DNA of 64,000 nucleotides from positions 1 to 64,000 of the forward strand of contig NZ_JTHP01000008.1 of the NCBI RefSeq assembly GCF_000943545.1, read 5' to 3'. This DNA comes from Paenibacillus terrae. Lineage in GTDB: Bacteria; Bacillota; Bacilli; Paenibacillales; Paenibacillaceae. The position numbers were made by a program, and so were the translations under genes. Positions 1 through 64,000 of this stretch are shown piece after piece; the first letter of the stretch is position 1, and each line of letters starts with the position of its first letter. Below the pieces are notes generated by a model, which was given only the letters and a program-made list of their open reading frames with translations, had not been told where the DNA came from and did no database searches.

Positions 1-34
1 CTTTGGCTTTTTTACCTTTGCATCAAATGCTTGG

Positions 35-412
35 TTAAGAGAAGCTTTTTCCCATAACAACTTGATCATAGTAGGCAATCTTCTGAATGATTTTCTCCAA
101 ATTGTGTTGTGTTTGGGCCATATGTTCTTCTACCTTTTTCTTATGAGCTACGAGAAGATCTCTTCTTTCATGTACGGTGGCTTCGCCTTTCGCATTAAGC
201 TCAAGGTATGCCTTAATCTCTTCAATCGTCATCCCCGTATCTTTCATAGCCATAACAAACCTTAACCAGTCAATTTGTTTTTCCGTATATACTCTTCTTC
301 CACCCTCATCCCGCCCCACTTCAGGTAATATCCCCTCTTTTTCATAATAACGAAGTGTTGATGCGGGCAATCCACTTTTGATTTGAACTTCTTTGATGGA
401 GTACATGGTCAT
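35..412 (-). CDS. MerR family transcriptional regulator (AdhR-like)
   Basis: A 125-aa one-component regulator. The N-terminus carries the MerR winged helix-turn-helix (start SIKEV, then STLRYYEKEGILP and RRVYTEKQIDWL, residues about 5-70), followed by a dimerising coiled coil ending in KIIQKIAYYDQ. Length and the motif GMTIEEIKAYLEL match the small AdhR/YraB-type branch, which often senses aldehydes; that effector is inferred from family resemblance only. Two in-frame ATGs lie behind AGGAGG: the first is 3 nt away, the second (position 406, MYSIKEV) 9 nt away, so the second is the more likely start. No target gene is visible downstream because the window begins 34 bases beyond the stop. Confidence 0.88.
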   Translation of the reverse strand: MTMYSIKEVQIKSGLPASTLRYYEKEGILPEVGRDEGGRRVYTEKQIDWLRFVMAMKDTGMTIEEIKAYLELNAKGEATVHERRDLLVAHKKKVEEHMAQTQHNLEKIIQKIAYYDQVVMGKSFS

Positions 413-437
413 TCTCCTCCTCGTTTTTGTTGTAGTT

Positions 438-456
438 CTTAAAGTTAGCTTTAACT
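438..456. promoter_or_regulatory. Imperfect dyad upstream of the MerR gene
   Basis: CTTAAAGTTAGCTTTAACT forms an imperfect dyad (arms CTTAAAG and CTTTAA around TTAG) about 25 bp upstream of the MerR start. MerR proteins bind such dyads within long-spacer promoters and often autoregulate, so this is the likely operator. Confidence 0.4.
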
Positions 457-504
457 ATAAGTATAGGTTTTCATAGAAAAGAGTGCAAAGTAATGAGAAA
501 CATA

Positions 505-535
505 CTAAAAAAGACCAACTCAGAGAGCTGGTCTT
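505..535 (-). terminator. Rho-independent terminator of the RRNPP receptor gene
   Basis: Arms AAGACCA and TGGTCTT (511-517 and 529-535) extend inward with one mismatch. Read on the minus strand, the stem is followed by a run of T. It lies about 75 bases after the receptor stop codon. Confidence 0.75.
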
Positions 536-608
536 AGAACAAATGACATTGTAATGTTAACTTCTTTGATCACGAGAGCGTTAATCCAAGGCAATGAACT
601 GAGTTCTA

Positions 609-1928
609 CTAATAATAAAATAATTTTTCTTTCTGCCCTTCCCTCACTAGACTTTCGAAGTCTAAATAGGTCTGATCATCTGCAAAATCATGAAAACTCT
701 CAAATAATCTTACACACCTGATAAAAAAGGCTTCGTGATTTATCGTAAATGATTTAGACAAAACGTCCAGTAAGTATTTAAAACCATGTTCGTACATGTC
801 CGCAGATGGTTGATGTTGGGTAATAGAATCAATCTCCGTTTCAAATCGTTGAAGTACATCATCTACATCTATTTGATAGCGGTTAGCCGCCATCATAATA
901 TTCAAAAGCTCTGTAACCAATTTTTTTTCGGATTTATCCGGAGGAGCACAAATATACTCTACATAATCAGAGAGCACACTTACATCTCCAGATAAAAGCT
1001 TGTTTACATAGATATTAACTTGTGCCCAATGCTGGAACAACTTTATCCAATGCTGCGTATCCTCGTCCGTCTCTTTAACCCAGCTTAAATCAGCGTACGC
1101 GTAAGTATGTTGTAATGCCTGCTTATAATCCCCCTGTGCTTCACAAACACTTGCGCATAACAAATCAGCGTAAGCGATGTATACAAACATGGGTCGGCTC
1201 GCTTTTTTGTGAAGGTCCTTTTTCTTTCGCTTATGCTGACGATGGTCCAGGGAGTATTGAATTTTCGCTTTATTCCGCATTTTTTGGACTGTCTTATCAA
1301 CCTTCCCCCACTGACGCAAGGAACGATACACATTTGCCAGATCTTTCAGCGCATCAAGCTGGTCTATTTCATCAAGCCGCTCTACGAAGGGATGAAAATG
1401 GCATGCTGCCTCGAAATTTTGGTTTTGGTCATCTCCGATGTTAATTGTAAACAAACGATACTGGCAAAGGGCCAGTTGTTCCGAATATTGCTTTCTCTCG
1501 CTGATCGCTACACTCTCGTAAAGAATGGCTGCCGCCGCATGTTTGCCGTCTTTGAAGAAGTCTTCCGCCACATTAAACAGCAACACGGAATACACCAGAT
1601 TGTCCATTAACAAATCGGCCATTTGCTGAATACAGTCCAGCTTGTCCAACTCGGCGCAATTATACAAAAAAGGTCTTACCCTCCGCCAGTTAGGGGTGAT
1701 ATCCGTTAAATATTCCTGTATATATTGCTTGTAAAAATGCCCTCTGGGATGTCCCATAACTGCCGTAATCCGATCCAGTTGATCGACGGAAAACGTACGA
1801 TTTCCATTTACCAAGGTACTCACCGTACCTGCATTTAGTCCTGCTGTTCGTCCAAGTCGGGTAATGTTCAGTCCGTTTGTCTTCATGTATGTATCAAGCT
1901 CTGCTCGAATCGTGGTTGTATGGTTCAC
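609..1928 (-). CDS. RRNPP/AloR-like HTH-TPR peptide-receptor regulator, orphan
   Basis: A 439-aa protein with an N-terminal XRE-type helix-turn-helix (residues about 7-50, with the motif NAGTVSTLVNGNR) followed by a long all-helical TPR-like region, the architecture of RRNPP cytoplasmic receptors for re-imported signalling peptides. It is homologous along its length to the receptor at 14812. The GTG at 1928 is chosen because AAAGGGG lies at the same distance as in the paralog (GGGG, about 9 nt, then the start and the shared HTTT/NTTT residues); the longer frame starts inside that Shine-Dalgarno. Unlike the paralog, no pro-peptide gene overlaps its 3' end, so it looks orphaned. It is transcribed divergently from the AbrB-like gene at 2184. 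Confidence 0.85.
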   Translation of the reverse strand: MNHTTTIRAELDTYMKTNGLNITRLGRTAGLNAGTVSTLVNGNRTFSVDQLDRITAVMGHPRGHFYKQYIQEYLTDITPNWRRVRPFLYNCAELDKLDCIQQMADLLMDNLVYSVLLFNVAEDFFKDGKHAAAAILYESVAISERKQYSEQLALCQYRLFTINIGDDQNQNFEAACHFHPFVERLDEIDQLDALKDLANVYRSLRQWGKVDKTVQKMRNKAKIQYSLDHRQHKRKKKDLHKKASRPMFVYIAYADLLCASVCEAQGDYKQALQHTYAYADLSWVKETDEDTQHWIKLFQHWAQVNIYVNKLLSGDVSVLSDYVEYICAPPDKSEKKLVTELLNIMMAANRYQIDVDDVLQRFETEIDSITQHQPSADMYEHGFKYLLDVLSKSFTINHEAFFIRCVRLFESFHDFADDQTYLDFESLVREGQKEKLFYY

Positions 1929-2048
1929 AATAAACAACCCCTTTAACGTTCATAGGATAAAGTTACGTTACTGCTCTGTGGCACAAATCCGATTACAATC
2001 TGGTATTAGATGCAAGCTGTGCTACAAATGTTGTTTTTTCTACAAAAA

Positions 2049-2098
2049 AAGTATACCATTTTATAGAATTTTTTTGTATACTTTTCAACAGTTTACTT
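2049..2098 (-). promoter_or_regulatory. Promoter/operator block shared by both RRNPP receptor genes
   Basis: Two GTATAC hexamers (2051-2056 and 2076-2081) lie 25 bp apart start to start. On the minus strand the block also contains AAGTAAAC, TTGAAA and a TATACT that could be the -10 box. About 80% of 50 positions match, without gaps, the block at 14674-14722 upstream of the second receptor. It lies between this receptor and the divergent AbrB-like gene and could control both. Confidence 0.65.
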
Positions 2099-2183
2099 AA
2101 TATATGCGATTGATTCTCTAAGCCTATTCTTTTTTCTCCTCTTCATTTAGTATTATAAGGATATAAAAAAAGGAGGTTATCAT

Positions 2184-2648
2184 TTGAAAAGTACAGGTAT
2201 GACACGTCCTTTAGATTCGTTAGGTCGTATCGTCATTCCCAAAGAGATGCGAATTTCAATGGATTACAAGATGGGTGATCCTGTTGAGATTTTTGCTGAT
2301 GAGGAAACGGGTATTCTCGCCTTACGAAAATATACCGGGGTGACGTGTAAAATGTGTGGTTCGGCGGAGCAATTGACTTATTTTAGAGACAGCTTTATTT
2401 GTGGGGAATGTATTCGTGATTTGAAAAATGGTACGAATTCCAGCCCTATCACCAGGCCGTCCAAATCGACTTTCTCCAACAGGGAAAGGCCATTGAAGCA
2501 ATCCAAACGTCTGCGTCGATCAACGCAACAGATGATCGAAAGCCTAAAAGAATTGATGCAGAAGCAACCCAATGCAGCACAGCACGAATATGCAAAGATA
2601 CTTGAGGTTTCCCAAGCCCGTATATCCCAGCTCAAAAAAATGCTATAA
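2184..2648 (+). CDS. AbrB/SpoVT-domain transition-state-type regulator with zinc ribbon
   Basis: A 154-aa protein. Residues 4-48 form a SpoVT/AbrB swapped-hairpin DNA-binding domain (RPLDSLGRIVIPKEMR). Next comes a CxxC...CxxC pair (CKMCG and CGECI, residues about 55-78) that looks like a small zinc ribbon, then a C-terminal helical segment resembling an HTH (ARISQLKKML). Translation starts at TTG behind AAAGGAGG. The full-length paralog at 21128-21571 has the same three-part layout, while the copies at 16745 and 19866 keep only the AbrB domain. AbrB-type proteins repress post-exponential genes in Bacillus; the targets here are unknown. Confidence 0.85.
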   Translation: MKSTGMTRPLDSLGRIVIPKEMRISMDYKMGDPVEIFADEETGILALRKYTGVTCKMCGSAEQLTYFRDSFICGECIRDLKNGTNSSPITRPSKSTFSNRERPLKQSKRLRRSTQQMIESLKELMQKQPNAAQHEYAKILEVSQARISQLKKML

Positions 2649-2780
2649 CTACAGCTTGCTATCCTACATAGGTATACATCACCAATCCCATGCACATTAC
2701 ATTTGAACTGTATTACGAAACATCATAGCTAACCGACAAAAAACAATGGATGACCATGGCGAGAATTTCATACTAGGCAT

Positions 2781-2836
2781 AAAGAACCACCGGATGATAT
2801 TATTCAGGCGAAAGAGCCCGTATCCGGCGGTTCTTT
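2781..2836 (+). repeat. Inverted repeat, 15-bp arms
   Basis: Arms at 2781-2795 and 2822-2836 (AAAGAACCACCGGAT and its complement, one mismatch) with a 26-nt loop. It may form a structured 3' end for the AbrB-like transcript, but it lacks a strong T tract. Confidence 0.45.
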
Positions 2837-2891
2837 GTATCTAGTGTTATTTTGTATGCTGTTCGGAAAATTTTTCGCTGATATCACTACT

Positions 2892-2963
2892 AAAAAAGCC
2901 CGGCTGATCTGGGGAGGTATACGCATCATGCGTATCTCCGTCCCTTTTCAGACAGGCTTTTTT
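2892..2963. terminator. Compound bidirectional terminator hairpin
   Basis: The outer stem AAAAAAGCC/GGCTTTTTT encloses the perfect inner stem ATACGCAT/ATGCGTAT (2919-2926 and 2928-2935). It has A/T tracts on both sides and lies between the AbrB-like gene and the converging remnant and stress genes, so it fits a bidirectional terminator. Confidence 0.6.
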
Positions 2964-3005
2964 CATCATTTAACAGTACATATTACACTGGCCTACATAG
3001 TAGCT

Positions 3006-3225
3006 TTATCTTTTAATAACGATCAGCTTCACTTCCAGCATTTCTTCCATAGCATATTTTACACCTTCGCGTCCGGTGCCGCTTTGCTTCACACCACCTC
3101 CAACAGATCAGCCAGCTTCTCCAAGATGGCTGACCGCTGATGCGCAGGCATAGCCCGCATTTCAGCGCGGGCATCAGATGCCGCCTGAATAGCAGCTTTG
3201 GCTTCCTCTGCTGCATGCTTATTGT
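3006..3225 (-). pseudogene. Aldehyde dehydrogenase remnant with internal deletion
   Basis: The minus strand reads a fragment typical of the N-terminal region of an NAD(P)-dependent aldehyde dehydrogenase (AAEEAKAAIQAASDAR...QRSAILEKLADLLE). Within a few bases, but in another frame, it reads the extreme C-terminus of such an enzyme (GGVKQSGTGREGVKYAMEEM, ending LIVIKR). A full enzyme is about 480 aa, so some 400 internal codons, including the catalytic Cys and Glu, are missing. No start codon remains in frame. The translation joining the two parts is frameshifted. Confidence 0.75.
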
Positions 3226-3259
3226 CTCCTTCTCCCTATATTAACGTTTATTCTACCGT

Positions 3260-3688
3260 TCATTTTACCGTCAGCACAGGGCAAGGTGCATGCTGGATCA
3301 CATGATGGCTGACGCTGCCCAGTATCATTTCCGAAACGAGCCCTTTGCCTCGTGTTCCCATAATGATCAGATCCGCCTGCTCCTGCTCTGCACTTTGGCA
3401 AATGATACTCGCCGGATCACCATGACCCGTTAGCATACGGTACGAAATACCCTCGTCCTTCAAAAAGTCGGATGCTGGCTCCAATATATGACGCCCTTCC
3501 TCCTCCATTCGCTCATCCACATCCACCCCAATCGGGGGCTCATTCATGGATAAAGCCGGATTCACATGCAATACGGTCAGATGCGGATCCCCTTGAAGCT
3601 GTTTGGACAACGTCTTGGCTGCTTCCAGCGCCTTCATAGCATGTTCCGAGCCATCAATCGCGACCAGAATATGTTTATATTCGCTCAT
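3260..3688 (-). CDS. Universal stress protein UspA family
   Basis: A 142-aa single-domain Usp. The N-terminal ILVAIDGSEHAMKAL and the C-terminal ATP-binding loop GTRGKG with SVSHHVIQHAPCPVL mark the ATP-binding subclass of cytoplasmic stress proteins. It starts 27 bases after the MFS gene stop with its own Shine-Dalgarno (GAGGAAAAG), making it the last gene of a likely merR-mfs-usp operon. The precise role cannot be inferred. Confidence 0.93.
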   Translation of the reverse strand: MSEYKHILVAIDGSEHAMKALEAAKTLSKQLQGDPHLTVLHVNPALSMNEPPIGVDVDERMEEEGRHILEPASDFLKDEGISYRMLTGHGDPASIICQSAEQEQADLIIMGTRGKGLVSEMILGSVSHHVIQHAPCPVLTVK

Positions 3689-3715
3689 ACTCTTTTCCTC
3701 CTCAGAAGTTCATTC

Positions 3716-4927
3716 TTAGTGAGCATCAATCTGTATATCCTGCATATGTCGACGACGTACGATCAGTACCACTACACCCAGCAGTACCATCAATGCGCCA
3801 AAATAAAATGGAGTTTCCGCCGTATACCACTCGGACAGCTTCCCTGCAAGCCACGGCGAGATTGCCCCACCCAAAAAGCGCATAAAGCTGTAAGCCGCAG
3901 ATGCCGTGGAGCGCTCCACCGGAGCTGCCTGCATCACAGCCGTTGTGATCAATGTATTGTTAATCCCCAGAAAAATACCAGCCACGATCACCGCAACAAT
4001 GACAGTCTTCGGTGATCCTGCGACCGTTCCTATCGCCATAACGCCTAAATCAATGGCAAACAGCGTCAGCATGACACTAATGGAAGATACCACGCTAAAG
4101 CGTGCTTGAATCTTCGGTGCTACAAACACCGAGGTAAAGGCCAGCATAATCCCCCAGCCGAAAAAGACATAGCCCAAACCGTGCTCGTCCAAATGCATCA
4201 CATATGGAGAATACGCCATCAGCGTAAAAAATCCGAAATTATACAACAAAGCCACAATGCCCAGCGTTAGCAAGGCAGGATAAGTGAGCGCTTTGAACGG
4301 ATCAGCAATCGAACCGCGCTTTTTAGGCTTCGGAATCGAAGGCAGCATAAATGTAATGAACAAAAATCCCACGACCATCAGCGCAGCTACACCGAAGAAC
4401 GGACCGCGCCAAGAAATGGAGCCTAGCTCACCGCCAAGCAGCGGGCCGACCGAAATCCCTAGACCCAGTGCCGCCTCATACAAAATAATGGCTTTGGCTG
4501 TTCCCGAAGTGGACAGACCAACAATGGCGGACAGCGCCGTTGCAATAAACAGGGCGTTCCCCAGACCCCAGCCTGCCCGGTAGCCCACAATCCCGCCAAC
4601 CGTATCGGCTGTACCTCCCAACCCGGCAAACACAATAATCAACAATATCCCGGTCAGCAGCGTCCATTTGACACCCAATCGGCTGGACACTACGCCCGTA
4701 ATCAGCATAGCTACGCCTGTCACCAGATTATAGCTGGTGAACAGCAGTGACACCTGACTCTTGGTGGCATGAAGCTGATCGGCGATGGCCGGAAGGATAG
4801 GATCGACTAATCCCAGTCCCATAAATGAAATAACGCAGGCAAAAGCAACCGCCCATACCGCCTTGGGCTGAGACAGCAAGCCTGCCTGTTTTTTTAACTC
4901 ATCAGGTAATGCGTGTTGTGAACTCAT
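3716..4927 (-). CDS. MFS transporter, 12-TM drug:H+ antiporter type
   Basis: A 403-aa integral membrane protein with about 12 hydrophobic segments. MFS features include the loop SRLGVKWTLL after TM2 and the intradomain motif ALGLGISVGPLLGG typical of DHA1 drug exporters. It lies 41 bases downstream of a MerR regulator in the same direction, a common arrangement for regulator-controlled multidrug efflux. The start ATG follows GGAGG at about 12 bases. The substrate is unknown. Confidence 0.88.
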   Translation of the reverse strand: MSSQHALPDELKKQAGLLSQPKAVWAVAFACVISFMGLGLVDPILPAIADQLHATKSQVSLLFTSYNLVTGVAMLITGVVSSRLGVKWTLLTGILLIIVFAGLGGTADTVGGIVGYRAGWGLGNALFIATALSAIVGLSTSGTAKAIILYEAALGLGISVGPLLGGELGSISWRGPFFGVAALMVVGFLFITFMLPSIPKPKKRGSIADPFKALTYPALLTLGIVALLYNFGFFTLMAYSPYVMHLDEHGLGYVFFGWGIMLAFTSVFVAPKIQARFSVVSSISVMLTLFAIDLGVMAIGTVAGSPKTVIVAVIVAGIFLGINNTLITTAVMQAAPVERSTASAAYSFMRFLGGAISPWLAGKLSEWYTAETPFYFGALMVLLGVVVLIVRRRHMQDIQIDAH

Positions 4928-4968
4928 AATAGGATGTAACCTCCAAATCTAAATGTAAAATGATTCGC

Positions 4969-5424
4969 TTATGACGGGTCGCTGCCAAGTTCCTTATCAA
5001 GCAGAACTTTTCGCTCACGAACCCTGACCCGCAGCTCCTCCAGCTCGGTCTGGAGCATACGGATGCTGTTGATTTTCCCCTCCATCAACTCTAACTGTTC
5101 GTTCAGTGTACCTTCCATATCCTCCAGCATGTCCCTGCGCTCAGCAGGAAGCAGTTTATCTGTTCGCTCACGGTATTCCTCCCGCTGGCCCTTTAGCATT
5201 TCCGCTGCGGATATGTAACGCTGAAGCTCTTGCAAGGAAAAGCCAAGCACCTCCTTGGCACTTACTATTTTTTTCAGTAAATCCACATCCTCCTGCGTAT
5301 ACAGCCGCATATTCCCTTCGCTGCGCTGCGGGGAGGGCAACAGACCGATTTCCTCATAATAACGAATGGTTCGCTTGGTCAAACCGCACTGCTTGGCAAC
5401 CTCGTCAATTTTATACGTAGCCAT
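4969..5424 (-). CDS. MerR family regulator of the adjacent MFS pump
   Basis: A 151-aa MerR protein: winged HTH at residues 2-70 (YKIDEVAKQCGLTKRTIRYYEEIGLLP) and a long C-terminal coiled coil, without a recognisable ligand-binding domain. The start at 5424 is chosen because AAGGAGGGTGTC precedes that ATG; the longer frame has no Shine-Dalgarno. It heads the likely operon with the MFS gene (41-bp gap) and usp, so it probably controls the pump and itself. Confidence 0.88.
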   Translation of the reverse strand: MATYKIDEVAKQCGLTKRTIRYYEEIGLLPSPQRSEGNMRLYTQEDVDLLKKIVSAKEVLGFSLQELQRYISAAEMLKGQREEYRERTDKLLPAERRDMLEDMEGTLNEQLELMEGKINSIRMLQTELEELRVRVRERKVLLDKELGSDPS

Positions 5425-5471
5425 GACACCCTCCTTATGAAAAAGTTTATATATAAACACTACTCCTATAT

Positions 5472-5492
5472 AACGTTAACGTCAACGTTAAC
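5472..5492 (-). promoter_or_regulatory. Probable MerR operator: two AACGTTAAC copies
   Basis: AACGTTAAC-GTC-AACGTTAAC: two identical, nearly palindromic 9-mers spaced by 3 bp, located about 48 bp upstream of the MerR start and overlapping its presumed promoter. It is the best candidate for autoregulation of the merR-mfs-usp operon. Confidence 0.55.
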
Positions 5493-5500
5493 TTTGGAGA

Positions 5501-5535
5501 AAAAAAAGGAAACCGCTCCTATTGGAGACGGTTCC
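5501..5535 (-). terminator. Terminator after the YjcZ-like genes
   Basis: Stem GGAAACCGCTCC/GGAGACGGTTCC (5508-5519 and 5524-5535) with a 4-nt loop. The seven A residues at 5501-5507 become a T tract on the minus strand. Confidence 0.8.
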
Positions 5536-5595
5536 TGTTCCGGCTTGCATAGCCCTAGGCCCGAAGCACCGGCGCTCAAGCCCATGATTTAGAAT

Positions 5596-5712
5596 TTAGA
5601 TGAAGATAGTGCGAGTAATGATAACCAGCAAAATGAAGAGTACCAGAATCACACCAGTGGAAGTCCACATGCCGTAGCCACCACCGCAACAACCTCTGTC
5701 TACTTCACCCAT
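5596..5712 (-). CDS. YjcZ family sporulation-associated small protein
   Basis: A 38-aa protein: a short Cys/Gly-rich head (GCCGGGYG) then a single hydrophobic helix (VILVLFILLVII). This is the pattern of YjcZ-type proteins, tiny tail-anchored membrane proteins that are abundant in spore formers. ATG follows GAGAGGAGG. It is tandem with a related gene at 5779 and followed by a strong terminator. Function unknown beyond a family link to sporulation. Confidence 0.85.
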   Translation of the reverse strand: MGEVDRGCCGGGYGMWTSTGVILVLFILLVIITRTIFI

Positions 5713-5778
5713 CTCAACTTCCTCCTCTCTTCGTTGATTACAAACAAATCGCTCGAATGCAGATTGTTTAGCAACGAA

Positions 5779-5880
5779 TTAGATAACGAATGCTTTAGAG
5801 ATGATAACGAGCAAAATGAAAAGTACGAGAATCGCTCCTGTAGATGTGAAAGCTCCATAACCAGCGCCTACTCCAGACAT
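5779..5880 (-). CDS. YjcZ family sporulation-associated small protein
   Basis: A 33-aa protein: Gly-rich head (SGVGAGYGAF) followed by the same transmembrane core as its neighbour (AILVLFILLVII). ATG lies behind GGGAGGAATCAGC. The two genes clearly share ancestry (shared LVLFILLVII), suggesting a local tandem duplication, and are probably cotranscribed. Confidence 0.85.
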   Translation of the reverse strand: MSGVGAGYGAFTSTGAILVLFILLVIISKAFVI

Positions 5881-5977
5881 GCTGATTCCTCCCTTCATGG
5901 TTTACAAAGCATCTTATGCGTATGATGCCAGCCATGATAGGTACAGATGCCGCTCCTCCCGCCCAAATGTAGGTCTT

Positions 5978-6577
5978 TTAAGCTTTGGTTCCGTTTCCAT
6001 CATGCGTCAGCAAGCCATGATACAGCAGGTTTCGTGTCTGCTTGGCAAGCACGGATGGACTTTCGCGTCCAGTCAGTAATTTGGTTAACGTCAACCGTTC
6101 AATCAAGCCAACGACGCATTCCGCCGTCAGCTCCGGGTCCAATTCCTCACGGCAAGAGCCCCATCGCTGTGCAGCAAGCAGATTTTTTTTAATATGACCT
6201 GCCATTTCTGCCTTGATACGCACCGAGTCTGCCGCCTGGTAAAATCCGACACGGGTTATCGCCGGATTATTGGATAGCATACGAAAAACGGATTCCAGAA
6301 ACACTTGTCCCCGGCTCAAAATTTCAGCTTGGCTTTGATCCGGTTCCACCTTCATGCATTGGACCGTCTCATTCACCAACACTCGGAAGCTCTCAACAAG
6401 CTCCTCATACATCTGCTCCTTACTCTCAAAATGAATATAAAAATCCGGCTGCGTCAATCCCGCACGCGCCGCGATCGAACTTACCTTGGTCTGATAAAAA
6501 CCGGTCTGAGCGAACTCCTCAGCCCCTGCCTCCAGTAACAACCGTCGACCTTCCCGACTTCTGACTCCTGCTCTCAT
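5978..6577 (-). CDS. TetR/AcrR family transcriptional regulator
   Basis: A 199-aa regulator. The N-terminal HTH (SREGRRLLLEAGAEEF, SSIAARAG, FYIHFESKEQMYEELV, residues about 8-60) is typical; the C-terminal ligand domain is not diagnostic. ATG at 6577 follows AAGGGGG; the longer frame to 6721 would begin upstream of a good promoter and is rejected. The gene is isolated: the next minus-strand gene downstream (5880) starts about 100 bases away and encodes YjcZ, so the regulated target is not evident. Confidence 0.87.
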   Translation of the reverse strand: MRAGVRSREGRRLLLEAGAEEFAQTGFYQTKVSSIAARAGLTQPDFYIHFESKEQMYEELVESFRVLVNETVQCMKVEPDQSQAEILSRGQVFLESVFRMLSNNPAITRVGFYQAADSVRIKAEMAGHIKKNLLAAQRWGSCREELDPELTAECVVGLIERLTLTKLLTGRESPSVLAKQTRNLLYHGLLTHDGNGTKA

Positions 6578-6613
6578 CACGGTTTTTGCCCCCTTACTAC
6601 ACAAATCTATCGT

Positions 6614-6642
6614 ATTATAAAGTTCCTTTGCGGTAAGAACAA
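6614..6642 (-). promoter_or_regulatory. SigA-type promoter of the TetR gene
   Basis: On the minus strand TTGTTC (6637-6642), a 17-bp spacer and TATAAT (6614-6619), placed 37 bp before the ATG. Confidence 0.65.
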
Positions 6643-6852
6643 CGGGCTTGAGGATGATATATATCTGTCCTTCAAAAGTCCTAATACAGAAGAAATGAAG
6701 GTTTTGAAAATTTAAGGGCATCTCCCTTTAAGGTAGTATTAACCAATTAAACCGTGAGCGAGCATAAATAATGACGCCAGATGACCCGGATGTACAGATC
6801 ACGTTACGACGTGTTCCAGTGTGAAATGCAGCAGTTGAGTGGAACCTTCGCC

Positions 6853-7458
6853 TCAATCGACCTTCGCACCATACGAGCGCAAGAACGATAGAGCTTGATC
6901 TCGATCCATTCGTGCACCTTTGACAACAAGTGCTTTAAAATCAACTCCATCCATATTAGCACCACGTAAATCGGCTCCCTGTAGCTTGGCATGAGCTAAA
7001 ATAGCTCTGGTCAGGTCGCAATCTCTGAGGTCTGCCTTCTGCAGATTGGCATCCGAGAGATCCGCTTCATAAAAGCGTACTCCTCTCAAATCCTGCTTTT
7101 CCAGCCGGGCCTGCCGCAAATTGGTATAAGACCAATCCCCCTGAACGAGCGTAATGCCGTCTATTTTTGCTTTTGAAAAGTCTGACCCCGTCATTTTACA
7201 ATTGCTGAATTTGGAGACGAACAGGTTGGCTTCAATAAAGTTACAATTTATAAAAGCCGATTCAGTATGAATGGAACCGTTCAACAGTGCCCCTTGAAAA
7301 TCACATTCGATAAAACGACATTCGCTGGTCATGATTTCCTCCAACGAACCATTCGTAAAGGTGCAACGCTCAAAGGTACAACGAATAAATTCACCTTCCC
7401 TTAAATCTTCCCTACTATAATTAATACCCTCATATTGCTGCTCCTGATACTGCACCAT
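6853..7458 (-). CDS. Pentapeptide repeat protein
   Basis: A 201-aa protein made almost wholly of degenerate A(D/N)LXX pentapeptides (for example DLRGVRFYEADLSDANLQKADLR and ADLRGANMDG, given here as separate repeats), which fold as a right-handed quadrilateral beta helix. Some members protect gyrase; most are of unknown role, and no Qnr-specific loop could be recognised. Its ATG overlaps the stop of the next pentapeptide gene upstream by one base (TGATG), so the two are translationally coupled. Confidence 0.88.
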   Translation of the reverse strand: MVQYQEQQYEGINYSREDLREGEFIRCTFERCTFTNGSLEEIMTSECRFIECDFQGALLNGSIHTESAFINCNFIEANLFVSKFSNCKMTGSDFSKAKIDGITLVQGDWSYTNLRQARLEKQDLRGVRFYEADLSDANLQKADLRDCDLTRAILAHAKLQGADLRGANMDGVDFKALVVKGARMDRDQALSFLRSYGAKVD

Positions 7459-8108
7459 CAGTGGCCCCCTTCTTTAATGACTAGCCCTAACAAACCTACA
7501 AAAGACGAAGCTTGATGCGGTGAGATCATGCACCCATCCAGGTCTTCAATATCCACCTGTAGTCCATCGAATTCGCAATCGCTCAAATCAACCCCCTTGA
7601 GCTTGGACCCTGACAGCATGGCCTGATCCATATTGCAACGGGTAAAAAAGATTTTTTGTAGCGTCAAATGATAAAGATCGGCACTGATTAATGAACAATC
7701 CTCAAAACCAACCTGTTTGAAATTGGCAAAGCGAAACATCGAATAATCTCCTAAGCAATCCAGAAAACGAACATTTTGGAGTCTGCTTCTGGAGAAGTCT
7801 GTTCCGAGCAGCTTGCAATTTCTGAATTCTACCCGGTGAATAAAAGAACCGGAAAAGTTAATATTGGACAGGTCGCATTTATCGAAAATAACATCTGTCC
7901 ATTCACTTTCCGGCAAGGACGATTCCATAATCGTAACATTTTTAAAAACCATCTTCTCCAACGAAACCCTGGCAGCTTCCACATTATCCATGGTCATATC
8001 CTCTACAGACCCCGTGCTAAACTCATCCTTGGATCGCAAGGAGTACATTTCATCGGTTAATACAGGTAAGTCTGAAGGAATTTTCGGCAACTCTATCTTA
8101 ATTTCCAT
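7458..8108 (-). CDS. Pentapeptide repeat protein
   Basis: A 216-aa protein. After about 40 non-repeat residues (PKIPSDLPVLTDEMYSL) it consists of pentapeptides such as CDLSN, INFSG, TDFSR and ADLYH. ATG at 8108 is preferred because AAGGTGGAG precedes it; the 42 extra codons of the longer frame lack a Shine-Dalgarno. It is the first gene of a two-gene operon with its paralog at 6853. Cytoplasmic by prediction; role unknown. Confidence 0.85.
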   Translation of the reverse strand: MEIKIELPKIPSDLPVLTDEMYSLRSKDEFSTGSVEDMTMDNVEAARVSLEKMVFKNVTIMESSLPESEWTDVIFDKCDLSNINFSGSFIHRVEFRNCKLLGTDFSRSRLQNVRFLDCLGDYSMFRFANFKQVGFEDCSLISADLYHLTLQKIFFTRCNMDQAMLSGSKLKGVDLSDCEFDGLQVDIEDLDGCMISPHQASSFVGLLGLVIKEGGH

Positions 8109-8338
8109 AGCTATCTCCACCTTCTGAATGCTTATTCCGGCATATGTCCAGTTTATATGATGATGCAGCGCAGTAACAATGGCTTTATACACGTACCTGT
8201 AAAATGAGAAAAGCCGCGCTACCCAGAGGGTCACCGGATTTCGAATCTGTCATCTATGCACCCTAATATACGAATCTATTTTCTATCAATCTCCACACAT
8301 AGCGTAGCAAAAGCATGTCTGTCACATATATTAGCGTT

Positions 8339-8352
8339 GTGAGTATACTCAC
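8339..8352. promoter_or_regulatory. Perfect 14-bp palindrome upstream of the DUF5695-like gene
   Basis: GTGAGTATACTCAC, a perfect palindrome about 10 bp before the Shine-Dalgarno AAGGAGG of the next gene. The position suits a repressor operator or a 5' hairpin. The binding protein is unknown. Confidence 0.5.
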
Positions 8353-8378
8353 GAACCTTTTTTAAGGAGGTTGATAGC

Positions 8379-11300
8379 ATGGCAGTACAGCTATCCAATA
8401 ATGTGTTCTCTATCTCAGTCGGAGATTACGGCGATATCTCTTCCTTACGTCTGGTAGGAGACACATTCAATACGAACTATGTCATGAACAGCTCCAACGC
8501 ACCCAAACAGAATACGGCGGATCATCAGTGGCTTGGTGAACTCATGTTTACCTACCGTATCGGTAACGGGGCGTGGACTCGGGCATGGACAAGCAATTCT
8601 GCGGATGCACGGAAGATCACCTCATCCGGCAGTAGTGTTCAGGTATCGTATCAAAATTCGTCAAACAATCAGGGAATACGTAATTTTACATTAAATGAAA
8701 CGTATTCGCTGGTTAACGATTACCTGCATTGGCAGATGAAAGTAACGAACACTTCCAATCAAACGCTCGAAATCGGAGATTGGGGGCTTCCGCTGCCGTT
8801 TAACGAGTATTGGTCCGGCGGCAATAACGAACAAATCTATGAAACAAGGGTACTTTCCCACTCCTTTGTAGGGCATAACAGTTCTTTTATTACCGCTGGA
8901 CGGCCTAGCGGCATCGGGCCTTATCTGCTGCTTGTCCCTGATTCCTCTACAGGCGCAGGTCTCGAATATCAGGATCATTGGAGAGTCGAGGAGCACCCGG
9001 GCAGCATGTGGGCTATGGAGCAAGGTGGCTGGTCCGAAGGACTAAATGTGTTCTATATCCACTCCAATGTCATCAAGAGCACCAACCGTGGCTATCTTTC
9101 CAACACCAGTCTGTCGCTGGCTCCAGGCGAAAGCAAAACGTATGCCTTTAAATTTTACAAGGTAGCGGACGAGCAGGCGGTAAAGGACAGGCTGTACAGC
9201 GAGGGACATGTAGATGTGACCGTGGTTCCGGGCATGATTTTCCCGACGAATCTCAAGGCTAAATTCGATCTGCATACCAGCAAATCCATTACCTCTGTCA
9301 CAGCACAGTATCCATCTGAAACCACCATCAGTTATCTGGAAACAGCCCCCACAAATCATAAAATATATGAGCTTGCACTGGGACGTCTGGGGCACAACAA
9401 TATTACTGTGAACTATGGCAACGGCGAAAAAACCGTTCTCCAGTTCTATGCCATCGAGCCAGTCGACGCTGCACTTCAGCGCCACTCTACCTTCATGATC
9501 AACAGTACCCAGTGGAACTTGCCAGGCGACCTGCGGGACAAGGTGTTTGACGACTGGATGATGCAATATAAGGCCAAGCGCAACAGCTTTGCAGGCTACT
9601 GGGGCTGGGGCGACGATTGGGGATTCACTCATGGCCAGTTTCTGGCTGAGAAAAACGTTCAGAAGCCCGTGGCATCCGAGATTAAAGCAGTCGATGATTA
9701 TCTGGAGGTTGCCGTCTGGACAAATCTGATGGAAGGCCATCATACCGATTATCTGGTTCCCGATTTCCTGATGCCACAGCCCAACACAACACCGACGTAC
9801 CGGGGCTATGCCTATCCGCATATTTACAACACGTTTTTCAGCATGTATAAGCTCGCCAAGCTGTATCCGAACCTGATTAGCTACCGCAATAGTAAAAACA
9901 CGTATTTGCTACGTGCTTACCGTATTTTCAAGGCGCTGTATGAAGGTCCTGTTGCCTACAACTGGAACACGGGTCTCATGGGTGAACTGACCACGCCGGA
10001 TATTATTAAAGCGCTTCAGGAAGAAGGCTTGACCACCGAGGCTAACGATCTGATCGCCAAGATGGCTACCAAGTACAACAATTTCAAAAACACCACCTAT
10101 CCCTACGGCTCCGAGTATAACTATGACAATACAGGCGAAGAAGCGGTATATACGCTCGCCAAAATGAACAGCAATACGACGATGATGAGTAAAATCAATG
10201 CCAAAACACGCGCCGCACGCGGTCATATGCCTGTGTGGTACTACTACGCCGATCCGGTCACGATTACCGGGGAGAATTGGTGGAACTTCCAGTACACCAC
10301 CTCGCTGGCAGGCTACGCGATGGATGACTGGACACGCCGTTATTCGTCCAAGCCCGAAGTAGATCAACGCTTGTCCTATGCCGCCAAGCTCGCTAACATC
10401 GGGGCCATTAACTCGGGACAGATCAGCTCCGATCCAGCCAATATCGGTGCAGTATCGTGGACGTATCAGGCGGGTAAGGGCAATTACGGCGCTCTTGGTC
10501 TGGACGGCGGCCCACTCTTCAATGGCTGGCGTGGCATGTCTGGAGAAGCGGATTTGGGGCTGTTCGGAGCGATTAAAATTCTAAGCTCGGATGTTGCTGT
10601 CGATCCCATTTTCGGCTTGTATGGCTATGGCTGTGATGTTACAGAAAGCGGTAACAGCTATACGATCACTCCCAAGGACGGTGTGCTCCAGCGGCTGCAT
10701 CTGATCTCCCAAAAGCTGAGTCTGGAACTGAATCGGGACCAATACACCTCGGCTATCGTGGCCAAATCCAAAAATAACGTCCGGCTGACGCTGAAAAATA
10801 CAACAACGGGCACAGCCCACTCCACCATCCTGACCTTAACCGGACTGGCCGCAGGTACGTATGACGTGCTCGTAGACGGAACGAAAACCGGCTCCGTCAC
10901 GGCTGTTAACGGTTCAGTGGCTACGGTCAGACTGAATATCGGTACGGCGGCCTCCTACGATATTCGTATTCAGACAGGCTCAGGTAATCCGACTCCAACT
11001 GGAGACGTTGTAGCCCACTATGATTTTAATGAAACAAGCGGGTCTACCGCAGCCGATTTGTCAGGCAATGGGCAGCAGGCCAATGTGAACGGCGGCTCGT
11101 GGGGCGTTGGACGGAACGGCAATGCTCTGCTCTTAAACGGAACAGCCGCCTATGCCAGCCTGCCAGCTGGTCTGGTCAGCAGCGTTAACGATTTTACGAT
11201 TGCGGCCTGGGTACGGGTGAACACCCATAACGGCTGGGCCCGCCTGTTTGATTTTGGAGCAGGCACGGATCGGTATATGTTTTTGGCACCCAAGGCCGAA

Positions 11301-11678
11301 GGGACAGGTATGCGTTTTGCCATCACCGTCTCGGGCAACGGAGAGGAGCAGCAGTTGAACGCCCCTGAGCTGGCTACAGGGGTCTGGAAGCATGTAGCCG
11401 TGACGCTGTCAGGCAATACAGGGGTTATGTATGTAGACGGTGTGGAGGCCACGCGCAACACGAACATGACGTTAAAGCCGTCCAGCCTTGGGCTGACGGA
11501 CCGGAACTATATTGGAAAATCCCAGTTTGATGATCCTTATCTGAACGGGGCAGTAGATGAGCTGATCATCTACAACAGAGCGCTGACAGCTCAGGAGATT
11601 CGCAGCTTGGCCTCGGTAAGCAACGCTGTTGCAGGCCATAAAAAGGTAGCCAGTTCGTATGCCGAAGGGGCAGATTAA
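8379..11678 (+). CDS. DUF5695-like glycan-associated protein with C-terminal LamG domain
   Basis: A 1099-aa protein. Residues about 1-850 resemble the uncharacterised DUF5695-type family: a beta-rich N-terminal part, then a helical part with aromatic and acidic motifs (YWGWGDDWGFTHGQF, WWNFQYTTSLAGYAMDDWTRRY) reminiscent of alpha-toroid glycan-active enzymes. Residues 875-1075 form a LamG/jelly-roll carbohydrate-binding module (DFTIAAWVRV, GVWKHVAVTLSG, AVDELIIYNRALTAQEI). Start ATG follows AAGGAGGTTGATAGC. The protein has no N-terminal signal peptide, which is odd for a lectin-bearing enzyme. No catalytic residue can be assigned with confidence. The family call is from memory. Confidence 0.7.
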   Translation: MAVQLSNNVFSISVGDYGDISSLRLVGDTFNTNYVMNSSNAPKQNTADHQWLGELMFTYRIGNGAWTRAWTSNSADARKITSSGSSVQVSYQNSSNNQGIRNFTLNETYSLVNDYLHWQMKVTNTSNQTLEIGDWGLPLPFNEYWSGGNNEQIYETRVLSHSFVGHNSSFITAGRPSGIGPYLLLVPDSSTGAGLEYQDHWRVEEHPGSMWAMEQGGWSEGLNVFYIHSNVIKSTNRGYLSNTSLSLAPGESKTYAFKFYKVADEQAVKDRLYSEGHVDVTVVPGMIFPTNLKAKFDLHTSKSITSVTAQYPSETTISYLETAPTNHKIYELALGRLGHNNITVNYGNGEKTVLQFYAIEPVDAALQRHSTFMINSTQWNLPGDLRDKVFDDWMMQYKAKRNSFAGYWGWGDDWGFTHGQFLAEKNVQKPVASEIKAVDDYLEVAVWTNLMEGHHTDYLVPDFLMPQPNTTPTYRGYAYPHIYNTFFSMYKLAKLYPNLISYRNSKNTYLLRAYRIFKALYEGPVAYNWNTGLMGELTTPDIIKALQEEGLTTEANDLIAKMATKYNNFKNTTYPYGSEYNYDNTGEEAVYTLAKMNSNTTMMSKINAKTRAARGHMPVWYYYADPVTITGENWWNFQYTTSLAGYAMDDWTRRYSSKPEVDQRLSYAAKLANIGAINSGQISSDPANIGAVSWTYQAGKGNYGALGLDGGPLFNGWRGMSGEADLGLFGAIKILSSDVAVDPIFGLYGYGCDVTESGNSYTITPKDGVLQRLHLISQKLSLELNRDQYTSAIVAKSKNNVRLTLKNTTTGTAHSTILTLTGLAAGTYDVLVDGTKTGSVTAVNGSVATVRLNIGTAASYDIRIQTGSGNPTPTGDVVAHYDFNETSGSTAADLSGNGQQANVNGGSWGVGRNGNALLLNGTAAYASLPAGLVSSVNDFTIAAWVRVNTHNGWARLFDFGAGTDRYMFLAPKAEGTGMRFAITVSGNGEEQQLNAPELATGVWKHVAVTLSGNTGVMYVDGVEATRNTNMTLKPSSLGLTDRNYIGKSQFDDPYLNGAVDELIIYNRALTAQEIRSLASVSNAVAGHKKVASSYAEGAD

Positions 11679-11717
11679 ACGGATGTAATTATTTTATGCC
11701 ATTAACTGTTTAAGTTA

Positions 11718-11773
11718 TGAATGATTCGTGCCGTGAATGATTTGTATCGTGAATCATTCACGCTATGAATGTT
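11718..11773 (+). repeat. 16-bp tandem repeat, three and a half copies
   Basis: Units beginning TGAATGATT at 11718, 11734, 11750 (as TGAATCATT) and 11766, period 16. Two units also form a 10-bp inverted repeat (GTGAATGATT at 11733-11742 with AATCATTCAC at 11752-11761). It lies between the DUF5695-like gene and the metallopeptidase. Confidence 0.7.
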
Positions 11774-11872
11774 TTATGCCCTATTCATTTGAGTAAAAAG
11801 TCGGGCGGCTCACGTGGAAGCCTTGTTGCTGCCCGGTTTAGAGGCCGTCCGGCTTATGAGGAGGATTCCGCC

Positions 11873-13432
11873 ATGTGTAAAGAACATGCAAGACCACCCC
11901 TGTTGGCAAGTGTTGACTGTGATTCATGCGGTACTGCTTCTGCTTCGATAAATGAGGCTCTCCTTGAAACAGAAACCGCACAAGTCTCGGGTTCCGGCGT
12001 ATCCCCGCAAGCGATTGGCAGCGATGCCGAGGTGATTGACCGCTTCGGACGGATTATTAACTGGTACGGCGTTGAACTGGTGGATTGGCAAGGCTATATC
12101 GCCAATCCGTTCATCAATCTGACCGTGAAGCCACCTGCCAGTGCGGCGTATCCGATCAGCATCACGCTTAAGGCGCAGGGAACGTCCCGGCTTATGATGA
12201 ATCTGCCCAGTACGTTATCTGCCACTGGCGCTACGAAGGTGCTGAATTTTAACAATGCATCCGAGAGGAAGGATTTTAAGCTGGAGGTTGCACCTGACCG
12301 CAACGGTGGCCCGGACGAGATTGAGCACTATACGCTGTCCCTCACCATTGCAGACAGCGCGGGGGCCACACGGACCCATACCATTCCGATCCGGGTATGG
12401 GATCAGGACGATAATCAGGATACCAAATTCCCATTGGTGTTCGATTATCGCTACGATACGGTCAATCACTATTTTGATGATGCAGGTATCCGCAAAGCAG
12501 CCGAGCAGGCGATTAAGGACTGGTTTTACTTCTTCGATGTCGAGCCGTTCGATACCGTTCCCGCCGGAGCTGAACGCAACTATATTCCGAACAACGACTG
12601 GAACGGGCATACGATTGGCACGAATAACGCTCCTTATAATGGAGAATGGATTTTCCTGCGTGGTATCGATGGCCCTTATTCGACTGGATGGCCTGGTAAC
12701 AGTGGTTATTACCACACCAAAAACGGCGTCCGGATTCCGGGTCCCATTCATCGTTCGCTGGGAACCGCACTGGATTTTTATCCAGATGCTCAGGTGTTCA
12801 CCTCGCTGAATGATGATGACTGGTACAAAACTGATCTGACTCAGGTGACAGACGTATACGGACTCATCATGCATGAGTTCGGCCATGCCGTCGCTTTCAG
12901 TGATACATGGTCGGGGATGCAGGCTTATCATAGCAGCGGCGGCGCCGATTCTGTCGTTGAAGCGTACCAAGGCGTCCGGGTTCCGCTGGATGGAAGCTAT
13001 CACATCCCGGCGGATCGGCAATACTGGGACCGTCTCAGCGGACAAAGCGCAGGCTGGGTGGCAGAATTCCCGGTACGCCGCTGGATGCTGAACAAGCTGA
13101 CGCTGCTCATAGCCGAGAAAGCAGGCTGGAAGCTGAACCGCAAGCTGACACCTTTCCTCGAACCGGAAATCGTCACAGCCTCCTTGCCCAAAGCCGTCAA
13201 AGGACAAAGCTACAGCCAAAAACTGACAGCCAAGGGTGGTGTCCCCTTCTACGATTGGACACTGAAAAGCGGCAATCTGCCGACCGGACTGATACTCGAC
13301 CGCTATACCGGAACGATCAGCGGCACCGTATCCACCAGCCAGTCGCAGAGCAGCTACACCTTTACGATAGAGCTTCGGGATTATGATGAGTTGGCGAAGC
13401 CATTCACACGCAGCTTTACAATTGGTTTGTGA
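11873..13432 (+). CDS. Zinc metallopeptidase with C-terminal putative Ig domain, no signal peptide
   Basis: A 519-aa protein. Residues 334-338 are HEFGH, with a third possible metal ligand in the following AVAFSD (pattern HExxHxxxxxD), as in snapalysin-like zincins. Upstream is a beta-sandwich region (residues about 60-190) with a Calx-beta-like feel (YTLSLTIADSAGATRTHTIP); downstream is a putative Ig fold (SLPKAVKGQSYSQKL, LPTGLILDRYTGTISGTV). ATG at 11873 is chosen because GAGGAGGATTCCGCC precedes it. The N-terminus (MCKEHARPPLLASVD) has no signal peptide, yet the architecture is that of an extracellular protease. Substrate unknown. Confidence 0.72.
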   Translation: MCKEHARPPLLASVDCDSCGTASASINEALLETETAQVSGSGVSPQAIGSDAEVIDRFGRIINWYGVELVDWQGYIANPFINLTVKPPASAAYPISITLKAQGTSRLMMNLPSTLSATGATKVLNFNNASERKDFKLEVAPDRNGGPDEIEHYTLSLTIADSAGATRTHTIPIRVWDQDDNQDTKFPLVFDYRYDTVNHYFDDAGIRKAAEQAIKDWFYFFDVEPFDTVPAGAERNYIPNNDWNGHTIGTNNAPYNGEWIFLRGIDGPYSTGWPGNSGYYHTKNGVRIPGPIHRSLGTALDFYPDAQVFTSLNDDDWYKTDLTQVTDVYGLIMHEFGHAVAFSDTWSGMQAYHSSGGADSVVEAYQGVRVPLDGSYHIPADRQYWDRLSGQSAGWVAEFPVRRWMLNKLTLLIAEKAGWKLNRKLTPFLEPEIVTASLPKAVKGQSYSQKLTAKGGVPFYDWTLKSGNLPTGLILDRYTGTISGTVSTSQSQSSYTFTIELRDYDELAKPFTRSFTIGL

Positions 13433-13462
13433 GAAAGCGACTATGATTTCACTTGCGGGGTA

Positions 13463-14509
13463 TTAGCTCTTTTTAATCCGCGTTGTTCTTGGCTGTAAGC
13501 GTGCCAATTCCTTGCTGGTGAGTTGCCTTGTATAAGAGCGTGGGGATGATCCTGTATCTACTCTGCGCACCTGGCCTGCCCCGACGGGGCGGGCTACCCG
13601 TGTGTTAAACGCCTGCATGAACCACTGTACCGGGAAAGCAATGGACAGACGACCGTCTGCCGTGCCTGCAAAATTGACCGCAGCCGCATAATTATCCGAC
13701 CGTCTGAGCCAGACAGAGCCGGAATCCCCGGGCAGAGATACAGGGGTGGTACCTCTAATAACGGTCTGATCCTGGAAGGTCAGCAGCCCCAAGCTTCCGC
13801 CGTAATTGATTTGCAAATCCGTATAGACAGACTCTACCGTGCCATTCACCACCCCGGTCGTTCGTCCCACCTTTTTGAATTTTTCTCCCACACGATAAGC
13901 GGTCACATGCCCGGGAACAACTCCTACCGTAGCGTAACGCGGACTGAGCATGCTGTTGCGGGTCGACAAGGAAAGAGCCGCATCAATGAAATTGGTTCCC
14001 TTTGGGTTCAGGCGTATATAACGATACAACCGCCCTATACGATCTCGGGTATCCGTCCCCCCATCTGCTCCGCCTGGCTGAAGCGTGGCCTCCCGATTGT
14101 CTGTATTGGAGGGATTGAGTACATGGTTATTGCTGAAAAGATAACGTGTAGCCGGCGCTCCAGTTGGGGCAACGATCAGCCCGGTCGTACCGGAGCCTTC
14201 AATCGTCCCGACACTGTAGCCGGCGATGACCGGGCGTATACGCGTCATGTAGTCCGTAGCATGGGCTTTCATCTTTCCAGACTTTACAATCCGGACAGGA
14301 ACACTCGTTTGCTTGCCTAGTGCTGTGGCCGACAGAAGTCCGGTAGAGGCCGGGGCCAGCCGATCTGTGTACACAATGACAGCGGCCCCCCTTTTGGGAC
14401 GAGCAGGGTCCCTATACCCTACGCCGATGCCGTGGACACCGGACATTTTTAAGACTTGCTTGGCCATCCGCTTTTTCACTTGAAGGGCGGCCGAGAAGGT
14501 AGCCAACAT
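13463..14509 (-). CDS. Trypsin-like serine protease, no signal peptide
   Basis: A 348-aa chymotrypsin-fold protease with a complete triad: His in FSNNHVL (about residue 129), Asp in NFIDAALS (176) and Ser in LPGDSGS (263). Length and the GYRDP and TDRLAP region match bacterial trypsin-like proteins with an N-terminal 80-aa extension. ATG at 14509 follows GGGGATGATT; the longer frame begins inside the Shine-Dalgarno. There is no signal peptide. It converges on the metallopeptidase gene (30-bp gap), forming a protease pair. Confidence 0.82.
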   Translation of the reverse strand: MLATFSAALQVKKRMAKQVLKMSGVHGIGVGYRDPARPKRGAAVIVYTDRLAPASTGLLSATALGKQTSVPVRIVKSGKMKAHATDYMTRIRPVIAGYSVGTIEGSGTTGLIVAPTGAPATRYLFSNNHVLNPSNTDNREATLQPGGADGGTDTRDRIGRLYRYIRLNPKGTNFIDAALSLSTRNSMLSPRYATVGVVPGHVTAYRVGEKFKKVGRTTGVVNGTVESVYTDLQINYGGSLGLLTFQDQTVIRGTTPVSLPGDSGSVWLRRSDNYAAAVNFAGTADGRLSIAFPVQWFMQAFNTRVARPVGAGQVRRVDTGSSPRSYTRQLTSKELARLQPRTTRIKKS

Positions 14510-14560
14510 AATCATCCCCTTTGACATTCAGATGAAATATTGTATGGCTGTGGCCGCTCC

Positions 14561-14632
14561 GCGTTCCATTTGATCTTACGATCGCTGTTGCAGATTCAAA
14601 TGGACCGCTGCACTACCAAACGCCGTAAGATT
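14561..14632. repeat. Nested inverted repeats in the protease/receptor intergenic region
   Basis: CCATTTGA...TCAAATGG, and overlapping it ATCTTACG...CGTAAGAT. The two interleaved dyads could be a composite operator or alternative hairpins. They lie in the 302-bp divergent gap between the serine protease and the second RRNPP receptor; the rest of the gap holds the receptor promoter block. Confidence 0.45.
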
Positions 14633-14673
14633 AGTTGAATTCGAAAAATCCCAAAAATTATTATGTATATATA

Positions 14674-14722
14674 AAGTAAACCATTGAAAGGTATACAAAA
14701 ATATCCCAAAAGATGGTATACT
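14674..14722 (+). promoter_or_regulatory. Promoter/operator block of the second RRNPP receptor
   Basis: AAGTAAAC, CCATTGAAA, then GTATAC hexamers at 14691-14696 and 14716-14721, again exactly 25 bp apart as in the block at 2049-2098. TATACT (14717-14722) is a plausible -10, with a weak -35 (TACAAA) 17 bp upstream. Conservation with the other receptor promoter argues for autoregulation by this receptor family. Confidence 0.65.
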
Positions 14723-14811
14723 CATTTCCGAAACTGACATTTTACCATTTGATTTTGATGTTCTTATTTTAAAATGATTGATATCCTATTTATTTAAAGG
14801 GGTGGTTTATT

Positions 14812-16185
14812 TTGTCCAATACAACCACGATACTCGCAGAACTGATGAAATACATGAAAGAAAAAAAATTAGGTGTTAGCGATTTTGCCAGGGCATGCAA
14901 TATGAATCCCGGCACAATTAGCGGCTTCGTCAATGGAAATCGCAAGCTCTCAGTCTACCAATTGGATCGAATCACAGAAACGATGGGATACCCTATTGGT
15001 TATTATTATGAGCACTATATTTCTGAGTACTTGGCCGATGCCGACCCTAACTGGCGAAGAATGAGTCCTTTTTTGGAAAGTTGTGCAAAATTGAATAAAT
15101 TGGATTGTATACAGCAAGTTGTAGATATGTTATTGGATAAGTTGGGCTATGCTACTCCATTATTTGAGCTTGCTGAGAAACTATTTGAAGACGGTTTGTA
15201 TGAGGCAGCAGCTATACTTTATGAAAATGTGGCACTAAGTGAGAATAAGCAGCACTCGGAGCGCTTGGCTCTATGTCAGTACCGCCTATTTCAGAGCAGG
15301 CAAGGGGAGGACCAGGAAAAAAACTATGAAGCAGCCGTGCAGTTTGGAACCTACGTTGTTCGTTTGGACGAACTAGACCAACTAGATGGTTTAAAGGCTT
15401 TAGCGAATACATATCGTTCGTTACGCAAATGGGACAAAGTGGAATTTTTCGCTAAAGCTTTGGGAGAAAAGGCTGAGATTCAATACAAATTGAGCAAACA
15501 GCAGCATCGTGTGAAAAAAGAAAATTCAAGGCAGCCCAGCTTCCCTTTGTTTGCTTACTGGGCATTCTCACATTTACTTCGCGCACAAGCCTATGACGAG
15601 AGGAAAGACTATGAAAAGGGACTTCAGCATATTAAAAAATATGCAAATTTAAGCTGGGTAACGGATACGGATGAAGAAACCTTGAAATGGAAAAAGAATT
15701 ATGAGGAGTGGGCAGTAGTAAATATGCATGTAAATAAGCTTCTTTCGGGCGACAGGAACGTGCTTCCCGATTATGTAGCTTATATTTCTTCAAGAAAAGA
15801 TGAGGTTCTCCCCGCGCTTGATAACATCCTTGAGGCTGCCAACCGATATCATTTTGATGTAGATGATATTTTAAAGCAATTCGAAGCAGATATTTCATCT
15901 TATCTGGAGCAACAAAAAGTTGAAAGCTTTTATACTCAACGATTCATAACAGAGCGTTTTATACATTTTTCAAAGGAATTATCCGCCTATTATTTGACCA
16001 AGGGAAGATTTACTGATGGCTTTAGATTTTTATTAAGTTGTTTGGAAAAATCCACATTAATCAATAATAAATCGTATATAATTAAATGTATGAGCCTGTT
16101 TGAGTCTTATCATGATTATGCGTCATCTGATACAAAGACAGCGTACAAAAATATCATTAATGAGGTGAACAAAGATGAAGTGTAA
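14812..16185 (+). CDS. RRNPP/AloR-like quorum-sensing receptor (HTH-TPR regulator)
   Basis: A 457-aa cytoplasmic regulator: XRE-type HTH at residues about 5-50 (VSDFARACNMNPGTISGFVNG) followed by TPR-like helical hairpins through residue 455. This is the layout of PlcR, NprR, Rap and AimR receptors and of the AloR receptors described in P. polymyxa. The TTG start follows GGGGTGGTTTATT, and the paralog at 609-1928 has an equivalent start context. Its 3' end overlaps by 11 bp a 41-codon pro-peptide gene, the hallmark of a receptor-signal pair. Directly downstream lie the Spo0E/AbrB cassettes. Confidence 0.88.
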   Translation: MSNTTTILAELMKYMKEKKLGVSDFARACNMNPGTISGFVNGNRKLSVYQLDRITETMGYPIGYYYEHYISEYLADADPNWRRMSPFLESCAKLNKLDCIQQVVDMLLDKLGYATPLFELAEKLFEDGLYEAAAILYENVALSENKQHSERLALCQYRLFQSRQGEDQEKNYEAAVQFGTYVVRLDELDQLDGLKALANTYRSLRKWDKVEFFAKALGEKAEIQYKLSKQQHRVKKENSRQPSFPLFAYWAFSHLLRAQAYDERKDYEKGLQHIKKYANLSWVTDTDEETLKWKKNYEEWAVVNMHVNKLLSGDRNVLPDYVAYISSRKDEVLPALDNILEAANRYHFDVDDILKQFEADISSYLEQQKVESFYTQRFITERFIHFSKELSAYYLTKGRFTDGFRFLLSCLEKSTLINNKSYIIKCMSLFESYHDYASSDTKTAYKNIINEVNKDEV

Positions 16186-16300
16186 AATACTGTTAACCTT
16201 TTTAGTAACCAGCTTTATATTAGTATCCCTTGTAACTGTCCCCTTACAATTTCAAGATAAAGAGCCCAGTTATCAACCGAATCATCACGGCGAAATGTAA
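16175..16300 (+). CDS. Secreted signalling pro-peptide (AloP/Phr/PapR-like)
   Basis: A 41-aa open reading frame with a textbook exported pro-peptide layout: basic start MKCK, a hydrophobic core (ILLTFLVTSFILVSLVTV) and a polar tail (DKEPSYQPNHHGEM) that would contain the mature oligopeptide. It overlaps the receptor gene by 11 bp, starts 7 nt after GAGGTG located inside the receptor coding region, and ends 26 bp before a terminator. In RRNPP systems such peptides are exported by Sec, trimmed, re-imported by an oligopeptide permease and bound by the adjacent receptor. The exact mature peptide cannot be told from sequence alone. Confidence 0.85.
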   Translation: MKCKILLTFLVTSFILVSLVTVPLQFQDKEPSYQPNHHGEM

Positions 16301-16326
16301 CCCATTTTAGATAAAGTGAATTAAGG

Positions 16327-16352
16327 GACGTACTCTTAGAGTACGTCTTTTC
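16327..16352 (+). terminator. Terminator of the receptor-peptide operon
   Basis: GACGTACTC-TTA-GAGTACGTC followed by TTTTCTCTTT: perfect 9-bp stem, 3-nt loop, T-rich tail. Confidence 0.9.
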
Positions 16353-16383
16353 TCTTTGGAATATATAGAACGCTTACCAAACA

Positions 16384-16401
16384 TATACTTTTCAATGGTT
16401 T
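16384..16401. promoter_or_regulatory. Receptor-promoter motif upstream of Spo0E-A
   Basis: TATACTTTTCAATGGTTT. Its complement, AAACCATTGAAAAGTATA, matches the receptor block at 14678-14695 (AAACCATTGAAAGGTATA) at 17 of 18 positions. It lies 43 bp upstream of the Spo0E-like ATG, suggesting control by the same RRNPP receptor. Inference only. Confidence 0.5.
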
Positions 16402-16443
16402 CCACATGAATCCCTAAAATAAGAGTACAAAGGGGGAACTGTG

Positions 16444-16623
16444 ATGCAAACCGACAACATTTTGAGTCACCATGTAGAAGCAGCTAGACAAAAACTGCAT
16501 GATCTCCAAAATAAATATGGCTTTGGTCACTCTAGTGTACTCAAACAATCCATGGTTCTGGACGAACTTATCAATCAATATCAATACACTTATTATAGAC
16601 ATGGAAAAAAACCGACTGTTTGA
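16444..16623 (+). CDS. Spo0E-like aspartyl-phosphate phosphatase (copy A)
   Basis: A 59-aa protein with the Spo0E family pattern: a short helix (VEAARQKLHDLQNKYG), a loop and the signature helix SMVLDELINQYQ corresponding to SQELDxLI of Spo0E/YisI/YnzD. Such phosphatases remove phosphate from Spo0A~P and delay sporulation. ATG at 16444 follows GGGGGAACTGTG; the upstream in-frame GTG is less well placed. Copy B (19565) is almost identical and copy C (20906) is diverged. A receptor-promoter motif precedes it and a dedicated terminator follows. Confidence 0.8.
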   Translation: MQTDNILSHHVEAARQKLHDLQNKYGFGHSSVLKQSMVLDELINQYQYTYYRHGKKPTV

Positions 16624-16637
16624 ATGCAGCGGATTTA

Positions 16638-16671
16638 GGCGAGTAAGCTTTGGGGGCGCTACTCGCCTTTT
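16638..16671 (+). terminator. Terminator of Spo0E-A
   Basis: GGCGAGTA/TACTCGCC stem (16638-16645 and 16660-16667) followed by TTTTATAT. The equivalent stem in copy B has a paired change (GGTGAGTA/TACTCACC), which shows that base pairing is maintained. Confidence 0.8.
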
Positions 16672-16744
16672 ATATAGCATATAATCTGAGTGAAGACATT
16701 ACTCCTCAGACTTCTTTTTAAGAAAATGTATATAAGTTACCTAC

Positions 16745-16885
16745 TCAATACATGATGATGGAATCCTCCGTAATGAAAAACTCCATTGGCGTATCCTTGT
16801 TAATACCAAGTCGCCTTCTTATTTCTATAGGGATCACAATTCTCCCCAAACTGTCTAAATTTCTTACCATTAACGCGTCACTCAA
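16745..16885 (-). CDS. Stand-alone AbrB DNA-binding domain protein (copy A)
   Basis: A 46-aa protein consisting only of the SpoVT/AbrB domain (VRNLDSLGRIVIPIEIRRR, LGINKDTPMEFF). It lacks the zinc ribbon and C-terminal helices of the full-length paralog at 21128. The start is TTG at 16885 behind AAGGAGTGAACACA; longer frames lack a Shine-Dalgarno. It is divergent from the payload genes at 17123/17317. It could be an active mini-repressor, since AbrB domains dimerise and bind DNA by themselves, or a truncated relic. Confidence 0.68.
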   Translation of the reverse strand: MSDALMVRNLDSLGRIVIPIEIRRRLGINKDTPMEFFITEDSIIMY

Positions 16886-16988
16886 TGTGTTCACTCCTTC
16901 AATTTTCATGATCCTTATTTTAATAAATATAGTAATATATGCCTTATGATAGTGAAATTTTATAACCGAAAGGATAAAAGTGGTAATA

Positions 16989-17004
16989 TGATACTTTAGT
17001 ATCA
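16989..17004. promoter_or_regulatory. Dyad operator between AbrB-A and payload A
   Basis: TGATACTTTAGTATCA, a near-perfect 16-bp palindrome inside a block conserved in all three cassettes (equivalents at 20109-20124 and 21675-21690). It is centrally placed between the divergent AbrB-like and payload genes and is the likely binding site of the AbrB-like protein. Confidence 0.5.
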
Positions 17005-17122
17005 ATTTACATTTTATTCAAAAAAATTATATAAAAGATTCCTTATATATGGTACGTTTGTAAGGTAGTAAAACAAATATAAGGGATGGTGATACGAATG
17101 CAGACAAGGTGATATTCTTCTT

Positions 17123-17320
17123 TTGAATAAAGAAGAAACTAGAAAATTGGTAAATGATAATGTGAAAAACCTGTTAAAGGCTGTTGCAATCTGCGTGTCG
17201 TATTTTTCATTTTTTGTCCTACATCGATATGTTGGCCGTTATGCCCAAGCTGTTCCCTGTTACTATAATTTTGAAACATGTAAGAGCTTTCAAAAAAACT
17301 CAAGGAGGATTAAACATTGA
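17123..17320 (+). CDS. Small putative membrane protein, translationally coupled to payload A
   Basis: A 65-aa frame with one hydrophobic stretch (AVAICVSYFSFFVL) and a basic C-terminus; no recognised family. It starts with TTG behind AAGGTGAT, and its TGA stop overlaps the TTG start of the secreted payload (ATTGA). A 4-codon frame with a better Shine-Dalgarno ends just ahead of it. Its reality is uncertain: the overlap supports it, while the weak start and lack of family argue against. Confidence 0.4.
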   Translation: MNKEETRKLVNDNVKNLLKAVAICVSYFSFFVLHRYVGRYAQAVPCYYNFETCKSFQKNSRRIKH

Positions 17321-18132
17321 ATAAAAAAAGTGTGTTTTCGGGATTATTGTCGCTATTTATGTTTTTTAGTTTATTAACGTCAGTGGGCGCTCAAGCAAGC
17401 AATGAAGTCGATCAGGGGATTATTCCTGCATTATCCGATGCCTCATCTGTTAGCGAGAGTACACTTGATGAGCACTTGCAAGAAATGGGATTTAAAACAA
17501 CCGAAATTTCTACTTTGCCAATTGAGATGAAAAGAGATATTTCTTCTAAAGACGGCAAAAAGGTAGCTGCTCAAGAATTGGACACTACTGTTACCATTAC
17601 TGATGAGAAAGGAAATATAGTAACTGACCAAGTTGCTACTAATCAGCTTGCTGCAAGTGCAACTCCTAATATTTCCGGTTATGCTGTGTACTCAGGCACA
17701 TCTAACAACGGAAGGGAAAGAGTCTATCAAGTTTATGCTACTTATAGATGGCCTAGCAGTCCATTTAATTTTTACACAGATAATTTAGCAATGGCTTGGC
17801 AGTCTAATGCTACTCCTACAGGTACCCCAAATGGACAACATACTGTGGATGGGAATACTTATTCGAGTCCAGTTGATAAAGAAGAAGTCAGCGGTACTGC
17901 TTGGCTTGTAGATATGAAAGCTGGCGGGAGTACTACAGTTCAAAGTGGCTGGGGACGTCAAGAATTAAGATATGCGACTTCATCCAAAGGGATTAATACA
18001 GCTATTGCAGTAGGATATTCACATAGAACCGTGCCTACATTCACTACAGGCATTGCGTTAAGCTATGGAGTTATCTCCTTTAGTGGGTCTGGCCAAACTG
18101 ACTATTATGGTCGCTTTAATTTTACGATTTAA
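17317..18132 (+). CDS. Secreted protein of unknown function (payload A)
   Basis: A 271-aa protein with a clear Sec signal peptide (MNKK, hydrophobic core, cleavage near VGAQASNE). A charged, Thr-rich pro-like region (residues about 30-115, with KKVAAQELDTTVTITDEKGN) follows, then a beta-rich C-terminal domain rich in Gly, Ser, Thr and aromatics (GYAVYSGTSNNGRERVYQVY, WGRQELRYATSS, GSGQTDYYGRFNF). The TTG start follows AAGGAGGATTAAACA. No family recognised. It has a strong terminator and is followed by a small two-TM protein. A secreted toxin or matrix protein is possible, but nothing proves it. Confidence 0.78.
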   Translation: MNKKSVFSGLLSLFMFFSLLTSVGAQASNEVDQGIIPALSDASSVSESTLDEHLQEMGFKTTEISTLPIEMKRDISSKDGKKVAAQELDTTVTITDEKGNIVTDQVATNQLAASATPNISGYAVYSGTSNNGRERVYQVYATYRWPSSPFNFYTDNLAMAWQSNATPTGTPNGQHTVDGNTYSSPVDKEEVSGTAWLVDMKAGGSTTVQSGWGRQELRYATSSKGINTAIAVGYSHRTVPTFTTGIALSYGVISFSGSGQTDYYGRFNFTI

Positions 18133-18152
18133 AAGTTTTTAGAATCATAACG

Positions 18153-18195
18153 AATAAATCCTTCAATCATTCATAGAATGGTTGGAGGATTTATT
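18153..18195 (+). terminator. Terminator of payload A
   Basis: AATAAATCCT/AGGATTTATT arms with additional inner pairing (CATTC/GAATG), giving a long stable hairpin 20 bp after the stop. Confidence 0.8.
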
Positions 18196-18273
18196 ATTAC
18201 GAAACAAACATATCTTCATCCTTTAATTGGGTATATTATATAAGGATAATCATGAATTGAAGGGAGAACAGTT

Positions 18274-18462
18274 ATGATTGCAATCTATATTATTGGCACC
18301 TTCGTTGGTGTATGGGTACTGTCTTGGATTTTTGGGGCAATGGGTTTTAATATTTTTGAAGGACCAAACGCTAGTGCACTTTATTTCTATGGATCTATCA
18401 TAATAGGCATTCTTCTTAATATAAATGATGGATTAGCAGATAACAAAAACAAGCAGGAATAG
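18274..18462 (+). CDS. Small two-TM membrane protein
   Basis: A 62-aa protein with two hydrophobic helices (IYIIGTFVGVWVLSWIFGAM and ALYFYGSIIIGILLNI) and a charged tail (DNKNKQE). ATG follows GAAGGGAGAACAGTT. It comes directly after the payload A terminator, with its own promoter-like AT-rich region. Position parallels the small membrane proteins that follow payloads B and C, so an immunity-type role is conceivable but only inferred. Confidence 0.65.
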   Translation: MIAIYIIGTFVGVWVLSWIFGAMGFNIFEGPNASALYFYGSIIIGILLNINDGLADNKNKQE

Positions 18463-18569
18463 ATAGGAGACAAATGCAACAACTTCAAGCTCTTTCACTT
18501 CTTATTTCATCTCGGTTGGAAAGAAGGTCGTGATAATACGATGAAGATATACAAGCAAATAACGAATCG

Positions 18570-18602
18570 AACCGCTTCCTCAACGTGAGATGGCGGTTTT
18601 TC
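18570..18602 (+). terminator. Terminator-like hairpin
   Basis: AACCGC (18570-18575) pairs with GCGGTT (18593-18598), followed by TTTTC. It lies in the 258-bp spacer between the two-TM gene and the transposase remnant; nothing else was recognised there. Confidence 0.5.
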
Positions 18603-18720
18603 TTCGACCGCGCCGATAGGCGGAATAACTTCTCGGTCAGCTAAAAAAAGGTTTGACGCCGTTGAAAAAAGTGTGCCAGAATTGCTCTTTTAACGATGAA
18701 TGTTTTCTATTATGAATTTT

Positions 18721-19410
18721 TCAAATTGTCTCTTTTCGTTTGCGATACAACTGCTTGCCAGATTTACTGAGGCGGTTGTTCCGCACCCATTCCTTGCTGT
18801 CCTCCCAAACATGTCGGGTCACCACCTTTCGGTGGTTTTGGGATTGCGTACATTGACCTAGCAAAGGACAGGTCTTGCACTGCTCTGAATTGGAAGCGTA
18901 TTGCCGGTATCCCTTGCGGTCTGTCGTCCGGTATTTAATTCGTGACTCGCCGGACAAATATAGAGATTACGCTCAGCATCAAAGGTAAACTGCCAATTTG
19001 GAAACAATCCTTGCTTGGGATGAAACCTGCGGTGAGCAATGACGGCGAAAATCTTTCGGCTTTGTAATCCTCGGCAAATCGGTGTAGTTAAATAACCCGA
19101 ATCTAAGGCTACGGCTTCGACCTTAAATTTAAAACGTTCTTGCTGACGGTCCAAACGCGACAAATAAGGCACGGAATCATGGACATTTCCGGGCGTGACA
19201 TGCACATCGGTAATGAGATTGTATTTGGTATCCACCGTGCGGTGATCCAGATAAAAGAAGCCCTCCGGTTTGCCATCCCGAATCATATATCCGCTGTCTG
19301 GATCGGTCTTGCTCACTTTTATTTCTTTCTCCTCGTTCACTTCCTCTCTGGGTTTCAGGGCTTTTTTCCATGCTCTTTCCGGTCTTCAGCTACGGCGGTG
19401 TCGTATTAAA
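18721..19410 (-). pseudogene. IS1182-type transposase remnant, frameshifted
   Basis: Minus-strand fragments of a DDE transposase of the IS1182/IS5-like kind: EEKEIKVSKTDPDSGYM, GFFYLDHRTVDTKYNLITDV, VALDSGYLT (catalytic Asp), then in another frame YASNSEQCKTCPLLGQCT (zinc-finger-like Cys cluster) and the end SKSGKQLYRKRKE. At least two frameshifts are needed: one near 18945 (after CPASHELN) and one near 19365 (after EHGKKP). The N-terminal half is gone. No matching terminal inverted repeats were found. It sits between cassettes A and B. Confidence 0.82.
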
Positions 19411-19505
19411 TAATTTGGACATAAAGAAGGCTGTCGAGACTTTCTCGACAATCTGGACGTACTCTTGGAGTAGGATTTTTCTTTGTGTGATATTTTACCA
19501 AACCC

Positions 19506-19522
19506 ATACTTTTCGATGGTTT
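19506..19522. promoter_or_regulatory. Receptor-promoter motif upstream of Spo0E-B
   Basis: ATACTTTTCGATGGTTT, the copy B equivalent of 16385-16401 with one substitution (A to G in CAATGG). It lies 42 bp before the Spo0E-B ATG. Confidence 0.4.
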
Positions 19523-19564
19523 CCACATGAATCCCTAAAATAAGAGTACAAAGGGGGAACTGTG

Positions 19565-19744
19565 ATGCAAACCGACAACGTTTTGAGTCACCATGTAGAA
19601 GCAGCTAGACAAAAACTGCATGATCTCCAAAATAAATATGGCTTTGGTCACTCTAGTGTACTCAAACAATCCATGGTTCTGGACGAACTTATCAATCAAT
19701 ATCAATACACTTATTATAGACGTAAAAAAAATCCGACTGTTTAA
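19565..19744 (+). CDS. Spo0E-like aspartyl-phosphate phosphatase (copy B)
   Basis: A 59-aa near-duplicate of copy A, differing at only a few residues (N-terminal DNVL versus DNIL; C-terminal YYRRKKNPTV versus YYRHGKKPTV). The signature SMVLDELINQYQ is intact. Start ATG lies behind GGGGGAACTGTG. Promoter region and terminator are also duplicated, so it is probably functional and raises the dose of this Spo0A~P phosphatase. Confidence 0.8.
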   Translation: MQTDNVLSHHVEAARQKLHDLQNKYGFGHSSVLKQSMVLDELINQYQYTYYRRKKNPTV

Positions 19745-19758
19745 ATGTAGCAGATTGG

Positions 19759-19793
19759 GGTGAGTAACCTTTGGTGGTACTACTCACCTTTTA
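19759..19793 (+). terminator. Terminator of Spo0E-B
   Basis: GGTGAGTA/TACTCACC stem (19759-19766 and 19781-19788) then TTTTATG. Relative to copy A, a C-G pair became T-A on both arms: a compensatory change. Confidence 0.8.
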
Positions 19794-19865
19794 TGTAGTG
19801 CATAATCTGAGTGAAGACATCACTCCTCCGATTTATTTTTGAGAAAATGTACATAAGTTACCTAC

Positions 19866-19991
19866 TTAATACATTATGATGGAATCCTTCGTAGTGAAAA
19901 ACTCCATTGGAGTATCCGTGTTAATGCCAAGTCGCCTTCTTATTTCTATAGGGATCACAATTCTCCCCAAACTGTCTAAATTTCTTACCAT
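19866..19991 (-). pseudogene. AbrB-domain gene with destroyed start codon (copy B)
   Basis: Same truncated AbrB domain as copy A, but the TTG start has become TTA (minus-strand codon at 20006-20004), leaving AAGGAGTGAACACA without a start. The next in-frame ATG (19991) has no Shine-Dalgarno. Several substitutions change the C-terminus (for example NTDTPMEFFTTKDS). It is probably not translated, so payload B may have lost its local repressor. Confidence 0.65.
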
Positions 19992-20108
19992 TAACGCGTC
20001 ACTTAATGTGTTCACTCCTTCAATTTTCATGATCCTTATTTTAATAAATATAGTAATATAGGCTTTGAATGAGTGGAATTTTATAATATAAAGGATAATA
20101 TGGTAATA

Positions 20109-20124
20109 TAATGCTTTAGTATCA
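20109..20124. promoter_or_regulatory. Cassette B operator, degraded dyad
   Basis: TAATGCTTTAGTATCA: the right half of the copy A palindrome is intact and the left half has two changes. It shares the flanking GGTAATAT and TTTACATTTT with the other cassettes. Confidence 0.4.
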
Positions 20125-20216
20125 TTTTACATTTTTTTCAGTATAAAAATACAAATGATACCTTATATATGTTAATGTTGTGTGGCAATACAAAAAATAG
20201 AAAAGGACGCGTTAGT

Positions 20217-20672
20217 ATGTTAAAATTGAAAAACACAGCAGTAATTCTTACGGGTGTCTTAGCTCTTACGGCAGTAGCTCCACTGGCAGCTTCTGCTGCT
20301 CCTACTGCGGGAATCAAAGTATCGAAGGATGGTAGAGGTATAGTTATCCAACAAACTGGCCAAGAGGTACATGAGGTTCTTGGTGGGACAAGTCCGACGA
20401 TGGACTTAACTGTTAAAAAAGGTTATGGACATGTAAAGATTAAAGTTCGGAATGAAGGAACATCAAATCTCACTTGGAGCTTGCAGGGTAACGGGAAAGA
20501 ATATATCTATAAAACTGTTGGCAAAGGAGACACATTAACGTGGACTAGTCTTAGTTCATTCCCTAATGGGATGCCTTCAGGGGAATACGTAATTCAATTC
20601 AGAGCCAACGGTAACAAAGTTGAAGGCGAAGCTTGGGGTACTACTGGTCAGTACCCGGGAGACATTAACTAA
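20217..20672 (+). CDS. Secreted small protein of unknown function (payload B)
   Basis: A 151-aa protein with a strong signal peptide (MLKLKNTAVILTG, cleavage near ASAAPTAG). The mature part of about 120 residues is predicted beta-rich (MDLTVKKGYGHVKIKVRNEG, YVIQFRANGNKVEGEAWG), resembling a single beta-sandwich domain. ATG at 20217 is chosen because AAAGGA precedes it and the signal peptide begins there. It occupies the position of payloads A and C but is unrelated to either. Followed 17 bp later by a 38-aa single-TM peptide. Function unknown. Confidence 0.75.
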   Translation: MLKLKNTAVILTGVLALTAVAPLAASAAPTAGIKVSKDGRGIVIQQTGQEVHEVLGGTSPTMDLTVKKGYGHVKIKVRNEGTSNLTWSLQGNGKEYIYKTVGKGDTLTWTSLSSFPNGMPSGEYVIQFRANGNKVEGEAWGTTGQYPGDIN

Positions 20673-20689
20673 CCGTTGGGGGTTCTGAA

Positions 20690-20806
20690 TTGAATAAGAA
20701 GAAAGTATGGAAGATTGTAGGGTTCTCTGTTTTGGGAATTGTTTTAATCTACATTTTCTTGGTTATTGTAGGAATTTCTCAGCTTGTTACTAACGTAACA
20801 CCATAG
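20690..20806 (+). CDS. Single-TM micropeptide after payload B
   Basis: A 38-aa frame: MNKKKVWK, one hydrophobic helix (GIVLIYIFLVIVGI), then a short tail ending NVTP. TTG start behind GGGGGTTCTGAA. A similar 36-aa frame (MNKK, one helix, tail ending PPQ) occurs at 23646, and the bases after both genes match (20837-20858 versus 23760-23781), so they belong to one small gene family. Possible payload-associated immunity or toxin peptide; inferred. Confidence 0.6.
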   Translation: MNKKKVWKIVGFSVLGIVLIYIFLVIVGISQLVTNVTP

Positions 20807-20867
20807 GACTAGACTTTATGCTTTTTCGTACTTACAGTTGAATTATTGTAGGTCCTATCACAGCGGT

Positions 20868-20912
20868 CAAACACAAAAGACTTCCTTAATTATAGGAGGT
20901 CTTTTGTGTTTG
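20868..20912 (+). promoter_or_regulatory. Long hairpin burying the Spo0E-C ribosome binding site
   Basis: Arms 20868-20886 and 20894-20912 pair at 18 of 19 positions around a 7-nt AT loop. The 3' arm contains both the Shine-Dalgarno AGGAGG and the GTG start (20906) of the Spo0E-like copy C. It may act as terminator for the upstream micropeptide gene and at the same time occlude translation of copy C. Confidence 0.7.
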
Positions 20913-21118
20913 CGGTAGAAGTAGCTAGACAACAACTGTATGATCTCCAAAATAAACATGGCTTTGGTCACGCTAGTGTACTCAAACAATCAATGGTTCT
21001 GGACGAACTTATCAATCAATATCAATACACTTATTATAGACATGAAAAAAGCCGATTGCCTAAATGCAACCGACTGGGCGAGAAACTTGTGGTGAGGTCG
21101 CTCGCCCATTTATTGTAA
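20906..21118 (+). CDS. Spo0E-like phosphatase (copy C), altered at both ends
   Basis: The 70-aa frame retains the family core (VEVARQQLYDLQNKHG, SMVLDELINQYQ) but has lost the N-terminal residues of copies A and B; it begins at GTG inside the hairpin at 20868-20912. A frame change near 21045 (CATGAAAAAAGCC) replaces the usual stop and extends the protein through the terminator stem (SRLPKCNRLGEKL...). Either weakly expressed, conditionally translated or decaying. Confidence 0.6.
   Translation: MFAVEVARQQLYDLQNKHGFGHASVLKQSMVLDELINQYQYTYYRHEKSRLPKCNRLGEKLVVRSLAHLL
21076..21112 (+). terminator. Terminator of Spo0E-C
   Basis: GGGCGAG (21076-21082) pairs with CTCGCCC (21101-21107), followed by ATTTATTG. 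It is the third version of the conserved stem of cassettes A and B, here lying inside the extended reading frame. Confidence 0.6.
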
Positions 21119-21127
21119 CACCTAGTC

Positions 21128-21571
21128 TTACTTAGGGGGATCTAATTCAGTCGTCTTACTTTTAAGGAAAGAGACATAAGTTGGTGAAATCTTCAATAGC
21201 TGCGCGTAGGTTTTCATGGAAGCACCGGGATATTGTTTCATGAGGTCTAACAGGAGCTTAACCATTTGTGCATCAGATACATTTTGAATATCTTCTGATG
21301 TAGAAGGTAGCTGATTTTCTGGGATTGGGTACCCTTTGAGGCCATTTGCACAGTAGATACATACATAAGATTTTTTGAAGCGAATGAGTTGTTTGTTTTC
21401 CCCGCATAGGAGACATGATTCACTTTCTGATCTACGCATAACAATAGCGCTTTCAGTTATGAAAAACTCCATTTCTGTATTCTTGTTGATACCCAATCGA
21501 TTTCTTATTTCCACTGGGATTACAACTCTCCCTAGGCTATCTAAATTTCTTTTCATTGCCGCGTCATTCAA
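21128..21571 (-). CDS. AbrB-like regulator with zinc ribbon, full length (copy C)
   Basis: A 147-aa protein: AbrB domain (KRNLDSLGRVVIPVEIRNR), then CLLCG...CIYCA (Cys pairs of a probable zinc ribbon, residues about 58-78) and a C-terminal HTH-like segment (YAQLLKISPTYVSFLK). It has the same three-part plan as the regulator at 2184. TTG start at 21571 behind GGAGGGG. Divergent from payload C, with the conserved operator between. This is the intact ancestor-like form of the truncated copies A and B. Confidence 0.85.
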   Translation of the reverse strand: MNDAAMKRNLDSLGRVVIPVEIRNRLGINKNTEMEFFITESAIVMRRSESESCLLCGENKQLIRFKKSYVCIYCANGLKGYPIPENQLPSTSEDIQNVSDAQMVKLLLDLMKQYPGASMKTYAQLLKISPTYVSFLKSKTTELDPPK

Positions 21572-21674
21572 AGTATACACCCCTCCAAGACATATAATCC
21601 TTATTTTCATAAAGATAGAAATATATGCCTTTGATGAGAGAAATTTTATAAACGAAAGGATAAATGTGGTAGTA

Positions 21675-21690
21675 TGGTACCTTAGTATGA
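21675..21690. promoter_or_regulatory. Cassette C operator
   Basis: TGGTACCTTAGTATGA, equivalent to the dyad at 16989-17004, in the same conserved context (GTGGTAGTAT before, TTTTACATTTTATTCA after) between AbrB-C and payload C. Confidence 0.45.
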
Positions 21691-21755
21691 TTTTACATTT
21701 TATTCAAAATAATTATACGAATGATTCCTTATCTATGTTACGGTTGTGTTTAGTA

Positions 21756-22172
21756 ATGAAAGAAGTGGTTAGCGAAAAGGTCTTTGATAACTACTCTAAA
21801 GCTGTTGAATCTGTAAATGAACAACTTAAAAATGGGATTCTGCAAACAAAAAATGGGGAACTTGTCACAAACCCTAACTACAAAGAGATTGGTACGAATA
21901 TGTACGGTAATTGGTACTGGTGGGGTTATGCGCTAACTCTCACGAACGCTGAGACGAAGCACCAAATTGAAGCGATCGAAAACACAAGGGACACCTCTGC
22001 ATTTGTATTTGCAATTCTTGCCGCAATCCCCGGCTTGCAAGGAACAATCGTACCATCGGTGATACTTACTACTGGAGTTTCGGTGGTGCTAAATCGGTTG
22101 AAGGCTAACGATAACGGAAGAGGTGTAACTATTAATTTTCACCCCGGATACTTCGAAGTAACAAGTAACTAA
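21756..22172 (+). CDS. Payload C: small protein with hydrophobic hairpin, unknown function
   Basis: A 138-aa protein without a signal peptide. A charged N-terminal half (VFDNYSKAVESVNEQLKNG) leads to an aromatic cluster (YGNWYWWGYALTLTNAETK), then a hydrophobic segment (FVFAILAAIPGLQGTIVPSV, extending to VVL), and a C-terminal beta-like tail (RGVTINFHPGYFEVTSN). ATG at 21756 lies in the position expected from the other cassettes; the longer upstream frame runs antisense through AbrB-C and is not real. A broken paralog is at 23100-23251, again followed by a homologous small membrane protein. A membrane-active toxin with immunity partner is plausible, unproven. Confidence 0.7.
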   Translation: MKEVVSEKVFDNYSKAVESVNEQLKNGILQTKNGELVTNPNYKEIGTNMYGNWYWWGYALTLTNAETKHQIEAIENTRDTSAFVFAILAAIPGLQGTIVPSVILTTGVSVVLNRLKANDNGRGVTINFHPGYFEVTSN

Positions 22173-22191
22173 GAACTGAGGATCATAATTT

Positions 22192-22470
22192 ATGAATATA
22201 TATTTGCTTGTCCTTTTTATTGCAATCATTGCTGGCAACATACTATTTAATATCTTTAAGAAAAGACAAGGAGAAGGTAGTAAAGCGCCTGATGTAGTAA
22301 CAATTATAGGATTAGTGATCGGACTGGCGTTAGGCATCACTCCTGTCTTTCTCAGTGGCATACAAGAGTGGACTTGGCACTATACAGTCGTTGTGCTTGG
22401 TTCTGCTCTTGTTATTGGACGCATCCTGTATGGCTGGAGAAAAGGCAGAGATAATAAAACAAAAAAATAG
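22192..22470 (+). CDS. Three-TM small membrane protein, partner of payload C
   Basis: A 92-aa protein with three hydrophobic segments (IYLLVLFIAIIAGNILFNIF, VTIIGLVIGLALGITPVFL, VVVLGSALVIGRILYGW) and basic loops. ATG follows GAGGATCATAATTT, 19 bp after payload C. A close paralog at 23263 follows the broken second payload, so payload and membrane protein were duplicated as a pair. That pairing is typical of toxin/immunity modules; function not demonstrated. Confidence 0.75.
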   Translation: MNIYLLVLFIAIIAGNILFNIFKKRQGEGSKAPDVVTIIGLVIGLALGITPVFLSGIQEWTWHYTVVVLGSALVIGRILYGWRKGRDNKTKK

Positions 22471-22594
22471 CTATTACAACAAAAAGTGGCTAACAAAGGG
22501 CTCTGGAAGATATAGTTTAGTTATTTTCTTTCAAGGTGTTGGGACAGTATACAGTGAAAGTGTAACTGGCTCTCATTATGTAACAATAAATTAG
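22471..22594 (+). pseudogene. C-terminal coding remnant
   Basis: An open frame with no start codon reads KKWLTKGSGRYSLVIFFQG and ends in VTGSHYVTIN. It looks like the tail of a lost gene, possibly another payload, left between the three-TM gene and a terminator. No homolog recognised. Confidence 0.35.
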
Positions 22595-22599
22595 TTTTT

Positions 22600-22636
22600 A
22601 CTGGTGGCTTCTAACACATCTTTAAGGGCCACCAGT
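22600..22636 (+). terminator. Hairpin terminator
   Basis: ACTGGTGGC (22600-22608) pairs perfectly with GCCACCAGT (22628-22636), followed by ATTGTTTGT. Confidence 0.6.
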
Positions 22637-22695
22637 ATTGTTTGTAGACTTTACTTCATATAATACATAGACAAATAATTTCAAGGAGGTCCTTC

Positions 22696-23091
22696 ATGGA
22701 GCATTCTTTTTCATCAATATTGACATACAGCATACAAGCCATTGCGATTTTACTAATTATATTCAATTTTCTAAAGAAAAACGAAAAAAAAGTAGGTTGG
22801 GGATCACTTTCACTGCTTTTATCTCTTCTTGGTATGCTTGTTTCTTTTGAATTTGGCAACTACATATTGGGGGATCAGTTGCTTTCCCTTTTAGGATTGC
22901 CCGCATGGTCTAACAGTGTTAATAATACTGGGTTTCACTACACCCTTTTTCTATCCATTATTTTCTTTATTCCCAGTTTAATCATTGGATATAAAAATCC
23001 TAAAGCATTTGGAGCTGAAATGGGAAAACTGGTTTCTAGTATATATCTAACTCTGATAACAGTTACGCTTTTATTTTTAATTATAAGCTAA
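22696..23091 (+). CDS. Four-TM membrane protein of unknown function
   Basis: A 131-aa protein with about four hydrophobic helices (YSIQAIAILLIIFNFL, LSLLLSLLGMLVSFEF, YTLFLSIIFFIPSLIIGY, IYLTLITVTLLFLIIS). ATG follows AAGGAGGTCCTTC, an excellent Shine-Dalgarno. No family recognised. It lies between two copies of the payload C pair and may belong to that module. Confidence 0.7.
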   Translation: MEHSFSSILTYSIQAIAILLIIFNFLKKNEKKVGWGSLSLLLSLLGMLVSFEFGNYILGDQLLSLLGLPAWSNSVNNTGFHYTLFLSIIFFIPSLIIGYKNPKAFGAEMGKLVSSIYLTLITVTLLFLIIS

Positions 23092-23099
23092 AAATATAC

Positions 23100-23251
23100 A
23101 GTCCACATCGTCTCTGGTCTTTGCTTTAATGGCGGCAGTGCCTGGATTACAAGGAACGACTTTGCCAGCCGCTATCATCGAAGCCAACAACCAGGGACGA
23201 GGTGTAACCCTCAATTTACATGTCGGTTACTACGATATTACAAGTAACTAA
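23100..23251 (+). pseudogene. Truncated second copy of payload C
   Basis: The frame reads SSLVFALMAAVPGLQGTTLP and, after a deletion of about 14 codons relative to payload C, NQGRGVTLNLHVGYYDITSN ending at 23251. It matches the C-terminal half of the 138-aa protein; the N-terminal half and start are missing. Its downstream partner at 23263 is intact. Confidence 0.75.
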
Positions 23252-23262
23252 GGAGTGATTTA

Positions 23263-23541
23263 ATGAATGTCTATTTATTTGTTGTCCTTGTTTTAATCCT
23301 TGCTGGCAGCTTACTGTTTAACATCTTTAAGAGATCTAGAGGAAAGGACAGCAAAGCCCCAGATATAGTAACCATTATAGGACTTGTTTTTGCAGTCGCT
23401 TTGGGTATAACTCCTGTATTCCTTAGCGGACTACAGGCGTGGACATGGCATACAACAGTCCTTATTGTTGGATGTGCAGTCGTTATCGTTCGCATCCTGT
23501 ATAGCTGGAGTAAAAATAGAAGTCACTCAAAAAATGGCTGA
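23263..23541 (+). CDS. Three-TM small membrane protein, paralog of 22192
   Basis: A 92-aa protein that aligns along its whole length with the one at 22192 (shared APDxVTIIGLV, ALGITPVFLSG and WTWH). ATG after AAGGAGTGATTTA. Maintained intact although its payload is broken, as expected of an orphan immunity gene that protects against relatives still making the toxin; inference. Confidence 0.72.
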   Translation: MNVYLFVVLVLILAGSLLFNIFKRSRGKDSKAPDIVTIIGLVFAVALGITPVFLSGLQAWTWHTTVLIVGCAVVIVRILYSWSKNRSHSKNG

Positions 23542-23599
23542 GGGATAGTTGACTTTGCTCTATAATCGTACTTACTGTGCATTGAAGGGGGATTTTAAA

Positions 23600-23653
23600 A
23601 TGATAGATACTGTGGGAATCGAGTTTTTAGAATCTAACTTGGAAAATGAATAA
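23600..23653 (+). CDS. 17-aa leader peptide
   Basis: MIDTVGIEFLESNLENE, ATG behind the strong GAAGGGGGATTTTAAA. Its last codons overlap the ATG of the next micropeptide by 8 bases, so it probably serves for coupled translation. Alternatively it is the remains of a larger gene. Confidence 0.45.
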   Translation: MIDTVGIEFLESNLENE

Positions 23654-23756
23654 GAAAACTATTTTAATCATTGTCGGAGCCATTTTAGCAATCTTTATTC
23701 TCTGTTTCTTTTTAAACCTATGGGTGGTCAATAACCTACACGTGCCTCCACAATAA
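23646..23756 (+). CDS. Single-TM micropeptide
   Basis: A 36-aa frame: MNKK, a hydrophobic helix (ILIIVGAILAIFILCFFL) and a tail NNLHVPPQ. It lacks a good Shine-Dalgarno but overlaps the 17-codon leader, suggesting reinitiation. Similar in layout and in downstream sequence to the micropeptide at 20690. Confidence 0.5.
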   Translation: MNKKTILIIVGAILAIFILCFFLNLWVVNNLHVPPQ

Positions 23757-23794
23757 AACGTTGAACTATTGTAAGTCCTATAGGAGCTGATATT

Positions 23795-24046
23795 ATGTAT
23801 AATTCATTCACCTCCATATTTTTTGCCGCATTGGCTGCAATTGCCCTCATAACGCTGCCAAAATTAGAAGCTAGGGTGAGTAAGAGAACAATGTTGAAAG
23901 TGAGAATTTCCATAATAACAACAGTCCTGCTGATCGGAGTCGTGTTGTATATCATTGACCCTCAGTGGTGGATCATTGTAGCCTTTGCAATTTTGTTTGT
24001 AACCCTTCCTATTTTTTTATTGAAACGTTGGCGCGAAAAAAGCTGA
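23795..24046 (+). CDS. Three-TM small membrane protein
   Basis: An 83-aa protein with three hydrophobic segments (FTSIFFAALAAIALITL, ISIITTVLLIGVVLYII, WIIVAFAILFVTLPIFLL) and a basic end. ATG follows AGGAGCTGATATT. Last gene of the accessory region; no family recognised. Confidence 0.65.
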   Translation: MYNSFTSIFFAALAAIALITLPKLEARVSKRTMLKVRISIITTVLLIGVVLYIIDPQWWIIVAFAILFVTLPIFLLKRWREKS

Positions 24047-24056
24047 ATCAGAAAAA

Positions 24057-24083
24057 AAGCCTTCCTTGTTGATAGGAAGGCTT
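24057..24083. terminator. Bidirectional terminator
   Basis: AAGCCTTCCT/AAGGAAGGCTT-type stem with A tract on the left and T-rich right flank, serving the converging three-TM gene and the ABC transporter operon. Confidence 0.85.
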
Positions 24084-24089
24084 TCCATT

Positions 24090-24917
24090 TTATCCCTTAA
24101 TTGCTCCCTCCGCGATGCCCTCCATAATGAATTTTTGGAAGAACGAATAGATCAGGATAACCGGGATGGAAGTTAGCACAAGTGCGGCCAGAATGAGCGA
24201 CCAGTCCTTGTTATACTCCCCGAACAGCATGTTTGTCGAAAGAATCAGGGTGTAGTGGTTCACATCCGTCAGCATCAACAATGGAAGTAAAAAGTCGTTC
24301 CAAATCCACAGGAAATCCAAAATCGCAATCGTGACAGTGATCGGCAGCAGCAAAGGAAATATAATCCGGAAGAACGTTTGGAACTCATTACAGCCATCCA
24401 TCTGTGCCGATTCCTCCAGCTCACGCGGGATGGATTTAACGAATCCGTGATACAAAAAGATCGCCATATTCACACCCAAACCGATATAGATCAGTGCCAA
24501 ACCATACGTACTGCCTTGGACAGACAAATCCTTTGCCATCCGTGTAAGCGGTATCATAATGGAGTGGAACGGTACCAGCATGGATGCGACAAACAGGAAG
24601 AAGATCGCACTGCTCATTTTTCCCCGTGTACGAGAGAGCTTGTAGCCCGCCAGCGCCGAACAGATCACGATACCGCCTATTCCAATAAAAGAAATGATCG
24701 TGGAATTGAGGGCGCTGTTCAGCAAATGAGTCTGGTGAAAAGCCTGACTGTAATTTTCAAAATGAAGCTTCGTCGGCAGCGACGTAAAGGATGCGAACAT
24801 CTCACCCTGCGTTTTAAAGGAATTAATCACCGCCATGTAGATCGGGAAGAAGGACACCACAGCGCCCACGCAAAGGATCAGGGTAATCAGCAAGGAGTTG
24901 GCTTTTTTCAGACTCAT
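24090..24917 (-). CDS. Carbohydrate ABC transporter permease, MalG type
   Basis: A 275-aa inner-membrane permease with six hydrophobic segments and the cytoplasmic EAA loop (ELEESAQMDGCNEFQTFFRI) that contacts the ATPase. Typical CUT1 family. Its ATG overlaps the stop of the partner permease by 4 bases. No ATPase gene is present, so a shared MsmX/UgpC-type ATPase encoded elsewhere must energise it, as is usual for such Firmicute operons. Confidence 0.95.
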   Translation of the reverse strand: MSLKKANSLLITLILCVGAVVSFFPIYMAVINSFKTQGEMFASFTSLPTKLHFENYSQAFHQTHLLNSALNSTIISFIGIGGIVICSALAGYKLSRTRGKMSSAIFFLFVASMLVPFHSIMIPLTRMAKDLSVQGSTYGLALIYIGLGVNMAIFLYHGFVKSIPRELEESAQMDGCNEFQTFFRIIFPLLLPITVTIAILDFLWIWNDFLLPLLMLTDVNHYTLILSTNMLFGEYNKDWSLILAALVLTSIPVILIYSFFQKFIMEGIAEGAIKG

Positions 24918-25798
24918 GCCTCCACCTCCCTCTTCTTCATCACACGTAACTGGATCAGCGTGAAGATCAGCACGATGGCGAACAAAATAACGGATTTGGC
25001 GCTTGCATAACCATAACGGAAGTTGTTGGAAAACGCCTCCTCATAAATGTTCATCGTAATTACCTGCGTACTGCGCCCCGGTCCTCCGCCAGTCAGTCCA
25101 TAGACGACCTCGTAGACCTTGAAGGCCCCGTTCAGCGTCAGGAAGAAACAGATGGTAATCGCATGGGTAATCATCGGCAGCGTCACACTTCTTAACGTCT
25201 GGAACGCGTTCGCCCCGTCAATAATAGCGGCCTCCTTCAAGCTTTGCGGTACACCTTGAAGCGCAGCCAGATAAATGATCATCATATAGCCGACACCATT
25301 CCAGAGCGATACAATAATGATGGAAAAGAAAGATACCTTCGGATCGCCCAGCCACGATTGGCCCAAAAAGGCGATAGCTGTCTTTTCGGCAATCTGCGGC
25401 AGCACGGAGGAAAACACGAACGTCCACATAAATGCGCTAATAATGGTACTGATCATATTGGGCATAAAAAATATCGTCCGAAAAAATCCTTTGGTACGTG
25501 TACGTGATTCAATCAGCACCGCCAGAGCTAACGCCAGCACATTTTGCAGTACAATCATGACCAGTACATATTTGAGCGTGAACCAGAGGGAATTGAGAAA
25601 ATCCGGGTCTTCCTTCAGCGCCTCGACAAAGTTTCCCAAGCCGATAAAGCTGTAATTCGGATTCAATCCGTTCCAGTCTGTAAAGCTGTAGTACATGCCG
25701 CTGATCGTCGGAATAAGCAGGAAGATGGCGTAAAAGATCAGCGCCGGGGCGGTAAACGCCAGCAGCATCACGTATTTTTTATAGATTTTAAAGGGCAT
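24914..25798 (-). CDS. Carbohydrate ABC transporter permease, MalF/UgpA type
   Basis: A 294-aa permease: N-terminal TM (MLLAFTAPALIFYAIFLLIP), six TM helices in total, EAA loop (LKEAAIIDGANAFQTLRSVT) and the conserved GGPGRSTQVI segment. Forms the heterodimeric channel with the MalG-type protein encoded by the overlapping downstream gene. Middle gene of the solute-binding protein - permease - permease operon. Confidence 0.95.
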   Translation of the reverse strand: MPFKIYKKYVMLLAFTAPALIFYAIFLLIPTISGMYYSFTDWNGLNPNYSFIGLGNFVEALKEDPDFLNSLWFTLKYVLVMIVLQNVLALALAVLIESRTRTKGFFRTIFFMPNMISTIISAFMWTFVFSSVLPQIAEKTAIAFLGQSWLGDPKVSFFSIIIVSLWNGVGYMMIIYLAALQGVPQSLKEAAIIDGANAFQTLRSVTLPMITHAITICFFLTLNGAFKVYEVVYGLTGGGPGRSTQVITMNIYEEAFSNNFRYGYASAKSVILFAIVLIFTLIQLRVMKKREVEA

Positions 25799-25837
25799 GG
25801 AGTCCCCCCCCTCCTGATGTAATTCTATAGGTTTCCG

Positions 25838-27118
25838 TTACTTGTTTACTTTGTTATACGATTTCCATGCCTTATCCAGCGCCTTAATCACGTCATCCTG
25901 CGAGAGCTGGCCTGCATAATAGGATTGCAGCGATTTGCCTGCCTCATCCTTGACCGCTTGCGGGATGGACGGATCTTGATACGACTTGCCTGCTTTCACA
26001 TACTCGGTAGCATCATTGACCCAAGGATAGCTTTTGAACGTATGCACTTTAGAGATTGGGTTGAATTTCAATGATTCATAGAACGCGCTGGAATCCTTGT
26101 CGTCCAACACATAGTTTACAAAATCGAGTGCAACCTCCTTGTTCTTGCTTGTAGAGGATACAGCCAGCGAAGTCGAAGTGGACAGATTGATCAATGTCGC
26201 ATTCGGATCATCATTGATTGGCAGTGGGGCTACTCCAAAATCCATCTTCGGATCAGATTTTAAAATCGTTTCCGCAAACCATGGCCCTTGAATCCACATC
26301 GCTGCTTTCCCCGCAGCAAAGGCCGCCGATCCGTCATCCCCGCCAATTTCCAGCGCCTTGTCTGTACCGTTGCTGTTCACCAGATCAATAATATCGAACA
26401 TACTCTTCATTTCGGAAAAAGAGCCTTTGTCCTGATTCATCCGTTCGATAAAATCCTTGTTCTGTGTGTTCATCATCGCACCCGCTGTCAGCGGCACGAA
26501 TAACTGTGGAATCCAGGATTCCTTGTAGGACAACAGGAACGGCTTCACATTATTCGCTTTGAGCTTCTCGACCACAGCCTTCATTTCGGTCAGCGTTCCC
26601 GGTGGCTTCAAGTCCAGGTCCTTAAATATCTTTTTATTGTACAAGTAGCCCCATGAAATCGTTTCCAAAGGAACAGCCACAACCTTGCCGTCTTTCGTCG
26701 TCACCGAAGGCTTCACGCTATCCATTAATTTGCTGACAAATGGCTGCCCGGACAAGTCCTCCAAATAGCCCGCTTTATAAAACGGAGGAATTTCATTCAC
26801 TGCATGCAGAGCGAACACATCCGGCGCATCGTTGGATGCAAGTCTTGTCTTCAAAATTTGTGCGGCATTGTCGGAAGGCGGCATCTCCAATTGGACCGTA
26901 ACGTCGATATTTTTATCTTTCTTTTCCTTCGCTACGAATGCGTTAATATATTTATCGTAATGCTCCTTCAAACGGGGCTGTGCGATAAACATTTTGAGAT
27001 TAACCGTTTTACCGTCTCCACCGGAACCGCTGCTGTCACTACCTGAAGAATTCGCTCCACACCCGGCCAACAACGTGCCAACCAGCATTGTGCTCAATAC
27101 ACCTTTCCATAATTTCAT
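25838..27118 (-). CDS. Extracellular solute-binding lipoprotein (family 1)
   Basis: A 426-aa lipoprotein with signal peptide and lipobox LLAGC (Cys about residue 20), a Ser/Gly linker and a periplasmic-binding fold typical of CUT1 sugar ABC systems (KAAMWIQGPWFAETIL, LAVSSTSKNKEVALDFVNYVL). First gene of the transporter operon, 39 bp before the permease. A candidate CcpA site overlaps its promoter. The adjacent YesMN-type regulators and GH42 enzyme suggest galactosides, arabinosides or pectin side-chain sugars as ligand. Confidence 0.93.
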   Translation of the reverse strand: MKLWKGVLSTMLVGTLLAGCGANSSGSDSSGSGGDGKTVNLKMFIAQPRLKEHYDKYINAFVAKEKKDKNIDVTVQLEMPPSDNAAQILKTRLASNDAPDVFALHAVNEIPPFYKAGYLEDLSGQPFVSKLMDSVKPSVTTKDGKVVAVPLETISWGYLYNKKIFKDLDLKPPGTLTEMKAVVEKLKANNVKPFLLSYKESWIPQLFVPLTAGAMMNTQNKDFIERMNQDKGSFSEMKSMFDIIDLVNSNGTDKALEIGGDDGSAAFAAGKAAMWIQGPWFAETILKSDPKMDFGVAPLPINDDPNATLINLSTSTSLAVSSTSKNKEVALDFVNYVLDDKDSSAFYESLKFNPISKVHTFKSYPWVNDATEYVKAGKSYQDPSIPQAVKDEAGKSLQSYYAGQLSQDDVIKALDKAWKSYNKVNK

Positions 27119-27257
27119 GCAAAATGACCTCCCCTATTTTGAAAATAACTGTGACCCACTGGAAATCCGTTGTTACTCAAAGCAGCTATGCTGCCGTCTT
27201 TACCTCTGATGACGCTTAAAGCTCCATAGAGGCTAAATTCCTTTGTACTACTTGTTT

Positions 27258-27271
27258 TGTATACGCTTTCA
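27258..27271. promoter_or_regulatory. Candidate CcpA (cre) site at the transporter promoter
   Basis: TGTATACGCTTTCA fits the cre consensus TGWAANCGNTNNCW at 13 of 14 positions. It abuts a minus-strand TATAAT (27271-27276), as expected for glucose repression. Confidence 0.55.
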
Positions 27272-27359
27272 TTATAGGGTGGGAGGTCACTTCTGCCATT
27301 GGACACCATTAGCCTGTTGGGTTGGATTTTTTTAAACTACGGCTGTTATCATCTCCACA

Positions 27360-28427
27360 TCATTGCTCCTTTCTCATTTCACCGGGCGCCATGCCAAAGT
27401 GCTTTTTAAACACCCGATAGAAATACGATACGTCCTCATATCCCGCCATCTCCGCCACCGCTCTAATCGAAATCTGTTTATCTGCCAGCCACTCGCGCGC
27501 TTTTTCCATTCTCCGCTGCACGATATAGTCCGTTACATTTTGACCATACTCCTGCTTGAATACCTTGCTCATATACTCCTTGCTGACAAAAAAGTTTTTC
27601 GCCAGTTGCTCCAGTGTAATCGGCTCGGCAAAGTGGCTGTCCATATAGCACCGCACCTCCTCCAGATTCAGCTTGTTCTTATACTTCCGCTGCCGAATGA
27701 GCTGCTCCAGCTCCTGCACATAACATGCTGACACGAACTCCAGCGCACGATCCGCAGAGGATAGCGTGTCCTGCGAAAGCGGAAATCCAGCCTTGGCAGT
27801 GGGCGTATCCAGCCCGTTGGACGCTGCCAGCTCTTTAAGCTGGGAAAGAAGCTCCTGCACCAGCCTGCCCAGCATATGTGGACCGGGTTCCCCGTAGCTC
27901 TCCAGCTCCTGCAAGACCTGCTTACATGTCATTTGTACGCCTTCCCGGTTCAGCTCATTAAAATAAAGCCGCAGCAGTTGCTTATACCGGGACAGCTTGT
28001 GGAAGAACTCATAGTCCAGCTCTGCCACTTCCTGCTGCTGTTCCGCTGCCTTGGCCTCCAGATCATCTTTGCATTTAAGCAGCACCGCATTCAGCTCGAC
28101 GGGATTGACGGGCTTCAGCAAGTAATCGACGGCCTTGTACCGAATGGCATGTTTGGCATATGCGAAGTCGTCATAGCCGCTCACGACAATGATTTTCATA
28201 TCGGGAAAATGGTTATTCAGCGCTTGCAGCAGCTCCACTCCGTCCGCACCCGGCATACGCATGTCGGTAATCACAATCTGCGGGGATAATTCCCCGGCCA
28301 GCCTGAACGCCTCATCCCCGTCCTCAGCCTCGCCAACCACCGACATTCCAAGCCTTTCCCATGCGCCAAATGTCTTTAGAATATCCCGGTTCCACGGCTC
28401 ATCGTCGACAATTAATACCCGGATCAT
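27360..28427 (-). CDS. YesN-type response regulator, AraC family output
   Basis: A 355-aa protein with a receiver domain at residues 1-120 (VDDEP acidic pocket, Asp in ITDMRMPG, Lys in LLKPV), a helical linker, and a C-terminal AraC double HTH (residues about 255-353: ITLEQLAKNFFVSKEYMSKVFK, RAVAEMAGYEDVSYFYRVFKKHFG). Partner of the kinase whose gene overlaps it by 4 bases. By analogy with the Bacillus yes and lplABC systems it should activate the neighbouring sugar transporter operon. Confidence 0.93.
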   Translation of the reverse strand: MIRVLIVDDEPWNRDILKTFGAWERLGMSVVGEAEDGDEAFRLAGELSPQIVITDMRMPGADGVELLQALNNHFPDMKIIVVSGYDDFAYAKHAIRYKAVDYLLKPVNPVELNAVLLKCKDDLEAKAAEQQQEVAELDYEFFHKLSRYKQLLRLYFNELNREGVQMTCKQVLQELESYGEPGPHMLGRLVQELLSQLKELAASNGLDTPTAKAGFPLSQDTLSSADRALEFVSACYVQELEQLIRQRKYKNKLNLEEVRCYMDSHFAEPITLEQLAKNFFVSKEYMSKVFKQEYGQNVTDYIVQRRMEKAREWLADKQISIRAVAEMAGYEDVSYFYRVFKKHFGMAPGEMRKEQ

Positions 28428-30220
28428 CCATTTCCCTCCCCTGCTGATGTGAATGGAATGCGGATGGTGACACGTGTACCGATTCCTGGCTCACTGTCTA
28501 TCGTCACCCCGTAATTCACTCCAAAATTCATCCGTATCCGTGAAGCCACATTGCTTAATCCGATATGGCTACCCTGCGCCCAGATCGGCTCCTCCGATGC
28601 ATGTTCCAGCCGTGCCCGTACTTCTTCCAGTCTGTCGGGTGCCATGCCGCTACCATTATCGCAGACTGTAATGCATAGGTCTTCTTTCATAATCTCCACC
28701 CGGATTCCCACCCGCCATGCTCCCGCCTTACGATCCAGACCGTGCTGAAACGCATTTTCCAGCAACGGCTGAAGCGACAGCTTGGGCAGACGAACATCCA
28801 GCGCCTGTTCATCGGTCTCCACCTGAAACACCAGTCGTTGCGGAAACCGCCGCTGTTGGATGCGCATATAGTGGCCTACATGGTCAATTTCCGCGCGTAA
28901 AGAGGCCATATCCTGCGGCTCCCGTACCACATAGCGGAACATCTCACTCAGCGACCGAATCACCTCATACGTGTCCTCCGGCTTTTGGGAAAATACCATG
29001 CTTCCGATCATTTGCAGCGTATTTTGCAGAAAATGGGGGTGAATCTGCGCCTGGAGCGCTTTTAGCTCAGCCGTCTTTTTTTGCAAATTCATACTGTATT
29101 CCGTCTGGATATGCTCGCGGATTCGTCCTGCCATACCATGCAGACTTCTTTCCAGCAACCCAATCTCATCCGGGCGTATACTGGGTTCTCCAGCAGGTCC
29201 CTTGATCATATCCAGTTCCTGCACCGAACGCGCCAAATGAACAATCGGACGTGCAGTACGCCAGGCAATAAAAACAGCAATGCAGATCGAAACCAATATG
29301 GAGATCCCGCCTATAATAATACCGTACAGCATGGTCGAAAAAGCGCTGTGGTTAATGGAGGAAGTAGGTACGATTTTGACCAGCCGCAGCCCTACCACAT
29401 CCAAATCATTATAAAATACATAATTACCGGCTGTCTTGATCATTCCCGGACCCGGCCGAACATCACGCAGTGCTGTTAGTACCTCCGCAGGAGGCGACTG
29501 GTGGACCTGCGACGGATACATCACCTTTCCATCTGAACCTGTAATAAAAACCTGATGCTGGTCTCCCCGCCCCAGCAACCCCAGCGTCTGATCGAATTGG
29601 GACCACAGCACATCCAGCGAAATAGCTCCCGTCTGCTTCTGATCTTCAAAACGCCGAATACTGCGCGTCAGTGTAAATCGTTCCGGGGCAGCGTGGCTTG
29701 TGCGAATCGAATAATCCTTATTCGCTTTCCACATCTCGGCATACTGAGGGGGTATACCGTTCACCGTCGTAATGTCATTTTGCATACCATTGAAGGTAAA
29801 CAGCGTTTGCGGCTGCTTTAAATAGAGCTGGATGCCGATCACATGGCTCCCGGCCGAATAATATACATTCGCCAGCGTATTGAGCATTTTTCGCTGTGCA
29901 TTAAATTGGCTGGAAAGATTGCCCGGCTCACGCTCATTCAAATAATCACTCAGATCGGGGCTGATCTGAATGCTGTAAATCAGATGGTTCAGACGATCTA
30001 ACTGGTCACTAACATAGATTCCCGTCCATTTCATATTGGACATATTCGTCTCCACCACTTCGGTTTCCATCGACGCTCTGCTTTTTTCCGCAGCCAGCGC
30101 CGTGACGGCAATAACCGGCAGCACAGAAAGGACGATCATTGTCAAAATCAGCTTGAGTTGAATGCTGCGTCGATACGGGGCTGTCAGTGCCCGAAACCAG
30201 CGGACTACTCGGGTTGGCAT
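28424..30220 (-). CDS. YesM-type sensor histidine kinase
   Basis: A 598-aa membrane kinase: N-terminal TM (LILTMIVLSVLPVIAVTALA), a large extracytoplasmic sensing domain (about 45-290), a second TM (MLYGIIIGGISILVSICIAVF), HAMP, then the His_kinase domain of the LytS/YesM class (phospho-His in IHPHFLQNTLQ, about residue 390) and the ATP-binding domain (NGSGMAPDRL, GIGLSNV-like GSHIGLSNVASR). Cotranscribed with the YesN-type regulator. Probably senses an extracellular sugar, perhaps through the solute-binding protein. Confidence 0.93.
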   Translation of the reverse strand: MPTRVVRWFRALTAPYRRSIQLKLILTMIVLSVLPVIAVTALAAEKSRASMETEVVETNMSNMKWTGIYVSDQLDRLNHLIYSIQISPDLSDYLNEREPGNLSSQFNAQRKMLNTLANVYYSAGSHVIGIQLYLKQPQTLFTFNGMQNDITTVNGIPPQYAEMWKANKDYSIRTSHAAPERFTLTRSIRRFEDQKQTGAISLDVLWSQFDQTLGLLGRGDQHQVFITGSDGKVMYPSQVHQSPPAEVLTALRDVRPGPGMIKTAGNYVFYNDLDVVGLRLVKIVPTSSINHSAFSTMLYGIIIGGISILVSICIAVFIAWRTARPIVHLARSVQELDMIKGPAGEPSIRPDEIGLLERSLHGMAGRIREHIQTEYSMNLQKKTAELKALQAQIHPHFLQNTLQMIGSMVFSQKPEDTYEVIRSLSEMFRYVVREPQDMASLRAEIDHVGHYMRIQQRRFPQRLVFQVETDEQALDVRLPKLSLQPLLENAFQHGLDRKAGAWRVGIRVEIMKEDLCITVCDNGSGMAPDRLEEVRARLEHASEEPIWAQGSHIGLSNVASRIRMNFGVNYGVTIDSEPGIGTRVTIRIPFTSAGEGNG

Positions 30221-30250
30221 AGCAATGCTCTCCTCTGTTCAGCCATATGC

Positions 30251-30277
30251 GAAAACGCCCCGCTATACGCAGGGGCG
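30251..30277 (-). terminator. Terminator of the GH42 gene
   Basis: CGCCCC (30256-30261) pairs with GGGGCG (30272-30277). The A residues at 30252-30255 give TTTT on the minus strand. It separates the glycosidase from the two-component system. Confidence 0.65.
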
Positions 30278-30353
30278 CTCATTTTCCGGGTATTCCCGGC
30301 AGGACACATATATGATTTCATTCATATGTCAATTTCAGCTCATTACTCATCAT

Positions 30354-32360
30354 TTACGCTTCTTCGATAATTATAACACTCCAAGGCTCTAATTGAAGCG
30401 TTTGTCCTTGAGTAACTGTCTGCTCCCCGATCAGCTCCTTGCCGTCTCCATGCGGATACATAACTGAGCCTGCTTGTTCGGAATAGTTAAAATAATACCG
30501 AACCGTCCGTTCCAGCTCATTCGTACCGGATTTAACAATGATCGGATACGACGCTTCTTGATCCGCTCCCCACACTCCCGCCTGCTTCGCGACAGAACGG
30601 AACAGCTCACGAATGACCGCCGGGCTTACGACACAGCCGATGTAGGTCGCCGTTCCCTGACCATAGCGGTTTTGCGTAATTGCAGCATATTTGCCCCAAT
30701 GCGGATGGTCGTAATAGGCCAACACCTCGGCAGTTGTCGGTGTAATCAGCTCCATCCACGTATCCACCTGATTCTCCTCTGCTGCCACTTCAAAAGGATT
30801 ATCCTTGAGCGTTACATTCTTCGGCTCCACGAACAGGCTGTAATGAATGCCGCAAGCTTCGCTAATCACGCCCGGCTGCCGGGAAGTTCTCACCTGCACA
30901 TGCTCATCGGTAAACCCGCTTCTGAACGTGTAAACCACATGACCGCCGTTTTCCACATATCGATTCAGCTTTTCCAGTAACGCATTCGGTGCAGAGTAGA
31001 GAACGGGTACGATCAAGAGATCATAGTCGTCAAATGACTCTGTACCCGGATGAACGATATCCGTACCGATATTCAGCTTATACAGCTCGTCATACAAGCG
31101 ACGTACAATGTCATTGTAATTCAGCGGACTATTCATATTGAACTTGAACCAGTCAATCGACGTTAACGCTTCGTTACTGACGAGGATCGCTGTCTTGTTT
31201 TTCTTTTTCAGGTTTACCAGATGAGGGGATAATCTTGCAAAATCCTTCCCAATCGTCTGTGCTTCCTCATAGACAGGATTGGGTTCAAAATCATGACTCA
31301 GCAGTCCCTTCCAGTAGGTTTCGAAGGAATTATGGATGGAATGCCAATGCCAGTAGGCCACCATATTGGCCCCGGAAGCCAGATGACTGAACGCTTGCAG
31401 TCGCAATTGTCCCGGATAAGGAACCCAATGGGTAAAAGCCTGCGCTTCCGTTTCCAGCACCAGATAATTATTATTCTTCGTGGAGCGCGCCACATCACCA
31501 CCGAAGGAAATTTCAATCCCGGTCAAATCATCCTGTGTTGGATGGTAAATATCCACTCCCGTCACATCGAATGCTTGGGATGCCGCAAAATGATCCACAT
31601 CCCGCTGAATGCCGAAGGAATGGCCTCTCCACTCAAAATCAAAGTTTTGCGTAACAAACTGATCTTCCCGCTTGTATTCATTCACGAGCGCGACCTGCCA
31701 GGCGAGGAAATCCGTGACCAGCTTGCGCTGGAATTGGGAAAATGCTGCGCCCAAGCTTCCATTAATCGTCCCAACCACGGAAGGGAAATCCTCCCAGCTA
31801 TTGATCCGATTGCTCCAGTAATCAAGTCCGAATTTGCGGTTCAGCTCTTCCAGTGATTCAAACTGCTCACGCAAATGCTTAACGAATCGCAATTGTACAT
31901 TCGGCCCGCTTGTGTTGTAATGCTTCGTTTCGTTATCCGTCTGAAAACCGATTACCGCCGGATGCTGACTCACCCGCCCAATCAGCTTGCGTATAATTCG
32001 CTCGGCATGGAACAGGTACACCGGGTTCGTAATGTCCATAATCTGACGGGCCCCGTATTTCCCCGGTCCCTGAGGAGTTGTCGCCAATACGTCAGGATGC
32101 TCCTTGACCAGCCATGTCGGTACGGCATAGGTGGGCGTGCCTACAATGACCTCAATGCCCGCCTTATGCATTGCATCCAGCACCCGATCCACGGAGGTGA
32201 AATCAAACACTCCGTTTTGCGGTTCATGCGTACTCCAGGTGGATTCGGCAATTCGAACCACGTTGATGCCCGCATCCTTCATCATTTGAATATCTTGGTC
32301 CAGACGGTCATAAGGCATATATTCATCATAATAAGCAACACCATACAGCAGCTTTTTCAT
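30354..32360 (-). CDS. GH42 beta-galactosidase / arabinopyranosidase
   Basis: A 668-aa intracellular glycoside hydrolase of family 42. The N-terminal TIM barrel has the acid/base in FQTDNETKHYN (Glu144) and the likely nucleophile in YLVLETEAQ (Glu303 or Glu305); a trimerisation domain (residues about 395-600) and a small C-terminal beta domain follow. The ATG at 32360 (MKKLLYGVAYY) is chosen because GGAGGACGACTTG precedes it; five extra codons are possible upstream. Together with YesMN-type regulators and the transporter it resembles the B. subtilis yes locus with YesZ, but no rhamnogalacturonan lyases are present. Confidence 0.93.
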   Translation of the reverse strand: MKKLLYGVAYYDEYMPYDRLDQDIQMMKDAGINVVRIAESTWSTHEPQNGVFDFTSVDRVLDAMHKAGIEVIVGTPTYAVPTWLVKEHPDVLATTPQGPGKYGARQIMDITNPVYLFHAERIIRKLIGRVSQHPAVIGFQTDNETKHYNTSGPNVQLRFVKHLREQFESLEELNRKFGLDYWSNRINSWEDFPSVVGTINGSLGAAFSQFQRKLVTDFLAWQVALVNEYKREDQFVTQNFDFEWRGHSFGIQRDVDHFAASQAFDVTGVDIYHPTQDDLTGIEISFGGDVARSTKNNNYLVLETEAQAFTHWVPYPGQLRLQAFSHLASGANMVAYWHWHSIHNSFETYWKGLLSHDFEPNPVYEEAQTIGKDFARLSPHLVNLKKKNKTAILVSNEALTSIDWFKFNMNSPLNYNDIVRRLYDELYKLNIGTDIVHPGTESFDDYDLLIVPVLYSAPNALLEKLNRYVENGGHVVYTFRSGFTDEHVQVRTSRQPGVISEACGIHYSLFVEPKNVTLKDNPFEVAAEENQVDTWMELITPTTAEVLAYYDHPHWGKYAAITQNRYGQGTATYIGCVVSPAVIRELFRSVAKQAGVWGADQEASYPIIVKSGTNELERTVRYYFNYSEQAGSVMYPHGDGKELIGEQTVTQGQTLQLEPWSVIIIEEA

Positions 32361-32738
32361 CAAGTCGTCCTCCAATATGTTTGTAGTAGAGTGTCATGTG
32401 CTATGCGCATTATTTTTAAATGCCGTGGCTTTTATGCGGTTTTGACAGAGATTGAACGGCTATGGGTAATTGCCAGCCATGCGAACCTGTCCGCTCTGCG
32501 GTACATTCGGGATATAGCCTGCAAAAGCCAGCGCATACCATATGCGGGTTGATGTTGTTTACATAGCTCTTCCTGATTCCGAAATGGAACCGTTTTCAAT
32601 CAATCCTTATATAAGCACTCTCTTTTATATAAAAGCTTATATTATAGGATTTGTAAACGCTCTTTTATTATAGTTACATGTTAGGTACAATGAGATTGTC
32701 TAAGCCGTGTAAAATTTGCCCTAATCGAAGGTGATCTT
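32361..32738. other. Divergent intergenic region between GH42 and AraC genes
   Basis: A 378-bp gap. The half near the GH42 gene is GC-rich and carries only short frames without a Shine-Dalgarno. The half near the AraC gene is AT-rich and holds the promoters and a candidate cre site. No gene called. Confidence 0.6.
32652..32665. promoter_or_regulatory. Candidate cre half-site
   Basis: TGTAAACGCTCTTT matches the CcpA consensus at 12 of 14 positions in the GH42/AraC divergent region. Confidence 0.4.
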
Positions 32739-33647
32739 ATGATATTGAATCCTGAAGTTGATCCAGCTCTATTCGAAAATTGCCATTGGCTTCCTATCAT
32801 TGACTGGAATGTAAAGTTTTTCGGCGCTCATATTCACCGGGTAAGAGCAAACTGGTGTATGCCGGAAGAGTCACATATCGGTTTTGAAATTGTACTGATT
32901 TTGGAGGGTCGTCAGGAGACGATCATGGAAAATAACGTGTATTCGGTTGGTGTCGGCGATATTCTGATCATCCCACCGGGATTCAAGCATGTGAGTCAAT
33001 GTGCTTCCCCAGACGGGATGTATTATTTCAGCACCCATTTTAATATAGATGATCCGTTGTTCCGTCAGGAGATGATTAAGAGCAATCAGCTTTTTTTTCC
33101 AGCCGGTACTGAAACGAACATGAAGCTGCAAAAAGTCGTGCACAGCTGGATTGGCATGATGCAGGAGAACGGAGAATATACGACAGCGGATCGTTTTCGC
33201 ATGCAAATAGCCTTGTTTGAGCTGTTCGGAATATTCTCGCAAATGATATCTACCGGGATGGAGCCTACGCTTTCGCCCTCATCCGTTCAGTATGCCAAAG
33301 CCATTATGGAGGCCATTCAATCCAGATTCAAGCCTTATCGGGATGATGAATCTGCCGAGCCGACGTTCCGTATTGAGGATGTGGCAGCCTCCCTCGGGAT
33401 CAGTCCCGGATACGCACAGGAGGTATTCCGCAAGGTATACGGCTATTCGCCGCGTCACTACCTGTCTGAGACGAAGCTGCACGAGGCGAAAGTGCTGATC
33501 CAGCAACCCAATCTGCCGCTGAACAAGGTGGCCTCCCTGCTCGGATACTCCAGCTTGGCCCATTTCAGCAGACAGTTCAAGCGCTGGACCGGCACCAGTC
33601 CGCTCAAATACCGCCAAACGCTGAATCCGGTTACTGAGCAGGATTAA
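32739..33647 (+). CDS. AraC family transcriptional regulator with cupin domain
   Basis: A 302-aa regulator. The N-terminal cupin sugar-binding domain (residues about 40-120, with SHIGFEIVLILEGRQETIM and GDILIIPPGFKHV) is followed by a C-terminal double HTH (IEDVAASLGISPGYAQEVFRKVYG and LNKVASLLGYSSLAHFSRQFKRWTG). Divergent from the GH42 gene, so likely its local activator responding to an intracellular sugar. Strong terminator downstream. Confidence 0.93.
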   Translation: MILNPEVDPALFENCHWLPIIDWNVKFFGAHIHRVRANWCMPEESHIGFEIVLILEGRQETIMENNVYSVGVGDILIIPPGFKHVSQCASPDGMYYFSTHFNIDDPLFRQEMIKSNQLFFPAGTETNMKLQKVVHSWIGMMQENGEYTTADRFRMQIALFELFGIFSQMISTGMEPTLSPSSVQYAKAIMEAIQSRFKPYRDDESAEPTFRIEDVAASLGISPGYAQEVFRKVYGYSPRHYLSETKLHEAKVLIQQPNLPLNKVASLLGYSSLAHFSRQFKRWTGTSPLKYRQTLNPVTEQD

Positions 33648-33705
33648 CCTAATTACAGTTGGAGTACAAAAGTTTTCTTAAAAGATTTACAGAATAAAAT
33701 GTTCT

Positions 33706-33754
33706 AAAAAAATGTCGTAAGCTCTTAATTGTTCAAGAGCTTACGACATTTTTT
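33706..33754. terminator. Perfect bidirectional terminator
   Basis: AAAAAATGTCGTAAGCTCTT and its exact complement (33735-33754) around an 8-nt loop: 20-bp stem with A and T tracts. Confidence 0.9.
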
Positions 33755-33876
33755 GTACAGAGAAAACTACTGAATGGGGAATGGCATAAATATGTGTTTC
33801 TCACCTGAGCGATTATTAGTCATTAATAAAACTAAACTGCGTATTTGCGAAACAAAAAATAAAGTAGTGAAATATT

Positions 33877-34107
33877 TTGAAGAAATTGATCAAATCAACC
33901 CTTATTTTGGGTTTAATGCTGAATCTATCAGCGTTGACTGCACAGGCTGCCTCAGATCAGAATGAATTAGAAGGGAATTTCAAACCCCCAGTCGAAAGTA
34001 ATGTAGGAGATCAGTTGTATATGGATGGTGTTCCATATTATTCTTCTGAGGACATTAAAAAATTTGATAAAGAGCAAAAAGAAGATACCCAAACTCTAAA
34101 CAGATAA
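33877..34107 (+). CDS. Small secreted protein of unknown function
   Basis: A 76-aa frame starting at TTG: signal peptide (KKLIKSTLILGLMLNLSALT, cleavage at AQAAS), then about 50 acidic polar residues (SNVGDQLYMDGVPYYSSEDI) with no cysteine. The Shine-Dalgarno is weak (AGTGA). An overlapping frame from 33774 has no signal and is ignored. It has its own terminator and precedes a lipoprotein gene. Could be a small secreted factor or a pro-peptide; no receptor gene adjoins it. Confidence 0.6.
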   Translation: MKKLIKSTLILGLMLNLSALTAQAASDQNELEGNFKPPVESNVGDQLYMDGVPYYSSEDIKKFDKEQKEDTQTLNR

Positions 34108-34123
34108 AATAATCCGATTACAT

Positions 34124-34149
34124 AACCCTCCTCGATATGAGGAGGGTTT
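34124..34149 (+). terminator. Terminator
   Basis: AACCCTCCT/AGGAGGGTT, 9-bp perfect stem, 7-nt loop, weak T tail. Confidence 0.7.
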
Positions 34150-34177
34150 ACCAATTACAAAAAGAGGTGACTACATA

Positions 34178-34963
34178 TTGAGACTACGTTTTATTCTAAT
34201 CATCATGTTGCTGCTGACTAATTCTATTTTTTTATTTGGATGTACAAAGACTAGCCAAGAAAAAGCTATAGATAAATCAGATGAAACTAGAAACACTCAA
34301 TTGGAATATATACGACAAGTACATGTACGTCAGAATAGTTATTTTATTTTCAATTCTCATGATGATAGTCCTCAAAAAATTAAGATTAGTTTCCCCTATA
34401 GAGTAGAAGGTTTAAACATTAAAAAGGCATCTTTATTATTAAATAATGAAGTTGTATTAGATAATGTCAAAATAACTCTGATCAATGAAAAGGAATTGAC
34501 TGTAAATATCAATTTTCTTCCTGAATTTAATGCCATTGAGGCCCTTCTTGAAGATGGGAAAATTGTACGATTAAATCCTGGTCAATACTATTTCGAAAAA
34601 TTCAAGGAGGAAGATTTAAATGATTTTGAGAAGCAAATTCTTGAAGTTAAGAATTTTCATTTGAAATTCAAAAACGGACACTTGCTGGCAGATATCATAC
34701 TTCCTCAAGATAACAACTCCAAAATAGAATATCTGCTTCCGTCTCGCATTAGAAAGTATGCGTCTGATTTAAAGTTCTCTCATCATAAAACAAATGATAA
34801 CTCCGTTCAGTATACGTTGGAAGCCAATATATCCCACGATATTCTTCTGGAAAACAATGTGGATTCAATCACTTTTGATATTGGAATCATTCAAAATTAC
34901 AAAAATAACAGGTGGTTCCTAATTAAAGGAAAGGTACCCGTAGCAGCTTCTGATTTTAAATAA
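34178..34963 (+). CDS. Lipoprotein of unknown function
   Basis: A 261-aa protein with a lipoprotein signal (RFILIIMLLLTNSIFLFGC, Cys about residue 22) and a charged, beta-rich remainder (YRVEGLNIKKASLLLNNEVV, FHLKFKNGHLLADIILPQ). The start is TTG behind AAAGAGGTGACTACATA. No family recognised; AT-rich relative to the neighbouring sugar cluster, so possibly acquired. Ends at a strong terminator. Confidence 0.75.
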   Translation: MRLRFILIIMLLLTNSIFLFGCTKTSQEKAIDKSDETRNTQLEYIRQVHVRQNSYFIFNSHDDSPQKIKISFPYRVEGLNIKKASLLLNNEVVLDNVKITLINEKELTVNINFLPEFNAIEALLEDGKIVRLNPGQYYFEKFKEEDLNDFEKQILEVKNFHLKFKNGHLLADIILPQDNNSKIEYLLPSRIRKYASDLKFSHHKTNDNSVQYTLEANISHDILLENNVDSITFDIGIIQNYKNNRWFLIKGKVPVAASDFK

Positions 34964-34999
34964 TAGAAATGTAAGATACTGCTTATTCAATATAATTGC

Positions 35000-35041
35000 A
35001 AAAAGGCGCGGGTTAAAAATAGCAGAATACCGCGCCTTTTT
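35000..35041. terminator. Bidirectional terminator
   Basis: AAAAAGGCGCGG and CCGCGCCTTTTT (35000-35011 and 35030-35041) pair perfectly around an 18-nt loop, between the converging lipoprotein and M50 protease genes. Confidence 0.85.
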
Positions 35042-35044
35042 ACA

Positions 35045-36139
35045 TCACAGCCTTACATCCCCTATATGCTGATGCACCACATACATCATCCCCATCAAGA
35101 ACAAGGCCAGTCCCAAATAACCAATCCCGAATTTCCAGCGTGATGACGTGGGTACCTCGTAATATTTATCATTTTCAAACGGAAGGTAGTCAATCTCACA
35201 CAGCAGTTTAAGCTGATACGCATCCGGTGTCGGGATATGCTCCACACCATTCAGCCTTACATCCTGGACAAGACACTGCTGTGGCAGCAAAAGCGTCTGC
35301 TCCACATCCAGACTTTCCATATACACCGTCACATATTGCTGTCCTTCCAGATCCGAGTAGGTATTAAAGGATAGTCTACGGGTATGCTCCGGTCCGGGTA
35401 GCGGGTATCCTTGCTCATACAGATGCTGTACGTTAACCAGCGGCTTTTGCAATGAAGATAGGACCTTGACCTCTCCTTTATTGCGTTTAACATATTTTTT
35501 ATACAAATCGTAGGCGAAGAGCGCCCATATCAGGAAAAATAGAAGAGATTTTAAATACACAATGACGACGATTCCACCCACCAAGCCGACTAGCCACAAC
35601 CACCGCGTTACTGCCGTGGAAATTCGTCCACCGTCGAGCGGGTGAATTGGCAGCAGATTGAGCAGATTCAGGAAAAAACCGACATACGCCAGTGCATACA
35701 ATAGCGGACTGTCCGTTGCATAGGCTCCCGCATATACCGCCATAGCCCCAACCGTTCCCAGTAACGGGCCGCCCATCGCCACATACGCCTCTGTTTGCGC
35801 ATCCAAGGGATACCGTTTCATCGTAATCAGCGCACCCAGAAAAGGGATAAACAACGGTGCCGATACCGGAAGCCCTTTCCGCTTGGCAGCCCATACATGC
35901 CCCAGTTCATGCACGAACAGTAGCAGCACAAAACCGACCGCAAATCCCCACGGATACAGCAGCGCATAGAAGCCAATCGTCGTCGCCATAGATATCAGCG
36001 CCCCGCCGAATTTACCGAATTTCAATAGAGCCAACAACGACTTCCCTTTCAAAAGAAGCAGCGCCGCCGCACTGCCTAGATACCATTTGGATGAGCCGGA
36101 TTTGGAATTAGCCTTTTTATCTTCTTTTTGCAACAGCAT
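35045..36139 (-). CDS. Site-2-type M50 zinc metalloprotease, membrane
   Basis: A 364-aa polytopic membrane protein with the M50 signature HELGH (residues 77-81) in a hydrophobic helix and the third zinc ligand in HPLDGGR, separated by membrane segments as in Rip1/SpoIVFB-like proteases. A soluble C-terminal domain (residues about 225-340) precedes a last TM (GIGYLGLALFLMGMMYVV). ATG at 36139 is preferred because AAGGGGGCGG lies before it. Substrate unknown; this class cleaves TM anchors of regulators or ejects signal peptides. Confidence 0.85.
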   Translation of the reverse strand: MLLQKEDKKANSKSGSSKWYLGSAAALLLLKGKSLLALLKFGKFGGALISMATTIGFYALLYPWGFAVGFVLLLFVHELGHVWAAKRKGLPVSAPLFIPFLGALITMKRYPLDAQTEAYVAMGGPLLGTVGAMAVYAGAYATDSPLLYALAYVGFFLNLLNLLPIHPLDGGRISTAVTRWLWLVGLVGGIVVIVYLKSLLFFLIWALFAYDLYKKYVKRNKGEVKVLSSLQKPLVNVQHLYEQGYPLPGPEHTRRLSFNTYSDLEGQQYVTVYMESLDVEQTLLLPQQCLVQDVRLNGVEHIPTPDAYQLKLLCEIDYLPFENDKYYEVPTSSRWKFGIGYLGLALFLMGMMYVVHQHIGDVRL

Positions 36140-36207
36140 CCGCCCCCTTTCTCTACACCTCCATTGTATCCTGCTCTGCACAGCTTGTAAAAACTTCCTT
36201 GCTTTAA

Positions 36208-36480
36208 TTAGTGTACAGCATCCGTTCGCTTCATTAATTCAACGTACTGAATTAACTCTGCCTTTTGCTGCTCCAAGATACGAATTCTGTTCGCTAACCC
36301 GGCAAAAAAAGCTTCGATCTGGTCCCTGATCACATTAGCCGAATGCCCTCTCCATTCATGCAGACGACCATACAACACGCGCGCCGCTTGTTCATCTGTG
36401 CGAAGCTGAGCGAGCAGCCATGTCAGCTCTTTTTCCGCAAGTAATAACTCTTCCAGTTCCACCCGTATTTGTCCGTTCAA
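36208..36480 (-). CDS. WXG100-like small helical protein, likely T7SS partner
   Basis: A 90-aa all-helical protein with a W-R-G turn at residues 43-45 between two amphipathic helices (LTWLLAQLRTDEQAARVLY and IRDQIEAFFAGLANRIRILE): the size and layout of WXG100/EsxA-type and Lap-type partners of type VII secretion effectors. It lies 63 bp downstream of the lipase gene in the same direction and is probably its secretion partner or targeting factor. The distinct assignment to the TlaA/TlaB kind is inference. Confidence 0.7.
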   Translation of the reverse strand: MNGQIRVELEELLLAEKELTWLLAQLRTDEQAARVLYGRLHEWRGHSANVIRDQIEAFFAGLANRIRILEQQKAELIQYVELMKRTDAVH

Positions 36481-36543
36481 ATTACTGTCCGCCTCCTATG
36501 TATCCTACTGACCATAAAATATATAATCATTATCAGTACCTTG

Positions 36544-37821
36544 TTAAGAGCCGCTGTCAGCTTGGATGAATTGCTCTATCTTGTGCTGAAGGTAATACAG
36601 AAATTCATTCGTATGTTGCAAATACCATTGGCTGAATTCTGTCATGGAGGAATCAAGCTGCGTTACAATCGGTTGTAATCGGCGGCTTTGACTGGTATGC
36701 ATATAGCGGGAAAGTCTTACCCTCACACGCTGAAAATCCGCATCGCATTGTTGCGCGTTTGACTTCCATTTTTCGGCTACAGCAAGTAAATGCTCCGGCA
36801 TGACCTGAATCGTACCCGCAGAAGCAGATGTAGCTGCCGTTACCAGAGCTGCCTTTTGAAATTGAGTTAGGGTCTGCCCCAATTGATGCAGCCAGCCGTC
36901 CACCGTATCCATCAGGTTGAAGTCAGATGGAATACGCGGAGATTCCGTGATTCGTTCGCCTGTTACGGGATCGTACAGCGGATTAGAGATATAACCGTTC
37001 TCAAAATCATAATGTTCGAGTTTGTGATAGGCAGGTCCGCTTAAAGTGTTGTCAATTTTCTCTTTAACACCCACTCCGTTATTCGCTGTTTCATAATTAG
37101 AATCCACATAGTACGTTGATCCAACGTGAAGATCGTACCCTCCAAAGGCACCACTGGCAATAATATCACCTGGATGCAAAAAGTTCGTAATTTGATGGTC
37201 AAAGTCGCCATTTTCGGCTTTATGCCGATATTCCGTTGTTAGACTGGAAATGACAGAAGGAGCGCTAAACGTAACGGCGGTCAAGCCCGTATAAGCAGAT
37301 ACATACTGGGCATTTCCTCCCCCCAGCGAATGTCCTGTTAACGAGAAATTATAGTCTTTGTACTTCTTTTGTAAATCCTTAGCATAGTCTTCGGCTTGAT
37401 AGAATTGATTTGAGCTACCAAACAAAGCCTTATCTACGCTCTTTTCTTTTTCACTAATCCAGTTATTCAGTGCCGTAAATCCTAAAGTATCATCCATTTC
37501 TTTCATCTTCTCGTTGTAGGCATCCGAATGAATATCTAAACTATTGTTAATTTTCCGATTGATTTCAGGAAGAGCTAGGGTGGCATCATTATACAAATCC
37601 TGTGGATCATCCGTTTCTGTCCCACGATAAGCAATGACAGCCTGTTTCGTTTCTTCGTTGTAAAATGTAGTGGCCGCTAATCCTGAGTCTTCACGATTAA
37701 CGGAGTCCATTACCCTCCAGCCGGGAAGTTCTTCCACCTCTTTGCCAGGTTCCCGATCTTTATATGCTATTTCTGACATTATCTTATAAGTTTTATCATT
37801 TACACGAGTTGAAATATCCAT
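36544..37821 (-). CDS. Lipase with C-terminal WXG/LXG-like domain, probable T7SS effector
   Basis: A 425-aa protein. Residues 1-290 are an alpha/beta-hydrolase of the lipase-3 type: AYRGTETDD oxyanion region, nucleophile elbow GHSLGGG (Ser165), likely acid Asp219 (LHPGDI) and His266 or His270. Residues about 335-425 are helical (MPEHLLAVAEKWKSNAQQCD, TEFSQWYLQHTNEFLYYLQH), like a WXG100/LXG domain. There is no signal peptide. Lipase first and secretion domain last is the reversed order known from the S. aureus T7SS effector TslA. Neighbours encode a small WXG-like protein and a lipoprotein, matching a partner and immunity set. Confidence 0.78.
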   Translation of the reverse strand: MDISTRVNDKTYKIMSEIAYKDREPGKEVEELPGWRVMDSVNREDSGLAATTFYNEETKQAVIAYRGTETDDPQDLYNDATLALPEINRKINNSLDIHSDAYNEKMKEMDDTLGFTALNNWISEKEKSVDKALFGSSNQFYQAEDYAKDLQKKYKDYNFSLTGHSLGGGNAQYVSAYTGLTAVTFSAPSVISSLTTEYRHKAENGDFDHQITNFLHPGDIIASGAFGGYDLHVGSTYYVDSNYETANNGVGVKEKIDNTLSGPAYHKLEHYDFENGYISNPLYDPVTGERITESPRIPSDFNLMDTVDGWLHQLGQTLTQFQKAALVTAATSASAGTIQVMPEHLLAVAEKWKSNAQQCDADFQRVRVRLSRYMHTSQSRRLQPIVTQLDSSMTEFSQWYLQHTNEFLYYLQHKIEQFIQADSGS

Positions 37822-37858
37822 TTGAAATAACCCTCTCTTTGCTTATTAAAAGATAAGG

Positions 37859-38218
37859 TTATTCACTCCCTCTAAGCTTTTTGTCTGGTAAAACTTTCTT
37901 TAACTCTGGACTAATCAAAAAATTGGAAGTTTTTTGTGTATTGTAATCTACAGAGATATCAAATGTCTGTTCTTTGTGCCCCTTTACATTACCCTCGAAA
38001 TCAATTTTATCAGCTACATAAGTTGGCATTTTTTTTGCGTAAGTGATTTCTACATCAATACCATAAGTTTCTTTCAAATATTGAACCGCCGTAGCCTTAG
38101 CTTTACTAATCAGTTCAGCATCTTCGTCCTTATTCACTTTTTGGCATCCTCCCAGTATTAAAATAAGGGTTATCAACACCATCATTCCTTTTACATATCG
38201 GTGACTGATTATCAGCAC
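37859..38218 (-). CDS. Small lipoprotein, candidate immunity protein
   Basis: A 119-aa frame with a lipoprotein signal (MVLITLILILGGC) and a mature part of about 80 residues (KATAVQYLKETYGIDVEITY, DISVDYNTQKTSNFLI). The start is uncertain: GTG at 38218 or, better, one of the ATGs 10 to 12 codons later behind AAAGGA. It lies 37 bp upstream of the lipase gene. Lipoprotein immunity to a secreted lipase is known for TilA in S. aureus; equivalence here is inferred from position and topology. Confidence 0.65.
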   Translation of the reverse strand: MLIISHRYVKGMMVLITLILILGGCQKVNKDEDAELISKAKATAVQYLKETYGIDVEITYAKKMPTYVADKIDFEGNVKGHKEQTFDISVDYNTQKTSNFLISPELKKVLPDKKLRGSE

Positions 38219-38490
38219 CCCTTTTCATAAGCATCATATCTTATATCCACAAAATCCCTTTTATAATTGTACCTTTTCTCTACGGAAACAAACAATACGC
38301 CTTTAGACATAAGATATCATTAAGTCTTCGGTATCAAAATATTCCAAATAGCGCCCATTTCTAGTTGGTTAGTTTCATTTAACTAATTAAACAATCCATA
38401 TATTTCAATAACTATCCGCATGTGTCCACGATCACGCCTGTTCTGTTATCATAAAAGAAAACGGAATGACTCAGGAGAGGATTGCAAACC

Positions 38491-41400
38491 ATGAGCTTTG
38501 AACTAACCCGGCGGGTCATTAGACAGCTATGCAGTCAAGCCGCTTATGACGACGGGGACGCCTATTATCGGGCCAAAAGAGTGGCCTTCACGCAAATAGA
38601 TCATGATGATGGTGTGTATGAGGCTACAATCAAAGGAAGTCGCTTCTATGCCGTCGCCGCTATGATCCGCCCTAACGGCAGTATCCGCGCGGAATGCACC
38701 TGTAGCACATTTCAGACCACCGGACGGTATTGTAAGCATATTGCCGCTGTTCTTATTAACGTCCATGAAATGCTGAGCGGAAAAAGCCTGTCTGTGCGTT
38801 CTTATGCTTCCAAACTCCATTCGGACATGACCTCGGACTCAGTAGAAGGAACCGAAGCAGACGGAATCTATACTGCTACCGATGCTCAGTATGATCACGC
38901 CCGGACCGCACGATTCTCTGGCATCACGCAGAGTGACCTCCAGCTGACCGACAGTATGTTAAAGTTGTTCAGCAGCAAGAAGCCACTTCGCAGCACCCCT
39001 ACCCTGCTGGATACCCGCGCTGTTCTGGATTTTCAGTTTGTGATCCGTCCTTTTGCCTACGGTTACCAGAAGTACATGTTTGGTATAGAGATGAAAGTCG
39101 GGCCCAAACGATTGTATATCGTCCAGAAAATCCGTCCATTTCTCGACAGCATTGATCGTGGCGACAGCTACATGTTTACGAGAAACTTTTCATACGAGCC
39201 TCAGTTGTACCGATTTCGACTCGAACATGACGCCATTCTTCAGCAGTTGGTTCAAGTTCGCCGTAATGAGCGGATGATCCGGGAAACCTCGGGTACGTAT
39301 TCGTCCTCTGGCAGCCACATGAGTGGAGAACGGATGCTGCTCATTGCACCTGCGGCCTGGGAAAAGCTGCTCCCCTTGCTGGCAGCAGCACAGGGCGTCC
39401 AGTTTGAAATTCACGGAAACACAACCGAGGGTATTCCTCAGTCGGACAACATGCTGCCGCTGCAATTCGAATTCGATAAAGCCGAGGCTGACACCGAGGG
39501 TTACCAGCTAAGCATTCAAGGGCTGGATGATCTAACCATTATGGAGGGCTACGGCATCGTCATTGCCGATGGCAAGCTCGTAAAGCAAAAGAATGATCCG
39601 CTGCAACGTCTGTCCGAGCTAAAACGGATGGTCGAAGTCCATCACAAGCGGAAGATTCAGATTGCAGCGGAACAGATGGAGTCCTTTATGGACAAGGTTG
39701 TTCCCGGGCTGATGAAACTTGGACGTGTCCATATGACCCGTTCCGTATCTGAGCGGGTTACACAGCAGCCATTGAAGGCGAAGCTATATCTGGATCGGGT
39801 AAGAGACAAGCTGCTGGCTGGACTGGAGTTCCAATACGGGGAGATCATCGTGAACCCACTGGAAACCGACGAACGGAAGCCTGACAATGACCGTATTCTG
39901 ATACGGGACGGGGAGCAGGAACAGCAGATTTTGGATCTGATGGAGCATAGCTCCTTCGCCAAAACAGACAGTGGATATTTTATGGAAGATGAGGATGCGG
40001 AATATGATTTTCTGTATCATACGGTGCCACAGCTGGAAAAGCTGGTAGAGGTGTATGCCACAGGTGCTGTTAAATCGAAAATAAACAATACTCTGCCTAC
40101 CCCGAAGGTACGAGTAGAGCTGGACGAACGCACCGATTGGCTTGAATTTAAATTTGATATCGAAGGCATTCCGGAATCCGAAATCCGCCTGCTGCTAAAA
40201 TCATTAGAGGAAAAGCGAAGATATCACCGCTTGCCGAATGGTGCTTTGCTGCCGCTGGAAACAGAGGAATACAAGGAACTGATCCGGTTCATGAACGAAA
40301 CGGGAATTCGCAAAAGCGACCTGGATGCCGCACAAATTCGCATACCCGTTACGCAAGGACTGTATTTAATAGATCCCCATGATCAAGGGAAGAATCTGAC
40401 GCTGGGCAAAACGTTTCGCCAACTGCTGGAGAATATACGCAATCCAGATCATCTCGACTTTCCAGTACCCGACACACTCGCACCGATCCTCAGAGATTAT
40501 CAGGTTTACGGCTTTCAATGGCTCAAGACGCTGGCGCATTACCGTTTCGGGGGCATTTTGGCAGATGATATGGGACTGGGCAAAACGCTGCAAACTATCA
40601 CCTTCCTCGTCTCCGTGCTGCCGGAAATCCGTAAGCAGCAGCTTCCAGCCATCATCGTGTCTCCTGCGTCACTGGTGTACAACTGGCGGAATGAGCTGGA
40701 GAAGTTTGCACCCCATATCCGCGTTGCCATTGCAGACGGTAACGCGGATGAGCGTAGTCGAATCATTAGGGACGCAGCACGGTATGATGTCATTATCACC
40801 TCCTATCCTCTGCTGCGTCGGGATACGGACTTGTACGGCAAGCTATCGTTCCACACGCTGATTTTGGACGAGGCGCAGGCATTCAAGAACCATGCCACCC
40901 AAACGGCACAGAGTGTGAAGGATGTGAAAGCCCGTTACCGTTTTGCCCTTACCGGAACACCAGTGGAAAATACACTGGAGGAGCTGTGGTCCATCTTCGA
41001 TGTTGTATTTCCCGAGCTATTTCCCGGTGGAAAAAGAGCATTTCACAACCTCACCCGGGATGTGATCGCCAAGCGGGTACGTCCATTTCTGCTGCGCCGC
41101 CTCAAGAGCGACGTCCTGAAGGAGCTGCCGGAAAAAATCGAATCCGTTCAGGTGTCACGGCTCCTGCCGGATCAGAAGAAGCTGTATACGGCCTATCTGG
41201 CCAAGCTCCAGCATGAGACATTAAAGCATCTGAATGAGGAAGGCTTCCAGAAAAACAGGATCAAGATCCTTGCGGGTCTGACCCGGCTTCGCCAGCTCTG
41301 TTGTCATCCGGGCTTGTTCATTGAGGGCTACACCGGAAGCTCAGCCAAGTTTGAGCAGCTGCTTGAGATCGTTACGGAATGCCTTAGTTCGGGCAAGCGG

Positions 41401-41853
41401 ATGCTCATCTTTTCACAATTCACGACGATGCTTCAAATGATCGGACGTGAGCTTGCTCAGGAAGGAGTGCCCTACTTTTATCTGGACGGGCAGACTCCCG
41501 CTTCGGAACGTGTGGAGCTGTGCAGCCGTTTTAATGAAGGAGAACGCGATCTGTTCCTGATTTCTCTGAAAGCAGGAGGAACCGGCCTGAACCTCACCGG
41601 GGCAGATACCGTCATTTTGTATGATCTGTGGTGGAATCCCGCTGTAGAGGAACAGGCTGCCAATCGCGCCCACCGGATGGGCCAGAAAAAAGTCGTGCAG
41701 GTGATTCGTCTCGTCACGCAAGGTACGGTAGAGGACAAAATGTATGAATTACAGCAAAAAAAGAAAAATCTCATCGACCAGATCATCCAACCGGGACAAG
41801 AAACCCTTTCGGCACTGACCGAGCTGGAGATTCGTGAACTGTTAATGATCTAG
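38491..41853 (+). CDS. SWIM zinc-finger SNF2 family helicase
   Basis: A 1120-aa DNA-dependent ATPase. The N-terminal SWIM zinc finger (CTCSTF...YCKH, residues about 69-83) is followed by the SNF2_assoc region and a Swi2/Snf2 motor: Walker A DDMGLGKT (about 691), DEAQ box (about 791), and the C-terminal helicase lobe (LKAGGTGLNLTGAD, NRAHRMGQ). ATG at 38491 is preferred (AGGAGAGG upstream). This is the common chromosomal SNF2-SWIM protein of Bacilli. No defence genes adjoin it, so a housekeeping role in DNA transactions is more likely than defence. Confidence 0.93.
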   Translation: MSFELTRRVIRQLCSQAAYDDGDAYYRAKRVAFTQIDHDDGVYEATIKGSRFYAVAAMIRPNGSIRAECTCSTFQTTGRYCKHIAAVLINVHEMLSGKSLSVRSYASKLHSDMTSDSVEGTEADGIYTATDAQYDHARTARFSGITQSDLQLTDSMLKLFSSKKPLRSTPTLLDTRAVLDFQFVIRPFAYGYQKYMFGIEMKVGPKRLYIVQKIRPFLDSIDRGDSYMFTRNFSYEPQLYRFRLEHDAILQQLVQVRRNERMIRETSGTYSSSGSHMSGERMLLIAPAAWEKLLPLLAAAQGVQFEIHGNTTEGIPQSDNMLPLQFEFDKAEADTEGYQLSIQGLDDLTIMEGYGIVIADGKLVKQKNDPLQRLSELKRMVEVHHKRKIQIAAEQMESFMDKVVPGLMKLGRVHMTRSVSERVTQQPLKAKLYLDRVRDKLLAGLEFQYGEIIVNPLETDERKPDNDRILIRDGEQEQQILDLMEHSSFAKTDSGYFMEDEDAEYDFLYHTVPQLEKLVEVYATGAVKSKINNTLPTPKVRVELDERTDWLEFKFDIEGIPESEIRLLLKSLEEKRRYHRLPNGALLPLETEEYKELIRFMNETGIRKSDLDAAQIRIPVTQGLYLIDPHDQGKNLTLGKTFRQLLENIRNPDHLDFPVPDTLAPILRDYQVYGFQWLKTLAHYRFGGILADDMGLGKTLQTITFLVSVLPEIRKQQLPAIIVSPASLVYNWRNELEKFAPHIRVAIADGNADERSRIIRDAARYDVIITSYPLLRRDTDLYGKLSFHTLILDEAQAFKNHATQTAQSVKDVKARYRFALTGTPVENTLEELWSIFDVVFPELFPGGKRAFHNLTRDVIAKRVRPFLLRRLKSDVLKELPEKIESVQVSRLLPDQKKLYTAYLAKLQHETLKHLNEEGFQKNRIKILAGLTRLRQLCCHPGLFIEGYTGSSAKFEQLLEIVTECLSSGKRMLIFSQFTTMLQMIGRELAQEGVPYFYLDGQTPASERVELCSRFNEGERDLFLISLKAGGTGLNLTGADTVILYDLWWNPAVEEQAANRAHRMGQKKVVQVIRLVTQGTVEDKMYELQQKKKNLIDQIIQPGQETLSALTELEIRELLMI

Positions 41854-42029
41854 AAATGACTGGGATGTTTTTCAATGTTCAAACCATAACCAGAGCCCGT
41901 AAAATGGTACATTCCACGGACCTTGCATAGTTGAGTATAGTGGATTAATTTGAATGATGCTGTACATTAACAACGTGGGTTTGTAAATCCAATATTCCGA
42001 TGAATCACCACATTAAGGAGGAACTTATA

Positions 42030-42485
42030 ATGAACCGTCCTCTTCATGATTCTCACAGGAATAAAGCAGTGGAGCTTATTGAGTATGAGTTAACAACATT
42101 TATACGCCGCGCAGTATACATTGATCAGTCTGAGCACAAAATCGGCATTTTGGAGCGCGCCACGTATCTGCTATTGAGGCAGCTCATGGAGTATGGCCCC
42201 ACTCGTGTAAAAACGCTCGCAGATATGTTTCTGCTCGATATTTCTACCGTCAGCAGACAAACGGCCGCATTGGAAACCAAGGGACTGATTCGCCGTCTAT
42301 CCGACCCTTCGGACGGGCGCGTCAGCCTGTTTGAAATCTCGGAGCTGGGTAAGAAACTGTTGCTGGAAGACAAGAAAATGAGAGTAGCCCGGTATTGCGA
42401 AATGCTGGAGAACTGGACAGATGAGGAACAGGAAAAATTCGGGGAGCTGTTAGTACGGCTGAACAAAACCTACATTGAGGGATAA
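42030..42485 (+). CDS. MarR family regulator, MhqR-like
   Basis: A 151-aa winged-helix regulator (RATYLLLRQLMEYGPTRVKT, SRQTAALETKGLIRRLSDPSDGR). ATG at 42030 follows AAGGAGGAACTTATA. It adjoins, convergently, a glyoxalase-fold dioxygenase and a nitroreductase, the MhqO/MhqN pair that MhqR represses in B. subtilis in response to quinones, so an MhqR-like role is inferred from context. Confidence 0.85.
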   Translation: MNRPLHDSHRNKAVELIEYELTTFIRRAVYIDQSEHKIGILERATYLLLRQLMEYGPTRVKTLADMFLLDISTVSRQTAALETKGLIRRLSDPSDGRVSLFEISELGKKLLLEDKKMRVARYCEMLENWTDEEQEKFGELLVRLNKTYIEG

Positions 42486-42535
42486 CCCCATACAGATGTC
42501 ATAAAGCAAGATGTCACTGGAAAAATCCAAAAGCG

Positions 42536-42580
42536 AAAAGGTCCAAATTGCGGTAGAAGCACCCCGCAATTGGACCTTTT
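42536..42580. terminator. Bidirectional terminator
   Basis: AAAAGGTCCAAATTGCGG and CCGCAATTGGACCTTTT form a long stem (one bulge) around a short loop, between the converging MarR and dioxygenase genes. Confidence 0.9.
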
Positions 42581-42615
42581 GTTTACTTATCCTGATGTGT
42601 CGTGATCTATCCTGA

Positions 42616-43560
42616 TTAATCCTGCTTCAATACTCTAACTTCAATGGGAACCAGATTAGACTCAATCACGGAACGCTGAGGCTCAAACCACTCTGGCAGC
42701 ATCAGCTTGTGCCCCAATTCGTTCAGCTCCTCATCCACGGTAAAGCCGGGTGGATCGGTCGCAATCTCGAACAAAATACCACCTTGCTCCCGGAAGTATA
42801 CAGCATTGAAGTATTGCCGATCCACAATGCCGCTTGTCCCAAAGCCATGCTGGCGAACCGTTTCATTCCACACCTGATGTTCCGCATCGTCCTGCGCACG
42901 CCAGGCAATATGGTGAACCGTACCCGCGCCGCCGTTACCCCACGGCACATCTTTGACCGGAATGTCGATCAGGTTGCCCAAATCACCAGTCGCCTGATAA
43001 CGGATGTAACCCACATCTTCACCGATGGGAGTCATACCCAGAACGTTCTCCAGCACACCTTGCGTATGCTTGGAATTAGCACTGAACAGCACTGCGCCGC
43101 CGAAGCCCTTGATCGCTTTATCCGCTGGCACGCCGCCTGCCGTCCACGTGTTGGTCGGGCCTTCTTCCCGCTCCACCAGCTCAAGACGCAAGCCTTCATT
43201 ATCCTGAAACTGAATAAATGATTCGCCGAAACGAGCTGATTTTGTGAAGGATACCTTCAAGCTGTGCAAGCGGTTTTCCCAATAATCCAAAGTACCCGGC
43301 GGCACTACATACGTTGTAATTCCTACCTGCCCGCCTCCGAGCTTGCCCTTGCGTGTACCCGGAGCCGGAAAAAAGGTAATGATCGTTCCCGGGCTGCCTT
43401 CTTCATTACCAAAATATAGATGATATACTTCAGGAGCATCAAAATTAATCGTCTTTTTAATCAATCTCAACCCAAGCACGCCTGCGTAAAAATCAACATT
43501 GCCCTGCGGATCTGCTGCAAAGGACGTGATATGGTGAATTCCTGCTGTTTTCAATGACAT
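42616..43560 (-). CDS. mhqO: Ring-cleaving dioxygenase, MhqO-like
   Basis: A 314-aa protein with two vicinal-oxygen-chelate (glyoxalase/extradiol dioxygenase) modules: metal His in GIHHITSFA and GTVHHIAWRA, metal Glu in GGILFEIATDPPGF. The family opens aromatic rings of hydroquinones. ATG at 43560 (MSLKTAG) follows AAGGAGTGATTGGAA. Downstream of the nitroreductase with a 41-bp gap, the likely mhqNO operon for quinone detoxification under MarR/MhqR control. Confidence 0.85.
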   Translation of the reverse strand: MSLKTAGIHHITSFAADPQGNVDFYAGVLGLRLIKKTINFDAPEVYHLYFGNEEGSPGTIITFFPAPGTRKGKLGGGQVGITTYVVPPGTLDYWENRLHSLKVSFTKSARFGESFIQFQDNEGLRLELVEREEGPTNTWTAGGVPADKAIKGFGGAVLFSANSKHTQGVLENVLGMTPIGEDVGYIRYQATGDLGNLIDIPVKDVPWGNGGAGTVHHIAWRAQDDAEHQVWNETVRQHGFGTSGIVDRQYFNAVYFREQGGILFEIATDPPGFTVDEELNELGHKLMLPEWFEPQRSVIESNLVPIEVRVLKQD

Positions 43561-43601
43561 TTCCAATCACTCCTTTTGGTAGCATCATATATTTATACAT
43601 T

Positions 43602-44228
43602 TCAAAATCCGTTATAGCTGACAAATTGCCCAACTGGCTTACGGTATCCACGTGCACGCTGACCAGATACATCTTCTTTACCCAAGGTAATCAGCATAGC
43701 TGGCACAAAGTTTTCAGGAATATTCAATACTTCCTGTACCTTCTCCGGGTCAAAACCGATCATCGGGCAAGTGTCCCAGCCTTTGTCCTTGGCAATCAAC
43801 ATGAATTGCATGGCAGACAGGCTGGCATTGCGGATCGCTTCTTCTCTTTGGAAGACAGGTCCCCGTTCGCGATAGAATTGGGTTACCGATTCCACCGTGC
43901 TGTCATATTCCTGCTTGCTCAGGACGCCCAAGTTCAGAAACCCTTCATTGAGGTCAGCTACTTTCGTATACGCCTCGGTATCCCCCAGTACCACAATGGT
44001 CGCCGAAGCCGTTAATATTTTATACTGTTTACTTGCCTCATCATGCAGTCTTTGTTTCACATCCGAATCCTGTACCACGATATAGCGCGCATGCTGTAAA
44101 TTAAAAGCCGATGGAGCAAACTTCACCAGCTGAAATATCTCTTCCAGTTCTTTTTGATCTATTGTTACATCAGGAATGTATTTAGAAGCTGATCTTCTCT
44201 CTTGAATAATATTCACCAATTCGCCCAT
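43602..44228 (-). CDS. mhqN: Nitroreductase family protein, MhqN-like
   Basis: A 208-aa FMN-dependent NAD(P)H nitroreductase (ERRSASKYIPD N-terminal motif, FAPSAFNLQHARYIVV, and the C-terminal GYRKPVGQFV). ATG at 44228 follows AAGGAGTG; the GTG 12 bases upstream is inside the Shine-Dalgarno. First gene of the pair with the dioxygenase. An imperfect TCTT-N6-AAGA dyad in the AT-rich promoter (about 44268-44281) may be the repressor site. Confidence 0.87.
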   Translation of the reverse strand: MGELVNIIQERRSASKYIPDVTIDQKELEEIFQLVKFAPSAFNLQHARYIVVQDSDVKQRLHDEASKQYKILTASATIVVLGDTEAYTKVADLNEGFLNLGVLSKQEYDSTVESVTQFYRERGPVFQREEAIRNASLSAMQFMLIAKDKGWDTCPMIGFDPEKVQEVLNIPENFVPAMLITLGKEDVSGQRARGYRKPVGQFVSYNGF

Positions 44229-44372
44229 GTTCAGTTCCACTCCTTGATATTATTTTTAAATGAATTATCTTTAAATTAAGAATATATCTTTATGTGTTTT
44301 CTGTCAAGTAAAAATCTTAGTAAGAAGTATGTATTTAATTGATCCACGGACTATCTCAAAATTTGACGAGGA

Positions 44373-44606
44373 ATGGAGTTTAAAGCAAAAGAACTCTTCA
44401 TACTCCAAGGCGGCAAGCCCATTCGAAGATATCCCCACTATATGACTCTTGGAGAATGTCCGTGGCTTTTGGAGTGGTATCCCCAAGGCAGAGTGCTTCA
44501 AATCCCAATGAAGGGATTCGCAGCTGACACCATCAGCTTTATACCGTGGATGAAATCATCATATAACATACCTTTCACAGATCGGTTGCCCGTATTCTCA
44601 TCGTAA
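44373..44606 (+). CDS. Small hypothetical protein
   Basis: A 77-aa frame with plausible composition (KELFILQGGKPIRRYPHYMT, GECPWLLEWYPQGRVLQIPM) that looks more protein-like than the antisense reading. Shine-Dalgarno GAGGA lies too close to the ATG. It overlaps the end of mmcQ on the other strand by 32 bases. It may be a gene fragment. No family recognised. Confidence 0.4.
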   Translation: MEFKAKELFILQGGKPIRRYPHYMTLGECPWLLEWYPQGRVLQIPMKGFAADTISFIPWMKSSYNIPFTDRLPVFSS

Positions 44607-44946
44607 TGGCTTCACGTTGCGCTTTGGTCAAGCTTTTGAAAACCAGATCGTACGAATGGTCGATCATGCTGTACAAATCCTCCAGCGGGAAAGTAGAATC
44701 GACCGTTACCGTGTTCCAATGCTTTTTATTTAAATGATATCCCGGCTTTATCGCCTCGTTTTGCTCACGCAGGTTTTCCGCAATAACCGGATCACATTTC
44801 AGAGATACTTGGCAAATGCCGTTCGCTTGCCTCAAGAGAGCAAATACTTTGCCTCCCACCTTCAGCACCAGTGGCTCAGGACCAAAAGGATAATCCTCTA
44901 TCGCTTCTTTTTTGCTTAGACCATATGCCACAACCTTCTCATACAT
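44575..44946 (-). CDS. MmcQ/YjbR family protein
   Basis: A 123-aa CyaY-like-fold protein of the DUF419/MmcQ-YjbR family: EDYPFGPEPLVLKVGGKVFAL, VSLKCDPVIAENLRE, GYHLNKKHWNTV and YDLVFKSLTKAQR are all characteristic. Such proteins bind DNA in vitro, but their role is unclear. Shine-Dalgarno GAGGAGAGAAGG before ATG. Monocistronic. Confidence 0.92.
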   Translation of the reverse strand: MYEKVVAYGLSKKEAIEDYPFGPEPLVLKVGGKVFALLRQANGICQVSLKCDPVIAENLREQNEAIKPGYHLNKKHWNTVTVDSTFPLEDLYSMIDHSYDLVFKSLTKAQREAITMRIRATDL

Positions 44947-45087
44947 CAGCCTTCTCTCCTCTGCTCAGTCATCATCCTATGAATCTTATTAAAGTCGTAT
45001 TTGATCCTAATTATATCACCTCCGCACTCTTCAAATACACCAGGACCATGCTACAATTAGAGTATCTGTGCCAAAAGGAGACTCATT

Positions 45088-45969
45088 ATGGATACTATTA
45101 CACATACACTGTTCGGCTTGGCCTTATACGGCGCAGTCAAGAAGGCGGACATGACGCGCAAGCAAAAGGGCGCACTACTATTCACCACCGTTATTGGCTC
45201 TCAAATCCCTGATATAGATGTGATTTCTACGTTGTGGGATGTGTCAGGGCGATACCAGATGTGGCACAGAGGACTCACCCATTCGCTGTTCCTCGTTCCC
45301 GTATGGGCAGCATTTATTGCCTTGCTGGTGCGCTTGTTCTTCCGACAATCCGGCTGGCGGTGGTTTGGAATAGCCCTGCTGGATGTGTTCATTCACGATA
45401 CGAGCGACCTGTTTAACGCTTGGGGTACGGGGTATTTTGAACCTTTCTCGCAGATGAGAGTGACCTTCGGGACGATTCCGATTGTGGACCTTGTTCTATG
45501 GGCGTTGATGCTGGCGGGGTTCCTCTATGTCCGCTTCCGGCGTTCTGCCCGAATTTCCTCGATGGCCGTCTACCGGATCGTATGGGCGCTGATGGCGCTG
45601 CATTTCACCGTCCAAACTGCCCAAGGTATGCTCATTCTGCACCAGCAAAAGACACAAGCGCCTTATGAGCAGGCAGCGTTATCTGCCGATTTTGTCCCCG
45701 GTATGTTCACTGTGATTAGCAAAAAGGACTCTGTAGTCACCTTGAGTAAAGGCTCCCTATGGACAGGCTTCCATACAGTAGCCGAGCTGCCATCCCAGGA
45801 TCAGGCTAATCTGGATGCGCTGTTTGCCAGCAATCCAAAGGCACAAACACTTGTGCAATGGTCACCCTTCGTGGTCGTTGTAGACGATGGACAGCGTCTG
45901 GGCGTATACGACCCACGTTTCTATCGGGAGGGTCAATCCTTTCTGTACGAATTTATCGACCGTCCGTGA
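45088..45969 (+). CDS. Membrane-bound metal-dependent hydrolase (YdjM/DUF457-like)
   Basis: A 293-aa polytopic membrane protein with the family signature DTITHTLFGLALYGA at the N-terminus, IPDIDVIS and the metal-binding HRGLTHSLFLVP motif. Four to five TM helices, then a soluble C-terminal domain of about 100 residues. ATG follows AAAAGGAGACTCATT. YdjM of E. coli is LexA-regulated; no LexA box is evident here. Confidence 0.88.
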   Translation: MDTITHTLFGLALYGAVKKADMTRKQKGALLFTTVIGSQIPDIDVISTLWDVSGRYQMWHRGLTHSLFLVPVWAAFIALLVRLFFRQSGWRWFGIALLDVFIHDTSDLFNAWGTGYFEPFSQMRVTFGTIPIVDLVLWALMLAGFLYVRFRRSARISSMAVYRIVWALMALHFTVQTAQGMLILHQQKTQAPYEQAALSADFVPGMFTVISKKDSVVTLSKGSLWTGFHTVAELPSQDQANLDALFASNPKAQTLVQWSPFVVVVDDGQRLGVYDPRFYREGQSFLYEFIDRP

Positions 45970-46030
45970 GTTCGTGAGCTCGTGCGGGTCTAAAGATTTA
46001 GCTATATTTTATATACTATATCTGCAAGCT

Positions 46031-46075
46031 GAACAGCCCTTTCACTTTCCATTAGGAAGCTGGAAGGGCTTGTTC
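46031..46075 (+). terminator. Hairpin after the YdjM-like gene
   Basis: GAACAGCCCTT (46031-46041) pairs with AAGGGCTTGTTC (46064-46075), with extra inner pairing TTTCC/GGAA. The T tract is weak. Confidence 0.5.
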
Positions 46076-46215
46076 TGTTCGTATTGCAGAGAAAGTTATG
46101 CAAGAACCCTATATTTTGATATACTTCCGTGAGAGGCTGTATCGACAACTTCGAACGGTACTCCAGTTTAGTGTAATTCAATATGTAGATGTGTGAGCCT
46201 ATGGAGGTGAACTCG

Positions 46216-46269
46216 TTGGATTTTGCTCTGATCCGCAAGGACCGAGACAAAAGAACGGTCGCAAATTGA
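46216..46269 (+). CDS. 17-aa leader peptide upstream of panB
   Basis: TTG start 5 nt after GGAGGTGA; reads (M)DFALIRKDRDKRTVAN then stop. A run of charged Arg/Lys/Asp codons is followed closely by a terminator and then panB, the layout of a transcription-attenuation leader. No amino-acid run diagnostic for pantothenate precursors (Val, Leu, Ile) is present. Confidence 0.4.
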   Translation: MDFALIRKDRDKRTVAN

Positions 46270-46280
46270 CTCTTTTTTTG

Positions 46281-46322
46281 CCTTTCGGACCTTTTCGGCC
46301 ATGTGCTGAAAGGTTTTTTTTG
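46281..46322 (+). terminator. Leader terminator upstream of panB
   Basis: CCTTTC...GAAAGG (46281-46286 and 46308-46313) with inner GGACC/GGCC-type pairing, followed by eight T residues. It lies 40 bp before the panB ATG and can only terminate transcription entering panB from upstream, hence a candidate attenuator. Confidence 0.6.
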
Positions 46323-46361
46323 TGATCTAAAACATAGATAGAGAAAGGATTGAATGTAACC

Positions 46362-47234
46362 ATGGAAACCTCAAAAGCACTTAATATTTTGCAATTGAAT
46401 AAAATGAAACGAGAAGGTTTACCTATAAGCATGATTACGGCATATGACTATCCGTCTGCTCGTTTGGCTGAGGAAGCCGGGATCGATATCATCCTTGTCG
46501 GTGATTCCGTAGGTAATGTGTTATCTAATTATAACTCCACACTGCCCGTCACTATTGACGATATGGTCTATCATACACGGTCTGTCGTGCGCGGTGCGGA
46601 ACATACTTTTATTGTCGCGGATATGCCATTTATGACGTACCACGTGAGTAGTGAAGAAGCCCTTACTAATGTGCGCAGGCTCATGCAAGAGGGACATGCC
46701 CATGCCGTGAAACTAGAAGGGGGCATGGAAATTTGCGACACCGTGAAGCGAATTGTTCAATCCGGCGTCCCACTGCTGGGGCATATCGGACTTACACCAC
46801 AGTCTGTGCATCAAATCGGCGGATACTTCATTCAAGGTAAAAACTCACAGGCCGCTGAGCGCCTTCTAAATGATGCCCGGGCCCTGGAGCAAGCGGGAGC
46901 TTTTGCCATCGTATTGGAGCTGGTGACAGAGGAAGTGGCGAAGAGCATTACCCGAGAGGTATCTATTCCGGTCATTGGCATCGGTGCGGGGAGATACTGT
47001 GATGGCCAGGTTTTGGTGTATCATGACATGTTACAATACTCAGCTCCTTACCGAGAGAAAAAGTTCGTAAAAACCTATTCGGATATAGGTACTCTGATCC
47101 GCGACAGCATAGGGCAATATGTCAAGGACGTGAAGGACCGTTCTTTTCCGGGCGAAGAGCATGTTTTTAAGGCAGATGAGAACGTAGTAGAACGGCTGTA
47201 TGGGAATGCAAAAGTAAAGGGAGGGACCCTATGA
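46362..47234 (+). CDS. panB: 3-methyl-2-oxobutanoate hydroxymethyltransferase
   Basis: A 290-aa enzyme that adds the hydroxymethyl group from methylene-THF to alpha-ketoisovalerate, the first step of pantothenate synthesis. Diagnostic motifs: ITAYDYPSARLAEEAGID, VGDSVGNVL, KLEGG, LGHIGLTPQS, PVIGIGAGRYCDGQVLV. ATG at 46362 chosen; TTG at 46350 is adjacent to AAAGGA and less likely. Stop overlaps the panE start by 4 bases. panC and panD are not present here. Confidence 0.95.
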   Translation: METSKALNILQLNKMKREGLPISMITAYDYPSARLAEEAGIDIILVGDSVGNVLSNYNSTLPVTIDDMVYHTRSVVRGAEHTFIVADMPFMTYHVSSEEALTNVRRLMQEGHAHAVKLEGGMEICDTVKRIVQSGVPLLGHIGLTPQSVHQIGGYFIQGKNSQAAERLLNDARALEQAGAFAIVLELVTEEVAKSITREVSIPVIGIGAGRYCDGQVLVYHDMLQYSAPYREKKFVKTYSDIGTLIRDSIGQYVKDVKDRSFPGEEHVFKADENVVERLYGNAKVKGGTL

Positions 47235-48157
47235 TGCGATTTTTGATTGTAGGTGCAGGGGCGATAGGAGGCTACTTCGGGGGACGACTTGTTCAAAAAG
47301 GAGAAGACGTAACCTTTTTCGTACGTCCTTCCAAAAAGTCTAGTTTGAAAGAAAACGGTCTGATTGTTAAAAGTGTTCATGGGAATTTTCACACGCCAAT
47401 CCGTGCTATTACATATGGTGAAGCTGTCGAGCCGTTCGACTGCATTATCGTTGCGGTCAAAGCGTATCATCTGCCCCAATTGCAATTCGATCTTGAGCCC
47501 TATATCGGTGAACATACCATGATTCTTCCGTTACTTAACGGTTACGAACATTTTGACTCTTTACGCAAGCAATTCGGTCCGGAAAAAGTGCTGGGAGGAC
47601 TTTGTTATATCGAAACTACGCTAGATCATGATGGTTCTGTCGTTCAGACAAGTCCATTCCACCGTATCGTCTTCGGTGAATGGAACGGCGTGCAATCAGA
47701 GCGTACACAAATACTGCTGAATCATCTTGATCATGCAGGCTTCATAGTCACACGAAGTCAGGATATCCAGCGTGAAGTTTGGCAGAAATATATATTTGTT
47801 GCCAGCTTGAGCGGAATCACAACACTAATGGATACCTCTGTCGGGACTATACTTGCCACGGCAGAGTCACGTGCTATATACGAAAAGCTGCTGCATGAGA
47901 TGGTCACACTTGCTCGCAACGCAGGGATGCCGATTGATTCAGAGATGGAAGCTCATACATTGAAAACGATGGAGTCCTTACGACCAGAGATGATGTCATC
48001 CATGCAACGTGATATGCATAAAAAGCTTCCGATTGAAGCGAGTCACCTGCATGGTTCACTTCTTGCATTGGCTTCTGGCAGTAATGATGCATATCCGATA
48101 CTTGAAACGGTATATGCCCGATTAAAGGTATATGAGAGCTTATTGGATACTATCTAA
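47231..48157 (+). CDS. panE: 2-dehydropantoate 2-reductase
   Basis: A 308-aa NADPH-dependent ketopantoate reductase: Rossmann start FLIVGAGAIGGYFGGRL, VAVKAYHLPQ, PLLNGYEH, catalytic Lys in REVWQKYIFVASLSG, and the C-terminal SSMQRDMHKKLPIEASHLHG. Cytoplasmic; follows panB with a 4-bp overlap and catalyses the next step of pantothenate synthesis. Shine-Dalgarno AGGGAGGG. Confidence 0.95.
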   Translation: MMRFLIVGAGAIGGYFGGRLVQKGEDVTFFVRPSKKSSLKENGLIVKSVHGNFHTPIRAITYGEAVEPFDCIIVAVKAYHLPQLQFDLEPYIGEHTMILPLLNGYEHFDSLRKQFGPEKVLGGLCYIETTLDHDGSVVQTSPFHRIVFGEWNGVQSERTQILLNHLDHAGFIVTRSQDIQREVWQKYIFVASLSGITTLMDTSVGTILATAESRAIYEKLLHEMVTLARNAGMPIDSEMEAHTLKTMESLRPEMMSSMQRDMHKKLPIEASHLHGSLLALASGSNDAYPILETVYARLKVYESLLDTI

Positions 48158-48171
48158 CATTTGATTAAGTT

Positions 48172-48217
48172 AAAAAGCAGATCCTTCCATGATGTGTTCA
48201 TGAAGGGTCTGCTTTTG
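48172..48217. terminator. Bidirectional terminator
   Basis: AAAAAGCAG-A-CCTTC and GAAGG-TCTGCTTTT with further inner pairing (ATGA/TCAT), between the converging panE and FMN reductase genes. Confidence 0.85.
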
Positions 48218-48233
48218 TTTTACTCTATACTGT

Positions 48234-48788
48234 CTATCTTGAGCAAGCTTGCTCAAGCCCTTGAAGTAATGCATGTAACTCCTGCCTGGTTTCAGAATCG
48301 GTAATTACGCCTTCCTGATTTAGCTTCAATGTGATATGCGGAATAATGACCTTTCCATTTTCCACAATCTCGGCATTGATCATTTGCAGTGTGAGCAACA
48401 GAGAGGCATGGGCCAGATTCCCACCCATAGGAGAAGGTGACGCGCTAATAACTGCTGTAGGTTTATTTACAAATTCGCCCGAAGAAACGATCCAATCCAA
48501 TGCATTTTTCAAAGTACCTGGAACACCATTCCCATATTCAGGCGTACAGATCAATACCCCATCCGCTTCTTTCAGTTGTTCCCGCAGCTCCTTGACGGAA
48601 GCCGGCCCGTCTTCTACATCCAGATCCGGGTTAAAATGAGGAAGCTCACCCAATCCGTTATACATCGTAAATACCATATTCTCTGGCGCTAACCCAATGG
48701 TAGCCTTTAATAAGGCTGTATTGGAGGACTTTTGACGAAGGCTCCCCGATATAGCCAGTACCTTGATTTTCTGATCCACCACTATCAT
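48234..48788 (-). CDS. NADPH-dependent FMN reductase family protein
   Basis: A 184-aa flavodoxin-like reductase (ISGSLRQKSSNTALLKA, TPEYGNGVPGTLKNALDW, ISASPSPMGG). Homologs reduce FMN, quinones, azo dyes or chromate. Start ATG at 48788 or M after MIVVDQ; no strong Shine-Dalgarno (GAAACGAG). Monocistronic. Confidence 0.92.
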   Translation of the reverse strand: MIVVDQKIKVLAISGSLRQKSSNTALLKATIGLAPENMVFTMYNGLGELPHFNPDLDVEDGPASVKELREQLKEADGVLICTPEYGNGVPGTLKNALDWIVSSGEFVNKPTAVISASPSPMGGNLAHASLLLTLQMINAEIVENGKVIIPHITLKLNQEGVITDSETRQELHALLQGLEQACSR

Positions 48789-48851
48789 CTCGTTTCCTTA
48801 TTTAACTGGCAACATCTTTTATACTCAGTGTACTACAGATAAACCAGAATT

Positions 48852-48879
48852 AAAAAATGCCTGCGGCTTCGCAGGCATT
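48852..48879 (-). terminator. Terminator of the AI-2E family gene
   Basis: AATGCCTGC/GCAGGCATT perfect stem, 6-nt loop, T tract on the minus strand. Confidence 0.85.
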
Positions 48880-48886
48880 CGTCAAA

Positions 48887-49894
48887 TCAGGTATCCTTCT
48901 CTTGCTTGCGCTGTACCCCGATCAGATCGAGGAAGAAGACGAACAGCGGGATACCGACAATCAACCCCCAAATCCCAATCAGATGTTCAGAGAAAATCAG
49001 GACGACAAAGGTAAAGAAAATCGGTAAATTGGTTTTGGATGACATCAGCTTCGGATTCAGGAAATAGGCTTCAATGGCATGTATCACCACAATCAGAATA
49101 ACCAGATAAATGACATATTGAATGCCGCCGACACTGAAAGCAATCAGACCGAGCGGCGCCAGCGAGATAAACACACCTGCCACCGGGACCAATCCCAGCA
49201 CGAATATGATGAGCGCAAGACCCAGCAGATTAGGAAAGCCCATAATCCAGAGCGCAATCGTGGTCAAGATACAGTTAATCAGTGAAATCAGCAGTTGAGC
49301 CTCCAGCACCTTCCCGAACGTGTCCAGGAACATACGACCAAAATGGCCCACTTCCTTGAAAAACCAACCCAGCTTGCTATCCACAAACGTTGCTGTAAAG
49401 CGTGTAATATAGGATTTTTCCATCAGGAAGAATAAGCTCAAAATAATCGAGACCAGCAGTTGTGTTCCCAATTGACTGACCTTCATCACTGCATTCAAGC
49501 CCGGCTCAAATAGTCGCTGGACATTCAACGTATCCATAAACTCAATGATCGTTTCATTCCATTGATTAAGATTAGGGTGCAAATACGCTTGCTGAATCAT
49601 AAGATACACCTGCTTGACCTGTACGCTGATTAGCGGCACCATTCGGTAAACGCCCCACACCATAATCAGGATTAGCAGCCCATACACCAATAGCAGCACG
49701 ATCATCGGAGGTATATTGGCGAATCGCTTGATCAGCTTGCTCACTCCGTTATATATACTGCCGATCAGGATCGTAAGCAGCAGCGTTAACAAAATAATAT
49801 TCATCATGCTTCTTAATAAAAACAACGCCAAAATGATTATCGCAAGGACGGCTACCCGCCTAACACCCGCATGATTCATCCAATTTCTTACCAT
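48887..49894 (-). CDS. AI-2E family transporter (PerM/YubA-like)
   Basis: A 335-aa membrane protein with about eight TM helices and the family features: N-terminal paired TMs, a long loop (MVPLISVQVKQVYLMIQQAY) and the C-terminal LGLVPVAGVFISLAPLGLIAF and HLIGIWGLIVGIPLFVF. The family includes the E. coli AI-2 exporter TqsA and Na+/H+ antiporters; the substrate here is undetermined. Confidence 0.92.
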   Translation of the reverse strand: MVRNWMNHAGVRRVAVLAIIILALFLLRSMMNIILLTLLLTILIGSIYNGVSKLIKRFANIPPMIVLLLVYGLLILIMVWGVYRMVPLISVQVKQVYLMIQQAYLHPNLNQWNETIIEFMDTLNVQRLFEPGLNAVMKVSQLGTQLLVSIILSLFFLMEKSYITRFTATFVDSKLGWFFKEVGHFGRMFLDTFGKVLEAQLLISLINCILTTIALWIMGFPNLLGLALIIFVLGLVPVAGVFISLAPLGLIAFSVGGIQYVIYLVILIVVIHAIEAYFLNPKLMSSKTNLPIFFTFVVLIFSEHLIGIWGLIVGIPLFVFFLDLIGVQRKQEKDT

Positions 49895-49950
49895 TCGTCT
49901 TTATTCCCTCTCTCCTTCTTGACTGTCAACCTTGTAATCTGTCCTAACGA

Positions 49951-50367
49951 TCAGCTTTCTCTTTTTAACAATTTACTGTTAGCGATCAATAGAGAACCTA
50001 CCATGACCAGGATGGCAATGGACCACCAAAATGTATTCTTGGCATCATCGTGATCTACAATAATGAGCCTGATGACAGCCGTAATGCCAATATAGATGAA
50101 ATAACGTAAAGGAAAATGGAAATTGGTTTTAAAGTACTTAACAATTAATGCAATGAATTCAAAATACAAAAAGAATACAAGCAACTCTTCCGTGAATTCG
50201 TAGTAATTCTTATCCGACTCTGCAGACAAGAAAACATAGGAAAAGATGGACCATGTTTCTTTTAGCAGCAAGAAGCTTAAAATCAGTCCGACCAGAAACA
50301 ACGAGATATTCAGGATCATTTGCAGAAAACCAGGTAATTTTTCAACATGCTTCATAAAAGCGTTCAC
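49951..50367 (-). CDS. PsiE family membrane protein
   Basis: A 138-aa protein with four TM helices and the PsiE family pattern (LLVFFLYFEFIALIVKYF, FPLRYFIYIGITAVIRLIIV). GTG at 50367 is chosen because GAGGGGATCTGTA precedes it; the upstream 26 codons have no Shine-Dalgarno. PsiE is phosphate-starvation inducible in E. coli; function unknown, and no Pho box was recognised. Confidence 0.85.
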   Translation of the reverse strand: MNAFMKHVEKLPGFLQMILNISLFLVGLILSFLLLKETWSIFSYVFLSAESDKNYYEFTEELLVFFLYFEFIALIVKYFKTNFHFPLRYFIYIGITAVIRLIIVDHDDAKNTFWWSIAILVMVGSLLIANSKLLKRES

Positions 50368-50575
50368 TACAGATCCCCTCACTGGTTGTACAGTTTCTTT
50401 ATTCAGGATTTTGCAAAATTCGATTCCAGTCGCTCCGAAGTTCAATATATAGACGAACTAGACCATTTCGATCTATATATTGTTCATTGGAAGTCGCTTA
50501 TTGGATTTTTGCAAAATCCTCTATTATATTATCGGCGGAATACATGAAAAATGCTACATTACTTTTGGTGTAACC

Positions 50576-51070
50576 TTATTGAAAGTGTATATTTGCACCG
50601 GTAATATAACCAATGGAGATAAAAATAAGGGTCCATACGAGAGAGCCTGCGCTTGCCACCAGCATATATTTTCGAACAGGCATTGCGCTAATTCCAGACA
50701 AGTAGCTTGTCACATGCCTGACGCCCGGAATGAAATAACCGACCAGAATGGTCCACAGCCCGAAGCGTGCAAACCACCCCTTCACCCTTGCAAACCGTTT
50801 CGGTGTCAGCCCGAACCACTTGCCGTGCTTATCCACCAAAGGCTGTCCCAGCTTTTTGCCCAGTGTGTAGCTGATCATCATGCCTGTCATGGCCCCCATA
50901 AAGCTGACCAGTACAGACATTGAATAATTCAGTACCATAATAGAGGACAGATAGCCGACAAAGACCATAATAATTTCATCAGGAACTGGAAGGCCGATAA
51001 TCCCGAGAGCAAGAAGTGCAAAAATAGCAATGTACCCGTATTGTGTTATCATGCTCATAGCCCATTCCAT
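50576..51070 (-). CDS. DedA family membrane protein
   Basis: A 164-aa protein, short for DedA but with the core signature (FMGAMTGMMISYTLGKKLG, then GYFIPGVRHVTSYLSG). DedA proteins act as lipid carrier flippases (undecaprenyl phosphate or phosphatidylethanolamine families). It lies 6 bp after pssA, and in B. subtilis a dedA gene also adjoins pssA, supporting a phospholipid role. Confidence 0.9.
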   Translation of the reverse strand: MEWAMSMITQYGYIAIFALLALGIIGLPVPDEIIMVFVGYLSSIMVLNYSMSVLVSFMGAMTGMMISYTLGKKLGQPLVDKHGKWFGLTPKRFARVKGWFARFGLWTILVGYFIPGVRHVTSYLSGISAMPVRKYMLVASAGSLVWTLIFISIGYITGANIHFQ

Positions 51071-51076
51071 AGGGTG

Positions 51077-51622
51077 CTACCTCCTGATCGGTTTTTTTTT
51101 GAAGGACGGGAACGGAATACGGCTAATCATCAGGAAAGACAGCACTACCATGAGCCCAAGCAATAATTCGGGTCGCAAATGCTCACTCCATAAAAACATA
51201 AAGGACAAAATAACACCCGCAGCCGTAATTGGCATGCCTACGAAGCCTGTACTAAAAGCCATCAAGTTGAATCTTGCCAGCCTCACTGCACCGCATATCA
51301 CAAACAAAACAGCCACAAGCGGCCCCATCCAATGTGTACCTCCCAGTTGGTAGAACAAGGTCAAGAAAGCAGGGGCAACGCCAAATGAGACCACATCCGC
51401 CAGCGAATCGAGCTGCTTGCCAAAATCACTGGAGCAATGCAGCAGCCTTGCCAGCAAACCGTCTAGCACATCCCATAAAGCGGCCACCATAATCAGAATA
51501 AAAGCGGTCGTATATTGTTCATGAATCGTGTAAAACAGGGATAGTACCCCTGCCCCCAGATTTGCCATCGTGCATAGTGAGGGCAACCAATTCCATTTCA
51601 TACTGCTTGACTCCTTTGCCAT
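51077..51622 (-). CDS. pssA: CDP-diacylglycerol-serine O-phosphatidyltransferase
   Basis: A 181-aa integral membrane enzyme making phosphatidylserine, the precursor of phosphatidylethanolamine. The CDP-alcohol phosphotransferase signature D-x2-D-G-x2-A-R-x8-G-x3-D-x3-D is complete (DVLDGLLAR, then SDFGKQLDSLAD). Start near 51622 (MAKESSSM) 4 bp after the histidine kinase gene; MKWNWLP is an alternative. psd is not found next to it in this window. Confidence 0.9.
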   Translation of the reverse strand: MAKESSSMKWNWLPSLCTMANLGAGVLSLFYTIHEQYTTAFILIMVAALWDVLDGLLARLLHCSSDFGKQLDSLADVVSFGVAPAFLTLFYQLGGTHWMGPLVAVLFVICGAVRLARFNLMAFSTGFVGMPITAAGVILSFMFLWSEHLRPELLLGLMVVLSFLMISRIPFPSFKKKPIRR

Positions 51623-51625
51623 AGC

Positions 51626-53395
51626 TTAACCTCCGAATATGACGACAAAACGAACGCCATCCCTGGTATTCTCCGCTATATAGCGAAAATCGTGCAAATC
51701 CAAAATCCGTTTGACGATCGACAGTCCCAGTCCCGTTCCCCCTGTCTGACGGCTGCGTGAAAGCTCGGCCCGGTAAAACCGTTCCCAAATTTGCTCCAGC
51801 TGATCGTCGGGAATCGTTTCCCCTTTATTTTCAATGGAAAAGGTATTGATTTCCCCGGAGCCTTCGATACGGATCGTAATCGAGCTTCCTTCCTCAGCAT
51901 GCCTTATGGCATTCATGACGAAGTTGAAAATCACCTGCTCCAGCCATCCGGCATCGGCATGAATCGGCAGCTCATTAGCAGGGATAATGACTGCTTCCAG
52001 ATGCTTTTCCTTTAGCAGATGGAACAGCTTGTCCACGACTTCCTCCACCAGCTCGCTCAGTATAAAGGTCGTTTTGCGAAGCTTGAGGGTGCCGGATTCC
52101 AGCTTGGCGAGGTCCAGCATATCCTTGACCAGCCGCTCCATTTTGTCCGCTTCCTCCACAATCACCTTGATATAGTGGTCCTGCTTACCGGCACTAACGC
52201 CATCCTGTAGCCCTTCGGCGAAGCCTTTAACAATACTAAGCGGGGTCTTCAGCTCATGAGAGGCGTTGGCAAAAAAGTCCTGCTGCACAGCCTCCATCCT
52301 CTGTTTCTGCTCCATATCCTCAACCAGTTGCTGGTTAGCCTCCTGAAGCTCGCGCAAAGCGGTGTCCAGGTTCTGGGACAGGGTATACATGCTGTAGGAC
52401 AGGCTGCCCAGCTCATCATTTTGCCGAATCGGTGTATGGGCTGTAAAATCGAGCTTAGCCATCCGTTTGGCAGTATTGTTCAAGGCAATGAGCGGACGGG
52501 TCACCATTCGGGAATAGAACAAGGACAAAATCAAAATCAGCGCAAAGCCCCCGATGCCCAGGTACAGATAGAACCAGCGCAGAGCTTCATTCGTCTCGCT
52601 GATTTCCTGCAACGATGTCACTGTGAACAGCAGGTCGATCTCTCCGGTGCTTTGTCGCACAGGATGGACAATGACCGCATTACGCACACCCGTCCAAGGC
52701 TCCGTCCACTCTTCCTCCAGCACTTCAAAATTCTTGAGCTTCTCCAAATGGGTCTGCGACAAAGGAAACCATTCCTCCAGCGCACTAAACAGCAGTCCTT
52801 GCCGCTGGCTCCAGGTTTTCAGATCCGGCAGCACAATTTCTGTCACCGTACCGGACAACCTTACACTGTCCTCTGTGCTCGTCTCTTCCGAGGTCGTTCC
52901 TATATGTTTGGAGCCAGGCTTCTGAATGCCCGACGGATAAATGAAATTGGCAGAAGAGATGCCGTCGGTTTCCAACACTTCACCTTCAACGGTTAACGTG
53001 TCACCCGGCTGAATCCGGGCCGCCCTCAGCTCATCTCCGAACTGGCTCATAAACAGAGACAACGATATTTTAACGATCTGCCCGTCTGCTTTTCGGAGAT
53101 TGATATGGAACGGGTCATCCAGCTTTACTTTGCCGTCCAGCGTGACAATCGCCAACTGGTTCTTATTCTGAAACATAAAACGGGCTGCTTCTCGTGAAAC
53201 CCTATCGGAGCCCCAGGCTTCCTTGACATAGCTTTGACCGAAGCTTTGCAAACGGCTTTCCACGCGTCCAATCTTCTGTTGCTGATAAAAATTTTCAAAA
53301 AACAGCAATTGACTTAAAATCACCATACCGTAAAAACAAAGAAAAAATGCAACGGTCATAATGAACAACTTAAAGGTAACTCCCCGTTTGTTCAT
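51626..53395 (-). CDS. Sensor histidine kinase (class I, HAMP)
   Basis: A 589-aa kinase: TM1 (FIMTVAFFLCFYGMVILSQL), extracellular domain of about 250 residues, TM2 (FYLYLGIGGFALILILSLF), HAMP, HisKA (NASHELKTPLSIVKG) and HATPase (NFVMNAIRHA, GGTGLGLSIVKRIL). Its start overlaps the stop of the OmpR-type regulator by 4 bases. The operon continues into pssA and dedA, suggesting a link to envelope or lipid stress. Confidence 0.92.
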   Translation of the reverse strand: MNKRGVTFKLFIMTVAFFLCFYGMVILSQLLFFENFYQQQKIGRVESRLQSFGQSYVKEAWGSDRVSREAARFMFQNKNQLAIVTLDGKVKLDDPFHINLRKADGQIVKISLSLFMSQFGDELRAARIQPGDTLTVEGEVLETDGISSANFIYPSGIQKPGSKHIGTTSEETSTEDSVRLSGTVTEIVLPDLKTWSQRQGLLFSALEEWFPLSQTHLEKLKNFEVLEEEWTEPWTGVRNAVIVHPVRQSTGEIDLLFTVTSLQEISETNEALRWFYLYLGIGGFALILILSLFYSRMVTRPLIALNNTAKRMAKLDFTAHTPIRQNDELGSLSYSMYTLSQNLDTALRELQEANQQLVEDMEQKQRMEAVQQDFFANASHELKTPLSIVKGFAEGLQDGVSAGKQDHYIKVIVEEADKMERLVKDMLDLAKLESGTLKLRKTTFILSELVEEVVDKLFHLLKEKHLEAVIIPANELPIHADAGWLEQVIFNFVMNAIRHAEEGSSITIRIEGSGEINTFSIENKGETIPDDQLEQIWERFYRAELSRSRQTGGTGLGLSIVKRILDLHDFRYIAENTRDGVRFVVIFGG

Positions 53396-54072
53396 TCTTC
53401 CTCCTCAAACCTGTAGCCTGTACCAAAAACGGTCCGGATATGGCGTGATTCACGGCCCAGCTTGCTTCTCAGCTTTTTGATATGCGTATCCACGACCCGC
53501 GTGTCTCCTTCAAAGTCGATCCCCCACACCCGGCTAAGTATCGCATCCCGTGAAATGACCATACCTTTGTTATGTATAAGCAGCCGCAGCAGCTCATACT
53601 CCTTGGGCGTCAGCTCGACTTCCGCCTGATCTACCTCAAGCCGATGAGCCATCGTATTGAGAATGGCCGTGCCGAACCGCAGGACATGCGACTCAGGCAG
53701 CACATGGCCCTCCACCCGTTTCATCAGCGCGTTCGCGCGGGCGATTAGCACCTTGGGGCTAAAAGGCTTGGTAACGTAGTCATCTGCTCCCAGCTCAAAG
53801 CCCAATATTTTATCATCATCACCGGATTTGGCGGTCAGCAAAATGATCGGCACCCCGGAACGGCTGCGAACCTGACGGCATACCTCCCAACCATCCAGCT
53901 CCGGCATCATAATATCGAGTATAATCAGATCGGGCTGCACCGAATCGAACCAGATTAGTGCATCTTTTCCATTGCCTGCTTCATAGACTTCCCAATTATT
54001 CTGTTTAAAATAATCCGCAATGACTTCACGGATACGAATTTCATCCTCCACGAGAAGAACCCTTTTATTCAA
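53392..54072 (-). CDS. OmpR/PhoB family response regulator
   Basis: A 226-aa regulator with receiver (LLVEDE pocket, phospho-Asp in LIILDIMMPELDG, Lys in DDYVTKPFSP) and winged-helix output (VELTPKEYELLRLLIHNKG, RVVDTHIKKLRSKLG, TVFGTGYRFE). First gene of the two-component/pssA/dedA operon; divergent from the GH30 gene across 191 bp. Confidence 0.95.
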   Translation of the reverse strand: MNKRVLLVEDEIRIREVIADYFKQNNWEVYEAGNGKDALIWFDSVQPDLIILDIMMPELDGWEVCRQVRSRSGVPIILLTAKSGDDDKILGFELGADDYVTKPFSPKVLIARANALMKRVEGHVLPESHVLRFGTAILNTMAHRLEVDQAEVELTPKEYELLRLLIHNKGMVISRDAILSRVWGIDFEGDTRVVDTHIKKLRSKLGRESRHIRTVFGTGYRFEEEE

Positions 54073-54263
54073 TCGACTTCCCTCTTTCGGTCATTCTAGG
54101 ACATCAGCGTACCAAAGACATGTGTTCTTTATGTGTTCTTGGCACTTCTATTAGAATCCAGCTTGGATTAGGGCAAATTTGTCTTGGCTCAGACCATCTC
54201 ATCTCCTATGATCCTACCCTATAATAAGAAGAGATACAAAAAGCGCTCACAGGAGGGTAATAC

Positions 54264-55607
54264 ATGACCAATCAGACCATTCAGTGGTTTTCCACTTCCA
54301 AAGCAAAAGCTTGGCATTCCCAATCTCATCATCCTAGCGAAACCCAAGAGCATGCCAACCTGACCATTACGGGCGAATCGTATCAGCTCGTCGAAGGCTT
54401 TGGCGGCTGTTTTAATGAACTCGGCTATATAGCCTTGAATCATTTGGAGAACGACGAACGGGAGCAGGTGCTTCACTCTCTCTTCCACCCGGAGGGCGAA
54501 CACAAATTCACGATTTGCCGACTCCCTATTGGAGCCAGTGACTACGCGCTGGAATGGTACAGCCACAATGAAACGGACGGCGACTTGGAGATGAAGCACT
54601 TTTCCATTGAGCGTGATCAGCAGTATCTCATTCCTTTCATTCGGGAAGCATTACAACTTAACCCGGACTTGAAGCTGTTCGCTTCACCCTGGAGCCCGCC
54701 GACATGGATGAAATCGCCCAAGGCTTACAATTACGGCACATTGCGCTGGGAAAAGGATATTTTGAAAGCGTATGCATTATACTTCGTCAAATTTGTGCAG
54801 GCTTACCGTGAGGCAGGCATTACGATTCATCAGGTCCATGTTCAAAATGAAGTCATTGCCGATCAAAAATTCCCTTCCTGTGTATGGACCGGAGAACAGC
54901 TGCGTGAATTTATTCGCGACTATTTAGGCCCTGCCTTCGAGGAACACGGACTAGATACAGAAATTTGGCTGGGTACCATTAACGCCCCCGATCCGTGGGA
55001 AGAATTAATGAAGAAGACTTCGACCGGATTCGATGAATATGCCCATACCGTGCTGAGTGACCCGGAAGCCTACAAATATATTAAAGGCGTGGGCTATCAG
55101 TGGGCAGGCAAAAACGCCATCCAGCGCACCGTAGCCAGCTATCCCGAGCTTCGTTACATGCAGACAGAAAATGAGTGCGGGAACGGAGAAAATTCGTGGG
55201 ACTACGCCAAATATGTATATAACCTGTACCAGCACTACTTCACCAATGGCGTGAATGCTTATATTTACTGGAACATGGTTTTGGAGCCGAAAGGCAAGAG
55301 CACATGGGGATGGGAGCAAAATTCGATGATCACCGTTGATCCGGCGGATCGTAAGCGTACCCTGAACCCGGAATATTACGTGATGAAGCACTTTTCTCAT
55401 TTTGTATTGCCAGGTGCGAGACGCATTGGACTTCATGGATCATGGACGGGAAATGCCGTTGCTTTCCGCAATGCTGACGGACAAACGGTAGTGGTCATTG
55501 CCAATCCGTTCCACGAATCACGTGTGCTGAATCTGTCCGCTGGAGAGGCTACGCATCATTTCGAGCTGGAGCCGGAATCATTTAATACCATCGTCATTCC
55601 TTCTTAA
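54264..55607 (+). CDS. GH30 glycosidase
   Basis: A 447-aa glycoside hydrolase of family 30 (glucosylceramidase-type TIM barrel plus side beta domain). Acid/base Glu196 in HVQNEV and nucleophile Glu302 in MQTENE are in place; the N-terminal GFGGCFNELGY and FASPWSPPTWMKSP are typical. No signal peptide, so it acts in the cytoplasm on imported oligosaccharides, perhaps beta-glucosides or beta-1,6-glucan fragments. Shine-Dalgarno AGGAGGG. Monocistronic. Confidence 0.92.
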   Translation: MTNQTIQWFSTSKAKAWHSQSHHPSETQEHANLTITGESYQLVEGFGGCFNELGYIALNHLENDEREQVLHSLFHPEGEHKFTICRLPIGASDYALEWYSHNETDGDLEMKHFSIERDQQYLIPFIREALQLNPDLKLFASPWSPPTWMKSPKAYNYGTLRWEKDILKAYALYFVKFVQAYREAGITIHQVHVQNEVIADQKFPSCVWTGEQLREFIRDYLGPAFEEHGLDTEIWLGTINAPDPWEELMKKTSTGFDEYAHTVLSDPEAYKYIKGVGYQWAGKNAIQRTVASYPELRYMQTENECGNGENSWDYAKYVYNLYQHYFTNGVNAYIYWNMVLEPKGKSTWGWEQNSMITVDPADRKRTLNPEYYVMKHFSHFVLPGARRIGLHGSWTGNAVAFRNADGQTVVVIANPFHESRVLNLSAGEATHHFELEPESFNTIVIPS

Positions 55608-55762
55608 CCGTCGTAGCTTTCCCAAGCGTACACATAACTTTACGCGCCGCTGTCCGGTCCATCCGTATCCAAAAGTATGGTTAGTTTCCAAAATGAATGT
55701 ATCCCCTTTTGCGTATAGTAGCCATAAATAGTATACTTGGAGTAACTACGGACAGGAGGTCG

Positions 55763-56152
55763 ATGAACATCACTACTGTAAAAGACCGGATTGATTTGAA
55801 GCTGATTAATTGTGATAAGGAATTGACCCTCGCCGTCATCGGCGGGAAATGGAAGCTGATTATTTTATGGCATCTCGGCTTGGAAGGCACCAAGCGGTTC
55901 GGTGAACTGAAAAAGCTGATCCCCCACATTACGCAAAAAATGCTGACCAACCAACTGCGCGAGCTGGAGGAGGATAAGCTCATTCTTCGTAAGGTCTATC
56001 CTGTCGTCCCTCCGCATGTGGAATACTCACTGACCGAGCATGGCGAAAGCCTGATTCCGGTACTGAGAGCGATGTACGATTGGGGATCAAACTATCGCGA
56101 GAACGTGATTTGGAAAGAAGAAGAAGCGATTCAGGATGTAACACCCGTTTAA
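55763..56152 (+). CDS. HxlR family transcriptional regulator
   Basis: A 129-aa winged-helix regulator with the HxlR core ([53 protein letters not shown]). ATG at 55763 follows AGGAGG closely; the longer frame from 55697 runs through the promoter. HxlR proteins often sense aldehydes or redox stress. The target is not evident. Confidence 0.88.
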
Positions 56153-56178
56153 TCAGCTTAACTATACATTTTCGTGAT

Positions 56179-56214
56179 GAAGACACCCACGGGGATACTC
56201 GGGGGTGTCTTCTT
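56179..56214. terminator. Bidirectional terminator
   Basis: GAAGACACCC (56179-56188) pairs with GGGTGTCTTC (56203-56212) between the converging HxlR and Lrp genes; TTTC follows. Confidence 0.8.
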
Positions 56215-56688
56215 TCATTCTAAACCTTTTTCTGAATGAGCAGCTCCACTTGCTTCTTCCAGAGAATGAATGAGAAGTCTATGATCGATCGGTGACGACA
56301 TGACAATCAGGCTCGTGTAGGTTCCATACTTATCGCACTGGTTACTAAACTCTTCTAGGGTGCGCGTCGAGTTGGTCACTACTTTTAATAAATAACTGTG
56401 ATCTCCGCTTATACGGTGGCACTCGGCAACATGTGGAGATGTATGGACAAAATCAAGAAATGCATGGCAATCTCTAGTCCGAAACAATATATAGGCTGCC
56501 GTATCCTTTCCTATTTTTTCAGGAGAGATGATCGTGCGATACTCCTTGATAACCCCCTTTTCTTCCATTCGTTTAACTCGTTCTGTTACAGCAGGTTGGG
56601 ACAAACCCACGCATTTTCCTAGCTCCGTCATTGAAATTCTTGCCTGACTTTGAAGATAAAAGAGGATTTGTTTGTCTACATGATCCAC
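56215..56688 (-). CDS. Lrp/AsnC family transcriptional regulator
   Basis: A 157-aa protein: HTH (ARISMTELGKCVGLSQPAVTERVKRMEEKGVI) and RAM ligand domain (VAECHRISGDHSYLLKVV). Typical length. ATG at 56688 behind AGGAGAGC. Divergent from the truncated hydrolase/MFS pair at 56857, which it may regulate; Lrp-type regulators next to exporters often control amino-acid efflux. Confidence 0.9.
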   Translation of the reverse strand: MDHVDKQILFYLQSQARISMTELGKCVGLSQPAVTERVKRMEEKGVIKEYRTIISPEKIGKDTAAYILFRTRDCHAFLDFVHTSPHVAECHRISGDHSYLLKVVTNSTRTLEEFSNQCDKYGTYTSLIVMSSPIDHRLLIHSLEEASGAAHSEKGLE

Positions 56689-56856
56689 TTTGAATGCTCT
56701 CCTTTAAATTTAATGTTTTTATGAGAAATTCATTTAATTACTTTGTATAATCATCATAATGGATTGATTGCGTTATGTAAAATGAATGATTTAGATTATA
56801 TAATAAAACTCACATCGATAAGGTGAAACATGAAAAGATAGAAAGGATGGCTGCCC

Positions 56857-57054
56857 TTGAGTAAATACGTTTTAAATAAGGTAGGAACAGTAGCAGATTT
56901 AGAAGTACCTATTGAAGAGGCTATTGATCGTACAATTGACGAAAAAAGGCTGGTTGGTGCTGGTGTACAAGTTGCGCTTAATGAGGCGCAATATTATAGT
57001 TGCGCTGCCGAATGTCCAGACCGTGAACAAAAGTCTGGGGGGACCTCTCAGTGA
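56857..57054 (+). pseudogene. Truncated serine-hydrolase (beta-lactamase family) gene fragment
   Basis: A 65-aa frame whose N-terminal 40 residues (EAIDRTIDEKRLVGAGVQVA) resemble the start of class C beta-lactamase-fold serine hydrolases, which run to 350 aa or more and have SxxK about 20 residues later. Here the sequence shifts into unrelated residues and stops. TTG start behind AAAGGATGG; the TGA stop overlaps the MFS start. It may survive only as a coupling leader. Family assignment is tentative. Confidence 0.5.
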
Positions 57055-58571
57055 GCCTATCCTTCTCCCGCAAAAATATAATTGCATTGGCCGCTATATG
57101 TTTGTCCGCATTGATGTTCGGCCTCGAAATTTCCAGTGTGCCAGTGATACTGCCAACTCTGGAAAAAGTATTGCATGGCGATCTTAAGGATATGCAATGG
57201 ATTATGAACGCTTACACCATTGCATGTGCCACAGTTCTGATGGCTGTAGGAACGCTGGCTGACCGGTATGGAAGGAGGCGTATTTTTATTATCAGCCTCG
57301 TCTTGTTCGGTATTACATCCTTGATTTGCGGCTTGGCGCAAAGCACATCGGTTCTGATCATCAGCCGGTTTCTTCAAGGGGTAGGTGCTGGTGCGATGCA
57401 GATTTGCCAGATAGCAATTCTTTCGCATCGGTTTCAGGAAGGACAAGAACGCAGCAAAGCCTTTGGCATATGGGGGATCGTGTTCGGTATCGGCCTCGGT
57501 TTTGGACCTATCATCGGCGGCATGATCGTGGCCGTGCTGAACTGGCATTGGGTTTTCCTGGTCCACGTTCCGTTGACCATCCTCACTTTGATTCTTGTTT
57601 TCGGTGGCATAGAGGAGTCCAGAGATCCGCAGGTGAAAAAGCTGGACATTATCGGTATCATCACGCTTTCGTTGACAGTTTTTGGCCTTGCATACTTTAT
57701 CACGCAAGGGCCGGAACTCGGCTTTACCAGCAGAGCATCCATCAGCATCCTTATTGCAGTAGCAATAAGTTTCATTATTTTTCTATTTGCGGAAAAGCTC
57801 AGCGCCCATCCGATGTTTGACTTTTCCGTATTCAAGATACGTAATTTCTCTGGCGCTCTCCTTGGCTCCATCGGCATGAACTTCAGTTTCTGGCCGTTCA
57901 TGATCTATCTGCCGATCTATTTCCAGAGTGGCCTGGGTTACGGAATCGTAGCCGCCGGGCTGTCTCTCTTGGCTTATGCGCTGCCCACCTTGGTAATTCC
58001 GCCTCTGGCAGAGCGTTTTTCGCTCCGCTATCAGCCGCGCATAGTCATTCCATCAGGTCTGTTCATCCTCGGTATGGGCTTCATTTTGATGAAATATGGC
58101 AGCGGCAGCGATCACGCCAGTTGGTTGACCATGCTCCCTGGCTCCTTGTTGGCTGGTATTGGGCTTGGCTTAACCAATACGCCTGTGACCAACACGACCA
58201 CCGGCTCTGTTCCGAGTGCCCGTGCAGGCATGGCTTCTGGTATAGATATGAGTGCCAGATTGATCAGTCTAGCCATCAACATCGCTGTGATGGGATTCAT
58301 CTTGCAGGAAGGTATTCTGTCTTATTTGAAGGGTGCCCTTTCCGGGACTCTCAATGCAGTGCAATTGCGGTCTGTAGCCGAAAAAATAGCCGCCGGAAAT
58401 ACTGTATCTCTCAAGCAGAGTTTGCCAGAACTCTCCTCTCTGGATGCGTCTGGAGCCGTCATCCATGCAGCGCTTGTGCACGGCTTTGGCTTGATAATGC
58501 TCTACGGCGGTATTGGTGTCTGGGTTCTAGCCGCGATCAGTTTTATGATTTTTGGATCTAAGAGAGCATAA
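57051..58571 (+). CDS. MFS transporter, 14-TM DHA2 (EmrB/QacA-like)
   Basis: A 506-aa exporter with 14 hydrophobic segments; motif A after TM2 (GTLADRYGRRRIFI), motif C-like GFGPIIGG in TM5, and GIGLGLTNTPVTN. GTG start at 57051 follows GGGGGGACCTCTCA and overlaps the preceding truncated gene. DHA2 pumps expel cationic drugs or dipeptides; the substrate is unknown. Confidence 0.9.
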   Translation: MSLSFSRKNIIALAAICLSALMFGLEISSVPVILPTLEKVLHGDLKDMQWIMNAYTIACATVLMAVGTLADRYGRRRIFIISLVLFGITSLICGLAQSTSVLIISRFLQGVGAGAMQICQIAILSHRFQEGQERSKAFGIWGIVFGIGLGFGPIIGGMIVAVLNWHWVFLVHVPLTILTLILVFGGIEESRDPQVKKLDIIGIITLSLTVFGLAYFITQGPELGFTSRASISILIAVAISFIIFLFAEKLSAHPMFDFSVFKIRNFSGALLGSIGMNFSFWPFMIYLPIYFQSGLGYGIVAAGLSLLAYALPTLVIPPLAERFSLRYQPRIVIPSGLFILGMGFILMKYGSGSDHASWLTMLPGSLLAGIGLGLTNTPVTNTTTGSVPSARAGMASGIDMSARLISLAINIAVMGFILQEGILSYLKGALSGTLNAVQLRSVAEKIAAGNTVSLKQSLPELSSLDASGAVIHAALVHGFGLIMLYGGIGVWVLAAISFMIFGSKRA

Positions 58572-58576
58572 AGACA

Positions 58577-58614
58577 ATCCCCGGGATAAGGATATCCGGG
58601 GTCCTCTTTTTTTC
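58577..58614 (+). terminator. Terminator of the DHA2 pump gene
   Basis: ATCCCCGGGAT... pairs with ATATCCGGGGT (core CCCCGG/CCGGGG) followed by CCTCTTTTTTTC. Confidence 0.8.
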
Positions 58615-58800
58615 AATATAAAGGACTATCGGCAAGATAATAAAAGAAACGGATGCAAGTATCCGTTTTCATGAGTATTAAAAGTCAGTTTTCGCTACTC
58701 ATCCTTATTTTAAGCCCTTGTTTGTGATTTACATTACATCCGCTGTGACGTATGATTCTCCCATCCCTATTTATGGAGAATCGAAGGAGGCCATTCTAGC

Positions 58801-59247
58801 ATGAGCGTGACGCTTGCCCAGCCCAAAACGTCCAAAGCAACTCAATTACGCATTGGTTCCATGGCAATCATTCAGTACGACTATCGTCAGTTTCCAGACT
58901 CTAAACATGATCAACACCGCTGCTGTGGCTTGCTCACCATGTCGTGTAACGACGCTCAAGGCCGGGCAGAATATGAGCTGCCTGAAATCAAAGGAAGCTT
59001 CGACCTCGTCCGATGGGCTTCCGTGTTCACCTTGCTCAAGGGTCTATCCTTTACCGAGGCTCACCAATATATTCAGCACCACGCTGACAACTGGGGACAT
59101 GTCAAAGCAGAGCTGGCTCTGTCCGCCTTATCCGACCTGACCACCCACGTGAACCTGCAAAGTCTCTCTCCTGCAACGCCCATCGTAAAACCACGGATTA
59201 GCCGTTCTTATCTGATCGAGCATGGTCTGGTCTACTATTCATTCTAA
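58801..59247 (+). CDS. Hypothetical protein
   Basis: A 148-aa soluble protein (IIQYDYRQFPDSKHDQHRCC, FDLVRWASVFTLLKGLSFTE). It contains adjacent cysteines and several histidines but no recognised domain. ATG at 58801 follows GAAGGAGGCCATTCTAGC, a good Shine-Dalgarno. Monocistronic with its own terminator. Not recognised by me. Confidence 0.75.
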   Translation: MSVTLAQPKTSKATQLRIGSMAIIQYDYRQFPDSKHDQHRCCGLLTMSCNDAQGRAEYELPEIKGSFDLVRWASVFTLLKGLSFTEAHQYIQHHADNWGHVKAELALSALSDLTTHVNLQSLSPATPIVKPRISRSYLIEHGLVYYSF

Positions 59248-59291
59248 ATCCCGCTCACAGATTAATCCCTACCCTCTCTCCAATCAGCACA

Positions 59292-59329
59292 AAAAAGCCT
59301 GAGACTGCTTATCACAGACCCAGGCTTTA
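59292..59329. terminator. Bidirectional terminator
   Basis: AAAAAAGCCTG...CAGGCTTTA: 8-bp stem with an 18-nt loop between the converging hypothetical and padC genes. Confidence 0.6.
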
Positions 59330-59350
59330 CACCCATCAGCAAATGTTTGA

Positions 59351-59842
59351 TTATGCTTGCAGCTTACCTGCACGAATATCGTCTGTCATTCCTGCGTAGG
59401 GCGCTTGAGAAATCAATTTTTCGTTGTTTACACCCGCATTTTCTATGAATGTAATATCTGCAAATTCAGGGACAACATACTTAGGATAGGTTTCGTATTT
59501 TTCACGTGATTCTTCCATCAGTGGAATAAAATCGTTCTGATAGCGTACAGTGATTTCGGGATGCTCATGAACCCATTTAGGGAAGAAAATAATGCCGTGC
59601 ATCCGTTTTTCCTCTGGCATAAAGTTTAGGGAAACGTCAGTGCCTGTTGGTTCGGTCCACGATACTTTGTACACATTCTCCACCAGCTTTACCAGATTCA
59701 CCTTCTGGTCGCGTACCCAACGTCCGCCTACCATGCCGCTATGAATGCGGTAATCAATCGTATCTTCATTTTTAATATATATTTCGTATTCCCAACCATT
59801 CTCGTAGGTGTAAATCATGTGACTGCCGATAAACTTGTCCAT
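59351..59842 (-). CDS. padC: Phenolic acid decarboxylase
   Basis: A 163-aa beta-barrel enzyme that decarboxylates ferulic, p-coumaric and caffeic acid to 4-vinyl derivatives. Near-universal family motifs are present: [51 protein letters not shown]. Cytoplasmic. Divergent from padR with the operator between: phenolic acids should relieve PadR repression. Confidence 0.96.
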
Positions 59843-59920
59843 CTTGCATCCTTCTTTCTGTATTATGAGTTTTCATGAATTGAACATCATGCTGAAAATA
59901 ATAAGTATTGAATTTTAAAC

Positions 59921-59936
59921 ATGTAAACTTAAACAT
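59921..59936. promoter_or_regulatory. PadR operator
   Basis: ATGTAAACTTAAACAT fits the PadR consensus ATGT-N8-ACAT exactly, and is flanked by a further C and G that extend the dyad (CATGT...ACATG). Located 79 bp upstream of padC and 73 bp upstream of padR. Confidence 0.85.
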
Positions 59937-60008
59937 GTTTTTTATTACATATAAATTGTAGCACTGTGGTATACTAATGTCAAATACTGCATTGCGAGGA
60001 GAGCTACG

Positions 60009-60557
60009 TTGAAACGTACATTAAAATATGCCATTCTGGGCCTAATTCACAAAGAGGAAATGAGCGGCTACGATATTACGAGCCAATTCAAGAAGGAAAT
60101 CGGGCAATTTTGGAGCGCCAAGCACAGTCAGATCTATCCTGAGCTCAAAAGGCTGACCGAAGAGGAGTTAATCGAATATCGCACCTCGATTACAGGAGCC
60201 AAGCTGGAAAAGAAGCTGTACTGCATCACGCCCAAGGGAACCCGGGAGCTGACCGAATGGCTGCTGAGTCCCAAAGATTTACCGGAAACGGAAAAGGATG
60301 AATTTATGCTTATGCTGTATTTTTCAGCAGCGATCTCGAAGGAAGAAAACAAACGATTGTTCGAGGACCAGATTGCCAAACGTAAAGAAAAGCTGGAGTA
60401 TTTATACGAAAGTAAGACCGCACTCCGACTGCTGGACGAAAACCTTCAATCTCCCGGCTCTGAACAATTCGGACATTATCTGGTGCTGAGTCGTGCTATC
60501 AATCGGGAGGAAAGCTATATTACCTGGTTGGAAGAAACGCTCCCGTTGTTTGATTAG
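60009..60557 (+). CDS. padR: PadR family transcriptional repressor
   Basis: A 182-aa regulator: winged HTH with the PadR signature (LKYAILGLIHKEEMSGYDIT, FWSAKHSQIYPELKRLTEE, YCITPKGTRELTEWL) and the C-terminal Vir-like dimerisation helices. TTG start behind GAGGAGAGCTACG. Divergent from padC; length and position match the B. subtilis PadR that senses phenolic acids. Confidence 0.93.
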   Translation: MKRTLKYAILGLIHKEEMSGYDITSQFKKEIGQFWSAKHSQIYPELKRLTEEELIEYRTSITGAKLEKKLYCITPKGTRELTEWLLSPKDLPETEKDEFMLMLYFSAAISKEENKRLFEDQIAKRKEKLEYLYESKTALRLLDENLQSPGSEQFGHYLVLSRAINREESYITWLEETLPLFD

Positions 60558-60587
60558 GCTCCAATATGAAAAAGAGTTATGAAATAT

Positions 60588-60629
60588 AAAAAACCTTTAA
60601 CACCACGTAGATGGTGTTGAAGGTTTTTT
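60588..60629. terminator. Bidirectional terminator
   Basis: AAAAAACCTTTAACACCA and TGGTGTTGAAGGTTTTTT form an 18-bp stem with one mismatch and a 6-nt loop, between padR and the germination operon. Confidence 0.9.
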
Positions 60630-60652
60630 GGTAACCATTCCAAATGATGCTT

Positions 60653-61855
60653 TTAGTCTGCCGTAGTATTGGAAGACGCATAATCCTCAATTTGAATATC
60701 CGTGCTGAAGCGTACTGGAATGGAACTAAAGGTCTTGTCCCAATCTTTTTTGACCTTGCGCCACACTTTGGGATGCTGAATCCGCAGGGCTTCTCCGAAA
60801 CCTCCAATTTCCACCCGCAGCTTATGCATTTTCGCCAACGTTTTTTCGGCTATTGTATTGGCTTCTTCCTGCAAGATGTTCTCTTCTCGTGAGAGTAGAT
60901 TTTTTTTTGAAAAATCCTGACCCGGATTGAGGTTTTCCGAAATACGCCCTGTCGCTCTCATGTGAACGTGAAAAGAGATGTCGTTGCCATGAACCGTAGC
61001 CTTGGTATGGCTTTTGACAGATTCGATCTCATATACGATAATTTTCCCGACTTTAGGGTCCTTGCTTTTTAGGGTACCTCCATCCACTTCACCTTTCAAC
61101 CACATCAAACCTTCTACCTCAGACTCGTTTAGAAAGCCGATGTATTTTTGCGTCTTCCCCTGAATGACTCCCGCACCTGCAAGCTTGACTTCTTTCTCCC
61201 CGGTAATCACATTGGGTAATAAAAAGCTAGTGTGGGCCTTCATCGGCCCAATGACTTTAACCAGGGACATAGGCTTGATCATACGTGCATTCCGTTTACG
61301 GTTGACAAAGACATCTTTCAATATAAAGGCAGGTGTCTCTCCGGGGACTTTTTCCTCAAGCGCATCACCTGCTTTTTCTGTACTAATTAGCAGTTGAACG
61401 CTCGGCCTGATATCATTATCCCCTGCAAAAAAGTCCAGCAGCTCGTACATAGGGAGCTTTTGTAGCAGACTGGAACTGATAATGATCGTTTTCAAATGAA
61501 ATCCGATGGCAGGACGATTGGAGCGTAATGAAACTTCACGCAGCATCTCAAGAAGAGAATCCCCCGTTTCAGTCATGTTGTAAAAGGTTTTACTTTGTGC
61601 AGGGGGACCTCCAGAACCTTTACCTCTTTCAGGGAGCAGAAATTGAAAGGTTCCTTTAATTAAATTTTTCTTCCGATAGTATCCTCCTTCCTGTTCAATA
61701 TACGCTTCCTGCGGGGATACTTGCCCTACATCCAACGCAATGCCCGTCTCCAGATTCAGATCCTCCACAGGTCTACTGCTCCAGCACCCTGTCAGCATAC
61801 AGCATGTTAGGAGAAAGGCTATTCCGAAAAAAACGATGCGGAAATTCTTCATCAT
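60653..61855 (-). CDS. Ger(x)C family spore germination lipoprotein
   Basis: A 400-aa GerC-type protein: lipoprotein signal with LTGC (Cys about residue 24), SRPVEDLNLETGIALDVGQ, and the C-terminal RVEIGGFGEALRIQHPKVWRKVKKDW typical of GerAC/GerBC/GerKC. Anchored outside the spore inner membrane as part of a nutrient germinant receptor. Start overlaps the permease-like GerB gene by 4 bases. Last gene of a gerABC operon. Confidence 0.94.
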   Translation of the reverse strand: MMKNFRIVFFGIAFLLTCCMLTGCWSSRPVEDLNLETGIALDVGQVSPQEAYIEQEGGYYRKKNLIKGTFQFLLPERGKGSGGPPAQSKTFYNMTETGDSLLEMLREVSLRSNRPAIGFHLKTIIISSSLLQKLPMYELLDFFAGDNDIRPSVQLLISTEKAGDALEEKVPGETPAFILKDVFVNRKRNARMIKPMSLVKVIGPMKAHTSFLLPNVITGEKEVKLAGAGVIQGKTQKYIGFLNESEVEGLMWLKGEVDGGTLKSKDPKVGKIIVYEIESVKSHTKATVHGNDISFHVHMRATGRISENLNPGQDFSKKNLLSREENILQEEANTIAEKTLAKMHKLRVEIGGFGEALRIQHPKVWRKVKKDWDKTFSSIPVRFSTDIQIEDYASSNTTAD

Positions 61856-62940
61856 CGGAGTCTCCTCCAGCGTGAAATAAGCAGCAGCAGCAAGGGTAAC
61901 AATCCATATAAAAGGATAGCCGCGTCACCGATCATCGTGCCTAACGAAAACACCTCGTTAATATTTTTGGGAATCCGGGAGATGACGTAGACAATCGTGA
62001 GTACAATAAACAGTATTTTGGTATACGATGTATTAAAAATTTGGGAGAGGCCAAGCACACCACAGTACAAGCCAATGCTGAACGTAGCAAAAATCTGCAT
62101 GATCCAGATGGACAGCAACAGGGACTCGAAGCGTTCAAATACGAGATAATCCACTTCAAAGCTGCGGGCCAGGTCCAGAAACGGCCACGTCCGAGTCACC
62201 ACACCTTCCACCGAAAAAGCACCGATACACATGACCACAGCCGTCGTATAAAACAGCACCGTGATCCCGAAGCCCGAACCGATCACCTTCATTGCTTTCT
62301 CGGGCTTCTCCATACAACAAATAATGATGAGCAGACACTCACTACCTGTAAACGTAAGGCTTGTAGACTTGATGGCTTTGAGGACTGGCATGACCCCCTC
62401 CGACAATACGGGGCGCAAATTGTTCAGTTCAAAAATATTTAAGCTCAGCAGGCAGATGATCAAAAAGATAAACGCTGTAATGGGTAAAATAATCTGGCAT
62501 ACTTTACCTATTGCTCCTATACGGCCCATGCACAAATATAGCGACACCCACATAAACGGTGCTGAAATAGCCCATGCGGGCGTTCCCTCAAGCAGAAAAA
62601 ACGATGTTACTTCTTCCACAGAGCGAATTTCAAATGCACACAAGGCTACAAAATAAATCACGACTAGCATACCAATGATTTTGCCGATCGCTTTCCCCGT
62701 AATCTGCTGTACATACTGGTAAAAGGTTTTTTGGGGAAAGGTCTGACTTAACTTCACGATAATCCAGCCAGCCAGAAAAGCTATGCATCCTCCCAAGATC
62801 ACGGAGATCCATGCATCAGGAGTCTTGGAAGCCTCAACTGCCACCCGAGGAAGCGTAAGCAGACCTGATGCCATGGTAAAGCCGACAAGAATCCCTGTCG
62901 TCTGCAACGTTGTAAGTTTATCCTCCCCCAGTTTTTTCAT
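61852..62940 (-). CDS. GerB-type endospore germination permease
   Basis: A 362-aa protein with about 10 TM helices of the APC superfamily: LTTLQTTGILVGFTMASGLL, FPQKTFYQYVQQITGKAIGK and ALCAFEIRSVEEVTSFFLL are typical of GerAB/GerKB, the ligand-binding subunit of the receptor. Follows gerA with a 30-bp gap and overlaps gerC. ATG behind AAGGAGGG. Confidence 0.94.
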   Translation of the reverse strand: MKKLGEDKLTTLQTTGILVGFTMASGLLTLPRVAVEASKTPDAWISVILGGCIAFLAGWIIVKLSQTFPQKTFYQYVQQITGKAIGKIIGMLVVIYFVALCAFEIRSVEEVTSFFLLEGTPAWAISAPFMWVSLYLCMGRIGAIGKVCQIILPITAFIFLIICLLSLNIFELNNLRPVLSEGVMPVLKAIKSTSLTFTGSECLLIIICCMEKPEKAMKVIGSGFGITVLFYTTAVVMCIGAFSVEGVVTRTWPFLDLARSFEVDYLVFERFESLLLSIWIMQIFATFSIGLYCGVLGLSQIFNTSYTKILFIVLTIVYVISRIPKNINEVFSLGTMIGDAAILLYGLLPLLLLLISRWRRLR

Positions 62941-62970
62941 ATCGTTGTGGCTCCCTCCTTTCCTAAATAA

Positions 62971-64000
62971 CTAGCCTTTCCGCTTGGGTTGTTTGGGATT
63001 TAGCAGACGGGGTCTGCGTTTCATAAAATGTAACGGCGCCCGAATCATGTAATCCTTCCAGTCCCTCAACGAACGCGGAGATGTCAAACTAAGATAAGAC
63101 AATCCAAAGCTTTTTAACTTAGCCATATGGATAACCAGCAGCAGGAAAAACAGAATTACACCATACAAACCGAATATGGCTGCAACAAACATCCCCGCAA
63201 AGCGAAGCATACGCATCGAAATCCCGGAACTGTACACAGGTGTGGCAAACGAAGAGATCGCTGTAACTGCCACAACAATGACTAAAATGGGACTTACAAT
63301 TCCGGCATTAACCGCAGCCTGTCCAATAATCAGACCGCCGACAATACCCATAGCAGGCCCTATAGGCTTGGGCAGACGCAATCCTGCTTCACGCAGAATT
63401 TCAATGGAGGTTTCCATAATCAGAGCCTCGATCAATGTAGAAAAGGGTACACCTTGTCTTGCGCTGACGATAGAAATAACCAGCTTGGTGGGAATAAGCC
63501 CGGGATGAAACGAAATAAAGGAAATGTAGAGGGCCGGTGCGAACAGGGAAATGCCCGTTGCCATAAAACGCAGCAACCGAATCAGGGAACCCGATAGCCA
63601 TCGCTCATAGTAATCCTCAGGCGACTGGAGCATCATATCGTAGGTTACAGGCATTAGGAGGGCGAAAGGAGTACCATCCAGCAGCACAGCCACACGTCCC
63701 TCCAACAGAGCAGCCATCACCCTGTCAGGTCTCTCCGTATTTTGAATTTGCATAAAAGGACTGAGAAAATTGTCCTCAATGAGCTGCTCTACATAGCCTG
63801 ACTCCATGACTTCATCCACATCAATGGTTTTGATCCGCCGTTTTACCTCCTCTACAAGCTCAGAATTAGCAATGTCCCTGAAATAGACAACCATGAGCTG
63901 CTTTTGCACCCTCTTGCCGACTTTGAAGGAATGCATGGCCAGTTCGGTACTTTCTCCGTGTCTGCGCAATAAGGCTGTATTATCGCTGAGTACCTCTGTG
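62971..64000 (-). CDS. GerA-type spore germination protein, N-terminus beyond the window
   Basis: At least 343 codons of a GerAA/GerKA subunit; the frame stays open to the right edge, so the N-terminal part is missing. Motifs: [65 protein letters not shown], and four to five C-terminal TM helices. First visible gene of the gerABC germinant receptor operon. Confidence 0.95.

Follow-up and report, generated by a model that had tools for sequence, protein, structure and literature searches.

In the Bacillus cereus group, the NprR-NprX and PlcR-PapR systems combine an HTH-TPR receptor with a downstream pro-peptide gene whose C-terminal end provides the signal, a layout that is also found at the locus described here. 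The Rap receptors of Bacillus, unlike AloR, have no HTH. Like the present receptor, they have TPRs, lie adjacent to genes for secreted pro-peptides, form many paralogues and are transferred horizontally (PMC5199041). Recombination of homologues was looked for as a source of Rap divergence, and the portion of Even-Tov et al. (2016, PMC5199041) considered here reports no evidence of it, whereas Alo receptors appear to recombine heavily, as shown below. Alo (AloR-AloP) is an RRNPP-like family of Paenibacillaceae described by Voichek et al. (2020), whose members Alo1-22, Alo13 being the one tested, consist of an HTH-TPR receptor and an overlapping or adjacent gene for a secreted peptide of 32-50 aa, in some cases with a spo0E-like gene directly downstream (PMC7425212). 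In Alo13, the promoter of the neighbouring spo0E is turned on by AloR and turned off by the peptide SHGRGG, and culture medium was found to hold fragments of 9 out of 14 Alo peptides (PMC7425212). The same direction of control, a receptor that activates the next gene and a peptide that shuts it off, is that of the AimR-AimP arbitrium; this is a phage system, whereas here no phage context was seen and the predicted target is a spo0E-like gene. A search of the later literature free of subscription yielded, among the matches listed, only PMC7425212 and PMC10075063 as recognisably dealing with Alo, in addition to a passing mention of AloR in the part of PMC9765709 considered; PMC7848036 was discarded as an unrelated word match.

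The DNA analysed, called here the window, comprises 64,000 nucleotides of Paenibacillus terrae (assembly GCF_000943545.1, contig NZ_JTHP01000008.1, positions 1-64,000, forward strand), and its relevant features are collected in Table 1. The receptor gene aloR starts with a TTG and ends with the TAA at 16183-16185, and aloP, translated as MKCKILLTFLVTSFILVSLVTVPLQFQDKEPSYQPNHHGEM, runs from its ATG to the TAA at 16298-16300, with an overlap of 11 bp (16175-16185) between both genes and a Shine-Dalgarno sequence (GAGGTG, 16162-16167) 7 bp 5' of the ATG. The N-terminal hydrophobic segment of AloP reaches a hydropathy maximum of 2.5-2.6, the property on which the export segment was judged. Downstream, the hairpin core GACGTACTCTTAGAGTACGTC is followed by TTTTCTCTTT, and the stretch 16300-16360 has a fold energy of -18.2 kcal/mol, equalled in 3 of 200 shuffles. 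A simple terminator scan of the window did not call this hairpin, we guess because its stem runs on into the T run. A sequence-only reading of this DNA had proposed a receptor gene overlapping a 41-codon frame by 11 bp, with that same Shine-Dalgarno sequence, a receptor and secreted pro-peptide layout, and a terminator closing aloP. Overlap and coordinates turned out to be exact, the layout is supported, with Alo as the correct family among those that it named, and the hairpin with its T run bears out the terminator.

Table 1. Features of the aloR-aloP locus and its surroundings (positions in the window).
Feature	Position	Strand	Description and basis
18-bp element	2077-2094		upstream of the orphan AloR
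18-bp element	14678-14695		upstream of aloR; element search
aloR promoter region	14678-14722	+	clade-conserved block TGAAAGGTATA ... GGTATAMT, contains the 18-bp element 14678-14695; aligned upstream regions of relatives
aloR	14812-16185	+	HTH-TPR peptide receptor, predicted cytoplasmic, 457 aa; ORF
aloR modules	5', ~codons 1-220; 3', ~codons 221-457	+	likelihood scan over codons
aloP	16175-16300	+	pro-peptide, 41 aa; ORF, conservation, selection pattern
Intrinsic-terminator-like hairpin and T run	16325-16356	+	3' of aloP; fold, core stem-loop 16327-16347
18-bp element	16384-16401	-	upstream of the spo0E-like gene, inverted with respect to the aloR copy; candidate AloR site
spo0E-like phosphatase gene	16441-16623	+	predicted direct target; PF09388, E 2.6e-12
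AbrB/SpoVT-like DNA-binding protein	16745-16909	-	54 aa from its ATG; PF04014, E 1.1e-7 on 53 residues
271-aa secreted-looking protein	17317-18132	+	no assigned function; 89% identical protein in the same module of the P. peoriae plasmid
18-bp element	19505-19522	-	before the second spo0E-like gene
Second spo0E-like gene	19562-19744	+	PF09388; own 18-bp element (19505-19522, -)

By its sequence and layout, the pair can be firmly assigned to the Alo family of Voichek et al. (2020): its pro-peptide length and its overlap fit the published description, and a spo0E-like gene lies directly downstream, as in some published members (PMC7425212). It differs from Alo13 in its tail, NHHGEM instead of SHGRGG, and from published Alo loci in a second spo0E copy that stands behind a copy of the 18-bp element (PMC7425212). 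The genome contains 44 AloR matches (tblastn), 40 of them with an inspectable receptor 3' end, and 29 of the latter are followed by what we read as a credible AloP. For P. terrae NRRL B-30644, Voichek et al. (2020) report 40 AloR, of which 27 have an AloP and 12 are followed by spo0E-like genes (PMC7425212). The genome analysed here is almost surely that of this strain, and from this identity it follows that the aloR-aloP pair was probably already listed by these authors. Consequently, the claim of the sequence-only reading that the pair was undescribed is doubtful, and its warning that annotation may miss so short a gene does not always hold, as the aloP carried by the HS311 plasmid of P. peoriae has an entry of its own as a hypothetical protein (WP_280782348.1). 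We regard the pair as a functional-looking, ordinary Alo member, one of roughly thirty such pairs in the strain.

With AloP as a query, 27 matches were obtained across 16 of 75 genomes of the genus, and comparison of match positions showed that 26 of them abut an AloR, the 27th, in genome G013, carrying a stop. Lack of conservation or an excess of frameshifts had been named beforehand as what would speak against the gene, and neither was found: AloP accompanies 27 of the 30 receptors that share at least 52% identity, a set in which the receptor of the window is counted, and the interruption seen was an in-frame TAA that breaks aloP in locus L027, the frame of L025 being intact. Within the list of 30, no AloP was found downstream of L038_600 and L141, nor, outside this list, was any found for the second receptor of L023. 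The 11-bp overlap, the Shine-Dalgarno sequence and the frame recur in relatives. For seven sequences of the HGEM/HGEI type, dN/dS of aloP ranged from 0.13 to 0.65, below 1 in 21 of 21 pairwise comparisons, and the pooled pN/pS (same sequences and pairs) was 0.33 in the hydrophobic signal part, 0.74 in the linker and 0.15 in the last six codons, a value based on few sites. In addition, the AloP of the P. peoriae plasmid has a very different pro-region, yet its tail is AHHGEI. By these comparisons, aloP is under purifying selection, strongest on its last six codons (NHHGEM), which is the pattern to be expected if the last residues are the signal.

Domain searches with AloR gave HTH matches that stay under the Pfam cut-offs, such as HTH_3 (21.3 bits versus a curated cut-off of 23, E 2.7e-4), and a TPR_2 match with an E of 0.58, and the protein is 46.9% identical over 99% to a helix-turn-helix regulator encoded on a plasmid of P. 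polymyxa ATCC 842. A profile search of PDB chains up to E 1 recovered HTH proteins and unrelated chains, with no PlcR, NprR, AimR or Rap among them, so that the solved chains of the NprR-NprX and PlcR-PapR systems are absent from the sequence matches at this threshold; a single-sequence search of PDB chains gave a single, unrelated match. The predicted model is helical, with an HTH and TPRs (mean pLDDT 89), and its residues 62-457 matched TPR folds. Among the fold matches listed, NprR-NprX came first of the RRNPP receptors (Z 15.7, rmsd 8.2, 294 aligned), above RapI (Z 14.6), RapH (Z 14.2) and AimR (Z 12.8, rmsd 18.4, 355 aligned), and generic TPR proteins outranked these receptors (LGN, Z 18.6). 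According to the model, AloR has a TPR superhelix like that of the solved RRNPP receptors, a fold that by itself is no proof of function.

We consider that the locus is, with a probability of about 0.8, an Alo quorum-sensing system in which a peptide derived from AloP is read by AloR, and free AloR activates the spo0E-like gene or genes. Secretion, trimming to six residues and the direction of control are modelled on Alo13 (Voichek et al. 2020). AloP, predicted to contain a hydrophobic export segment and a mature C-terminal signal, would leave the cell by the Sec route and be cut outside to a short peptide of about NHHGEM, which would then be re-imported and bound in the TPR groove of AloR. 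Free AloR would switch on the downstream spo0E-like gene or genes, and AloR bound to NHHGEM would no longer activate spo0E. High cell density would in this way lead to less Spo0E-like phosphatase, and the Spo0A~P output (sporulation and related programmes) could rise. In the window, the spo0E-like match begins 259 bp past the aloR match. L002, L028, L029 and L022, relatives whose tails are of the same type, have no spo0E downstream, which means that a given signal is not bound to one target.

These relatives bear on a different reading, namely that the system is Alo but that peptide-bound AloR is the activator, as is the case for PlcR and ComR, whose peptides activate them, or that the main target is the AbrB-like gene, the 271-aa protein or genes elsewhere. 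We hold this to be possible but rather unlikely: spo0E is missing beside four of the seven receptors of the HGEM clade (L002, L027, L028 and L029) and the 271-aa gene is part of the same module on the plasmid, but in Alo13, the member tested in print, the peptide switches off and the adjacent spo0E is controlled (PMC7425212), and the presence of the 18-bp element before two spo0E copies argues against a target other than spo0E. The start of aloP inside aloR suggests coupled translation, and its hydrophobic segment makes up a large part of the product, both of which would suit a small membrane or leader peptide that acts within the producer, in self-sensing or in the coupling of translation, and does not signal to the population. 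Such a role is improbable, as the strongest selection falls on the last six codons and not on the hydrophobic part, and the peptide fragments reported in the medium for 9 of 14 Alo systems (PMC7425212) speak against an AloP that stays inside. As for the idea that aloP is just a short frame that arose by chance behind some unrelated regulator of the HTH-TPR type, hydrophobic stretches do turn up by chance in such frames, but the recurrence of overlap, Shine-Dalgarno sequence and frame, the 26 of 27 matches abutting an AloR, the presence of AloP with 27 of the 30 receptors that share at least 52% identity and a dN/dS below 1 in 21 of 21 comparisons leave it practically no probability, and we take it as refuted by conservation.

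What is new here is the mosaic make-up of Alo receptors, an unexpected mode of evolution found in an ordinary family member. Trees were built from 27 receptors, corresponding to the 30 at least 52% identical minus the partial L038_2 and the two without AloP, L038_600 and L141; also left unused were tandem second copies that the fetched locus does not cover up to their 3' end, and L021, L023 and L024, which duplicate other loci or coincide with them in position. Residues 1-320 rejected the tree built from residues 321-457 (AU 6e-50), residues 321-457 likewise rejected that of 1-320 (AU 2e-68), and third codon positions split at 320/321 gave the same result (AU 5e-33 and 1e-57), whereas a single random split of the same columns was not rejected (AU 0.115 and 0.058). 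In a likelihood scan in 20-residue steps, a single joint fitted best near codon 220, within a broad maximum at 180-240, and improved on one tree by 631 log units; with the split at this codon (1-220 vs 221-457), AU values were 5e-75 and 1e-48. The same conflict was detected in a second Alo clade of 16 receptors (AU 2e-98 and 8e-42), made up of 15 of its 17 named loci (L012 and L061 not in) and the second receptor of L130, with the internal stop of L017 written as X. MaxChi analysis of nine trios located breakpoints at codons 116-246, and at 315 for L022, with P = 0.0002 in each of them for all sites and for third positions alone (5000 permutations), although the trios were picked from trees of the same data and P is uncorrected for this choice; in a tenth trio, of near relatives, P was 0.0002, and 0.0016 for third positions. 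The sole internal stretch of the AloR model with a pLDDT below 50, a disordered loop at residues 233-238, lies next to the joint at around codon 220.

The analysis of aloP (26 sequences) revealed that it rejects the tree of aloR codons 1-220 (AU 2e-39 for nucleotides and 2e-7 for amino acids) and fits that of codons 221-457, and the tail class requires 8 changes on the 3' tree versus 12 on the 5' tree. Locus L027, with its broken aloP, was included in the set of 27 and bore the tail label E in one tail-class tree analysis, but was kept outside the 26-sequence test and the later tail-class change count. Outside its own lineage, the window's receptor has its 5' part nearest to L030 or L130, and its 3' part nearest to L028 and its kin. 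AloR genes thus appear to be mosaics. Because aloP agrees with the 3' tree, it and the 3' half of aloR seem to behave together as a signal cassette that can be exchanged as a unit, with a junction near codon 220 to a DNA-binding 5' half that has a different ancestry. We regard it as reasonably probable that Alo systems multiply by signal swapping, in which a portable cassette of the 3' part of aloR and aloP recombines onto different 5' halves (HTH and first TPRs), that the window's receptor is such a mosaic, and that R377 may read the glutamate of NHHGEM. The linkage of aloP to the 3' end of aloR makes co-transfer easy, and the match between signal and receptor would presumably be kept. An additional proposal, that the 5' half travels with its target spo0E, was put aside, as spo0E linkage needs 4 changes on the 5' tree versus 5 on the 3' tree, and 4 versus 4 with third positions, suggestive at most.

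Residue 377 is an arginine in all nine pairs with HGE[MI] tails and, among 49 other pairs at least 42% identical, an arginine in one (L154) and a lysine in another (L155); this count comprised 67 rows, with 9 lacking AloP set aside, and includes within the 49 the AloP candidates of L150 and L061, which are not credible. The association predicted an arginine in L038 (QHGEM), which has it, and in L037 (QHGDM), which has a glutamine instead. The HGE tail class arises once on the 3' tree, so the association of R377 with HGE represents one event, not repeated covariation. On the tree of residues 321-457, the bootstrap support for all HGE members together is weak, at 49. The apparent polyphyly of HGE tails on the whole-receptor tree is explained by the receptors being mosaic. 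R377, part of the 3' module, may recognise the glutamate of NHHGEM, an idea offered for mutagenesis alone. Convergent change would be expected at peptide-contact residues, and the HGE class, with R377, counts as one change on the 3' tree, so that the conflict between both halves could in principle derive from such convergence, or from alignment error, instead of recombination. This is very improbable: third codon positions show the same conflict as the whole alignment, which argues against convergence of contact residues, each of the nine MaxChi trios, with their uncorrected choice from trees of the same data, gave its P of 0.0002 also with third positions, and the one random split of these columns was not rejected.

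By itself, the pair is one more private channel in a bacterium for which 40 receptors of this kind had already been reported. The mosaic result matters more, since how paired signals and receptors diversify and yet stay matched is a long-standing question. For Rap-Phr, the answer in the part of PMC5199041 considered is duplication together with transfer, and no evidence is reported for recombination among the receptors, whereas Alo appears to use modular recombination. If signal swapping is true, a single exchange would put a target switch that already exists under a new private signal with no mismatched signal-receptor intermediate, a way out of the old problem of the joint change of signal and receptor. 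A term search found no mention of mosaic receptor structure in the main text of PMC7425212, and a search on mosaicism and recombination in the literature free of subscription gave no paper on Alo as judged by title and the start of the abstract.

The 18-bp element AAACCATTGAAARGTATA occurs at four sites of the window with up to 3 mismatches versus 0.10 expected, the pattern having been written from two of these four. In the whole genome, a 17-base form with up to 2 mismatches gave 6 sites versus 4 for the reversed control, and a 14-base core gave 7 versus 5 for the control. The copy before spo0E is kept on the P. peoriae plasmid with one mismatch, in our reading, and in G060, a genome of the same species, also with one, and it is degraded in G061 (4 mismatches). 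Only two of the 19 spo0E-linked loci (L001 and L025) have the element in common to the aloR and spo0E promoters, the scores of the other 17 (8-11) lying within or next to the shuffle maxima (9-12). A family-wide operator is ruled out by its absence as such in these 17 loci, and we keep the element as a weaker lead, possibly relevant for the window's lineage alone.

The region downstream of aloP is partly duplicated. Self-alignment showed that 16326-17082, with the hairpin, spo0E and the AbrB-like gene, is repeated at 19455-20202 with 88% identity, whereas G060 and G061 have one copy at this site, without the intervening insert, a 513-bp part of which is found elsewhere in the same region of G061. 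Between both spo0E copies there is a fragment of a DDE transposase (18858-19340, -). Altogether, the interval 16326-21610 contains three spo0E-like genes, starting at 16441, 19562 and 20906, each beside an AbrB-like gene, with a different upstream part in the last one. The first part of the insert (17083-18453) is 90% identical to the P. peoriae HS311 plasmid, on which the order aloR, aloP, spo0E, abrB and 271-aa gene is the same as in the window; the AbrB-like gene at 16745-16909 is shorter than its plasmid version (locus L130), from which it differs by a missing stretch. This suggests that the five-gene module moves between plasmid and chromosome. On this plasmid (NZ_CP011513.1, 213 kb), a second HTH regulator gene lies divergent and upstream of the module.

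Other AloR genes have different surroundings. In the window, an orphan AloR without any AloP candidate is encoded at about 609-1928 (-), divergent from an AbrB/SpoVT-like gene at 2184-2645 (+). In loci L127 and L128 (genomes G007 and G013), homology to the window starts within the promoter element (14685) and stops exactly at the stop of aloP (16300), so the unit common to these loci and the window is promoter-aloR-aloP. The closest paralogue in the genome (L129, contig 14 of G000, 9976-11555 and 12001-13374), with a receptor 83% identical and the tail THHGEM, adjoins an interbacterial-toxin-like gene that combines WXG100 with Tox-MPTase4 and a small downstream gene, not spo0E. Finally, distant AloR-like proteins are encoded by the Brevibacillus phages SecTim467 and Emery, with 29% and 25% identity, respectively.
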